From Branchiostoma floridae (lineage: Eukaryota; Chordata; Leptocardii; Amphioxiformes; Branchiostomatidae), in NCBI RefSeq assembly GCF_000003815.2, contig NC_049986.1, forward strand, positions 11,175,827 to 11,239,826: DNA of 64,000 bases, given 5' to 3'. A model generated the notes under the pieces. It was not told where the DNA came from. It did not search any database and saw only the letters and a program-made list of their open reading frames with translations. Numbering within the stretch: position 1 is the first letter of the stretch; each line of letters begins with the position of its first letter. The translations under genes were made by a program, and so were the position numbers. Below, piece by piece: positions 1-64,000 of the stretch.

Positions 1-41
1 CCTCATTGATTTTTGTCTGTTCTCAACAACAACAACAAAAG

Positions 42-212
42 TTTGGCCACATATCACCCCATATCAAACAGAATTTCATGCTCACCAGAGGACCTGGTTT
101 TGAGATACAGGGTGGGGGCATAGGCCATAGCGCCCATGTTCCCTCTTTAGACAAAAATGGCAATGCAAACATGATTGAACTGGCAACAAGTGCCTCTTAC
201 AGTCTTACTGGA
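42..212 (+). other. Possible upstream coding exon of the fibrinogen-domain gene
   Basis: An open frame reads PGFEIQGGGIGHSAHVPS and continues to SYSLTGG. It has an AG before 42 and a good donor (GAG|GTGAAC) after 212. Ending in phase 1 there, it would join in frame to an acceptor at 622 or 628 of the exon that ends at 801. The composition looks like the cytoplasmic region of a membrane protein, but I recognise no domain. It could also be the last exon of a gene lying before the window, since the frame closes at about 254. Confidence 0.35.
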
Positions 213-622
213 GGTGAACATGAGACAAACCAAGCCTGGGAAAGAATGATCTGAATGTGCAGTCCTATGGTTTGGTAGCACTTTTTAGTTTTGCTGGATT
301 TTTCTTGTTTTCGCCTGCACGCATTAGTATTCTGGTCTCCAAACGATGTCATCCATAAAATTAAGTCGGTGTGGCCTTACAGGAAATACAGCCCAGGATC
401 ATTATTCCAACTGCATACATGTATACATTGTATATGCAAAGGCCCAGGAACAGGCTCAGAATGCGCACCCCACATCAGAGAGTGTCGCATTTCTGAGCAA
501 TCCAGGCAAAGTCTTTTCATACTATAAACTCTGGCTACTTAAGTCAGTCAAACTCCCACACATACATTTTATGATAGCCTTAAATGCTTAAAAAAAAACG
601 AGCTGCTCTGCCGTGCACCAAG

Positions 623-3600
623 TACCAGTCATACCTCGGATTCCACGTACGCGGCGGCACGCGGCTACTCTCAGAGACTGTTTGGATGAATCACACCGTA
701 CAACAAGGAAAGCGGGAGAATGTCCAAGAATCCGAGATGTGCCACGGATCCACTTCCAAAGTTACCCGATGAGGGTCAAGACTCCATATGCCCTTCAACA
801 GGTATGATTTTCATAGATAGCGTCCGAAAAGTGAGGTGAATTTTATATCTGATGTGCTTTAAACAACATACATGTAGGTAACACCAAAGGTTGCTTACTG
901 TAGTAAAATTATTGAAGCCAGTTAAACATAATGGGGGAAAAACTTGATGTGTATAAAAAAACAGCGAGTTTAAACTGCAAAAGCGTGCTGCAGAAATAAC
1001 TTGATGGCAATCAGCAAAACAAGGAGCAAAGAAAACAATTGTAGCCTGTAAGAAATGAACGCCGGTACCCTGAATGTATGATAAGAGATTTATGCATGAT
1101 TATTCCTATGATGATATTTTATTTCCTTTATCACAGTTACACAGCTGGGAGTAAACAGTTATGAAGATGTTGATAGAAATGTACCAAGAACACATCTGGG
1201 AAGACCTTGGCCAACAAAAGAAGGTAACATGCATTGGCATAATACCACCAGGTTTGCTGCAATCTCTCAATGTTACAATAATGTATTTGTCAATCAACTG
1301 CTCAATGAGTAATTTCACTCAGTATAAGAGTATTGCTTTCCTTTTATTCATAAAAGTCACAAATAGGCATTTGAGTTCAACCTGCACCATGTGTAGTCTG
1401 CACTAGTTTGATATAACATTAGCATTTTAAGTACGATCTACATAGCCAGCAGTATAACTGACCTTTAGCATAACACACCAACAACTGGCGCATGGCTGGA
1501 TTCAAGGCAATGAATTTGTTACAGATGGTTCTGAATTTGTTCAAATTTGTATATTGGGTACTGAGAATTTGGTTGCAGTGCACTAACTGATTCTCCACAA
1601 ACACAAAGGACATTTAGGATCAACCTGGAACTTAGAACTAACACTGATTACCACAAAAACATGTCAACCAATCAATCAATCAAACAATCAATCAATCACT
1701 TGCATCATAACAGTCTGACGCATAGCCTCTATCGTTACAGATGCCATATGAATACATGTAATGCTGATTTCACTTAAATTTTCTTTTAGCTTCCAAGTCA
1801 GGGAGGGTCAATGCTGAATTTCAGGGAGGGATTGAAGGCAGAAGGGACAGAGGGAAGGAAACAACGGACACCAGATCTCCCATGGACCCTCTGCCCATAC
1901 CTCCTGATGATCCCTGCACTGCTCGTCTGTTTTTAGGTAAGAAAACCAGAAAATGTATGCAGCACTTAACTGTTAAAACGACTATTTGAAGATTCAACAA
2001 TATAATTGACAATTTATGTAGCAGTTCCTGTTGCACTTGAAAGATACACGTATATGGCTATCAACTGTTTTGTCTCAATACTCAGGTGAAAGATGTATCG
2101 TTAGGTAAAAATAGGGTATTTCGGGATCGTCAAGTCGAAAGACGGTAGTTTCACACTGCAGTATTTTGGAAATATTTTAATTTGAAATCAGAAGCAGAAG
2201 CAGAAATCCCTAGATATCGATACACATTTTTTTAACGCAACGAATATAGGTTACCACATGGATAAAGGTAACCCAACGTTATTCATTGGAAGTGAGAATG
2301 AAATTGATTGCCTCCACACTTGGTCTTTTCCTTTTTGATTTTTGTGTTGTTCCTAATGGCACCCAGCAGCCCAGCCTAGAGTAGACGCTACTGGAGATCG
2401 GGCAGAAACACATACCAGCAGGTATGCAGGCATTGATGACAACGTTGTTGAGGAACATCATGGAAAAGATGAGATAACCGAAGATACTGGTCAGTATTAA
2501 TAAATATCTTTATTTCATGTACATGGAACCATATAGCCTCACTAAGATTGCACTCCTATCGGCCAGCCTTACAGTTACCACCACAGGAGAGGGTCATTAA
2601 CCCCAGCCAGGGAGAGATTGTGTAAATACAGGCTATATGGACCCTATAATCTAAGCAACATAATACAGACAAATACATTTTCTCTATACATACATTTCTA
2701 TACACATACATTTCTATACAAATTTGACTGAACACACAACAAGTTACTACTAGCTTTCGCTTGCTATTAAACCACGGTTTGGTTAGCAAGCAAAAGTATT
2801 GAGCCAGCGGTCAATACGGAGTATGGTACTCAGGCTAACAAGTTGTATCATTTCAAGGAAGCTTCCTGTTGTAGCAGTCAAATTTCAATGTAATGAAATT
2901 TTATGACTCTGTTATAGATTATCTATTTATCTCCAACCAGACCCAGGCTATCATTACTACACTGGCATGAACCAAGCTTACCTGGATGCACAAAAAGCCG
3001 GTAGTTCTCCACAAGGTCAGTGTGCCGAGGACGTCACATTCTTCAGGAGATGTGTCCAGAAGCTGAATTCGACGCCCGGATACGTGCTGGCCTTTTGTGC
3101 AGGCGTTGCCGTCGCTGCAGTGATGGCCGTGATCGTCAATAACATTGTCATCACGAACCATAAGGGACCACCGGGCCATCAGAGACCGAGGACTCATTTG
3201 CCGGTATGCACTTGAAACACAAATCTTTTGTCTGGATTTGCAGTATCACTGACAAAAGTGATCGGATGGTGTCTGAAATGTCTAACCGCTTCCAAAATCA
3301 TATCCAGTTGCTTGAGTTTAAACTGTTTGTTTTTTTGGCATATCTTATTTCCTGAATGTCTAACCTTCATCAACATATTTTGACGGGAATGTTTTATTTT
3401 CTCACAATATAGAATTTTCATCTCCAGCAACGTTAATGAAAAAAAAAGTATTGTGTATAATTAAGAGTCTTTCAGTAACTGTTGTAATGTTTTGATGTTC
3501 TTAAGTGAGCATCTATTTCTTGTATTTTCTCCTCTAGACTAGAGATCCAAACATAGCTCCTACAAACACAACAATAGCACAACACCAACGGGTAACCATG

Positions 3601-5657
3601 GGAACCACAGCGTCAACTGTGACAATGCTGCCGGCATCCACAACAGCGGATGGTATTTCTGAATATATATCATGATAAATCTTTATTCAAGATGAAGCAC
3701 TAAGATAAAAATTTAAAAAACAGATATTATGATAGGTAACTTTAATAAGTGGAGCAACCTTTGCAAGATAATCAAGTTATACGCTTATTTTTCAAAAGCT
3801 TTAATAATTTAGTTTTCCTGATCCTAAACTGATTTTAGTCACTTTTGTCTGGGTAGCACACAGAATGCACAGAAACGATATGTTCCTAAGACCTTATAAA
3901 GTTGTTGGTCTTAAGAAATTTACATTTTTTGTATTATTTTTTGTTCCAATCATGTACAGACAAATGCAGGATAGAACCATCGTTGAATGATTCATCCTGT
4001 GCATCTCTCGGTCCACTGCTTGGTTCCAGTACTGGAGTCTACACCATCAACATTGCTGGGCAGAACGTACCTGTACGCTGTGACATGAACACAACAGGAG
4101 GAGGTACTGTAGACTGTACTGATAAAGGCCTTAATAAGGTCACATTTCCAAACCGGGGCCCGGCCGGGCAGCTTTTGGGAACAAAAAGTATATAAAAGAC
4201 ACCAAACTACACAAGACGTAAAGACTGAGATAGTCATGGATATTATTTGTGCATATTTTAACATACCCCATGATATATTTCTATTTTTCATTTCCACAAA
4301 AAGCCCGGCTGGGCCCCGGTTTAAAAATGTGATGGGACACCCCTGGGTATGATCTCAGAAGCTGTAGGGAGGAATGTGAATTTTTTAAAGTCTATCAGAC
4401 GTGCTTTCCATTGTTTTTTGGTGGCAGAGTGGCAGAGACATATTTTCATTGTGTTTCAATTCTTCCTTAATCTTCTCCTTGCTGCCTTATAATTCTTTCT
4501 AACTCCATAAATGTTAAGCCATTACCTTTATGCAGAACAACATCTTTCTGGTCGCTCAATGACTTAAATATCTTGCTATCACAATTCATGTTTGCAGCCA
4601 ATATCACACACATACCAGAAAGGACTTTGCCCTTCAGCTTACTAAGTTATGTGTCTGAACAAGGTAGATGATATTGGCTCCAAAAATGAGTTGTGACAAC
4701 AAGATATTATTAAGTCATTGAGTGACCAGAAAGATGTTGTTCTGCATTTCATTATTTTAGTTATTGGTTTATCTATTATTTATTTAGTATATTTGCAGGA
4801 CAAGTTATAGGCCAGGCATGGCTACATGTAACATGTGGTCTATGTTCTGTTGACTCCCAGGTTGGACAGTCATCCAGCGGCGTTTTGACGGAAGTGTCGA
4901 CTTCAACAGAGAGTGGAGGGACTACAGGGATGGCTTCGGTCATCCGTCCGGAGAGTACTGGCTAGGCCTGGAACATGTCCATCAACTGACCAGTCAGGGC
5001 AGCTGGACACTCAGGATTGAACTTGAGAGACGTGGAACGTAAGGATTTTTGATATGCATTTAATCTTGGGGTTCAGTGAGTTTATAGTATCACCAGGTAC
5101 AAGTACCATTGCTTTGATATACATGTACCAAGGACCCTGAATATACAAATAGACTGAGTCTGGGAATAGAACTGTTGTGGGGAAAAGACTGTTATAAGCA
5201 TCTCTTTAAATGTTTGTTCTACAGTGTACGACACATCGTTTCCGGTCGCTTCGTCGACCAAACTCTAAACCCTGTGGATGAACCTGAAGGTGGCTTTTGG
5301 GCTGAATATGGCTTCAGTGTGGCCAGTCAGAGTACCAACTACCAGCTCCATCTGTCAGGTTTCAGTGGTACTGCAGGGAACTCCATGAATGCCATCGGCT
5401 ACCCGTGGACCGCAGCCACCGGCATGATGTTCTCCACACGAGACCGAGACAACGACGGGTCCCTGGGCAGACACTGTGGCAGGGAACTGAAGGGTGGCTG
5501 GTGGTACAACGACTGTACCCTGTCAGGACTCAACAACAAGTATCCCAATGACAACGTGCACTGCAATAGTAAGAAGTACATAGAATGGCACACGTTGTCG
5601 GATAGATTTCACTGTTTGATCAAAGTCTCAATGAAAATAAGACCAACTGAGTTCTGA
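623..5657 (+). CDS. Type II transmembrane protein with C-terminal fibrinogen-related domain (5' end unresolved)
   Basis: Exons read as about 623-801 (start uncertain), 1145-1223, 1790-1936, 2367-2489, 2941-3203, 3538-3652, 3960-4103, 4861-5038 and 5225-5657 (stop). All junctions are GT-AG and phases agree; 493 residues follow from 1145. A hydrophilic tail (SYEDVDRN) precedes one membrane segment (about 3079-3150; LAFCAGVAVAAVMAVIV), then a Thr-rich stalk (exon 3538-3652), then a fibrinogen domain. The domain shows CDMNTTGGGWTVIQRR, FSTRDRDNDG (calcium-loop type), GGWWYNDC and a terminal KVSMKIRPTEF. In the family such domains bind acetylated sugars, as in ficolins and tachylectins. The missing signal peptide and internal anchor suggest type II topology with the lectin domain outside. 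A role as a pattern-recognition receptor is inferred. Oddity: between ELERRG and the AEYGFSV segment there are more residues than I expect for ficolin-like domains. The first exon and start codon are not resolved; an ATG at 769 is in frame, but coding-like sequence continues upstream of it. Confidence 0.85.
2100..2281. repeat. Degraded MITE copy, TAACGTT-ended family
   Basis: Its right end (GGATAAAGGTAACCCAACGTTA) and interior (GAATATAGGTTACC; TTTGAAATC...AATCCCTA) match the better-preserved copy at 16016-16221 in the same orientation. The left end is eroded. It lies in an intron of the fibrinogen-domain gene. Confidence 0.55.
4140..4332. repeat. GC-rich-ended MITE, copy 1
   Basis: This is an intronic element with inverted ends: TCACATTTCCAAACCGGGG on the left, and on the right the complement of a near-identical TCACATTTTTAAACCGGGG. 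A GGCCCGGCCGGG-like block sits inside each end and the interior is AT-rich. A second copy in opposite orientation lies at 58742-58914 and aligns along its whole length. No open frame is present. No clear target duplication was seen. Confidence 0.8.
4531..4746. repeat. Fold-back inverted repeat (arms about 75 bp)
   Basis: The left arm (4531-4608) holds GCAGAACAACATCTTTCTGG and CAATGACTTAA. The right arm (4669-4746) is its near-exact reverse complement, with CCAGAAAGATGTTGTTCTGC. The spacer is about 60 bp. It lies in the intron before the exon at 4861. It is probably a fold-back MITE, and could form a long hairpin in pre-mRNA. Confidence 0.75.
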
Positions 5658-8584
5658 TGACATCATCAATGATCACAGCAATTTGAATTCGCACAAACAT
5701 TATGACTGAAGTTCTGACAGGGAACAGTTGTATATATTGTATATTGTATATTGTTTACAGCAATTATTGAGTAATGAACTACTGGCAGATTTTTAGTAGA
5801 AGCTAAATGGGAGGTAGTCCCATAGCCTTTTTTTGAGGCTGTAGGTTCAGTTGGTCGTCAANNNNNNNNNNNNNNNNNNNNNNNNNNNNNNNNNNNNNNN
5901 NNNNNNNNNNNNNNNNNNNNNNNNNNNNNNNNNNNNNNNNNNNNNNNNNNNNNNNNNNNNNNNNNNNNNNNNNNNNNNNNNNNNNNNNNNNNNNNNNNNN
6001 NNNNNNNNNNNNNNNNNNNNNNNNNNNNNNNNNNNNNNNNNNNNNNNNNNNNNNNNNNNNNNNNNNNNNNNNNNNNNNNNNNNNNNNNNNNNNNNNNNNN
6101 NNNNNNNNNNNNNNNNNNNNNNNNNNNNNNNNNNNNNNNNNNNNNNNNNNNNNNNNNNNNNNNNNNNNNNNNNNNNNNNNNNNNNNNNNNNNNNNNNNNN
6201 NNNNNNNNNNNNNNNNNNNNNNNNNNNNNNNNNNNNNNNNNNNNNNNNNNNNNNNNNNNNNNNNNNNNNNNNNNNNNNNNNNNNNNNNNNNNNNNNNNNN
6301 NNNNNNNNNNNNNNNNNNNNNNNNNNNNNNNNNNNNNNNNNNNNNNNNNNNNNNNNNNNNNNNNNNNNNNNNNNNNNNNNNNNNNNNNNNNNNNNNNNNN
6401 NNNNNNNNNNNNNNNNNNNNNNNNNNNNNNNNNNNNNNNNNNNNNNNNNNNNNNNNNNNNNNNNNNNNNNNNNNNNNNNNNNNNNNNNNNNNNNNNNNNN
6501 NNNNNNNNNNNNNNNNNNNNNNNNNNNNNNNNNNNNNNNNNNNNNNNNNNNNNNNNNNNNNNNNNNNNNNNNNNNNNNNNNNNNCGAAGAAGGGGCAATT
6601 AGTACCAATTCCTAACTTTCTAAGACACCTTAAGCTGAGCAAATTAACAAATCTTGATGGTGTAAAGTTGGACAGTTTATCTACAAAGGCTCATCTTTTG
6701 ACAACTCATTGTGACAATTGTTCAGCTCACATTGTTAACTGATCCATAAATAGCTGTTACTTTGTGGTTGAAGTCATATAACTATATGTTCTTTACTTTT
6801 CTAGTCACTATGTCTCAGTCAGTGTATGCGTATGTTGCAACACTGTAAATATGGCATATATTGGTTATCAATTGTTACTTGTATATATTTCTGTTTATCA
6901 ATTTGATATTTTGTATGCACCATGTAAGGATATAATGTTATAGCTGCCAGCTATGAAATGAATCGAATCACTGCATCAACAATTAAAATGTGTATTCTTA
7001 TCATGAATAAATGTCATTTCGTTGAAAACTAAACTTGTGTATTGCTTTTATTATTGTGTATTGGTCTACAGAAAAATACAATCTTTAAATGACTGAAAAT
7101 GACTATAGAATGGTGTGGCTCTGAAATAAAAATAAAAAACTTAACGTTACATCTTGGAAAGTTATTGTGTTTTATCATTATGATAATCGTGCATGCAAAA
7201 AAAGTTATTTTCTGTACTGGTACATATTTTTCTGATTGGAAAGGGACGAGCTTATGTAGCGACAGTTATATGAAAAAAAAGTAAAAAAATTGTGACCAAT
7301 CATTCAAGATAAACATTATCCAGGGTATTGAGGAATTTTTTTGTTCAATAAGTCACCTTTGATAATGCAGTATCCCTACTCCTTTCCACTCAACGAAAAC
7401 AACTCATTGGCAACAATTCGTGCAGTCGGTGCCTTACCTTTGCGTGTCAAGGGCGCCACTAAGCGAACTACAAAAGAACGACATTAAAGTAATGTTGCTA
7501 ATACGATTTTACATTGATTAGTTAAGAGCGACCCCTAGCAGGTAATGAAATAAATGCAGATTGACTAGAGCGCCATTAGTAGCCGCACATGCACACGGTG
7601 ACTGGTCAATGGTCATTATTGAAAACTCAGAACACGACAGTATTTGATGATACGCGGTAATATTGATGATATTATCCGTATGTATATCGACATGACCAAT
7701 CAGCGTTATTTTTATTAAGGTAAATTCAGGTTTAGAAATATCAATTCGATGATTGTTGATGCTGCACAACTCAGACTAATATTAACGTTACTTATCCCTG
7801 ATAAAAATTAGTGCAACTGAAATCTTGAACCTATTGATACTGTATTTGTGTCCTTATCGCCATTTGCACACCATTTTTAAACACTTAAATATGAACGCCA
7901 ACTTCGCTGTGTGGTGCAAAAATAACGTTACGGTGAATTTATCTTTTTCCTGCATTTATATTCTATTCCGCAACGAGGCGCTCGTGACACGTAGCCTGGA
8001 AATGTACTTGTTGATGAAGATGAGAACGACTGGTGTCAGACTAAAACGGAAAGTGACGCGTAAAATTGACTTATCTTGGTTTAAATAACGTTACATGATG
8101 TATCATTTTTATTTGTTGTAGACAAGAAGGAATACTTACAACAGGAATAGTATAAATGCAAGTGAGTGATCTCACCCCCACCTATCAGAATGGTCTCTTC
8201 AAGCGGTCACAGGTCACGGGAGGTCAGATGTCATGTTTTTGGATGGGCTACAATTTCTGGCCGGTTGATTCAGCCGCTGTTTTTAGTCACCTTTTCTCAA
8301 CCGCCTCAATCAACGCTGCGTTAAAACCAATTAGATAGCGTTTTGTAAATCCAGGCGCCGCCAAATCTGACTACAAAGCGATGCAAGGTGGTTTTCTTTG
8401 CGGAAAATTCGCCGCAATTGTCGGAAGGTGCTAACCACACCCCTGCCGTGCACACTTGTTCCAGACAGCCCGTCTGGCTGTACCGTTAGAACCGCTACCG
8501 GGTGAGATCAGAACCGGGGTCTGGACGGTTGCCGAGGTTTTCACCTGGAGGGAAGCTGAGGTAACGATATGAATCGGTGCGAAC
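5658..8584. other. 3' flank of fibrinogen-domain gene, assembly gap, and SCAI upstream region
   Basis: No credible coding sequence was seen. 5658-7030 is AT-rich and probably 3' UTR, broken by a run of N at 5862-6584. From about 7400 the sequence becomes more mixed, and 8400-8584 is GC-richer, consistent with the SCAI promoter and 5' UTR. Confidence 0.6.
7006..7011 (+). terminator. Candidate poly(A) signal for the fibrinogen-domain gene
   Basis: An AATAAA lies about 1.35 kb after the stop codon, beyond the gap, followed by T/GT-rich sequence. It is the first canonical signal that I noticed downstream. Confidence 0.4.
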
Positions 8585-8592
8585 ATGTCTGA
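8569..8592 (+). promoter_or_regulatory. Short upstream ORF overlapping the SCAI start
   Basis: An ATG at 8569 opens a 7-codon frame (MNRCEHV, stop TGA at 8590-8592). It overlaps the SCAI start codon at 8585 in another frame. If the transcript is unspliced here, it would reduce or gate SCAI initiation. Confidence 0.4.
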
Positions 8593-8772
8593 CGAAGAAA
8601 TACCGGAGCAAGAGAGGAAGATTGTGACTGAGTTCTGCTATCTGCTGGACAAGTCCAAACAACTCTTCAATGGACTCAGGTAACAATTATGATTACCTAG
8701 GGACCCGGAGTGAAGTATTCTCTGCCTCTCAGTCTCTACCTCCCCGTCCCTTTCCCTCTGAAGTTCTTTTCT

Positions 8773-8847
<75 letters not shown>

Positions 8848-11800
8848 GTTTCATGCATCTAATATTGCACTGTACATGTAAATCATTAGTCTAGCATTAT
8901 ATAGGATACACAATATTTATGGTCTAACTTGATCAGTAGTATTGCTTTCAGGTATCTTATCATAGTTTAGAGACTTTCAGACTTGTGAACCCTGGGGGTA
9001 ACAATTCTACAAAAGGGAAGCTGTACATCGAACCTTTCAGTTTTACGAACATTTAATGTGACCATCACACCTAAAGTGTGCAGTTCAAATCCAATGTAAA
9101 TTGATCGGGAATTATCATCTCACTTCAGCTGGAGAATCATTATCTTATTGGGGTCACCTGAGAAAGGGATAAATCCCAGGCAAGAGCTAGACCTTTTCCT
9201 TGCTTTTAGCCTTTTGGTACCAAAATTGCAGCGTGAAGGTTGAAATACTAATGCCCACCTGCAACCTTTGAGTTTAAAAGATATAGCGCTAGTGAAGATT
9301 GTATAGTTTCAGAACACTTCGAAATTTTGTAGTAAAAAATCAGGACGTTGTGAATCACAATTGTGTTTTAAATTTTGATTGTAAAATATTATCTGATGAG
9401 ATAATGTAAGGACTGTCAGATATTGAAATGTCCTCACCTTTTAAAGTACTGTACAGCCTTTTCCAAAAAAATCCAGTATTCCAGGAGATTGGAGGTCAGC
9501 TGTACCCATGGCTGAGCAACCTTTCACTCAGTATGCCTGTCCAGAGAAAGTGCCATAAAGGTGCAGTTTATAGTTATAGGGTCTTTGGGGATGAGATAAT
9601 TTCATTATGTCATCTCTCTTTGCACCTGGTGGACCAGCTGTATTATAATCAATTATAAGTGTCCCATATGAATCAAATATGGGACATAAAAGTGCTACAT
9701 TTAACACATGTTTGAGATCATAATCGTTAGATTGTTAAAATGTCTACCAATTCTCAAAGTTATGTTAGTACTGTTACTATATTCCATTCATGGCCTCAGC
9801 GGATGGTTGATTTCCATTAGATGATAAATGATGATGATGATGGTGTTGATAAGGACCAATTTAAACTATCTGCTCAGAAATTCTCTTTGACTCTGCAACA
9901 TAAGCATAATATGACATTATTATGCAGAATTTGAATCTGAGTCAGTTATTTCATGTGACGCACTACAAACTGCCTACAACGTATGCAAAAACTTAATTAC
10001 ACTCTCCTTTTTGTCTGTCCATTACACCATTCCCAACAGCTTTCATTTCTTGTAATTGTAAGAATAATTTAGGATCTCTCGTACATTTTCAATGGTTCAG
10101 TTACTCTCCTGGTTGTTGTGTACACAAAATCAGCTCCAAGGACATGGAACCACACAAGTACAGTTATTGCATAAAGCTGCATTATGTTAGAAGTACAGCG
10201 AGTTCTGCCTGAGTGTTGTACCAGCTAATGTACCCTGTGAATGGTACGTATAGTGAAGAGGGCCTCTGTAAAGTTGAAGAACCCGTAGCCAGGGCCTCTC
10301 ATGACCCTCAATCAAGAAGGTGCCATTCCTGCACAAGGGTCACTGATGGTTAACACTTGGCTGGTATACAGCTGTGAACTTTCCGATGAATGATGTAGAA
10401 TATCCGATATATCGCCGTGGAAACGCCATGTGGTAAATATGGTGAAGTTGGCATGGGGTGCCAAGGAATGAGATTAATATGGAGGCAACAGGCTTCCAGG
10501 TTCAAATGCAGAGATTAATCATACTGGTACTCTCCAATCTTATTCTGTAGGTCTCTTGGACCAGTGCAGTGTTAGGCAAATGAATGTTTTGCTACTAATA
10601 TGGTAGAGTGAATCATAGCACTATCATTGATAGGCACAGTCTGAAATTATTAATCTTTTTTGCTTTCTTATCTGCAATGTTTCTCAATTTTTCTCAAACA
10701 AGTTTTTTCTTTTTTCTAAAGCTGCCATTTTAAATGTTGCAGTTGGTTCTATTGAGCTCTGAGTATATGTTACAAGATGTAGGTTGTATATAGAATTGTC
10801 AACTTTTACTTTAACCCTTAGTCACCTGTGCCCCCCTGCTGTATTTTGCAGAGATTTACCCCAGTATGGGCAGCGTCAGTGGCAGGCGTACTTTGGCAGA
10901 ACCTTTGATGTCTACACCAAACTGTGGAAGTTCCAACAACAGAACAGGTAACGCCATCAGTATTACTATTAGCACCAACCCTACAGTTTGAACATGTACT
11001 GAACACTGTCTTGTACCCTGATTTACAATTGTCAAGATAAGCCCTGTGTAAATGTTTACTTGTAGAAAATCAGTTATACATGTATTCCTCTTTCTCCCTG
11101 TAGCCTACTCCTGGTAGCTTTTGTTCGCTTAATTGTCCTCTTTCAGATTTGATATCATTTTCTTTATTCATCAATGCACACAGAGACAGCTAGGCTAATG
11201 TCTTTACTAGTAATCTTGTCAATGCTGTTGACATCAAACTTGTGTTTGCTAGAAAGCTATGAGAAGGTTAATAGCATTTTATCCTTCTCTGTTACTGCTG
11301 TGCTAAACACAAATTATAGCAACTGTGCATTGCTAGCACTAAGAGTATAAACCTAGATGTGTGACTATGTGCTCAAATGTCAATATATTTGGCACACTCA
11401 CAATGTTCCATTCATATATCAGAACAATAGCGTGTATGATGTTCAGACGCTTTGTTTACCTTAGTCTACCTGGTCCCGAAAAGTCTGTTATCCTTTGGGT
11501 TGTATTTCATTCTCACCTGGACAGGTGACACCAGGTACAAAACAGGTGAAACATACACCTGGACCCAGTTTTTTTTTCTTCATGTTCCTATGTTTAGACC
11601 ACCTTTCTTTGTTATTTTTTTACATCTTAGAGGTTTTTGCTCTGAATGTTGAAAGTTTTAAAAAGATTTTTAACATCGTCTTATTCCTGACTTTGAGAGT
11701 ACATATGTTTTTGTTATGTTGTTTGAAAGAATGTCTCACAGGTAAAGGTGATGCTTAAGTTAACAAAGTAACTGAATCTTCCACAACAAGACATGTCAAG

Positions 11801-14800
11801 GGTTATGGCTGGCCACAGAGTGCTGGGTGATCGCAAACATGGTGTGCTTTGAAGCAGGAATGTTGAAGAGTAGGTTTACAATATTTAGGGTTAAGTTGAC
11901 AGAAGATGCAGGTAGAAATGAGGGCCCTGTACTAACACCAGTAACATGCAGGCTTTTTGTTTGCTCAGGGGATTTTTAGGCATTAGAGTGGCTTGAAATG
12001 TTTTCCTTCATACATGAAATCCTAGGTTTTGTCATGTCTTTTTTTACATTCTAAACATTCTCCCTCCAAATTAAGATTTTCTAAAGGACGATATTATTCG
12101 AGATAGACTTCTTGATGAAATATCATGCATTCATGTTTTCATAATTTTCAATCTTATTTTCAAAAACATTTTTGTATAATTTTAATCAACCAGTAAGAAA
12201 GTAACAGACAATATTTGCCAATCCAAAAGATGAAACTACTAGTAATGTAAAATGGGGTCTATACTTTTGGAATGCTTTATTCATACTTTTTTGTGTTTAC
12301 CTTTAACATCCACTCAAAATTTGTCATGTTCATTATTTGTACTATGAAAATGGCACTGTGAATACTTATAGCATTGTTTGATTATATTATTCACTCCATG
12401 ATATATCTCCCGGGCTCTATCATAATCTTATTACAAATTCTTTTATAGCCTAATTATCTCCGCACCACCTAAATAATTCAGGCCACCAGAGATGCGCACA
12501 GTGCAAACAGAATCAGTGTTCTACCAGACAACCTAATTGGCTTAGGAAATCAACTGAAGAAGAATCTGGTCAAAGGTCGCAGTGGTGATTGGTATTTTTG
12601 GCAGAGTCTAGTCACAGTTAATGAAATTGGGTTAATTTATTAATTATATTCGTCTGGTCAACACAATTGAATTACTGATCATGAATATTGATAATTGCTC
12701 TAAAATAGATATTTTTAGATTGTGAACCCAAGAATATTTTAATGTTTTGATCTTGCACATGAATAAAAATCTAGGATTGGTAGAAAATATGTGATAGATC
12801 TGTATAATCTTTAGTTGGTCATGGGTCACAGTTGAAAAGGCTAGGGGTTAACAGTGTATACGCAGCTCAATGCTTATCCATAAACTTGAATTTTCTGTAG
12901 CTATATGATACATACTGTACTACGTACAGCACACATGACATACAGGTAATACAACTAAATCAGGTGGGCAGTACTGCTGATAGCCTTGGGGGAAACATCA
13001 GCCCCTGCTGATGACAGTGGGACTGTGTAACACAAGATTTGTGAGATCACCCATAATCGGCAGTGCATTGGGCTTAGGCCCAAGATCTAGAGGTCCCGGG
13101 TTCAAACCCGTGTCACCGATCTTGTGCCGTTAAGAAAGGCTGACTTTGCATGACTTTCCCCACTTCACTCAGGTGAAAATGAGGGACATCCCTCGAATAG
13201 GAAGTTAAATAAAGACTGTGCCATAATGATCGACATAATGATTGTGGGCACTAAAGGAATAAAGAAAGAAAGGTTTGTAGGTGTAAAATACAGTTAACAT
13301 TAGGACAAGGTGTAGTAACGCATTTAGCCCTATCAAATTAACACCTGTAGGTTAAGGTAGTGTGTAAACAGTTCTACCCAGAGGCATGTGTATAGAGCCT
13401 ATAAATGGCCCCTTTGTTCAATGGCAACGTCTGGAAAAATGTCAACATGGGGGCCAAGGCCAAGGCACGGAAAGTTCTTTCCCATTGTTACAGACTAAAA
13501 CTGCATAAAAGATTCTGTTTGCAAAACAAGTTTATATATTAAGAAATGCTCAGAATGTTTCATTTTATACATGGTACAAAATGTAATAGAATTACTTTCG
13601 AAAGGGATTTTCAACCGTAAGTATACTGAAGTAGGCTACCAATTTTTTATTGGACACTTACTAAGCTCATGGAGAGGATAAGTTAAAAGGACTTTAAGAA
13701 CAGTTTTCTTGTCTTTGGGAGTCTTGGTCTTCAAAATTGCATCACAAAATTGATTTTGATGAGCATAATAAGTCTGGATGGACTGTACTGTCAAGATGTG
13801 TCAGATTTTCTGGACGGACCAGACATGCCGGGCCAGACATGCCGGATTGTTTGGACGACCCGATGACTCAGTATTCATCTACCTGACCATAACCATGTTT
13901 TTGTCCTCTCCCACTCAGACAAGTACTGGACACCAGATATGGGCTGAAGAGATGGCAGATTGGGGAGATCGCCTCCAAGATTGGCCAGTTGTACTACCAT
14001 TACTAGTGAGTCTTCTCAAATATTGCTCCAAAGTCTAGAATTATAGCATTCTGTCACTAGTGAACTCTACAGTACTTACCTATACTTCTGTAAGTTCTGT
14101 AAAGAATATCATAATTGTTTCATACATAGAAGTTATGATTCTGTCATTACCTATAGTCATTAAGCTTATAATTATTGATGTATATTGAATGATAACTGTT
14201 GTACACCCTCCAGCCTCCGGACCAGTGAGACCAACTATCTCCATGAGTCCTTCTCCTTCTACTCTGCCATCCGCATGCGAGCGTACTACTCCAAGGCCAA
14301 CAAGGAAGACAAGTGAGTCACTGTGACAGCAAGTGGATATACTGGATGATGATGTCATTCCAATCTTTATTACCTTCAAGAAGATAGTTATGTTTTGGGG
14401 AGCGTCTGTGAGTGTGCTAGAGTCAATTCCACACTACCAAGAGGGTGTTTCTTGCCTTTTGTTCCAACATTTTGGAAATCTTTATAACATAATAATTGTG
14501 ATAAGTAACTGTTTAGAACTGTTAATAACATCATTGTAATGTTCTAAATATTTTCTACAGTATTCAAACATGTTAGAAACATTTCTAACTTCAAAGTCAT
14601 TATTTCTGATAGTTTCTAAACTGTTCCAACATAGATTCATCATTTGTGATCACATGTGATCACATGTTCGAACATGGAAACAATATGATGAAACTGGGTC
14701 AGTGGGCTGGGAAGAGGGCGATTCACACATCCCTGCCAAGTACAGGAAATTGTGTCTGTCTGACACCTTCTGACAAAGGAATCACCTGTCTACTAAAGAA

Positions 14801-17800
14801 AATCTAAAGATACAACACCCAAACAAAAGGCCCAGCTTAGCAGCTTGGTTTATGGGGGTAATTAAAGTTTTTATGGAGGGAAAAAATTACACAAATTGTT
14901 GGAACATATGATCACATGTTTCTAAATTGTTCTAAATAAAGAGTTATTTGTACCATTACTTTCCCAATGTTTCCAACATATGCAGGTAGGTTCAAACATG
15001 TTCAAACTTTCATTTTTAATTGTTTGAACAATTTAGAACTTAAGTGACTGAAATATTCTTTTGCTTAGAATAGTTCAAACTTATGACAAATATTATTTTA
15101 AAATCCTCTCGGTGACTCGGAATTGACTCTAATGTGACGTATGTCTGTGTGATGATTGACATATCAATTAAATGACATTTATGTAAATCAAGATTTGACT
15201 TGCATGATGAAAAGTCATAAATTCAATGTATTGAGGTACTATAGAGTACAGTATATTGTATACATGTGTTGTTTGCCTGCAGGCCTGACCTGATGGTGAA
15301 GAAGCTGAGATATTATGCCAGGTTCATCGTGGTCTGTCTGCTACTCAACAAGACTCACCTGGTCAGGGACCTGGTTAGGGTAAGTCTACAGTCGTTCCTC
15401 AAGTTATCTTACGTCACACTGTGTACATCTTTGTTTCTGGTACATATGTTTGTTACCGTTGGGGTGTTCCCATAGTACACTGTAAGTAGAGTGGCAGGAA
15501 GTGAGTAGGGAGATAGCAGCAAAGGTCAAAGTTGAAGTACAGTTCAGAGGTGGCAGAACTAGTTGTTATTCAGACATGCATATGAAAGTCATGAGGTCAA
15601 TTGAAGATGCTACTAATTCACCAGAGGCTATTATTTTTGGTATAATGTCTCATTGTCTGTGCTTTCACAGTTATATACTTTTGATATGCTAATGACAGTC
15701 ACCATAGACTGACTGTTGGAGGAAAAGACCAATGACACATGTAATGTTAACTGAAACCTTATTTGCATAATCAATAAAATAAGTACAACTTAACCAGGCA
15801 CTGTAAATATTTCATGGAGTCGTGAGATCTTTATACTCTTGTTGAATATGTGGCATGTACAAATTGGCAATGTTAATACATCACCACTTCAAAAGTATTT
15901 TTACTTACAGTGTTTGTTATAAAAGGAAATTTCACATCCTGGTAATATAAATTTAGTATATCCTGTTATGCATACTGTAAAATGTGAACATTTGGCAATC
16001 TAAAATTTGATGTGCTAACGTTAGTTCACCTTTATTCGTGGGGTGAACAATATCCGTTGTGTTGATTAAAAGAGTATCTAGGGATATCAAGTTGATGCGC
16101 AATGACGGACAGTGGTTTCAAATTACCATATTTTGATATTATTACAGTTTGAAATCCCTAAATACTTTGTTCTTAAAAACGGATATAGGTTACGGTGTCA
16201 GATAAAGGTGAACTAGCGTTACATGTATAAGATTTAAAATGTTCAATGAAATATCATTCATCACATACATATGTAGTCTAGCAAGGAGGTTATATCACTA
16301 TATGTGATATAACCTCCTTGAGTCTAGCAAATAGTGCTTTTTACTAACTTGCTTGCCACTCCAAAATCATATAAGATGAATACTGAAACCTATGATTAAG
16401 CCACCTGATATAACAGATTTACTTTATAATGTTAGCCTTGATGATTTAGTGAGTAGAACTATAATATGTACATTTATTTTGTACTTCTATTTTGTAGTTT
16501 GTAGTTGACAATATGAAATACATATTGTATTTGTATGATGTACATTTTGTTGCACCAATGAAGCTTCTTTTTTTTTTTCTTTTTGTATGGTCCCTCCAAG
16601 TTAAAGCATTTTACAGTACTGTATAACCTTTACGAATAAAATTGTCCTATTGTTTGTTTTTTTTCCCTGAAGGAGTTGTCCAAGCAGATCCAGGACTATG
16701 GGAGTACCTACGACCCTGGTGACCAGCTAGAGTGGTCACTGGTGCTGGGGGAGGTCCAGGCTTTTCTGGACGCCGAGCCACTGGTCATTCTGGACACGGA
16801 GTCGTCCCCCGTCACGATATCCCAGCGCCTGCAGAAGGACACCGTACCGCCGCTGGAACCAGGCACTGAAGTCAGACTGTCTCTACAGGAGGTCATCATA
16901 GTGGGCAACAGGAAGGACCAGGTGAGTGTCGTATACATTGTGAATTGTGATACTGTAAATTCAGTTATTTTTTAAGGGACTTAATTGCATTATAGGGGGA
17001 AAGGAAGTTTTTAACTGTGTTTTAGGTTTGTGTTTGAAACAAATACAGTCACCATTGAAAAACAACACGTAGTCCCAGTATCATGATTTCACATGCAGTA
17101 AGAGGTCACAGAGAAAACTGCAAATATGCAACCAATGCAAACATTTCAAGATTTACAGTACTGTAGCATGCTTAAGAGAAAAGATCACAAATCTGTCCTT
17201 GGTGCTGAAACCCCTCCACACAAAAGTTAAGATACCTGCCCTTGGTGCTGAATATCTCACAAGAGAAGGATGAATAATTACATCCAACAGCATCTGCTAC
17301 ATAAACAACAAGAGTCTGAAAACTCAAACCTGCTTGAAATATTTTGTTTTGTGATGGTGCGCATGGTGTGTTGTGGGGGTTGATATGGTTTGACGTTTGG
17401 CAAAATTATTCCATCATTGTTCTTAAGTTATATATCTACCTATGGTAAACAGTCAGATCCAAAACTACACCTTTCTGATGTCCTCATCATTTCATTTTTA
17501 TTTCTTATTGTTACACCTGCACCTGGCACATACATTGTATCTCAATGTGTATATAATGGTTAACACCATACAGAGGTGACAGCGATGGTCACAGTTGCTC
17601 TTTTTTGCTCCTTGGAAGATTTTGACCAGAATGCCCCAGCAGTTCTAGAGCAAGCTGCTAGAGGGCCCAAACATACAACACTTCTTCCTTACACCACAAG
17701 CTATGTGCCACCAAAAAATCAAGACCATAGCATATCCATGTCAAAAGATACAAAAATCCAAGTTCTGTTGCAGTACCAAGGTCACACACCAGGGGATCCA

Positions 17801-20800
17801 AACTTGACTTTGACCTTCGTCTTTCAAACATCTACCCAAATACCAAATATCATTACAATCCATCAACAGGTTCTAAAGTTATGCTGACCACAAATATGTG
17901 GAAACACAAACAGACACACACACAGACACACCAAAAACTATACCTCCATTTTTCATGGAGGTAAATATCATCACAATCACACGTTCTGTTCTGGAGATAT
18001 AGCACTGGAAACGACCCTTCCACACACTCCCATGCTACTGAAAATACAAAACAGATGTTACAGCTGCTAGCTGTCCCCAAGGAGGTTGAGACAGAGGGAA
18101 TGAGGCCAGATCACTCCATAACAGGAAAAGGGGTGTAAATATTTTTTTTTAAACGAACCACAAAACAACAGCAAACTTCTAATCTACTTAATAGCACAAT
18201 AGGTCACACACTCTATCCCCATAGCAAAGGAAATCGCAATCCATCCAGAGGTTCTAAAGATATAGGTCCGGAATCACAAAGATCCCTACCAGAAACAGTA
18301 CATGCTTTTTTCAAGCATGTAACAAATAAATCCTTCTGCAACCTTCCTCAGGACAATAATGATCAGTTCTACTTCCCACTGCTAGGTGGCGCTTCAGCAG
18401 TAATGATGCAGTCCCTATCATGATTAAGCTTATGTCCCCCATCATCAAACATATGTTGTACTATGTTGAACCTGCAGGTGAAGTTTAGTGAGCTGACAGT
18501 GGACATGTTCAGGATGCTGCAGACATTGGAGCGGGAGCCAGAGGGCCTCGATGCAACAGAGCAGACCACTAATGGTGCCCAACCGGAGAAGGAAGGGGAA
18601 ACAGGAGAGGTAAACAGCAATAACAACAATGGAACACAATTTTCTTGGAACACCCTGTCTTCCTTATGTCCTAGGTCAGAAAAGGTATGGACAATTAATC
18701 AGTGTTTAGCTGGGAGAGGTAAGGGATTGCAGTTGAATGGTTACGTAAAGCTAGTGCCTCTCGTATGAGAGATCTTCAGGTGTCAGCCTCAGTATTAAAC
18801 CTCTGCTGGTAAAAGAACCCAACACACGTTTAAAGAATACAATGTAGATCTAGAACATGTTACCCAGACCAACGGGCAAATGTGAGCCATATAGTGCTAC
18901 TAGTTACTTGAACACGCAATTAAAGATTATAATTGAAGAAGAAGAGATTGTTGATTGTGTGACACATGTATGAGGCAATATGCTCAGACTCAAACTCATG
19001 TTAACTCTCCCACTCCTGCTACAGAATGATGAAAACATCCCAGGAAAGAGAGAGAACCCACACAAGTACCTCCTGTACAAACCCACCTTCAGCCAACTCT
19101 ACACCTTCCTGGCTTCAGGATTCAAGGTATGGATGGAAACTAAAAAATCTGAAGGTTTTGAAACAATTTATGATTTAAAATCTTAATTCAAAGACTCAAA
19201 TTTATCTGACACATATTTTTGTATAATTTCAGGAGCTGCCACCAGATGGAGTTATGCTGGTGTACCTTTCTTCAACTGGGTCTACAGGCTGTTCTAAACC
19301 AGAGGATGAAGGTATCATATCAATCATACCAAGATAATTATTGATTATGATTCGTACATGAGGCACTAAAAAGAAGCCAAGTATGCATCCCTGCTATACA
19401 ATAATGTATTGCAAATCAACACCTATGAAGAATTGTAAACAAAGCAAAAATACCTATTATACCTACTTGGTCTCTACCATTCTCCCTGCCATGGATGTAT
19501 ATTGTGAATCAATTTTCCAATTTTCTCAAAATAGAGACAGAATGTTATTAAGTTATTTGAAGGTATGTAGAAAAATGTAAATGTCCACCCCATCATCCCT
19601 GATGGTTTGTCCCACCCCAGGTGCGTATGACTATGGAGGGGTGCTGACCAATAGCAGGAAGGAGGGGGAGGAGCTTATGAAGAAGTCAAAGCTGCTGAAG
19701 GACATGCACTGGTGAGGGAACATTTCTTTTTCACTATTGAACAAATGGCTGCTGACTATAGCAAACATGTGGTCCTGACAATAGTCACAGAGTAACAATA
19801 TACACAGCAATTTTTTAATGATTGCTTAATGATTACACACTACTGTTACTCTTCCAGTCTTGTGACAAAACATCATGTTTAATCATTTTGAAACAAAAAG
19901 TTCATGTCATTTAAACATTCTTTGGCCCACAATAATTTTGAATGATGGAATGATAATGTCCAGTAGTGTTCTCTGAGTTGAAACAACTCGTTACATGATG
20001 TCCCCCTGTTGTTCTGCTGTAGTCTCCATCCAGGTGACCTGTACCCCTTCACAAGGAAGCCTCTATTCCTGGTGGTGGACAGTGAAAACAGTGAGGTGTT
20101 CAAGGTAAGACTGTTTCCTACACAAACAATAGTAGGTAAAGTGTTCACACTTCATAGTGAAATATTTTAAAGACATTCAACAGGGCTGTCTCCGCAACCC
20201 GTCCCTCCGTCCTGGGATGGAAATCTACTTGTAGTTGGAACGGCAAAAAATTTCACGCCATCTGTCCAAAAATCTGAACTTCATGACATGAAACTAATGA
20301 AGACATTTTTGTAAGCTCAAAAATATTCTAAGCTGGAGACAGCCTTTACTTATTACAATATTCTTTTGATAAGTTATGAAAATTCTGGATCCATTTCCAT
20401 TTGTTTTCTATACTCTATGATACACAACAAAACAAGATTTAAAACCCATAGTAAGTTGTACATGTTTTTTTCTAGAACATGCCGAACCTGTTTGGCCAGC
20501 CCCGGTTGTGTCTGCTGTCTCCTGTTGCAGTTCCCACTGATGTTGTAGGTAAGATCTTAGGACTGTTGTTAACTTGTTAGACCTTGAAACAGTATAAATG
20601 TGTAGTCTCATGAATTAGAAAGAATTTAATAATGATGTCCACTTATAAACTACATCTATGATATGCATTTTTTGTTATCTGTAAATTGTTTTGTTTCAAC
20701 CAAATGATTTTGGTACTTTTAAACAAAAACTGATCTACAATGCACTTAACTCTCTTAATCTTATTACCCCATCCCCAGATGAAATAGCCAAGGGGAGCCT

Positions 20801-22049
20801 GTTTACCTTGTTCCTGCACTGCCCCCTGACCGGCCTCCTCACCATCTGTAAGCTGTCGGACATTCCCATTGCATCCTGGGAGCGTGCCCAGAGGCAGGTG
20901 GGAAGGATCCTGGAGGAGATTGCCAGACTGCTGATGGGCTGCAAGAGCGTGGGTGAGTTATGGGTGGGGAACATGGGTTGGTAACATGGGTGAGTTATGT
21001 CATGGGTGGGGAACATGGGTCAGTGTGTAACAATGTGGGTGAGTTACAATGTCATGGGTGGGGAACATGAGTTGGTAACTTGGGTGGGTAATGTGTGTGG
21101 GGTGACTTCATGGTGAGTAATGTGGTTAAGTAGTAATGTGTGTGGGTAGCCTCATTAGTGAGTAAGTTATGTGGTTATTTTCAAACATGATGGATAATCT
21201 CTTGTAACAAATTGTTATTGCAAGTCTGGAGAAAATTGTAGCCATAGTGCCTTATCTGTACAGAAATCTGAAGAAAAACTTGAATTATTTCTCCTCTGTA
21301 TGTCTTAGATGGAATGTACCACCAGTTCTATGGAGATGAGTTCCTGCGGCTGTTGTTGCTGCGGTTCGTGTTCTGTTACTGCGTCTTCAGACTGCACAGG
21401 GCATTCAAGGTCAGTTTATATGTTGCCATATGTACATTCCTTCTTCTCTTACAAATTTTTAATAGATCTGTGCAAAAAAGGTTGAATTCTATTACAACTT
21501 TCATCCTGCTATCTTCTCCACGTATAGCAAATCTGACGCTATCTGGCTTTTAGCTAGGATTTTATTGTAGGGGATCCAAATTTCTTAGTGACTAAGATTC
21601 ACCACGTGGGGAACACTATAGATGCAAGGTTTTATAGAAGTTTAAGTTAAAATGGTGCATTCTCAGGTATCCTGAAGGGCAAATTACTGTCCTAGTGGTC
21701 TTCAACTGTGACCTAGTGGCATTGCTGGTCAATTTTTATGCTCATCAGAGGATCTGCTCCCGAGTGTAAGGGCCTCTTCAGGGTGTCTAGAGCATCCACT
21801 TTCTTATTATTTTCAGAACAGTGTGTTAAATTGATGCCTGGCTATAAGCCTGGTTGCTACATGTGTTTTTGCCAAAGTAACTATTTTTTACATATTCCCC
21901 AGGGCCCAGCATACTACCCCCAGTGTCACCCCGAGCTGCCGAAGAACGAAGTTCTGGAGGCGCTGACCGTGCAGAAACAGCTGCTGGATCTGGCTTCCAC
22001 CCTGGACATCAGAGCCATGTTCTACGAGATAGATGAGTCTCTAGAGTAA
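8585..22049 (+). CDS. SCAI: SCAI (suppressor of cancer cell invasion) orthologue
   Basis: Fifteen exons: 8585-8679, 10852-10947, 13919-14005, 14214-14312, 15283-15379, 16673-16921, 18478-18609, 19025-19126, 19233-19311, 19621-19711, 20023-20104, 20476-20548, 20779-20952, 21309-21409 and 21903-22049. They total 1704 nt (567 aa plus stop), all GT-AG and phase-consistent. The protein is recognised by long SCAI-specific stretches: RYGLKRWQIGEIASKIGQ, VKKLRYYARFIVVCLLLNK, VKFSELTVDMFRMLQ, ENPHKYLLYKPTFSQLYTFL, LHPGDLYPFTRKPLF, NLFGQP and FYGDEFLRLLLLRF. In vertebrates SCAI is a nuclear cofactor that represses MRTF/SRF transcription and also acts with 53BP1 in double-strand break repair; the same role is inferred here. 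The vertebrate protein is slightly longer, about 600 residues. The start was chosen because MSDEE is the first in-frame ATG of an exon with a correct donor. Introns carry a tRNA-like SINE, several MITEs and one micro-palindrome. Confidence 0.95.
8776..8845. repeat. (CT)n microsatellite
   Basis: About 65 bp of nearly pure CT repeats lie in SCAI intron 1, roughly 100 bp after the exon 1 donor. Arg/Glu and Ser/Leu frames across it are artefacts. Confidence 0.95.
9660..9686. repeat. Short hairpin in SCAI intron 1
   Basis: TGTCCCATAT and ATATGGGACA form a perfect 10-bp inverted repeat around a 7-bp loop. No flanking direct repeat was seen. Confidence 0.6.
10948..13918. other. SCAI intron 2 (3 kb)
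   Basis: It is AT-rich with no coding signal. The only structure that I can support is the tRNA-like SINE at about 13045-13275. Confidence 0.6.
13045..13275 (+). mobile_element. tRNA-derived SINE
   Basis: A tRNA-like head carries a good B box (GGGTTCAAACCC at 13098-13109), a preceding AGGTCCC stem and the pairing TGTCACC/ATCGGC region. A roughly 130-bp unrelated body follows, then a short simple tail (AAAGAAAGAAAGG). Such a fusion is the hallmark of a Pol III SINE, not a working tRNA. It lies in a SCAI intron, in the sense orientation. Confidence 0.6.
14420..15129. mobile_element. Non-autonomous DNA transposon with TA target site
   Basis: The ends are inverted repeats: GAGTCAATTCCACACTACC on the left against GAGTCAATTCCGAGTCACC as the complement of the right. 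TA lies on both sides. The interior holds many half-palindromes built from GTTCNAACA-type words and no transposase frame. It lies in SCAI intron 4. Confidence 0.6.
16016..16221. repeat. MITE with TAACGTTAGTTCACC ends
   Basis: The left end TAACGTTAGTTCACCTTTAT and the right-end complement TAACGCTAGTTCACCTTTAT form terminal inverted repeats of about 20 bp. The element is 206 bp with no open frame, in SCAI intron 5. It is related to the eroded copy at 2100-2281. Confidence 0.75.
16282..16320. mobile_element. Micro-palindrome, 39 bp, with 7-bp target duplication
   Basis: A perfect 17-bp stem (CAAGGAGGTTATATCAC) surrounds a 5-bp TATAT centre. It is flanked on both sides by AGTCTAG (16275-16281 and 16321-16327). 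It lies in SCAI intron 5. It shares its ends and its TATATGTGATATAAC core with the copy at 38812-38847. Confidence 0.75.
17760..17965 (+). repeat. Dispersed repeat ending in CCTCCATTTTTCATGGAGG
   Basis: The segment contains a GACCTTCG motif and a CACACACAGACACACC stretch. It ends in CCAAAAAC, then TACCTCCATTTTTCATGGAG. The same order of motifs recurs at 33110-33285 (GACCTTCGT, CACACACAGACACAC, CCAAAAACAATGCCTCC). It is probably a lineage-specific dispersed element of unknown class. Confidence 0.55.
20953..21130 (+). repeat. Imperfect GTGGGTGAG/CATGGGT minisatellite
   Basis: Words such as GGGTGGGGAACATGGGT and GGGTGAGTTA recur several times directly after the splice donor that ends at 20952. 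Each GGGTGAGTTA unit repeats the genuine donor sequence, creating extra donor-like sites. Confidence 0.7.
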
Positions 22050-22132
22050 CAGTCTTATATGTGGTAACCAATATGTTTGACCTACTGTGTAGTGTATGAA
22101 CTGTATGAACAAAAAGGTTTATCCTTGTCAAA

Positions 22133-22210
22133 AGTCAATCTTTTATTAGATAAAAAAAATCATTGATCCTTTCAACAGTCAATCTTTTATTAGATAAAAA
22201 AATCATTAAT
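22133..22210 (+). repeat. Tandem duplication, about 44-bp unit
   Basis: AGTCAATCTTTTATTAGATA followed by an A-run and ATCATT occurs twice in succession (22133 and 22177), just after the SCAI stop and so probably in its 3' UTR. Confidence 0.8.
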
Positions 22211-24203
22211 ACGTTGGGAGCAAAACTTTCTATAGAAAGATAAAGAGCTTCCACTAGTCAGTCAGAGACAGGTCAAAGAATTATGATTTTTTAATGCATT
22301 TGTGTAGCATGACAGTTGTTTTACCCATCTTGCCAGCAACAGTACATGACACTTAGTTTTGCTTGCCGATCTGGTATATGCACATGGACAGGTGCAATTA
22401 AAATTTGCATGGGAGTTTAGATTACCATCTATTACCATTGAGACAATAAAAGATATCTTTAGCATCTGAAGCTCCATTCATATAGGTACATGTAGATATG
22501 ATTTTGTTCTAGTGGAATTGTTTGATCATCTCACATATAGGCCCACATCCTTAGCTGAATTCTGCACTAAAAGCATTCAAAATGTGCATGTACATCAATG
22601 AAGGGTCTCTTTTTTTCAGTTCCACCTCAGTTGTATAAGGTAGAAACAGATTTTTGTTATGGCAAACTTATTACATGTAATAGAACTGTACTCTCTACAT
22701 CAAGCCATTACCCATTTACCTCCTGGATGTGATAAAACTCAGAACTTCTAGATCACAGGTATGTGTAGTTCAGTAAGTAGACTTGTCCCATGAATGTTTA
22801 GGTAGCTAGTTACATGTACCAAGGAGTTTGTGATATTACAACAATAAGTAGATAGGAAAACGTCTGAAGTGTCCGCTGTAAGTATTTGCTGTTGATAAAA
22901 AGTATTTATTGTTGACGAATGTTAAAGTACTACTGTTGTACATATGGATATATCTCTATATATATTGCTGTGTTGCAAAGCCACATATTGCTGTGCCAAA
23001 TGAACATTTGTTGCCAATGTCCTTCCTTTCAAGTTAATGTATGACAGATATCATCATGTAGAAACTGTCACAATAGATGTGAGTTAGTAATGTGCTAGTA
23101 TGCTAAAAAGCTTTTTGTAAACCTATGGTAGCTATCGTTGTTTCATATTAGCCAGATCATTCATAACAGTCTAGAGTGAAATTCAGAATCTTTGTAGGTG
23201 GTTTCAATGATTAAGCATTTATAACTCTGAATTCTTATGTAGGAATGTTAGTGTGTAGCACAGGTTATAGATAAATAAATGAAAATAAAGTGAAAAACAA
23301 GTAATCAAAGTCATATAGACAGACTTCACCATATTGACAAGTCATCAACAATATTGACAGACTTAAACTGTCTGAACCAGTTTGTTTGAGTGAGTGTTTC
23401 TAACATTTACTGTTGGATATTACTGTCTTGTATGTCATTTTCATCCTGTCACAAGATGTAACAGTGATGCTGATTGGACTATTCCCACCTAAATCAAAAT
23501 GTAATACTAATAGCTATCCTTATTGTTAAATTCCCACCCATACCAAAATGAAACAACCAACCTGATTGAAGGATTCCAAATGAAACTCATGCTTTTTAAG
23601 TTTTTGAAAGCCCTTGTGTACTCTGTTATAACAATTCTATGAAGTTTGGTTTAAAAAGGTATATATTTATATATTTGGATCCATTTATTTTCTATCATAA
23701 GTTTTATTAAAAACTTTAGGCTAATTTTACTCATACTTACTTGTTTATGTTTTCTTAAGAGGCATGTAAGTTGTACAATTCTATAATACTTTTTAATCAT
23801 TGTTGGTTTGTATCTGTTCAACATTTGTATATTCATATTCGTTGTTGAATGTGATATATGTTTTTTTCTGCTTACCTGGCTATTTTCATGTATAATTTGT
23901 GTAACTTTCTTATTTCAAGTATGTTTACAGACAGGAATTACACTTCCAATTATATACTTTTAGTTACACATAGAGTATATTAAATGTGTCTTTATTCTGG
24001 CTATTGTAGATATAGCATTGGAGCTGTGTACATTTGTATGACAACAGTTTCAGTATTGTCTTGAAGCTTCAATTACATGTATTTACATTGTTGTTGGATA
24101 TTTTGTTGTACTTTGTTCATTTGTTATAATGCTTAACCAACCAGTCCACTTCTTTACCCTTTTGTACAATCTCTTTAGCTTGGGCTTTGATATTGTTCAT
24201 TGA

Positions 24204-24209
24204 AATAAA
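24204..24209 (+). terminator. Candidate SCAI poly(A) signal
   Basis: An AATAAA lies 2.15 kb after the stop, preceded by long AT-rich sequence and just before the repeat cluster. Others exist nearer (around 23270-23290), so the 3' end is uncertain. Confidence 0.4.
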
Positions 24210-24402
24210 ACATCGAAATATTGAATAACCAACACTCAGGGATCTTTTAGATTGTAACCATATTAGCAATATAGAAAATTAAGATATTCTATCTACTACA
24301 CAGACTATATAGATGATCTTGGGTAATACATTTGTAGGTTCACACAACAAATCCTAATGTCTATATTGCCCCGAGGACGGTAGGAAACGACATGTATTCA
24401 CA

Positions 24403-24900
24403 TACCCTGGGAGCCAGGCAGGACCGGGTAGCTAGCGAGTTTTGTTCAGGGATCCAAGGCAGTCAGCTAGCCCGCCGATCTCACATAAGCACTCCGGGGA
24501 GTTTAAGCCTGAAGGAGTTATAAAAGAACTCTGCTAACGCTTTACACTAATTCCACACACTGCCCCTTTCACTTGTGGTACCCACAACCAAAAAGACAGA
24601 TGGGTCAATTATGTTTATGTCATCTACAGCACTTGTTATCATAATCAATATGCATTAGTCATGCCAAACGGTGGGGACTTGCCAAGATATCTGTGAATAC
24701 TACCCTGGGAGCCAGCCGGGATCGGACAGCTAGCGAGTTTTGTTCAGGGATCCAAGGCAGTTAGCCTGCCGATCTCACATTAGCGCTCCGGGGAGTTTAA
24801 GCCTGAAGAAGTTATTAAAGGGCAGGTGGACTTCATCGGGCTTAAACTCCCCGGGGTGCTAATAGGAGATCGGTGGGCCTGACTGTCCGGACCACCGAAT
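24403..24900. repeat. Composite repeat: two direct copies plus an inverted fragment
   Basis: Copies at 24403-24530 and 24701-24830 both start TACCCTGGGAGCCAG and share TTTTGTTCAGGGATCCAAGG and CTCCGGGGAGTTTAAGCCTG. A fragment at about 24836-24890 is the reverse complement (CTTAAACTCCCCGG). A divergent relative with complete ends lies at 51159-51382. Confidence 0.75.
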
Positions 24901-25691
24901 AAACTGTCCTAGGTTTGCTATCAAGTTGATGTCAAACATAGTTTCCCCTTCCAATATGAGATATTGATTTGTGGGTTGTTTATTTAACATCCTCGACAGA
25001 ACGTAGAGGCTGATGTTGTAAAATATAGACTTGCATTTAAAGTATTTGTTGAGATAGGGCCCTGTTAATGACCTGAAATTCCCATAATGAGAAGCTAATC
25101 ATGAGAAGCTTGATGATCGCCTTGTCTGACCTGAAACATAATGACTTCAGCAATTATTTACTTGCACGCCATTGATAGTAACCTCTGGCAGTTTTGTATT
25201 CGGCCTGGTCTCATATATCTTGTTTCAAATAGCACAATGTGGAACATCTGTATGCATAGGCATTCCAATAATAAGAGTCACTAAACAAGTCTTTTACATT
25301 TTGTCTTATTCGTTTAATACACCAGTACATCCAGAAGGATTTTTTTTTCTCGATAAAACAGCGATTCTGTAACGCCCATCTCTGTGCGGGTAAATTATGA
25401 TGATAGGCAGCACCTGTGCCACGATATTCATTGGGGATGAGGAAGGTGGTTGTAAGAACAAGATAACACACATTGTCAAGTAAACAATACATTATTGTTC
25501 TTTCGGGGGTATAAATATTTTATTGTTTCACAAAATAGATAACATAGATGAATGTGATGACTTATCAGATATGTTAACCAATCCACACACCCTATAATTA
25601 TATATACAGAATTCTACAGGAAAATTTCATCTAACGTTACATGTACAAGCTAGTAGACAAACAGGCTTTCACAAAATAAGATTAAACTTTT

Positions 25692-27392
25692 GATGTGGCA
25701 GCCCTTCAGAAAGAGACAATCACAGGGAATGTACACCTGAACACCGCTTTTGGCAAAGTGCTAAGGAAACGTCTCGTGTATGATCCACTAACCAATTGTT
25801 ATATTCTTAAGATTGTCTTGAATATCATCATTCTTCATTTTAAATGGTCGTACTTTCGAACTTTAGGCCAATTAAGGCTCCAAAATTCTAACCCCTTTGC
25901 GAGCCTTCCGCTATTTCCCCATTCTCGAAAAGATCTATATTTTGGCAATTTGGCGGTCGTTTAACAGTTTTCTGGCCGCGGTCGTGATCGGTACTGCAGA
26001 TTAGGCTCTGATAGGGTATAACCTCCCAATTTGTAAATCTGTCAAAACGTACAACAGATCAAGCTCAAATTCAGCAAATGCCTTCCCTAACAGATCACGA
26101 CACCATCACAAATATTTAGAATTAGATTTCAGACTTTTCAAAAACACCAGTTGACAATTTGTGGATGACTCACGCGTAGCCATTTAACAAGGTGCCCGTC
26201 CGTCAAAGCGCCCCCTACATTAATGTACAGATTACCTTTTGTGCGTAATGAGTTCATTTAAGATATATATGGACATCATCCGCCTTTCCATGACAATTTT
26301 GGCATTTCATTCAACTGTTTGTCCGCTTGTATGGGGTGATGGACTGTCAGAGAAGCCCGACCATCACTCAGAAAACATTACGATTTCACCCCGACATCTG
26401 CTCGGAGACCTGATCCGATTTCTCATGAGTCTTACAACTTTGGCCTTTTACTTTACTTTTCATCCTCTTATGTAACAAACATTTGGAAAACAAGCCGTCA
26501 TTGATATAACAAAGAGATATACCTGCAAAAGGTATAGATTGGTAGACTGATTTTCTAAAAAAAATACTGTACTGTGTGTCCAAGGAGCTCCTTGGTGTGT
26601 CTTAGCCTCTTTGCAACAATGCCATTTTTTAGATATCAAATATCAGACTGGCATGGTTTGCTGATGATACTGTTCTCAAATAAATCATTCATACCAGAAG
26701 GAAAGACATCGAACGTCCAACCTACAATTCCAGACTGCTAGGAAATTTCCAAAATGACAGCCAATGTTGAGTAAAAGGCTAGATTTGTCAGGAGAAAGCG
26801 GGTGATGTCTTCCTTTATACTTTATCGAACAAAAACATGATGTGTTTATGAATGTAGGCGGCGCTTCGAAAAACGGCCACCATGTAACATGGGCTCCTTG
26901 CAAGGCGCATAGAAGTTTATAATTTTTATGTCAACTCGTGTACTTACAATTCTGACATCTCATTCTAGATGTAAGTGAGGACGTCTTGACCTGTTTGGAA
27001 AAGTATTCACGGGCTTTAGCCTAAAGTCGTATATATTTTCGCATTTTTACAAGTTGGAGGTTATACCCTTTGAGAGCCTAATCTGCAGTACCGCTCCCGN
27101 NNNNNNNNNNNNNNNNNNNNNNNNNNNNNNNNNNNNNNNNNNNNNNNNNNNNNNNNNNNNNNNNNNNNNNNNNNNNNNNNNNNNNNNNNNNNNNNNNNNN
27201 NNNNNNNNNNNNNNNNNNNNNNNNNNNNNNNNNNNNNNNNNNNNNNNNNNNNNNNNNNNNNNNNNNNNNNNNNNNNNNNNNNNNNNNNNNNNNNNNNNNN
27301 NNATATGACATGTCTCCTTTACACTGTTGAATAGAAGTGGTCGATTTTGCAAATTCTCTGTGATTGTCTCTTTCTGAACAATAGCCACATTC
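25692..27392. mobile_element. Large inverted-repeat element with arms of about 345 bp
   Basis: The left arm has TTCAGAAAGAGACAATCACA near 25706 and ACTGCAGATTAGGCTCT near 25992. The right arm has both reverse complements (near 27377 and 27085). The right arm is partly hidden by the gap at 27100-27302. About 1 kb of interior holds no recognisable transposase. It is probably a long-TIR, non-autonomous DNA transposon. Confidence 0.6.
26581..26594. mobile_element. Micro-palindrome, 14 bp, with 7-bp target duplication
   Basis: CAAGGAGCTCCTTG is a perfect palindrome flanked by GTGTGTC on both sides (26574-26580, 26595-26601). It has the ends and duplication length of the longer copies at 16282, 38812 and 41315. 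It sits inside the larger inverted-repeat element. Confidence 0.6.
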
Positions 27393-28555
27393 GTTGAGAT
27401 AAATATGTGACAGTGCTTTGTCTGTTGTCTATCGATCGATTCAATTTGGAATGCATGATAATATATGTGGACTATCTAATGAATAACAGTGCAATATAAC
27501 ATCGGACGCTGGGAGGTGCTTCTTGATGGCTGGCCGCGAATTTCAAAATTATCCAAGATTTCTTTCAGGGGTTCCATTCTATAATACAAAATGATGAATT
27601 CCAGTTCAGATTTCATTCTGATTACCCTGATGATTATTTTCACATACATAGACACATACCTGGCGTTGAAACTTTATCTTTCTGTACAGGTAATACTACC
27701 TAGCTACTTAATTCTTTTCCTGAGAGTCATATCCGATATCTGTTACATAACTTTGCTATGCTTCCAATTGTTATCTGTTTTTGTCGAATATCAAAATCTC
27801 ACTTATCATGTTTTCAGAATTGATACCGAGGATAATGAGAGTAAAGACTGCGACGCTGGAATGGCTTCACAAATTTACGTCATCTTTAAGCAATTTATAC
27901 AGTTTTCTTTACCCCGTTTGCCTCATTGCGAGGTTTACGTTGTTTATTACATAATTATACGAATGAAAAAGCTCAACACATAAAAGCAGGATAGATCCAT
28001 CTGCATTGGAGGAGAGCAGGCCATTTATTTACACATGCGGCATGTAAAGTTAAGTTTGGTAAAAAAAAGAATCTCACAATTTCTTACTTCGACAATTCTA
28101 GCAACAAAGACAACATCAACAAAACATGACAAGACAAAGTCCATTCATTAACTATTTTGGCTGCCATGAACTCTACCATGGAGAGCTAGTCGAAACATAA
28201 AAGAAAATTCACTGAAAATAGCGTCAACATTCTCTTTACCAAATCTAGCTAGTCTTTTGTCATGAAAGAGTTTTCACACTTTTCATCACCCCTTTCCAGA
28301 ATTCCTACAAGTACATTTATCATCACAAAATCGCACACTGAAAAATAAAGCAAGCAAAAAAACTGAATAAATCTTTGTACTTTGTACAATATATAGATTC
28401 ACATATGTCATTTCACATGGTGACAACAAACATGTTATGTTGCATTGATAGGCAATTGATATGGACGTTTCCAAAGTTTCCGAGGTGGGAAAGGGGTTAA
28501 GAGAAAACAATTCTGTCAGAGGTCTTAACAAACAAAACCTGATAGTAGGATGGAA

Positions 28556-28911
28556 GCCTGGTATCCATATCATACTACAGCTAGCACCAGTCCGCTCATC
28601 TGATGACTTCTAGCTTGCCAAATCGCCCAGCACCCGGCCGTCATAATTTGGACGTCATTGATTATTCCGGGTATTCTTTACTATAGAAGCAGTGAATCGG
28701 GGACGGAACTACTGTGTACATGTTCAATCCCTTTCATCATACCGTTGCGAAGACCGCGTAACCTGCAGCCAATCAAAGCTCTCGCTCATAATTCTAGTCG
28801 AGTATCATACTGCCAAACGGTCTTGTATTTAACGGGTACCGGACTTTTTGGCTTGCAACCAATCAGAGGTCAGAGGAGCGACCCGGAGATAGAATAGTAT
28901 GGATACCAGGC
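28556..28911. repeat. MITE with GCCTGGTATCCATA ends
   Basis: The left end GCCTGGTATCCATA and its exact complement on the right (TATGGATACCAGGC) bound 356 bp with no reading frame. It lies downstream of neverland, possibly within its 3' UTR. Confidence 0.65.
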
Positions 28912-29267
28912 TGACAAGGCCTTGCCTTCCCCTCAGACCATTATGTTGGAAAATGGCGCCCTTACAGTAATTCCTTTTCAAAAGTTGAAGGGTTACAATA
29001 TGTTGGGATACAATATATTGAACGATGGTCCTCAAGAAAATGTTGCTTTGTGAGAATTCGAAGATCTTAACATTCTAAGATTTAAATTTGCTCTGTTCTT
29101 TTGACATCAAGGAGCCTTCATCTTGATGATACATAAGCATCATCGGACAAGAAAATATATCATATTCATGTGAAGTTCGTATTGGATAGCAATCAACATA
29201 AACGAGAGATGGAGATGAAATTTGGCCCCTTTCAACTTTTGAAATGGAATCTCCGTGCAGACGACAT

Positions 29268-31696
29268 CTACCAGTCCAGACTGTTCCTCTCAAACTTGAA
29301 CCTGGGGCTGTTCTGGCTGTAGAACTGGGAGTACCAGCGGCGGTGCCGGGAGATGCTGGAGTCTTCCCGCACCAGCAGCGGTCTCGGCACGTAGCACTTG
29401 TTGTTCCAGATCATGATGTCTCTCTCCACCTGGGGACAAGTGGAAGAGAAATATATAGTTCTATATTTCCTGCGTAGATTTGGTATTTAAAAAAATTCAG
29501 TACCTTATTACCTTTCGATGAGAAAGTCGTTCACATCACGTAAGTCAAAACTATAGCTAGTCATACAATAAAACGAGAACAGCGCATATTACTTCTGACC
29601 ATTTCTGTCATCGCATCTTGATGTTAAAACAATTTCGCAAGCAAAAGTTTAATTTCCAGTAAGAAAAGACGTCTTGGGAAGTTGTTACCTGTACGGACTC
29701 TCCCCAGAGTAAGAACTTGGCGAGGCAGGTGGGCACCCACCGCCCGGTGTACACGCTGTGAGTCAGCCTCTGCAGCAGGGGTTCCACAGGTGTGATGGAC
29801 TGCACCAGCATGAAGTTCCCAAATCCGGACTCCAGGAACAGGAACACGATACCAGGGCCGATCTGGGGAAGGACAGACCGACTCTATAATGAAATGTGCG
29901 CCCCAAGCTTATGGCTCATTAACATCTCATTAAATGTACAACATGTACGCCCCAGAAGCCTGCAGCCTCAAACGGACCATCGTATGGGCCTGATACGGGA
30001 TAGTAGAATCTGGCATAAAATCTGGAAATTGGCCAGGGGAGTCGGTCCACGACAAAGTAACTCCACTAGTAGCAAACCTTCCCTGCATGGCAAATCATTG
30101 TCCCTATAATAGCCAGCGTAGTCAGTCTGGTAGAGACTAGCATCTTTAATTTGGCTGCCGTTTCGGTCTACACACTAATCTCAGCAGGACCATTTGAGTT
30201 TCATGAATGCGCAAGTAAATGCGCAAGCAAACAATGCAAAAATAGCCCCTTATTGATAGATTTCAATATTCTTCAATCAGAGGTTTCGGTCGGGGTTATT
30301 TTTGTATGGCCATTTCTACGATTCTGTTTCCGTAGAGGGGGGAAATGAAAACCTCTGCTTTCAATATTCTAGATACAAATATACAAAATCTGTAAAGTCA
30401 AGTTCAACTGTAGTCAACCCGAGTGTCACTCACCTGTCGGGCAGTGGCCTTGATGTCTGCGATGGAGATCCTATGACCGAACAGGTACATCATGTGCTGT
30501 GTGAGCATGGTGCTGCTATGCGCGTCAGGTGCCGGGTCAGGCTGCCACTCCGCCCGCCACACGTGCTTAGCGAAGTCCCAGGAGGAGGAGTAGATACTGG
30601 AGAGGTCCACACCGGCGGCCACGATCGGTCCGTGCAGGTAGTTCAGGTGAGCGATGTCTGCCGCGTTCTCTGGAACCTCCTGGTTAACATTCAAGTTCAG
30701 CAGAATTTAACATACCTCGAGTTAGACTCTTCGATTTCCAAACTTAAACTTGGGTGGTAATAATGATTGAGTTACTATCAGAAAATTTTCGTGAATGACA
30801 ACATCAAGTCTTCTTTGAATCACCTCAAAGGCTTGAAGTTCTGCATGCCTGACACGTGCACGTGAGACACATGTATGATAGAACAGAGAGGGCAAGTAAT
30901 ACATATCAAATTACTATAGCATGTCATGTTTTTATTAGATTTTAATGAAATAGCGCATGGTTTAAATGGGACACGTCTGTCGTCAAAGCACCTTTTCGGC
31001 TTGATAAGCAAAGTATCTGTCGAACTAGCACTCGGTAATTTCAAAGGTGCTGATTTCTTCCGTTCAGCTCACAACACATACACTGTGATAGAAAATGCGT
31101 TTAACAGTTTACGAGGCCTATTATGGTTCTAGATTTTAATGCAATAACGCATGCTCTAATTCAGGTACGTCTGTCTTCAAAGCAGGCTTGTCATAAGCAA
31201 AGTACATGTGCATGTCCAACTAGCATTCATCGGAAATGTCAATAGTCCCGATTTCTTCGTTCAGTTTACAACACACTGCGACAACATATTCCTTAAAGTT
31301 AAACAGTTTACGGTGTCTGTATTTACCTCGATATGTGCGTTGATGATGTGTTCGGTGGTGCCCCGACAGGTCCAGTCGCCGCTGGCTATCTCATCTATGA
31401 TGGGCGGTGTCCAGGTGGGCTCTATCCCGTCACAGTGATACCAGATGTAGACACACCCATTCCTCTCCAGGCACGGCCACGACTTCACTCGGGCGAAATC
31501 AGGAACTAATCAAGTACAAAGTAGTGTTGTTAGAAATGCTGGGTCACATCTGCGAACAGGGGCCCCACTGGGCTGTTTGCGAGGACAACAAACAAAAGTG
31601 TATAATGATCAAGAAATATACATAGCTTATGCTCATAACTATCTTTTAGGCGTTTTTGTTTTGTTTTACTTGTTTTGTGTTACTTTTTAATGTTTT

Positions 31697-31776
<80 letters not shown>

Positions 31777-34700
31777 CGCATCTTTTGTATCGCATATCGT
31801 GCTTTTCTTTTCCGCACTTCTTTCTTCTGACCTTCCTTCAATTTGGAAGCGTGACAGAAGCATTACGCTGAGAATGTAGTAATTATCGATTACCAATACG
31901 GGATTATCGTTGCGTATCGAATACAAGTATCACACTAGTATCGCACAAAGCAAGCGATGAAATAAACCGAAATGATTTAGATGTAGAGTGTTAGCTGGGA
32001 GTCAGTGATCATGTGATTACATTATCTGGCCACAACGTTCCCAGATAAATGAGTTATTGGTCTGTCTATATCTGTAAAAAATCAAAGAGAATGGCGTAAC
32101 CTGAAATAAGACAAAAAGGAAATTGGAGCAAATGAGATAAGGTATAAATGGAATCAACCTAATGAAATAAAGTAAAGTGAAGAAGATGAAACAGAATGAA
32201 ACGAAATGGAAGAATATCCAAAGAAGGATGCGTGGCAGATGTACTTTAGATCCTCAACGGACTCCATAATCAATGGACCAGTTACAAAGTTGTTCCAACA
32301 CGAAGGAAGCACTCACCATGAATCTACACAGATGAGTTTTCATTCGAATAGTCAAGACCAGCTTTAATTCTTTTTTTCCGTCCCTCTCATTGTTTGGGAG
32401 TCAATGTTGTTGATTTTCATCAATTTTATGTACTGAAGTTCAGATTTTGGGAACGGATGGGGTGAAATTTTTGTTCGTTTCAACAAGCAAATTTCTGTCC
32501 CGGGACAGAGGAATGGATCCTGGAGACTGCCCTGGCACTCACTACCCACCTTTCTCGGCGTATGGGATGCCCATACACTTGCCGTCCTCTCCCCTGAACT
32601 TCCAGCCGTGGAAGGGGCACTGTAGACAGTCTCCCACCACCGTGCCTCCCATGGACAGGTCCGCACCCAGGTGGGGACAGTAGGCATCCAGCACAGACAC
32701 GCTCCCACCAGCACTCCGGAACACGGCAAGCTTCTCTCCTAGAAAAACGGGGTTTTGTTACGGTGGTACAAAGAATATTAAATGCCTTTGGTCCTTCCGG
32801 AACACAGCAGGTTTCTACGCCAGAAAAACGTGCTTTTGTTACCATGTTTCAATGAATAGGAAGGCAAGTAAAATGTGTTTAATTGGTCCAAAAGGATTTA
32901 TTTTTGTAGCCTCCGCTAGGCCTTCCTAATGGGATCTGGATAGTAGAATTCGGTAGCCTGGGTACCATACGGATAGTAGTTCGCTCCTATGTTCGCTTCT
33001 GCTATCCACAGAGAAGCGACTGTATATAGTGTATAATGAACACCGGAGCGAACCACTTTCCGGATGGTACCCAGGCTAAGAATTCGGTAAATGTATGGTG
33101 AACAAGATATAAAAAACGGAAGTTCCGCTGCAGTGTCTTGGACAGCCGATAGGGGGCCCACAATAGAACTTGACCTTCGTTTTCTTGCCACCAACCAAGT
33201 ATCACGCACACACGTACACACACAGACACACGCACACGAGCAGACAGACCAAAAACAATGCCTCCATTTTTCATGAAGGTAACAATGGTAACTGCGCTAG
33301 CAAATAAAACCCTATGGTGGCCAAATTCCTTCCAGTAAATCAGTCTTTCTTTAGCTACATAATATAACTTCAACTTAAACGATTTCAGCTAGCGTTATTA
33401 GTCTGGTGGAGACTATTCTTACTCAGGGTATTATCTCATTATTTTTGTACAATGCACACATAAAGATATAGTGACAATTTGTCCCCATATCTTTATGTAT
33501 GCAATGAAAAAAGAAGAAGTGTAATAAAATTGTAATTTCCATCGCTGTATCAACATCTCACGTGACAAGCCGACTACCTTATGATGTAAGGTAGTCGGCG
33601 TCATTAGGGCAAAAGAAATTGCCACACCTCATTTGCAGAAGATCCTGTATCTATTTGTTTAGAACAAACCGTTGAAGACCACGCCCCCACCAATTGACTG
33701 TGATTTCAAAGTGCCCCTCCCACTATTCATTGTGCAGTGTGTAATTTGTGACACGGCCCCGCCCCGGGCCGGTTAATTGCTACTCTAAATGAAGATGTAA
33801 TTGTAACTGCAGATTTAAATGCACTGTTAAGTTAAGTCCAGTGCATGAGGCAAGGTTGTCTTGGCGGATGCCTGCACTTTACCAGTAACAGCCTTTGTAA
33901 AAAAAACTTGTTAAAATACATTTCCTGACGCCCCTTGGGATTTTCAAATGGTACCGCCCTAGTAATTAGATTGTGTTGAGCAGATCAAGGGCTCAGCATT
34001 TGTTACTGAGTAATTCATGGCTTGTTTTCGGACGCATTGATCGCCGTTGAGCGTGCTGAATACACGTATGTTGACAGTAGTCCCAGTGACATGCCACACC
34101 CCAACGAAACTCAGAATGGCCGCTTCCGGAATCAACAAAGCGTGACTATTGGTCTGTTGGAAGTCTGTGTCGGTGCGACATTGGCATGACATGTCGGGAC
34201 AATTGGGGTATTGCAGGTCTTACTTTGGCAACCCAAGCCAAACTGACTCATTTTTCTTTACACGTGCAACAGAGCGCTGAAAATGGATCACGCTGTGGTT
34301 AACCCTGCTCTTTGTTCTCAGTAGAAAGGGTTAACACGCTTTGTAGACACACTGTAGTGTGTGATGGGACAATTCCGTTAGAAACATACGCCACCCCGCC
34401 CACCAACACACATACACACAAGCACACACTAATAATGCATATTCGAGAAATATAGAATGACTGTCCCTGTGTGGGTTAGCCTGGGTACCCAATCCTGAAG
34501 GTACTAAGTAGTTCGCTCTGACGTTTATCATACACTATAACGTTATACAGTCGCTTCTTTGCTGTTCCAGAGAGATTATAGGAGCGAACTAATAGTACTA
34601 ACCGGATGGTACTAATGCTAAATATGGGTCGCCAAGCATTGACATGTAAGCTGTAACGCTACAATAAAAAGTTACACGATTACTTTACACCAATAGAGCA

Positions 34701-35213
34701 TCAATGAACGCGGCCTGTGCGTTGATATATCTCGACAAAGAGCTGTAAAAACCGTGACTCAGAAATTCAAACACGCAAAGCCTTACCGAGTACTGTTACT
34801 CCCTCCACTTGGTTAGGTCGGAGTTGACAGGAGTCCATCACCCTGAACCAGCCGTTCGGGTACACGGGCGGCAGCTCGCCTCTCCTCCGCCGCCGACGCA
34901 CGTCGTTCGCAACGTCCTTGCGAGTGTAGCCGGCAAGTTTGTTGTACCCGACATCGTGAAGAGTCCGACTGATCTTCAATGGACACAGTAGAAGCCGGTA
35001 AAGCCAGGCCGCTATGGCAACACCAACGCCATACAGGGCGAGTTGACTAACAGGTGGGCACTGCCATGGTGTTGACCAGAACTTGTCCCCGATGAGGGCT
35101 AGCGCCCATGCAGCATGGATATCCACTGCCTTGTCCTGTACCAACCCTACCGTAGCTAGGGACGGCACTAGTATGACCAACACCAGTAGGAAAAGGTACC
35201 TGTAGGTCGGCAT
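29268..35213 (-). CDS. nvd: Neverland/DAF-36-type Rieske oxygenase, cholesterol 7-desaturase
   Basis: Six exons, from the 5' end: 35213-34787, 32738-32550, 31505-31327, 30679-30434, 29862-29689 and 29429-29268. They total 1377 nt (458 aa), all GT-AG and in phase. The N-terminus has two hydrophobic segments (residues about 5-25 and 57-77), followed by a [20 protein letters not shown] region and YPNGWFRV, both typical of the family. The Rieske [2Fe-2S] ligands are present as CPHLG (C163, H165) and CPFHGW (C183, H186). The mononuclear iron site reads [12 protein letters not shown] (D273, H276, H281). In insects and nematodes this enzyme converts cholesterol to 7-dehydrocholesterol at the ER membrane, the first step to ecdysteroids or dafachronic acids. 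The deuterostome product is less settled. The gene is divergent from HSD17B8, whose start lies 1.24 kb away. No key residue is missing. Confidence 0.95.
31697..31774. repeat. (GT)n microsatellite
   Basis: About 75 bp of nearly pure GT repeat lie in the neverland intron between the exons at 31505 and 32550. Frames across it are artefacts. Confidence 0.95.
32954..33078. mobile_element. MITE with TAGCCTGGGTACC ends and 9-bp target duplication
   Basis: The left end TAGCCTGGGTACCATACGGA mirrors the right end, whose complement is TAGCCTGGGTACCATCCGGA. Both continue to TTCGCTCC. It is flanked by AGAATTCGG on both sides (32945-32953, 33079-33087). It lies in neverland intron 1. A second copy is at 34477-34620. 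Confidence 0.85.
33110..33285 (+). repeat. Dispersed repeat, second copy of the CCTCCATTTTTCAT family
   Basis: It contains CGGAAGTTCCGCTGCAGTG, GACCTTCGT, a CA-rich tract and CCAAAAACAATGCCTCC followed by ATTTTTCATGAAGG. The tail matches 17760-17965, and the CGGAAGTTCCGCTGCAGTG word recurs at about 57598 next to another CA tract. Confidence 0.55.
33569..33599. repeat. Perfect 13-bp stem hairpin
   Basis: GCCGACTACCTTA, a TGATG loop and TAAGGTAGTCGGC lie in neverland intron 1. TGAC and GTCA outside nearly extend the stem. No direct flanking repeat was seen. Confidence 0.7.
34477..34620. mobile_element. MITE with TAGCCTGGGTACC ends, second copy
   Basis: It has the same terminal motif and internal TTCGCTC/GAGCGAA blocks as 32954-33078, with more mutations at its right end (ACCGGATGGTACTAATGCTA). 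The flanks agree at only 6 of 9 positions, so this copy is older. It is also in neverland intron 1. Confidence 0.7.
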
Positions 35214-36456
35214 CGCTGTTGAGTCCGTACCTCTGCCCAGGTGTCACCCCCCTCAGTAACACGAGCGGCCGCTTTGTTTACGCTATAAGATGCGGCTGTT
35301 TTACGACATGGTAAACAGAAGCTGGAGTCACCAAGCACGCTGCCATGACGGCAACAAAACAAAACAAAAAGAACGTAACCCTAGCTTCAGGACGAATCGA
35401 ACAGGTGTTTTGAAAGTCAACGCCCTGTCGTACGTACGTTCGACGTGTTCCAACGTACGGCTCTGACAGAAGACGTTACCAAACTATGATGCTTGTTACC
35501 ATGACGACGTTACGAGTTTGTCATCGCAAGGCTACCGAGTCTTTGATCTACAGTACTGCTGACGCTGTTGAGGCAAATATCAAACGAATCCACCCACTCA
35601 GACGGCACAAAGACTTTTGATTGGTACATGGGATTAGCCAGATAAAATCGCGCGCTTCGGAGGGCCCCAGGTAACAACCGGTCTTCAGCACAATGAGTTG
35701 TTACGTGACGAGCCTGTGACGAAGGTGGAAATATTTCATTGTCGTCAGAAGCAACGAGAACTTACGAAATCAAACCAAATGTAGAAAAGGGGCAGTTCTT
35801 CCTCTTATTTTCTTGAGTCTGCCGTGTTCAACTTATTGAAGATTCTGTATCCTATGACGTTACTTGTTAGACATTATAATGAAGATTGATTGATTAAGGA
35901 GAGTTGTCACAGGTGTTCAAGGTGTGGTTTACCTGTAAAATCACACTGTCATTGTTGTTAACATGTTGGTTACTAAACACCCATTGATGTACAACTTTAC
36001 GATATTGGTGATCCACAGACACTAAATATGTCTATCAGACAAAGAGAGGCCAAAACATCAAAAAAATATTTCCTGTCTGCCTGAATCTTTTTCTCTATTG
36101 TAAAAGTTAGAATCACAGACACAACGTAACAGGTGCCAGCTCCATTTTGAGTACGAATCCCTGCTGATATGTGCGTCATCTATCAACATTAATCTGAACT
36201 GCAGGGAAGCTTGCGCTTCTGTACATCTTTGAGTAATGACCTTGCATTCAATCAACCAATGGTGTGGCCGTTTTTCTCAAAGGTATTTAAACCATGTATT
36301 TCGAGTTTTGCGCTGTCAAACTAACAAACGATGGTGAAAACCATATTCAAACTTCGCGGGTGACAGAAAAGTGAGACCTGTTCTCTTATTGGTCAGGTAT
36401 AACACGACGTCTTTCATTGGCGGAGAGGGCTTTCTACTCTAGTTTCGCAAGGCAAG
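35214..36456. promoter_or_regulatory. Shared divergent promoter region of neverland and HSD17B8
   Basis: This 1.24-kb interval lies between two start codons pointing apart. It has inverted CCAAT boxes (ATTGG) at about 36389 and 36414 close to the HSD17B8 start, another ATTGG near 35620, and a CGTACGTACG palindrome near 35430. The HSD17B8 start codon sits within AAGATGGCGGC, a good YY1 consensus. No TATA box was evident. Confidence 0.5.
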
Positions 36457-39054
36457 ATGGCGGCCGGTACTGGACGTTTGGTAGGACGGTTGGCACTTGT
36501 TACAGGTGATCATAGCTGCAATAAAGTTACATGGATATCAGAAATGTTTAGTATGGAGTATGTTAAAGTGGTGGCTACAACGAGACTGAAATTTCGTGAT
36601 TTGCCTAGCTCCTCAGTTCAAAGTTTGCCCTTTAACAGCAATGCCAATAAAACCATGCAGGTCATCAATGCAGTGGTCGAATACTTCATGTACATTTAAA
36701 ACATTGAAACAAAAAGGCTCGTTTATATGGAAGGTTATCATTTACATAAAGGCTCAGCAAAACCCACTGACAACATATATTATTTGGTTGACCAAGAATA
36801 TAGATTTAGGTTTAGAATATATCAAAGACCCATGAAAAAATAAATTTAGGTTGACATTTGCATTTTGAAGTGAGATTTGAAGCATCATCTGCATCCTTCA
36901 GTCTCAGATTTGATGCTAAATTATTCATGTAGCACTTTTCAGATTAATGGTTAATGTTATGTTTTATGACTAAAACTATCCATTTCATTGCAATTAGTTC
37001 CATTACAGCATAATCCCTCATTTTGCACATTTTATGAAATGCTGTGCCATCATTCCCAAGCTGGAAGATTTTGCATATTGCTGTCAACTTAACTTCCGTC
37101 CGGAAACTGATTTTTGAAGCTACTAGTAAACGTGTGTCAACTTTTTACTAGGTGGAGGCAGTGGCATTGGGAGAGCAGTCTGTCAGGCATTGGCAGCCCA
37201 GGGGTCAAAGGTGGCAGTGGTGGACATCAATGAAGCACCAGCCAATGAGACGCTCCAGTCCCTGTCATGTGACCAAGGCTTACAACATCACAGTTTTGGC
37301 TGTGATGTGTCCTCTACCCAGTCTGTCAGTCGACTACTGACTGATGTTACCCAGAAGTTTTCCTGTGCTCCTTGTATCACTGTGAACTGTGCTGGAATCA
37401 CCAAGGATGAGTTCCTCTTGAAAATGGACAACAGAATGTTTGATCAAGTTATCAAAGTCAATCTCAAGGTAAGATCTTAGAAATTTATCAAACAGTATAA
37501 AAGGGGTAGTTTCTGCTGATATGGTCTTGTAAAAGTTTGTTTGCGGTTGTCATTGACTTTGCATAATTGAAAAACTTTTTCACTTCATGATATATTTCTG
37601 ATAGCCCAGCTGTCTGATATGGTCTTGTCAAATTATGTCGGTAAATATCAGTGACTTTTACAATTGAATACTAGTACCACCTTTTTTCCAGGGCACATTT
37701 CTGATAACCCAGGCAGTAGGCAGGGCTATGGTAGAGGGCAAAATCCAAAATGGTTCCATCATCAACATGGCCAGTATTGTTGGCAAGGTGAGGACCTTAA
37801 GTTGGACTTGTACAATTTTACTATTCTATATACCAATAAATTACCTGTATCTATGGTACAAGAGATTTACATTTTTCTTCCTCTATACTAAAAATTGTAA
37901 TCTATTCCATTTAACTAACAGGTTGGAAATCTTGGTCAATGCAACTATGCTGCCTCTAAAGCTGGAGTGGAGGGGCTCACCAGGACAAGTGCCAAGGAAC
38001 TAGCCAAGTGAGGATAATACTCTGCGTATGACCTTTGTTAAGAGTCAAAGCATGTGCATGTACTACAGGGAATTCATACATGGAAGAGGAGTTTATTGAC
38101 AGATATGCACACAAATTTGCCACTTTGTTTTTCAAAGAATTTGTCACACTCAATAACTCATAGCAAATCTATGGACATTATCATTATCAGCTGTCTTTAT
38201 GCAGTTTTGATTTCTGCCATTTTCTTGCTTTATTTATAGGTTTGGAATCAGGTGTAATGCCGTTCTGCCTGGATTTATTGAAACACCAATGACTGATGCT
38301 GTGCCACAGAAAGTTCTGGACAAGGTGAGATGAAAGAACCTCTTTGATTGGTAATATCAAATCAACAATGACTGATGCTGAATCAAATGAAGTGCTGGAT
38401 GAGGTCAGATGAAGGAGTCTATTTGATTAGTGAGATCAAACAACACCATTCAATGGCCACCTTACTATGTAAAAACATCAATTTACACATGTATATTTTC
38501 CATTTCAGTTTAGAGATGTTATACCAATGGGCAGGCTTGGCAAACCGTCAGGTAAGAAGGTCATGTTAAATGATAACATTCTTTATTTCCTTTGTCAATT
38601 TCTTTGTCAATAGATGATGCTATACAATGACTTAAAAAGGCCTGAGCAAATGAGGATTTTTTCCAGATATAGCAGATGTTTGTGTATTCCTGGCTTCTGA
38701 AGAGAGCAGTTATATAACAGGAGCAAGTATTGAAGTAACAGGTACGTTGTCTTAACATAATCACCTTATGTAGAAACAAGAATAAATTTGTGAATCTGAA
38801 ATATGCAAAACCAAGGACGTTATATTATATGTGATATAACGTCCTTGGCAAAACCAATGACCTACATCTCTGGCAACCTAACAGGAAAAAGTGCAACTGA
38901 TTTTTTGCTTGTGTATGCCTAATCATGATGACTACTGTCATATTTTAAGGTCCAATATTAAGTCAGATATTGTTCTTGATTCAAGCATGAGCTGTGGTAT
39001 AGATAATAAATAACAGATGGTTTTGTTATTCCCTTAGGTGGCCTGAACATATAA
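36457..39054 (+). CDS. HSD17B8: 17-beta-hydroxysteroid dehydrogenase 8-type short-chain dehydrogenase
   Basis: Eight exons: 36457-36505, 37152-37468, 37692-37787, 37922-38007, 38240-38324, 38509-38551, 38667-38741 and 39038-39054. They total 768 nt (255 aa), all GT-AG and in phase. The cofactor motif TGGGSGIG (residues 16-23), NCAG (95-98) and the catalytic triad Ser150, Tyr163 and Lys167 (NYAASK) are intact. The C-terminus has [10 protein letters not shown] and [14 protein letters not shown]. These, with the length, match HSD17B8 better than bacterial FabG or CBR4. In vertebrates it oxidises estradiol, and it is also the alpha subunit, with CBR4, of the mitochondrial 3-ketoacyl-ACP reductase; either role is possible here. 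It is convergent with DNTTIP2. The last exon codes for only five residues and the stop. Confidence 0.93.
38812..38847. mobile_element. Micro-palindrome, 36 bp, with 7-bp target duplication
   Basis: The 14-bp stems CAAGGACGTTATAT/ATATAACGTCCTTG surround TATATGTG. GCAAAAC lies on both sides (38805-38811, 38848-38854). It is in HSD17B8 intron 7 and is the closest relative of the copy at 16282. Confidence 0.75.
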
Positions 39055-39408
39055 CAACCTGCTATGAGGACTATGCAGACAGCTCAGGGATCAATTTAGA
39101 GTCATTTCTATCTTAAAAAAACTGTTTGGTTTTCAACCAGTTTTGTACAAAATTTGATAGACAAAGGTTTCATCTTGTAAGATTAATGTAAGTGGGATGG
39201 AAGGGAAGAATACTTTAAGGAAAAAAAATGAGCGTAATTGTGAGGAATTAAAAATTTTAAGCTACATAAAATCCTGGTTGCTTTGGTCAAATGATGACCT
39301 TGATTTCATATTCATAAAAATCTATTGAGAGTGCCTCTCCATTCTTGATAATAACTCAAGATTTTGCTACCATTATGACTACCATATATATATATATGCA
39401 TACACAGG

Positions 39409-39435
39409 CTTATATAAGAGTCACTCTTATATAAG
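39409..39435. repeat. Short hairpin downstream of HSD17B8
   Basis: CTTATATAAGAG and CTCTTATATAAG surround TCA, giving a perfect 12-bp stem. It lies in the convergent 3' region and has no flanking direct repeat. Confidence 0.6.
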
Positions 39436-39497
39436 GTTGACCCATATAATACTTATGTAAGTCAAGATTACATATCTCAAGATATTAATAGCCATAC

Positions 39498-39503
39498 TTT
39501 ATT
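39498..39503 (-). terminator. Candidate DNTTIP2 poly(A) signal
   Basis: An AATAAA on the minus strand lies about 1.36 kb after the DNTTIP2 stop. If used, this 3' UTR would overlap that of HSD17B8. Confidence 0.3.
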
Positions 39504-39618
39504 GTACAGTTCTTTGCAAACCAGTTATACAGTAAAGCAACTTTATGTACAAAACAACAAACTCAAAATGAGTGTGGAACTGAAAATAATTGGAACTACA
39601 GGAGTAAAATATAAGGCA

Positions 39619-39624
39619 AATAAA
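39619..39624 (+). terminator. Candidate HSD17B8 poly(A) signal
   Basis: An AATAAA lies about 0.56 kb after the HSD17B8 stop codon on the plus strand. The real cleavage site is not determined. Confidence 0.35.
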
Positions 39625-40299
39625 CTTGTGATCAAATCATGATAAAGTGACTCAAGTAACCAATGTTGATCCATGGTTTTGTATAAACTAAGTGTTAATA
39701 TAGTGGCTTTGTAAGTAGTGTGGTTAATGTGCAGAGCTCCAGATAATGATCAATCCTCTGTAGAAGGGTAAATACCAATTCCTTGCAATCCTGGCACGCC
39801 CATGCATCTATCATTCTTTTCTTCTTTTAAAAGTCTTTCCACACATACCACATCATTGCACAATAACAGGTGTAAAACTGGAAAATACAATCCATGTGTA
39901 ATAATATGCTTTAATAATCTGATGGCACAGGCAGAAATATTGGTACATGTACATGTACATCTATGTTACTGTTTTTTCATGGGTTCCTTTCAAGCATCCT
40001 TTATGTGTACGCATATCTATATACATCTTCACAGCTATTTTGTACCCACTGCACTTCATCCATGACCTGACAAAAACACCTTTGCACAAAGAGCAGCAAC
40101 AACATACAGCAGCACACTAAGCCCTGCCTATTTATCTCTAATCCGCTGGTCGTGCATTGCAAGAGAACTCCATAGGAATAAATACTCATCCATACAAAGT
40201 TATAGCATAGAAAATATCAATTGCATTGATAATCTGCTTATCCTTTAGTGCTATATACGTAACATATCAAACTTTGACAAAGACCTTAAAGGTTGTATA

Positions 40300-40508
40300 T
40301 ACTATAAATGCAATTAAGTTCGCGGGGATTTAATTTCGCAGTAGCGGGGAAAATGACTTCGCGTGGTTTTAATTTCGCGGTAACACCATAGACTGCAGTC
40401 TAATACCATTATAAAAAAATGTTTGCGGTGGTTTTAAATTCGCGGTGAAGTGGTCACCGCAAAAACCATGAACATTAATCCACCGCGAACATTTCTGCAT
40501 TTACAGTA
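40300..40508. repeat. MITE with TACTRTAAATGCA ends and TTCGCGG blocks
   Basis: The left end TACTATAAATGCAATTAAG and the right-end complement TACTGTAAATGCAGAAATG are terminal inverted repeats. Repeated TTAATTTCGCGG/CCGCGAA blocks fill the 209-bp interior. It lies 3' of DNTTIP2, probably inside its 3' UTR. Confidence 0.75.
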
Positions 40509-40867
40509 CATCCTCAAACATATATAAGCCCACTGCTAATCAGGACAAAGCTGCGCTGTCCTTGTAGTTCAGTCATTCTTGGATGATGCAAATGACCATC
40601 ATCACTTCACAAAGTAACATAGGTACTCGACATACATTTGTACTACAAAATGGACAACTTTTATATTTACAAGGTGATGAACATTTTCTTTTGTTCAGTC
40701 AAGAGTTACAGTCCTCTGCAGCTCAGTGAATGAGGCTACACATCCCTTATAAAGGTGGTAATATGGCCCACATTGGAGCAACCTATTTCCAGATTGGTTG
40801 AAACCATTCAGAACCATTCAGCCTGCTTTTACTAGATCAACACCTGTGAAGGCCAGACATGTCCTCA

Positions 40868-43800
40868 TCACTTCTGTTTCTTCAGTCTCTTCATGTGTCG
40901 ACTCGCTCCTGATGGGCGTTTCTTCCTCAGCTTCTCCTGAACATCGGAGTACTTCTTCTTGTTATACCTAAAAGATAAAGGGAAATTGCTTCATGTCCAG
41001 GTACTTCCAGCCTGCTACCTTAATGGGAGGGATTACCAAATAGACTTTCCTATGCCATACATGGTTAAGACATGCAAATACAATCACTTCAAAACACAGT
41101 TATTTACCTACATTTCAAATTTTAACCCCCACTGCAAAGCTGGCAGGTCTGAATTGGTTCAAAACGCTACAGGTCATCTCCGGAATTTCAATGAGCTACA
41201 GCTAAAAGAATGAAATAACACCAGGATTTCACCCCCTATTTCAATGGGTCAGTCCAGCCAGTGACCTCCAATTCAGAGGTCACCTACAGGTCTAACATGA
41301 CACAAAAGTCACAGCAAGGAGCTTTTACCTGATATAAAAGCTCCTTGGTCACAGGTTGTTTGTTTTTTTGCAAACTTTTAGAATAGACATGCTTCTGTCA
41401 TGCGTAACAGAAAACTCAACCTTTTTCATTTAAAAAATTGCCCAGGAAAATATATTTGATTTAATGTTCGGGCTAAGTGTGCCCTAAACTGCATAACTCC
41501 AATTTTTGCCCCTTCCCCAAAGTCCCTCTTTTCAACCTCCTTGCTGTTATTAAGTGATGGCAAAGAAAATATGGATGCATGTCCTGTTTCTTCATGTCTC
41601 GTGTTTGGCCACAAGACATGAAGAAAAAGGTACGAAATGGGAAGCCTGATAAAAATGCCTAAAAACACGTCAGAACAGCTTAGAGAGTAGCATTTGGGTA
41701 TACCACAAGATGCCAGTGTCATTTTATTTTGCCAGCTCCAAAATTAGAGAATCTTGAAATTCTTTGGGATCATAGGTGCTTTGTCACATAAATACAGGTA
41801 GTATTGAAGTGAATCCAAAACTGTCAATTTTACCTGCAGTTTTAACCCCAGCTAATAGGAGGCGCTGGTGAAATGGGTCCTCTTAGGTAGGCACAAACAC
41901 TCATCATCATGGCTGCCTTAGGGTAATTATTTACACCTGTCAATTCCATCCAATGCTAATCAGGTGTTTAGTACTTTATGGAAAGACCCAAATCAAATGT
42001 TATAATTATCTTTATATAAATAAATCCTCATATGTTGTAAGTTGGGACCAGATGTCAACATTAGATTTTAGGATCAGAATAGTAACACACTTATACTAGC
42101 ATCACATATTTTGTCTGATGCAATAAAGTGAACCCTCTATCATGGCCACAAGAGAGACTTTCTTTCGGACCCACCAATCGCCTAGTTTCTCTCAGCTTTT
42201 AGGTACATAAATGAATATTTAGTCATCGCAATGAGCAAAAGTGTTCATTAATACCGGGTTATTTGCAATAAGAAAGTTCTCAGACTAGAGGTAACTATTT
42301 TTGTTGCTTTCAACATACTTACTTTCTGAACTCGGCATCTGCCAGTAGTTCATCCACAATGGTAGCCTTCCTGTCCTTCTTTGGGACCCGTGAACGGTAG
42401 AAGTCAGCGGGGCTGTCCTCCACTGTACCCATCTACATGTATGTGTGTAGCAATACATTAGCAACATTCAGAGAGCCTACTTAGATATGTACACACTTGC
42501 AGAGTACACAATATAAGACAAATGAAAAATTTTCAGCTAAATTCTAAATAAATTTTTGTGTCAAAATATTTTGGATCCAAATTAATTTTCTCAGAAGGCC
42601 ACGCTAATAATCACAATTTTATTTTTCAGAAAACTGAACTTTTAATTTTAATTCTATTTAAAAAATTTTAAATGTCCTTGTTGTTCAGATCTTTACTTTA
42701 CTATGCTATACTAACATTAATTATTGAAAGTAATACGTACCTGGAAGTACTTAGGGTATGCCTCTCTGTCATTTTTCTTGTAGAATCTTTTGGGGTCCAA
42801 AACCTTTCGCATCTTCAACACATCCAGGTCATTCTTAGTTTCAGCTGTCAGCTCAGGAGCCTTCATGTCAAACCATTTCCTGCCTGTCGATGCTTCGCGT
42901 TCCTCCTGTAATCATGCACACAAACATATTATGTTAATGTTCACAGAAGGTAAACATCGTTTTTGCCCTGTTTCTTCTCCAAACAAATAAGGTCCAGGAC
43001 CAGGCAGCTGTTACCATGGTTACCGGTAAAGTAGCAGGCACCCTATGGTATTTGGTTACATAATGTAAAAAATGGCTTGATACAGAGCTAGAGGGGCTCA
43101 GGTCACTAAATTTAGAAATGTGTTGGAATAAGAATAAACATAACAGTTGCCATTGTTAGACTACAACATGTGAAGGTGAACATTATGTATTTGCTGTTAC
43201 CTTTCTAGTTACATTATGTATTATGCTAAAATATAACAAATTCATGCACCTATCCAATTCTTAAAGGTCATCCCCTATATGTGTAGCATATAAAATTTTA
43301 GAAATTATAAAAGTATAAAGAAAATTCCTTGGGGGAAAACTATTCAGCCATGGTACAGGAAATATAACCTGTAACTTAGCTGTGACATATACAATACAGT
43401 TCCATGTAAGTCATGCTACAATGCTAAAGTACAAGGCACCTTTCTTTTCTTCTTCAGCTGCTTGACAGTTTCCTTGTAAGGAGGCACGCTGTGCTTCTGC
43501 TCAAAGTCTGGAGTCACCACACTCTTTTTCATTATCTGGAAGAAACAACAAGAATTAAGTCTTCTTTCCAAAAAGTTTAACCATGTTTCCGTCTACTTTT
43601 GATCACCATCTTTCACGAATACTTTATATCTTTTTAGTACCACACCAATTTTATTTGTTGCTTCTCAAATTCTGCTGTCCTATTTTTTCCACTTTGAGGA
43701 AGGAAAGAAAAATTTACTGCCTCTCCTGACTTCCAAATAAACGATGGGCCTCAAATTTCTGTGCCTGTACATGTTAATATTGGATGGTAGGTATATTATT

Positions 43801-46800
43801 TTTTTCACAATTAGAGTTTTGCTTATTAGGAACCACCATAAATATTGATTTGTTGCGTAAAATGTACCAAGGAAATCTGAAAACTTATTATTTGTTAAAT
43901 CTGTTGTTATCTATGTTGTGTACATGTATCTTGATCAAGCCCCTCGATCTCTACACCCCAGACTTTTTCAACAACAACAAAATTTCTGCCTGCCAGTCCA
44001 ATGTTTTTCTGAAAGAATTCAAGAAGGGACAAATTAAATTGGTGTGGCCTAGAATTGAGAAAAAATTATCTGCAATCAAGCAGTACAGATACATGTTACA
44101 TAGTGCAGAGTAAATAATTATAAATGGCAGGGCTATTTGTCCTAGTAGTCTAGTTATTGGCCTAACAGACTGATTACATGTACTTAGTTAATGGAGTATG
44201 CTTCTCACTTTGCCATATATAGATTTAAAAAAATAAAATGACCTATAAATTGTCCTACAACAACCATCTGCCAATCATTTTGCATAGTTTCTAACTCTAA
44301 CCATTTCCAGCTTATATCTGAGCACAAGATCTCAGGGATTCCTGAAATGGGTGTCTGATTCATCAAGACATTCACAATGAGTTATAATGGAGGGCCATTT
44401 GTTCAATTCTTCACAAACAATGGGATGTAATACTGGGAGAAGGATCTCAGTATGATGGTCACCGTAACTGTAAACTGGTTATTAGATCTATGAGTATGGA
44501 AAACAATGGGGATATCAGATCCTGTTTGGCTGTTTTCCAAACTTTGAATGTTTTTTCTTCCTTCTAGTACTCTGTAGTAAACAACATGACATTTGGTCAA
44601 TGACCTCGCTTCAACACTGATTGATTGGTACAAACCAGTCCAACAACTGTACAGTTGACTGGATCCCGCCACTCTCAAATTACAACACACCTTTTTCTTC
44701 TTTGGTGATCCTAATTTTTTAACAAGTGTACAATGTGGTTTAAGTTAAGTGTAAATGCACTTGAATATTGAGTCTTTTATCAAGTCCATTCTGACATTGA
44801 CAGCACTGAGGTTACTGAGTGAGAAAATTGATATAAAAATCTTACAAAATGTCAAAGTTAGTTCTTTAATGAAGCCTTTTGATTTTAGCAAATCCACCTC
44901 ATCAAAAGAATCTCAGACCAAAAACACCAAATCCTACAGCTGTTTATATGTTACCAAGCCAGGTACTGAACCTTTGCTCCACACAATTGCGGTATGCCAC
45001 ACTTTTATGTACATGTGAAATTATTTGAAAATTTTAGTGTCCCAAAATCCATGATCCAAGCGCTACAATAGTGCAGGGATACGAGGATTGAAAATATAAT
45101 TCTCCATGCAGAGGTTCTATTTGAGGGTTTTTTTCAGGTCTACATTTTTTCGTCTGCCTTAGCCCAAGCAGAGTATTTGGGTGGGAGGGTATAAGGTGGG
45201 GCTTATATAGTCACTGTTTTGTATCTGCCCTGGAGGGAGGCAGATGAAAAAAAACGTGGAGAATAGAAAATACTGCATATTAACACAGAATTATCTGATG
45301 TTTTTATCAGCAGGTCTTTGGTACTTTACAATGGTAAGGGCAGTGATAGTGAACACACTTTATCTTTGCAAGGGCCACAGACAATTTTGTATCAATACAG
45401 AATCGATACAAAATGGATACAGAACAGCAGGTAAGTTAGTTATGCTGTCCTAGATACATGTATCTGTAGGACAGATCTTTCTCGAAAATAGGAACAAATC
45501 CAGCAAACATGTACATACATGACTCTACATTGTACAATAGGGTCTGTAATTCAAGAAACATATTTGAAACCATCATCCAGGTTGCACCAACCATGGCACA
45601 GACTAATCATTACATATATGACCCTTTCCATGTTTCACTGAAGTCTAAACTGCTCCAATGCTGCTCTCTTTCTTTCTTTCCTAATCATAGACAGTTCTGA
45701 TGTTATATTCTGATGTTTATCAAGACATGATCACACAGAAACTATAACCCAGAATGGTCTGTGTAAAAATCATCAAAGATGCACAAAGTACAGATAAAAA
45801 TATGTAGCCATGTATTTCTAATCTGAGTGAAAAACAACAACTGCAGACCACTTGGCATATTAAAATTTCAAACATCTTCCAGTAGATCTTGAACCCTGTC
45901 TATATCGTGACTTTTGCTGTAAATACAGCATGTCTGTTGACCAGATGAGCAAATAGCAGTGGAAACTGGAAAGCTAAGTATAGTGTTAAGTTAACACTGC
46001 AATGAAGCATCCACAAAGTTGTTTGTATGCAGACGTGCAACTCCTGCGTGCCCCCAGGGTGTAGAATGCTGCAATTTACGCAGGAACGACCCTTCAGATA
46101 AGCCCTTTTAACCTGTGTGCATAACTGTCATTATTACTAGTAGCAGGGTGGGGCAGACATTCATCACAAAAAGATATTGTTCAATCCTGCTTTTAGTAGT
46201 GTCAACCAATAAACCTAGAAAATGCAGCATACTTATCATAATGGCTGAATAACCCGATGGTAATGATAAAAAATGACTGGGTTATAATCAGGAATTTGAC
46301 ACAACCTTGAACCTGAGATTTAACAAGGCTATGCTGTATTGCATCTACATGACATTTGTACATGTCAAATTGTTACTTTGAAGCATTGTTACTGTTAATC
46401 AACATGAAAGAACTGTGATGAAGACATCTTGTAAAATGTCTGTAAACCTGAAATGTCAGGGTTAATTTGATCAGTCCTGCTGAAACAAAGACCATAACAG
46501 GATACCCAGCACACATGCACATTTAGTGTAGTTGTGGGGGACTAAATTTCAGACATGTTTTGCTCTTGGTTTCAAAAGGAAATATGGCACACTGACATCT
46601 ATGATCAAGGATATACAGACACATCATCCAATTCCAAATCATGACCTTACTGCACTGGAAAGGCGTATCTGAAAATGCAAAATAAACTTCTAAAACATAA
46701 AATAGCTAACTATAAAGGTGTCAATTTTTTAAAAATTCAGACAATGTGCTGTACATTTTATACATTGACTGATATAGTTGCCACAGTGATACTAAGTCCA

Positions 46801-49800
46801 TGATGATGAAACAGAAAACTATCTAGCCAGCCAGAAGACACAAGAATGAAGCACAGCCAGCCATCCTACAATACCATCATCATAAGTCTTGTCCACACAT
46901 TGTGGAGAACCAGATGTTGAACAGGATCATAACTCAAATGACAGTCCTGAACAACTATGATCTGGATCATGAACAACTATGATCTGGATCATGGTTCCTT
47001 TAGAGGACAACTTATCATTTACTCTCATGTTAAATCCAACTATTTGCATCATATGCACAACTGCTTCAGCAGAGGAATGTGGCAGTGCACAGTAAACAAT
47101 ATCAAGAGGTCAAGGGTCACTTCAGCTGTGCTTCAGTTCCAAAGGACAAAAACAGAAACACACACGGTAAACGTGATAGGATGTATATGTCCTCAGTAAT
47201 ACATGTAGCCTCTTGATGCAGTAATTAATTTTGCTTATGCTTCTCTGACAAATAAATTCCCAATTTCTTGTTTTCATTTTCATGCTATTTTGGGGCAACT
47301 AAGCAAAATGTACTCTACTGTAAAGCTACTGCTTGCATAAAAGCTGTTTAATTAAAATCATTAGCCCTGTTTCACTAGTTTACTAACTGGTAATAAGTAA
47401 ACAATAAAAACAAAGGTGAACACTAAGCCTATTGTGCTGTTTCAGTTAGCCTTGAAAATAATTTGTCATGGCCTTTGGCCATGTATGTATTGTTCCCAGC
47501 AACATCAGTCAGTCACATGATTGTGCAGGGGTGATTGTTTATCCAACCGAACATTCAACATGTGCATTTGATAACATGTCATGTTTATAAAAATATACAA
47601 GTCAGTATCTTTTTGGCAACTAAAATTCCCACAATAACCAGGATCCAGGTTCTAGTTTGTGGAAACATTCTATTGTTCTTTTCTGATTTGAGCAAAAAAA
47701 GTACAAATGTATTATTCTGGTTAGATGTAATATGATGTATCCTATCCCAAAACACGAATATTCTAGGACCCACAATTTAGGAAAGCCCTCGCCTTCTTAG
47801 GTTTTTCAATGTATTCATGTATCAAATGCTCAACATTCATTGTTTGAAATGTCTGACAGCTAAATGGCTATACTGTGGTACAAAATGTTGTTTTTCTATT
47901 TTAAAGCCCACTCTAGTCTATTATATATAGTATTAATTGAAATGCTTTTCCTGAAAAATCTGGGAACCAAGAAATCATTTAAGTGAGGCCTAAAACACTC
48001 TTGGGCAAAAAAGGCAGTCACAACGATTATGGAAGATAAAGGATGTTAAGTGCAGATGGTGTACACAGATCACAAAATGTAATAATTAGTGTTACATATA
48101 CAAACATGGGTGTGTATGGATAGTGTCTTCCACTGTAGAACATGCGGTTTGTTGACAATCAACCCTTCTGCCTTCGCATGTTATAGCTCACCTTACCAGT
48201 CACCTGTCCAAGTACATGTACACAGCTGTGTCCGATCACAACATTGTGGACAAATTAGTTGTTCCTTTTGTTGAAAACTGTTTTCTAGCTGTAGCCTGTA
48301 TCCCATTTACTGTTCTTGACAAGCACTATTGTTTCTTTGACAAAAATATGACATCAATCAAGGTATGGAACAACTTAGTATTTTACCTAATAATAGGTAA
48401 TTCATTTCCAAATCATGTATTTGCTTGAATTTTGTATTCATCAGCAACAGCATTAGACATATTCCTGAGGGGTTAAATTCCATTGACAGCTCTCCACTCT
48501 AGCTGCATTTTCCCTTTGGAGTATCTAACAAACAGCAGTACAGGTGTTGAAGTATGTATTTGGGGAGTAAATGTACGTTGTAAGTGTATTTGTTGTTGTC
48601 TGCATTCCCACGGTGCAATTCAGCCAACTAAGCATATCATGTTGACTGCCATACTGTTATGTTTGAAACTTTGAATAAAACCAAATAATCATCATCATCA
48701 TGATATTTGGTATGTTGGTCAGTGCTGAAAGTGAAAAAAAATTATATCATGGGGCCCCTGACATGCAGTTATGATATCTTGTGTACTGGACATGTTTTCC
48801 CAAGGCAGCTCTTGGGCTTGCACAGACGTGGTAAATGTTTTTGGCCCCTAGCAGCTTCTTTGGAACTGCAGGGCAAATTTGGACATTTTGATGGAGGAAA
48901 ATTTTCAAAATAGGTCACAGATTATAGACTTTATATTTGTAGGTATTGGCAGTATGATGTACATATTTATGCTAATCATGCAGATGAGTGCCTCATTTGC
49001 ATAAATTGCTACAATGACCTTCTTTGCTAGGATAACACTATACTTATTCACTGTTCTTGTGTAAGGGGTTATCTACAGTATATAAAAGTGATACACAGTG
49101 ACATTCTGGTTGCAATCTCCAGTTTTGGACTCTCAAAGTATCAACTTGATATGTATGCAAATGATTTCACTATCGGAGACAAACCTCCTGTCACAAAGGC
49201 AGCATATTCCTACATCATGAACATTACATATTTTCATGGAGTACGTAGGACATACATTTAACTTCATACCCCCCCAATTTTAACATCACTTTTTCTTATC
49301 AAAATTTTGTAGCTGGATAGAATTTGTCACAATGGTTACAAATAAATTCAAATTGTGGCTATAGCATGCTACCTTCAACCATTACGTCATTTTGGAAAAT
49401 ATTTTCCACAGACTTTTTTTTCAAATGCCTAGAGGCTTGAACCTTGAACGTGGACATCTTTTTGGATGCCATCACGGGTCACAATGGATCCTTAAAATTG
49501 GCTTAAAATTCAATCAACTGTGAAAAATTACCATTAACACATTCAAGTTAATCATATACAGGTGGTATCAAGATCTTAAGCTCAATTAGTATCACACACC
49601 AAAAAGGTTTTATTCTGGCATGCACCAAGGAGATTCTATTTAGGCAAACACCAATTAATACTACCTCTTCATCCTGTCTATCCTTCATCAGGATGTTTGT
49701 CATGGTGGTGGTTTCTGCTGTCGGGTGTCGGTTGTCCAGGTTCAGGTACGTCTCCCCGACATCAATGCCAGGGTCAAGTTCAGAAGACAGCTGAATCCTG

Positions 49801-52800
49801 GGGGAAAACATGTCAACTGATATAAAAATCATGATCACAGACTATTACAAAATATTTAACGCTAACAAACTCAATACAGCATATACCAATGCCAGTCTAG
49901 AGTATAATTTCAAGACTTTTCAATACCCCCCTCCCCATGCATACACCCACCCACACACATTCCTATCTTTGTTCATACTAGTGGGATACACAGGTGGGAT
50001 AAATAACTACTAGTACTTGCTGTCACCAATGCTTCACATGTAGTGAGAAAGGTAGGTGTTCATGTGTCAAGTGTTCCCCTTACCAAAAGTCTTTCACCTA
50101 ACAATGAGCAGCTGACTATACCTTCACTGAATCACTCTTTCAAAAGTCTTTCTGGCTGGGAATCTGTGTTGTTGATTTTCTGTGACTACTATATACACAC
50201 TGGGGCTGTGATCTAGTCAAAATCTTAAACATCATCATAACATTAGTTCAGAGTTTTTAAAAATAAAACATATATCCTTGTAAGAGCTTTTGGAGGATTA
50301 CTGTCTTACAATGTACATGCATAACGTTAATACATGTATCACCTCTTTCAAAGTAGTAATGCCACTTAGGTCAATTTTTGCCATTTTTATACCCTAGCCC
50401 CCAGATTCTTTGCTTTGGCCTTAAATTAATATCACAATAATGTGATGTACATCCGTACATGACTACATGTATTGAAATTTGAATTCATGATAAATGCTTC
50501 AATGACCATGCTAATTGTTAACTTACAAATTTATTTTACTTACATACCCCCAAACACCATCCATGTAATATCATGTGCTATTTATCATATACATTTTTAT
50601 TGATATTCATGTTCACCACAAACAATGTAAAATATATAAGAGATATCTCTTGCACTCTTTTTTTTCACTCTTTTTTTTTTAAACAGGTATGTTTCCATGC
50701 TGGCTTCTGACATGGCATGGGTAATTTTACCACCTTTTCATACACCCATCTACTCCTTTTTGTTATAACAACAAAGAGTCCAGCTTTTGGGGCGTGTGAT
50801 CCTTGGCAATTGGATGAATCTAAATGTTGTAGCCAATTAGACACAGACTTCACCATCACAGCCAGACTGCAGCACTTCCAGTAGCTTGTGTCCTTGGTTG
50901 TAATTGTTTGCTACCTGCAGTACCCTGCCTACACTGTATGTGGGCCATCAGATAACTGTGAATAAACCTTGTATAATATAGTAATGTTGAACCTTTTCAT
51001 ACCATGTAAAATAAACAAGGTTGGCCCTTTTCAAAGAGCCATTAGGTTACAAATAGACACATCATTAAGTCTGCAGAGCCGTTTCAGGAACTGGCTCATT
51101 CAATCAATCTGCCCTACTTTTTTCTGAACAGGTCCGAGAAGATGTCATCTTCATTTTAGTACCCTGGAACCAGACGATACCCAGGGGCGGCAGGCAGTTT
51201 CTTTGGTGGCTCAATGCAGTCTGCCCGCCATTCCAATTAATGCTCCTGGGAGATTTAGCCTGAGGGAGTTCCTTGGGCTTTTACTCCCCGGAGCGCTAAT
51301 TTTAGATCTGCCGGCAGACTCTCTTGGGCTGCAGAACAAACTATGTAGCTGGCTGCTCGGTCCAGTCTGGCACCCAGGGTACATTTTATTGGCAATAGTA
51401 TACAACATGAACCCTTCAGTGTATATAGATCAGTATGCAGTTTTCCACCATTCTACGAATGGATATACGTTTTCACATATACATGTATCTGCATTTCACT
51501 TTTATCAGCCATCTACTGATAACTGTTAGTGTTATGCAACATGTAAGGCACATCATATGACATCGCACATCATGCGCTGCTGTACTGCTTTGATGTAATG
51601 ATGAACTACAATGTATGTCTTTACAATCTGAACCTTGAATGTGAGTGGGTGTGTACATCCTGTACCTGGTGGCAGTTCCATGTAACACAATCAATACCTT
51701 AACCATTATGAAGATCTGTAACTAAAAAACAATCACTAATACACATACGCGTAATGCCACGTTGGGTATATTTAGTGGAGCAGGACTGGCGTTCCAATGT
51801 ATCTTCCCATGTAGATGTGGTATATCATGATGCAAACAAGGCCTTTTTTGGCCAACTTTGTTTTGCTAGCATATTGACCACAAGCAGACTCTTTTGCAGC
51901 AGCAGGCCACTTTGTGGAGTGGATAAGAATGTTTATCATTCAAAATACCCAGGTGAAATACTTGGGTGCATATGTTGCCGGGACCTTCAATTAATTACAC
52001 AATCCTGTTTAGACTACAACTTACAGTACAAGTATCATGCTCAGGCAAATAACATCCTTGTTTCAGCACAGAGAAACAAGTACCCATAGTAGTCCATACC
52101 ATCATGGCATGATAGTGAGTGTCCTTCTGCACCAAATCCACTGTTTTCCATTCAACCATATAGACTTACCTTGTGGTGGTCCTTCATGCCACAAAAAATG
52201 CCTTCCTGTTAGTGTTACATACATGTACATCACTACAAGAAGAAGCACTCCACTGCATGTACAGTTTGGCCCTAGGCACCACATTCCATGTGTAACTGTT
52301 AATAAATGTAATGTTGGCTAGGTTGTGTTCCCACTTCTCGCTTACCATGCAATAAAGCCATCAAAGCCTGCAGGTTGCTTGAGTGCCTCACCACTACCGG
52401 TACACTTTTTAAGTATAACCTATATGACAAGTTGGCAGGGTTTATGCCCCGTCTAATAGCACTTGCCCCAACAATCTGTACTGTAGGTAGCCACTATCAG
52501 GTTACACATAAACACGAGCAGGGTGGAATATGAATCTTCTTGCAACCACCACCCTACAAACAGTTTATATATGATTATCAGTGTGAGGTGAATATACGAT
52601 TCAGGATTTTCAGCATACCCAGTAATCATTTGGCCAAGCATACCCGGTAGATTTCAGGGGGCACAGTACATTAAGCCCACCGTGCAGTGTTATGTTTCAA
52701 AAACACACATCAATTCTTCAATTGAAACCCTTTCTTTGAGTTTGACTCTTTGCGATCGTATAGTGGTCTGGCATGAAATTGTGCCAAAATGAAAAATTGC

Positions 52801-53832
52801 CATTTCAATTTTCATTTTTGTCAGTGTGATTTGGTAGGAGGTTGTTTCAGGTCACCCATGTGGGCCCACAAGACCCTACCAATCAGCCTATTTTTCAGTT
52901 AACCACTAAGTTCTGAATTACCAGGAGGCTTATTATTTCCTTTACCTCAATCCCTGCTTGTACTTACCTTTGTAGAGGCTGTATATCATATGTGGCCTAC
53001 TGAAATAACGACAAGTCAGGTTACAGGCCCTGAAGAATGATTCATTAAGAGTTAAACAATCTCATTGGCCAAATAATCCGTAACAAACGTCTGATCATTT
53101 GATAGTCGCTTTTCATTGGCTGGGGCAGATTTATTCCATGACGTCAAACCATTTACTGGCTTCTGATTGGCCAAGGTCACATCATGCGGTACCCCCATCG
53201 AAAAGCACCTGGACCGTCTATGCCCCGTGGCCCAATAAAAAGAGACCGTAGCCACCGTATTAGTAGTTTGCTAAAACAATGTAAACATACATAAACTCCT
53301 CCCGTCCATTTCGTATGCGTGAAAGAAAGTGAAGGAAATCTACACGTTAATTATGGAGCGTTGGGGTTTTCACACGGACATGTCTTTCACACTTTGAGAC
53401 TTCAGCTAGAAGCTGAGAGAGACATGATGCTAGAAGTTTTGCTCACTGTTTCTTGCGCCACGAAGACTTTCCAGGCTTCGGGCCCGACAAATCGGGTACG
53501 ATGACTTCGGCCTGCTGCTCGTCTTCAGCCGACGGCCGCTTGTCGATCATGAACGAGGCGGCAGATGTGGCTGTAGACGTTCCCGCCTCGGCAGCGGCGG
53601 CCGAACTCGTGGCTGAGGCTGACTCCGCCATCTTGGCCCGCATGCTCCGACTTGCCATCGCCACCAGTTCCTCCATTCCCCCCTCGTCGTCGCTCTCAGA
53701 CGACTCCATAGCCGAGTCAGAGTCTCGGGGATCTCGGGAGGGTCTGGAGGAAGCCTCTGGTTTAGACTGTGGAGGACTAGTCTTGCAAAGTCCGCCCGTC
53801 ACCCGCCGCGCTGGGTCCGTTCTGCGAACCAT
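40868..53832 (-). CDS. DNTTIP2: DNTTIP2/Fcf2 family pre-rRNA processing factor
   Basis: Six exons, from the 5' end: 53832-53447, 49797-49665, 43535-43440, 42905-42741, 42432-42323 and 40967-40868. They total 990 nt (329 aa), all GT-AG and in phase. The N-terminus is low-complexity (Ser/Ala/Glu-rich). From residue about 174 it matches the Fcf2 domain: VVTPDFEQKHSVPPYKE, KWFDMKAPELTAE, DPKRFYKKNDREAYPKYFQ, SPADFYRSRVPKKDRK, TIVDELLADAEFRKYNKKKY. The C-terminus is very basic. The family acts in the nucleolus in early 18S rRNA processing within the small-subunit processome; vertebrate DNTTIP2 was also described as a TdT-interacting protein. Vertebrate proteins have a much longer acidic N-terminus (about 750 residues in total), so this is a short form. 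The start is the first ATG in the open frame. A YY1-like site lies inside exon 1. Introns 1 and 2 are large (3.6 and 6.1 kb). Confidence 0.93.
41315..41347. mobile_element. Micro-palindrome, 33 bp, with 7-bp target duplication
   Basis: The 13-bp stems CAAGGAGCTTTTA/TAAAAGCTCCTTG surround a CCTGATA loop. GTCACAG lies on both sides (41308-41314, 41348-41354). It is in DNTTIP2 intron 5. Confidence 0.75.
43536..49664. other. DNTTIP2 intron 2 (6.1 kb)
   Basis: It is AT-rich. Open frames up to 109 codons show no recognisable domain and no splice-consistent partners. Apart from the small tandem duplication at 46949-46992, I see no structure that I can name. Confidence 0.55.
46949..46992 (+). repeat. 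Exact tandem duplication of a 22-bp unit
   Basis: GAACAACTATGATCTGGATC followed by AT occurs twice without mismatch, in DNTTIP2 intron 2. It looks recent. Confidence 0.9.
49798..53446. other. DNTTIP2 intron 1 (3.6 kb)
   Basis: No coding signal was seen. It contains the GC-rich inverted-repeat element at 51159-51382; the rest is AT-rich. Confidence 0.55.
51159..51382. mobile_element. Inverted-repeat element with GTACCCTGG ends
   Basis: The left end GTACCCTGGAACCAGAC and the right end GTCTGGCACCCAGGGTAC are near-complements. Internal blocks (TCTGCCCGCC/GGCAGAC, GGGAGATTTAGCCTGA/TTTTACTCCCCGG) also pair. The flanks CATTTTAG and CATTTTAT differ at one base, suggesting an 8-bp target duplication. 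It is a relative of the cluster at 24403-24900. It lies in DNTTIP2 intron 1. Confidence 0.7.
53625..53636 (-). promoter_or_regulatory. YY1-like site inside DNTTIP2 exon 1
   Basis: On the minus strand it reads CCAAGATGGCGG, a good YY1 consensus. It spans an in-frame Met (AKMAES) about 200 nt into the coding exon, so it could mark a downstream promoter or an alternative start. Confidence 0.4.
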
Positions 53833-56800
53833 GTTGCCCAATCTTGTTTGGGACTAGACAGATGGATACCCACGGCCGGAAGTCGGCTGTAGCAGCGCCC
53901 CCGTGCGGATAATTCCGCCCACCGCGAACGGACTCAGGGCGCAGCTCCGGCAACTCAGACCAGTCTCGAGCTTCACTTAGCATAACTGTAACCTTGCCTA
54001 ATCAATTAACAAACTTACCAATCAATTCGCTTAAAACATCCAATAGCTGATCGATTAAACCTTTAATATATCTGTCCCTATGTTGATGACCCCTGACGCT
54101 TTAGTCCAGGGATGGCCATGGACAGCCACCCCATTTGCCATACATTTCCCATTCTCAGACAAGTTGAAAATACTTTCCTGTAAAAATGTTACTCCTATTA
54201 CATACCTGCTGCTTCAGAATTTCTAGGTCATTCAGTCTTGTTGGTATGCAAACCGCGGGCCATGATTCCCATTTGCCTCAACATATGGTGTTTGGGGGTT
54301 GATGGTTTCATCAAGCCAATATTGTGATTAACTATACAGTGAGCTTTACAAATCACAGTTGATTGCTTGTTGTTGCTTGTCCAAAGAAATTTTAAGTTTG
54401 TGTGTCTTTTTTCGCTATTGAAATGAAACAAGAAGTAACTACGATTATTTTGTCGGTATATCATTGGGTAGGTATTTGGGGATGGTCCTGATAACTTATG
54501 TTAACTTTAATGTATTAATTGGCAATTATAGGGAACGCCATGGGCCTATATGTTATAATATTATCTGATGTCATTGGTATTATTCTACCAGACTCCATTG
54601 GCTGTTGGAAAAATGGTAGTGATTTGGCAATTTGTTAGATTAATCAGTCGGCCATAGACATAGAGTGACCATTTGCGACCAGCGGCCACTTGTATTTTAA
54701 TGACCTCTGATAAGACAGCCCCCCTATTTCACGCCCATGTCCACATTTTTTTTTTCAGTTCACCGAAAGGTCTATTAGAGAGTATGTATCATAGCTGTTT
54801 AACGGCATACCGTCGCATGCCTTATACGTACAGGTCATAGGTGATATTTGCAGGTGAACATTCCCAGTGAGTTCGATCTATGGACAATCAGCAGAGACGT
54901 TTGCTGCCCTGTGGAGCTATAGAAGAATTTTGACAAAGTTATAGTTATTGACATATTTGGCGTGACACGGAGTGACCCCCAAGATAAGTGCCGTGCTGAT
55001 TGTTACCCACACACATCTAGATATGAACGTAGATCTCAATCAACAATGGCTCGAGCGCTGTTGCCGGTGGGAAAGGCTTTCAGAGGAGCCTCCACCTTGG
55101 AACGGAGAAGTTGAACGTTTTGACGCGGTCTGGGATTACATCAACGTCTTTATAAACTATACAAACATTGTCAGATTAGGCCGGCTTAGGGAAAAACCCC
55201 GTAGCATTGGTGATAATTTTGGCATTCCCGTTGGGGTGCGCTTAAACTCCTCACCCCCCCCCCCCTATTTTACAACTACATTAAATTTGTACTCCCATTT
55301 CACACAGTGACAAAGAATTGATTAGTGAGTTCTCTTGTCTGTACTGAAGGGCCTGAAAGTGAGTGGGTAGGGTAGTGAGTCACCCCACAAAAATGCCCGT
55401 TGTTCACAGTGAGCAGCAGAGAAGTACCGGGCGGCTTCCTGATCTGACGCGCGTTCAAGTACTAGCCTCCACTGAACAGCCGTTTTGACTTGCATGTACA
55501 GTTTTTAAGTTCTAATTGTAAGGCCAGTTTTCTGACAGTGGTTCACCCAAACCACGGGTGACAAATATTTGTGTCTCGCGATGGATCTGTAGCACATGCT
55601 TGGTATTGGTCTTGTTGTATCTTGTTGTTAGTATTCGGTTCTCAAATGTCGAGCATATGCCGTGTTTTTTCAGTTTTTATGCAGTACTCATGTTCCTGTC
55701 TTCACCGTAAAAAAGATTAGACAGTTCTTGAAGTAGTTATCGAGTCCAAAAACGGGTGGGTTGCTGCTGCAGTGAACTGTCGCGCCTGACAGGGTCACGG
55801 TCAGGTCGATCACGCCCGAAGATGACTATTAAACCGCCGAGGGCAACTTCACCACTGGACGGCACTGTCAGTGTTGAGTGCCAGTTGTAACTTGTTACAT
55901 ATATGGTGTAGGGAACAAAATGATTTTCAAAGTAGTGCTGGATTTCTTACTAGGGCCATACGGAGTCATGGTCACCAGGCCACAACGAAGTATTGTGGAT
56001 GTCGATGGGCATAATGTTATGATGAATTTCCGTGCCAATGATTAAGGGTGGAGTGTTAACATGCACGGTGCTGTTTAACCAATTATGTGGGGAAATAATG
56101 CATATAGCAATTTTAGGCTGATGTATGATGATACATATCTATTAAGAATACTTTTGACCGATTAACAAAAAAACAAGAGCGATTGGATCATTTCTAGTCG
56201 CAATTCTCTACTGCGCAGACGTGGCATCGTTTTAACTTAAAGCGCCAGGAGTTTTCGGCAGTATCTGTGACATCCCATGCAACCCAAATAACAACAGATC
56301 AAAGATTCACTCTATATAAAAACACTCCATGTCTAAAACTGGGGGCACCGTGAATGACTTAGTACGTGACGACTGGTAGGTGTCCGTGGCAAATCAACAT
56401 GGTGGCTTAATTAGGCACCCGGAAGTGGCGGTGCATCGCCGCTAGTGGTCGCTTTGCCGCGGAGTGATACAACCCAGATACTACACAATAATTCTATTCA
56501 CTGCGTCATGTGTTGATCGCAATGGCACAAGAAGGGTTATATAATCATTACCGGTGTTAAGGCCTGCAATCTCCCAGAGTGTCATATAGCAATTAAGCAA
56601 GTCGTTATATACGTTACAAAGCAATTAAACAAGTCATTTTTTGTGAGATTATGTGAGTCAAGCTCCGACATAAGGATGAATGGAATCTTTAGATGAGCAT
56701 GTCTATCATTCTGCCCTGAAGTTGTCACTACCTGTAAAAAGATCAGAATTCGAAAGCAACAACTTGATTGTACTACTAGAAATATAATGAATAATAAATT

Positions 56801-56954
56801 CATTGCGCGATACACGCAATTGACTATTGAGTCATAAAAAACAAAATGCAATTATTCATACATCATGAATGATTAATAACTATCTTTAAAGCGAATCGAC
56901 CAATAACGCTACTCAACGCTACTCAGCGCTTACTTCACAACAGAAGAAGAAGAA

Positions 56955-57110
56955 TGTGCATGCATGCTTGTGGGTTGGACGTAACGTTATGTATTCATGT
57001 TGAAGTGCTGTGCTACGAATGAATGAATGTATGCATGCATGGACTTTGGCATGCATGTTTGAATGATAGGAATGAATGTATGTATGCATAAATGCATGCT
57101 TGTTTATATG
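56955..57110. repeat. ATGCATGC/GAATGAATG-rich simple repeat
   Basis: ATGCATGC and GAATGAATGTATG words recur irregularly. It is alternating purine-pyrimidine sequence of low complexity. Confidence 0.65.
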
Positions 57111-57724
57111 AACACATGCTTTTAGCCTTATCGACTGATAATAAGCGACGTATCACGAGTGTTTCTCCGAAGTTTGATTTTGCAAGTAAGGTTCCCATTT
57201 GCTAATATCACTAGATCATCTTCTCTAGTCATTTTGCCCAGGCCAAAGTAGTTTTATCTTACAAGGGATAATATCATGGCTTTTTCTGATCAACCATGCA
57301 AATGGGGACCTCGTTTTAATAATCCATATATAACAAACTTAACAAAAATAACTTACCTTTCAAATGCCACAAGTATGGAAATCAGATCATTTACTTCTAT
57401 GGAATGTTCGTATAGGCCGGGGGGGGGGGGGGGCAGGTTTATAGCATTTTGTCATTAATTACGAAAATTTTGGATTCTGATTTTGAAGACCCGTCAGCCC
57501 CCTTTGTGTTATTCTCCTTCAAAGTCTGGAACAATACCGGCTCCTGTAGTTCATGTAGTATGTCCATAGTATGTACATAAGTCATGATACCAAAACCGGA
57601 AGTTCCGCTGCAGTGCCGTAACAAAGCACACACACACACACACACTGTGACACACCCATACACACACACAAACATACCATATAATGGAGTCTACTAAATT
57701 TTGTATACCATAAAGGGTTGTAAT

Positions 57725-57730
57725 TTTATT
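57725..57730 (-). terminator. Candidate poly(A) signal for the NMRAL1-type gene
   Basis: An AATAAA on the minus strand lies about 300 nt after the stop codon, a normal 3' UTR distance. Confidence 0.45.
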
Positions 57731-58033
57731 GCTGGTGTACACAATAAAACTGCCGATACACAAAAGCCTGAATAACTACTTATAATTACTAGTGTATTAG
57801 CACAGCGTTTGTTTTTGTCCCAGTGTTGTTTACACTTCAATCTGCTGTCCAAAATAGATCTCCCTAAAAACCAGTCTGGTCATATGCATCACCGTTAAAG
57901 ACGATGCTACAACAGAATTTGTTTCCTGGCCCCTTTGTAACGAAATTCTTAAACTAGTATGAAACATTTGCAATTGCTTACATGTACTGCTGAAATAACT
58001 AGTGTCCGGCAAACCCAGTGTATATACCTTCAA

Positions 58034-61000
58034 TTATTTCACATATTGAGCTTTGCCCGCTGTTTTGTCCATGGCTAGCACGCTCAACAGCGCCTCCTTG
58101 TTGTCCTGCACCCACTGGTCCAGGCTCCTGGTGCCCGGGTACAGCTGGCGGGTCAGCTCGGCGCTACGGTCCGGGTTACCCAGGCGGTAGAACTTGAACA
58201 TGTCGCCGAGGTGCTTCGCTCCCGGGAACGGCAGTTTGCCGAACGCGTCCGAGGTCATCTGTGAACATAAAGGATAGACAGGTTATAAGTTGTCTACAGC
58301 ATACAGGTCGTGGATTGATCAATCTGTTCTGTGACCGTTACCTACCGTATATACTTTCATCACTTTTGGACATGAAATCCACGGCCGTGGAAGTACTCAA
58401 TGCTATTTTGGGCCGTGAAATTCTTATTCTTATCAACCTCACACAAGTTTTCCCCCGCTTACCTTGGTCGGCTTGAACACCTTCGGCGCCAGGTGCTTGG
58501 AGAGAATGTCTGCGTGTTGCTGGATGGTGATGTTGTCCGCACACAAGCCCACGGTCCGGCCCAGCCATTCCGCCCTGTTCTTGAAGATCCCCCTGATCGC
58601 AAAACCCGCGTCAGGAACACTGATGCCCTGCATAGGAGCGCCCTCCATCGCCCATCCTGTAAAATTACACCAAGTAACAAAAAGTCAGTTGTTGAAATGT
58701 TTTTGTTTAAAACTAATCATTGCACCTGATGTCACATACTATCACATTTCCAAACCGGGGCCCGACCGGGATGTTTGTGAAAACAAAAAATAGAAATATA
58801 GTATACGTAAAAAATAAAAACAACGACTATTCTCTTTACGTTTTGTGTCACGGTTTGGTGTCATACTTTTCGTCCCCAAAAGCTGCCCGGCCGGGCCCCG
58901 GTTAGGTAATGTGACGTAGGCCTTAGCTGGAAGAGCTATTTACTGTACTGCAATTACACTAGCCATTCTATATACATAAGACTGAATTCGTCGATCAAGG
59001 TTATGAAAGATCCGCAGCACAATTTTTTTGTCAAGAATGAGTGATATACCTAGCTCATACGTCCCATCCTCCAGTTGACGCGGCTTGAACACGGTGAGGT
59101 AGTTGTCGTAGTAGGCGGGAAACATGATGTAAGTGGCGGGTAGGTCGATAGACCTCATGTACTCCTCGATGTGCGCTTTGGTTTCGAAGTGCAGACACGG
59201 GAACCCCGCGGTCTTCTGGACGTCTTCGAGGCTGCTGAACACCACGTGTTGTACACCGGCAGCTTTTGCTGCATCCGCCACAGCCTTTCCCTAGAGTAGA
59301 TACAATTTGAACTAATTGGGCGAAATATCCGCGATATCATACGTAGTACTACGAACTAGATCAATAGAAGACACTCTTGGTATCATATATTTGCCGACTT
59401 CCGTCAATTTTTTTTCTGAGTGTAAAGTTTACTTCCGAACCAGTGGGAAATTATTTCTTTCTAGTCTAGTTCACAAAAATGTTTAAAAAGCTTACCTGCT
59501 TTATTTCCAGTTGATCGAAGTCTGGGAGTTCAAAATACTGCTGGGTCATGATATAAGTACCGTATGCACCCTGGACAGGAGAAATATATGTTGCGATAAA
59601 CTGCATGTTTGAGTACCAAGCCGCTTTCAAATCTTATCAAATATAAACCCAATGATAAACCTAAAAGTTTTACCACCTGTGATTACGTTTAAGTTTTCGA
59701 AATGTCCAGCATAGTTACAGATGTAGGTTTTTTTTTTCTTCGGATGTGTTAATTTTCTTCTATCTTTTCTTACTTCTTTCTTTTTATATTTCTGACATGA
59801 GAGTTCAATGAAAGCACCCATGCAAAACTTGTCTATGTTCGTATATACTTATTCTTGTAAATGGGATTCTAAGGAAATGACAATGTTAGAACTATACCAC
59901 ACAAATGCACAAGAAGAAACTGATTTTGTCAAGAACAATTGCGCATATTTGATTGCATGCTGAACATTTTGACATGTTTACATTAATTACATGAATTCAT
60001 AACTAAATTATGTTAATTTTGGCGACACCTCAGGGCAAGCCTAATGGTATAGTATTGCGTGCGAGTAGCATGACAAAAGACAAATAACTGTGAGATAAAC
60101 ATCTTGTATGTTCCAGAAGGCTGACCTGCAATGCCCTCTCCAGTGAGCCGGGATCGTCATAACTGCCTTCAACGACCTCAGCACCTCTCTCCTGCAGTGC
60201 CTTAGCCTTGGCGCTAGAGGCGCTCCTCGTCAATATCCGGACTTTGAAATCAGAATCTTCCAGAAGGGCATTGGCCACCCCGCCTCCTTGTGATCCTGTG
60301 TAGATAAGACAATGAAGGTGTATCAATCAGTTAATCGATATTGGGATATGTCATACCTGTCTGCTCTTGTTTCGATAGGAATCTGCACCATGCAGTGTTG
60401 TGATGTCTCAGCACTTATGAAATACAAAAAGAGGCATTTGCTTCGACATCGAGTTTAGCCCCCTTAGCACATATGTTGAAAGTGTACAAAGACAAATATT
60501 TAGATATTTACTTCCGCCCACTCCGTGATGTCCCGCAGTATTACACAACGTCCGGTTTAGTTTTGACATGGCTGCTTTGATCACCATGCACAAAATGTAT
60601 ACATGGTAATCTTGATCATATGGAGAGCATGTGAAATTGTTCCAGAGAGTTGGTATCAAACGTGATGCTGGAACTCTAGCCAAATCATCTACAGGGATAA
60701 CAATCTTCGGACTATTCTTGAGGATAGACTAGTACACACCGTCAGCAAAATACCAGCGGAGCTAGATTCGGACTCGAGACAAAGAAACTGTCGCTGGTAA
60801 CTTATCATAACTTGAGAAATGCTGTGTAGTTACGTTTATCATGAGGTCTATCATTATACAGTGCTTTGATTTCTACGAGGGTGAGTCAGAAAGTAATGCA
60901 AGTGGTTTCATAACAGAGTCGTTCTTTGATGGAATGAGTTGAAATTTGGCACAAAGGTTAAGACATATCTCCTTTTGAGGTTGAAATATCTAAATTTGTT

Positions 61001-62590
61001 GCTCATTATTTTATGAGTGACTGAGCTGCTTTCAAGGTGACCACACCCTTGGTATCCCGTCAGAAGAAAAGTGAGGTCCAATTAACGTACAATTAAGAAT
61101 TTCCCTAAACCAATTTTTGCTATTGTAGGAGACACAGCCTGCACATGTAATAAGCTGCATTTTTCTATAAGCCACATGCTTAATTTCAACTCTGAAATCC
61201 GAGCAGTTTTTCTTTTTTCGTTGCTGGTATTGAGTGAGGCATAAGCGGTCGTCAGGGTCATGAGATCTGTAGCGTTTTGATTAAAACTGCCTGTAGCCTT
61301 CTTTCCCATTAACAAAGAGAAATGAAACTTAGCACACTTTTTGGACTTTAAACAGTTAATAACTGTGTAAAGTTTCGTTTCTTTTGATTAATGAAAAAGT
61401 AGTCTTTTTACCAACAACTCACGAATTCGCGTATAAATCCAACAGCTCTATAACACAACTTATCACATCCTAGCAGCTGTAAATATAGAACCATTACGAG
61501 TTTAGAGATGAAAATTGGCACGCAACCTATAGAGACATTTGGTATTATACATGTATAATTTCAACCTCCTACAGTGATTTTCAGTGGGTCATATTTAGAG
61601 GAATTGATAGCCTGACAAGCTACCAAGGGTGTGTTCATCTTGAAATCAACTCAGTTGCTCAAAAAAATGATAAAGACCAAATCTGAAACATTCAATCTCA
61701 AGAAGACATATATCTCTACTTTTGTGCCAAATTTCAACTCAATTGATTAAAAATCGAGTCTGTTATGAAACCACTTGCATTACTTTCTGACTCACCCTCG
61801 TACTTTGATGAACCCCAGGCCTCCAGTCCTGACTGGACCTCCAGACAAGCCAGAGAGAACCAAGACGACATGTGATGGATGGCCTGGCTGGTTGATGGAT
61901 GAGTTTTGCACTCGGGGCGAGGCGTGTGACGCTCCACGGCGTAAACACCGTGCAAGACATATCCCGTAAATTCGCTGACGTAAGATTCTAAGATATGGAG
62001 ACATCTCTGCTCGTCCACCACACACTCACACCATCTCTCTCCCTTTTGCCCACTCCGAACTCTCATGATCTCAACGTGTCCACTTCACAATACCCCCTGT
62101 CGCACAGTCGGCGAGCTTCGGTCGTATTTGCTGATCGCCAGAAAAATCACCACCGTTTTAAATCTGAAATATTTACACTGGACGACTATAGTATGGGGGG
62201 CTGGGAGAGCAGTTAACCTTGGGACGACCGTGCATATTACGGCCAAAAATGTCATGATTTAACTATCTACCTTGCAGATTCGTCGGCCGCTCGCCTTTTC
62301 CTGCTGTGACTCACACAAACACTAAAACCTCCTTGCTATAAGTGTAAGAATACCTCAGTGGCTCTCCGTGGAAAACATAAGCACATTTCAAAGTAGATCA
62401 AGGCATTATGGAATTGGAGGGCCATACAGCAATCGGATTTCTGACCTCTAAGAAGATAACATAACAATTTCACCAGTTCTAGTCGTTTTGTTAATTATTT
62501 TAATATGTAACTGATACTGCTTAACCATACGTAAAACGAAGGAGGATAAAACTCGCCTGTTGCTCCGAAAACGGTGATGAGTTTCGCCAT
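58034..62590 (-). CDS. NMRAL1: NmrA-like family protein (NMRAL1 type)
   Basis: Six exons, from the 5' end: 62590-62557, 60295-60126, 59570-59496, 59290-59050, 58656-58463 and 58258-58034. They total 939 nt (312 aa) and all phases agree. The N-terminal Rossmann motif GATGSQGGG (residues 9-17) spans the first intron. LTRS, GSYDDPGSLERAL, VVFSSLEDV, MFPAYYDNY and LPFPGAKHLGDMFKFYRLG match vertebrate NMRAL1 (HSCARG), which is about 300 aa. The family are atypical short-chain dehydrogenases that bind NADPH but lack the catalytic tyrosine. NMRAL1 senses NADPH/NADP and modulates argininosuccinate synthase and NF-kB signalling in mammals; that role here is inferred. Intron 1 has a GC donor (ACAG|GCGAGT), the rest are GT-AG. 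Intron 1 holds a mariner-like element and intron 4 a GC-rich MITE. Confidence 0.92.
58742..58914. repeat. GC-rich-ended MITE, copy 2
   Basis: It is the same family as 4140-4332 but in opposite orientation. The ends are TCACATTTCCAAACCGGGG and, as complement of the right, TCACATTACCTAACCGGGG; both copies contain GGCAGCTTTTGGG and ACACCAAAC blocks. It lies in intron 4 of the NMRAL1-type gene. Confidence 0.8.
60876..61800. mobile_element. Non-autonomous mariner-like element with long inverted ends
   Basis: Both ends read CGAGGGTGAGTCAGAAAGTA inward and continue alike (ATGCAAGTGGTTTCATAACAG, then GAGTTGAAATTTGGCACAAA), giving inverted repeats of over 90 bp. TA lies on both sides (60874-60875, 61801-61802), as in Tc1/mariner insertions. 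The 925-bp interior has further nested inverted copies of a GAAATTTGGCAC-like word and no transposase. It lies in intron 1 of the NMRAL1-type gene. Confidence 0.85.
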
Positions 62591-63650
62591 GTTTCCCTGA
62601 GTCGGTTGTTGTTTAATATCCAAACCACAATGAACAAAGCTCTAGATGTTGTATCTCTCTAGATCTTGGTGTTCTGCCAACTGTTCAATCACCACACGAA
62701 GTGTTGTTTTTATGCACACGCCTACCCCGTGGGTTGTCCCATTATCCAAATGGGTACACCTAGGGTCAACAGTCAAACTTTGGGCAAATTATGCGAATAG
62801 CTGGGCGTGTGGTTCAATATTGAATGACTGCGTTACGCCTTAGAGTACCAACAACAGAAACAAATACGCAAATGAAGCTCTTTGACAAAAGTTGAAATAG
62901 ATCTATATATGTAGCCTCCAAAGCAGGCTCTATGACGTTTGTTTCACTGTTTATTTGTGTTGTTTTCTGATTATATAAAGTCTGTACTAAGAGCTACCTT
63001 TCTTTAAACACCATTGCGCAGCAACAAGTCTGAAGCTGTTTAATGGATAAAAAAAACGTCACCTTATATAGGAATTAAAATGGCATGTCATGAAGCCTTC
63101 TATGGAGGCTATAGCTTATCAGGAAGGGTTGTACCATTATAAATCCGGTTGGGGGTGCAGAACAAAAAGTGCAAGTCATGCGATTTAGCAAACACTTAAT
63201 ATCTAGATAAGGCCATGCCCTTCAAAACACGTTCTACAATGGGAATTCTATGCAAACTAGAAAGGCAACATTTTTGTAAAAATGCAGAATGTTTTCCCTG
63301 TAGCCTTTTGTAAAGCTAGGCACACAATACTATACCAATAGGCTAGCATATACAGTACATGTATATGTATTATGTGCGAAGGAAAAAAAGGGACACCTTA
63401 CATCTGCTTGTCTTTTGACCAGGTCACTAAACATATAATTATAGGCTCGCCCTATGATATTTGTGTAGGATTAAAAAGGCCCGCCCTACATCTGCTTGTT
63501 TTCTACCAGGTCATTAATGTAATTTATGCAACTAGGGCCATTTATTGAAGTACTGTGACAATGAATATACTTTTGGGCATACAAAAGAATATTCGCAATT
63601 GTGCTTGACATATTCAGTTTCTTTTTGTTCATTTTTGTGAAATAGATGTC

Positions 63651-63728
63651 ATTTGGAAAAGTCTCATAGGAAAAGTCTCAAGTAATTTGGAAAAGTCTCA
63701 TTTGGAAAAGTCTCAAGTCTCATTTGGA
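63651..63728 (+). repeat. GGAAAAGTCTCA short tandem tract
   Basis: TTTGGAAAAGTCTCA-type units occur four times with small spacers, plus a fifth truncated unit. Confidence 0.8.
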
Positions 63729-63844
63729 CATTAATAATGAAGGCTTCCCCCACATTATTGAGAGAACTTTCTGCATCAACAGAGCTGCGCCATACATCTA
63801 CTTGATGTCTGTCCACCCTACATTTGCTGGCCGTGGAAAGTACA

Positions 63845-63875
63845 GACGTCATCGTTGACGTCACCGTTGACGTCA
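63845..63875. promoter_or_regulatory. Three regularly spaced CRE-like sites
   Basis: GACGTCA at 63845 and perfect TGACGTCA at 63856 and 63868 lie 12 bp apart, followed by ATTGG (inverted CCAAT) about 18 bp later. This looks like a CREB/ATF-responsive promoter element, but it could also be a simple 12-bp tandem repeat. Confidence 0.5.
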
Positions 63876-64000
63876 CTGTCAGTTGTAAGCTCTGATTGGT
63901 TCGTGGCAGAAGAAGAACACACCAGCAAAGACATTGTGTTTTTTGTCCCTATCGGGGACAACATAATAACCTCGTGAAAAGGGAGTCAAAATCTCATCTC

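Follow-up and report, generated by a model that had tools for sequence, protein, structure and literature searches.

Introduction

Footprints left by P-element excision are an already known kind of sequence. According to excerpts of the respective reports, Drosophila P leaves 17-nt 3' tails (PMC7776569), and the repair junctions of Drosophila P{wa} keep the target duplication and stubs of both ends of up to 17 nt, joined at microhomologies or through inserted bases and with recurrent joins such as AAC(AT)GTT (PMC2895639). Galileo, a P-superfamily element of Drosophila, makes 7-bp, sometimes 8-bp, duplications with the palindromic consensus GTANTAC (PMC4168063, excerpt), and Pdre2/THAP9 of zebrafish is a chordate P-superfamily element whose 13-bp terminal repeats start with CA (PMC10983969, excerpt).

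The lancelet sequences analysed here resemble these systems in the respects just named, although the 17-nt length of tails and stubs may hold for them only approximately. They differ from the excised Drosophila P elements, which in the excerpt of PMC2895639 carry 8-bp duplications and CATGATG ends and come from laboratory flies, in having duplications of 7 (sometimes 8) bp and CAAGGA ends and in lying at natural genomic sites. The associated elements differ from Galileo, which according to the same excerpt of PMC4168063 has long terminal repeats with a different start and in which scars are not surveyed, and from Pdre2, for which the excerpt of PMC10983969 gives an 8-bp duplication and the THAP9 transposase, whereas here the first transposase exon matches a RAG1 importin-binding model. 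We find that these tiny palindromes are, with high probability, excision footprints (scars) of P-superfamily transposons and not miniature mobile elements. The open-access papers listed yielded no report of such scars, of a 7-bp version of them, or of these elements in B. floridae, and the scar end strings were not found in the open-access papers searched.

Results

The window, that is, the whole 64,000-nt stretch of Branchiostoma floridae DNA analysed, holds four short CAAGGA...TCCTTG sequences, each flanked by exact 7-bp direct repeats and given here without strand, at the positions and with the 7-mers listed by an earlier sequence-only reading. That reading had called all four perfect palindromes, which is true of the 14-bp sequence at 26581-26594 alone, the other three consisting of arms around a middle of 5-8 nt. 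The 39-bp scar (16282-16320), between copies of AGTCTAG at 16275-16281 and 16321-16327, has 17-bp arms around 5 nt and would divide into a left stub of 17 nt (16282-16298), a middle TATAT (16299-16303) and a right stub of 17 nt (16304-16320). The 36-bp scar (38812-38847) is of the CGTTATAT end type, lies between copies of GCAAAAC at 38805-38811 and 38848-38854, and has 14-bp arms around 8 nt; its probable parts are a left stub of 14 nt, TATAT at 38826-38830 and a right stub of 17 nt at 38831-38847. The 33-bp scar (41315-41347), of the GCTTTTA end type, has 13-bp matching arms around 7 nt and is bordered by GTCACAG at 41308-41314 and 41348-41354. The perfect palindrome CAAGGAGCTCCTTG (26581-26594), bordered by GTGTGTC at 26574-26580 and 26595-26601, could be two CAAGGAGCT stubs with AGCT in common as a candidate join. 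In an inverted-end scan of the window that accepted any 6-bp ends within 200 bp of each other, these four sequences alone carry an exact 7-bp flanking repeat; in a first-order Markov simulation (n = 100, window length, pairs within 60 bp), such structures average 0.15 per sequence and never exceed 1.

Across the genome (513-Mb assembly, 431 contigs), CAAGGA-N{0,30}-TCCTTG has 6857 matches, against 865 for the reversed pattern. The sites read were picked by pattern, non-randomly and mostly on contigs C1 to C5, and comprise 95 distinct sites including the four in the window. Exact flanking repeats are of 7 bp at 54 of these and of 8 bp at 4, lengths found in the P superfamily, with 4 bp at 1 and 3 bp at 2; repeats of 5, 6, 9, 10 or 11 bp occur at none of the 95, and when flanks are paired between sites, 9 of 8930 such pairings agree over 7 bp. 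The sequence-only reading had taken the flanking 7-mers for target-site duplications and proposed a genome-wide check, which, run on this sample, bears it out. Of 50 listed places, 43 were fetched; the flanks repeat exactly over 7 bp at 18 and over 8 bp at one, and 24 show neither, some of these being one base off and others resembling background; a further 20 CGTTATAT-end sites, two of which are copies of one locus, give 12 exact and 2 one-mismatch 7-bp repeats. The 7-mers follow a palindromic target consensus close to GTYNRAC, with T and A further out. A figure of several thousand scars genome-wide is an extrapolation rather than a count.

We find that the scars consist of two terminal-repeat stubs whose join point varies, with microhomology of 1-4 nt, blunt joins or filler; their centres vary widely from site to site, and filler reaches 14 nt. 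The pattern CAAGGAGCTTTTATCAGN{0,30}TCCTTG occurs 156 times forward and 169 times in reverse, with none in the control, and 97 listed places were dissected. Taken at its least, the left arm measures 15 nt in 6, 16 in 23, 17 in 42, 18 in 19, 19 in 3, 20 in 1, 21 in 2 and 34 in 1, shorter left arms being unseen because the pattern demands 17 nt on the left; right arms run from 6 to 21 nt. Junctions carry filler in 22, are blunt in 20, and use microhomology of 1 nt in 37 and of 2 nt in 18. The commonest join, at 23 of the 97 listed places, is read as pairing of the final G of one 17-nt stub at a point two bases into the other. When 20 of the 97 were read with their flanks (10 with the commonest join, 10 chosen from the others), 15 had exact 7-bp duplications and one an exact 8-bp duplication. 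Some scar sequences are found unchanged at many sites, between duplications that differ from site to site (L147-L156), and L160 has filler similar to its own flank, as would follow from templated insertion.

Where scars have the CAAGGAGCTTTTATCAG end type, most arms end at 17-18 nt, a length near that of the P-element overhang (17 nt), and a stagger of exactly 17 nt may apply here. A 22-nt stagger had been suggested by 22 nt common to the right sides of both long window scars. It is now the less favoured value, as most arms whose terminal repeat is known end at 17-18 nt, so that TATAT may more simply be filler, though arms of 19-21 nt also occur.

Scar size is capped. Among forward matches of the CGTTATAT type, TCCTTG follows within 30 bases in 313 and at 31-60 bases in 21, and at least 5 of these 21 are two adjacent scars with one 7-mer between them. 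Such pairs, of the same or different end types and exactly one 7-mer apart, lie at C1:23628122, C5:11947384, C5:21613862, C11:8879522 and C13:19194510, and look as if a second element had reused the duplicated target of the first. The 14-nt CGTTATAT end itself occurs 610 times forward in the genome, and 20 ends lacking TCCTTG within 30 bases were read from those listed on C1, excluding L069, which had been read already. At scar distance, 8 of them have exact and 2 one-mismatch 7-bp duplications with truncated or altered right ends, and a clear duplication is absent at the other 10. The right end is reduced to about TTG in L122 and L127, where the duplication is present, and lacks its last seven bases in L108; duplicated sites with almost nothing of one end cannot be transposing units. 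Two complete ends around a common interior, as in a MITE, are not shared by the palindromes: centres differ, and one end is nearly absent in some. The 20 sampled CGTTATAT ends are either scars or have no common interior beyond about 20 nt, with the exception of L112/L113, one locally duplicated pair.

In tandem units at L065 (C3:2184600-2185500), one target is empty and two hold scars of 38 and 36 bp between 8-bp duplications, a paralogous empty site beside filled ones that favours the scar reading; the two scars differ by AT in the centre, which could reflect either independent excisions or later change within the palindrome. A nearly identical 52-bp sequence starting CAAGGACGTTATAT is present on four contigs (C4:28370370, C10:17354105, C13:14545158 and C349:10789), perhaps a scar carried within another repeat.

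Larger relatives, which the sequence-only reading recommended seeking, exist as elements of about 1.19 kb whose ends are of the same kind and whose target duplications are likewise 7 bp long. When the left end of the P-transposase locus L028 served as DNA probe, 40 of 62 candidates were scored as matches, the probe itself among them, and 38 of the 40 start at the first base of CAAGGAGCTTTTATCAG. Of 17 copies read, 14 lie between exact 7-bp duplications (13 of them 1179-1190 bp long, and L133 of 923 bp), L138 has a duplication with one mismatch, and the partner is absent in L134 and L139. L133, a shorter relative, has kept its exact duplication with terminal repeats rearranged at both ends. Thirteen aligned copies are 97.8-99.8% identical, which suggests recent movement. 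The elements have inverted ends and a duplicated palindromic target, a trait of the P superfamily, and over their first 563 bp they share 82% identity with the end of L028, where P transposase sequence lies beside this related end. We consider these elements the likely parents of scars. BLAST of the 1.19-kb elements against the window found no similarity, and the window end types GGTTATAT and CGTTATAT showed no tie to an intact element. The idea of a wholly 'ghost' system was withdrawn once intact elements were found and is kept as a possibility for CGTTATAT ends only.

The Pfam P-transposase model PF21787 matches at 3 places in the genome, and a transposase protein probe gives 5 matches at 4 loci. 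The two long copies, L028 (3221-9234, C19) and L029 (548-6903, C11), sit between inverted CAAGGAG(C/G)TT ends about 7.9 kb apart. Their transposase pieces match RNase-H N-terminal, GTP-binding and RNase-H C-terminal models, the catalytic domains of P transposase, with PF21787 at 8.4e-22 and 6.2e-21 and PF21789 at 3e-8 and 3.3e-7; the GTP-binding model PF21788 matches one piece at 1.9e-5, above the Pfam cut-off, and the other three of four pieces below it. The first exon matches the RAG1 importin-binding model (PF12560, RAG1_imp_bd) at 3.4e-7 and 3.7e-6. An N-terminal THAP domain is usual in the P superfamily and is not treated here as defining; none was matched in the 18 pieces scanned. At both loci a second gene, convergent and coding for about 350 aa (54% identity of L028 to L029), has no Pfam match, and searches of solved structures with the transposase and this second gene gave no match. 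At the ends drawn for L028 and L029 neither shows a 7-bp duplication, and at L028 the similarity between right and left ends extends over 13 nt only, so the borders of the two loci are uncertain. As a probe, the L029 end matched itself alone.

Discussion

In the origin we propose, a P-superfamily DNA transposon would insert with duplication of a 7-bp target, its transposase would excise it by a long staggered cut after which the chromosome retains at most some 17 nt of either terminal repeat, and end joining would seal the break, with trimming of the ends, at short microhomologies or by adding a few bases. The product would run duplication, left stub, filler where present, right stub, duplication. 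The transposase described above may have made these cuts, and joining of the polymerase-theta type may have sealed them. No site was seen in both the intact and the scar state in the one genome searched.

The sequence-only reading had instead proposed an ultra-short hairpin that transposes, so that the window sequences would be hairpin-only elements of 14-39 bp inserted by a P-like transposase. Each of these does have two ends and a target duplication, and the recurrence of exact sequences with different duplications, as in the commonest join and in L147-L156, is readable as copying; recurrent joins at short microhomologies occur in P excisions too, however (PMC2895639, excerpt), the sizes fit two short stubs, and neither the widely differing centres with their filler nor sites such as L122 and L127, which could hardly have inserted almost without one end, suit a mobile unit. 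We consider such hairpins improbable, since elements of about 1.19 kb with ends of this kind exist and the palindromes are built as excision followed by end joining would leave them; the guess of a P-like source enzyme fits. Chance palindromes with chance flanking repeats would account for part of the loose pattern, which has a background in the reversed control, and for some of the 24 of 43 fetched places lacking an exact 7-bp or 8-bp repeat, but not for four sequences in a window where 0.15 are expected, nor for 54 of 95 sites against 9 of 8930 control pairs; chance is excluded as a general account, and its probability is negligible.

Scars of another superfamily with 7-bp duplications, such as Dada, whose enzyme is not seen here, would suit the end types that have no tie to an intact element. 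Against such a source, the end of the GCTTTTATCAG elements is also that of a P-transposase locus, and CAAGGAG(C/G)TT ends border each of the two long loci with P transposase; Dada or an unknown superfamily was set aside once these loci and the related 1.19-kb elements appeared, and we now regard it as very improbable. The preferred reading, excision of P-superfamily transposons, has a broader form that we judge evenly balanced: that a chordate genome records several thousand germline P-superfamily excisions, including a CGTTATAT end type possibly surviving only as scars, and that their source is a P lineage that has a second convergent gene, bears an N-terminal zinc domain of RAG1 type in the usual place of THAP, and cuts with a stagger near the 17 nt of Drosophila P.

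If thousands of natural scars are confirmed, the rules of chordate germline end joining and the cut geometry of the transposase could be read from a reference genome, and counts of surviving copies would underrate past transposon activity. The RAG1-type N-terminal domain of this P transposase is relevant to the origin of the corresponding part of RAG1. An excerpt of a 2015 paper (PMC4411706) states that, among known transposable elements, only those of the Chapaev/Transib group have the Chapa domain, the paper's name for a truncated N-terminal portion of RAG1. The Pfam RAG1 match found here may be this domain, and the RAG1-type domain on the present transposase goes beyond that excerpted statement, as far as later open papers were searched.

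Other sequences in the window

An Rfam search gave no match, and three one-ended candidates in the window are at about the level of permuted motifs (25 matches over 29 motifs). At 41543, on the minus strand, CAAGGAGGTTGAAAAGAGGGA is identical over 21 nt to the L029 end (position 182), and neither a partner end nor a duplication was found for it. In the inverted-end scan, a 22-bp tandem repeat at 46948-46993 takes on the look of an inverted repeat flanked by an 8-bp duplication. At 32954-33078 lies a 125-bp element-like inverted repeat beginning TAGCCTGGGTACCAT, flanked by exact 9-bp repeats AGAATTCGG.
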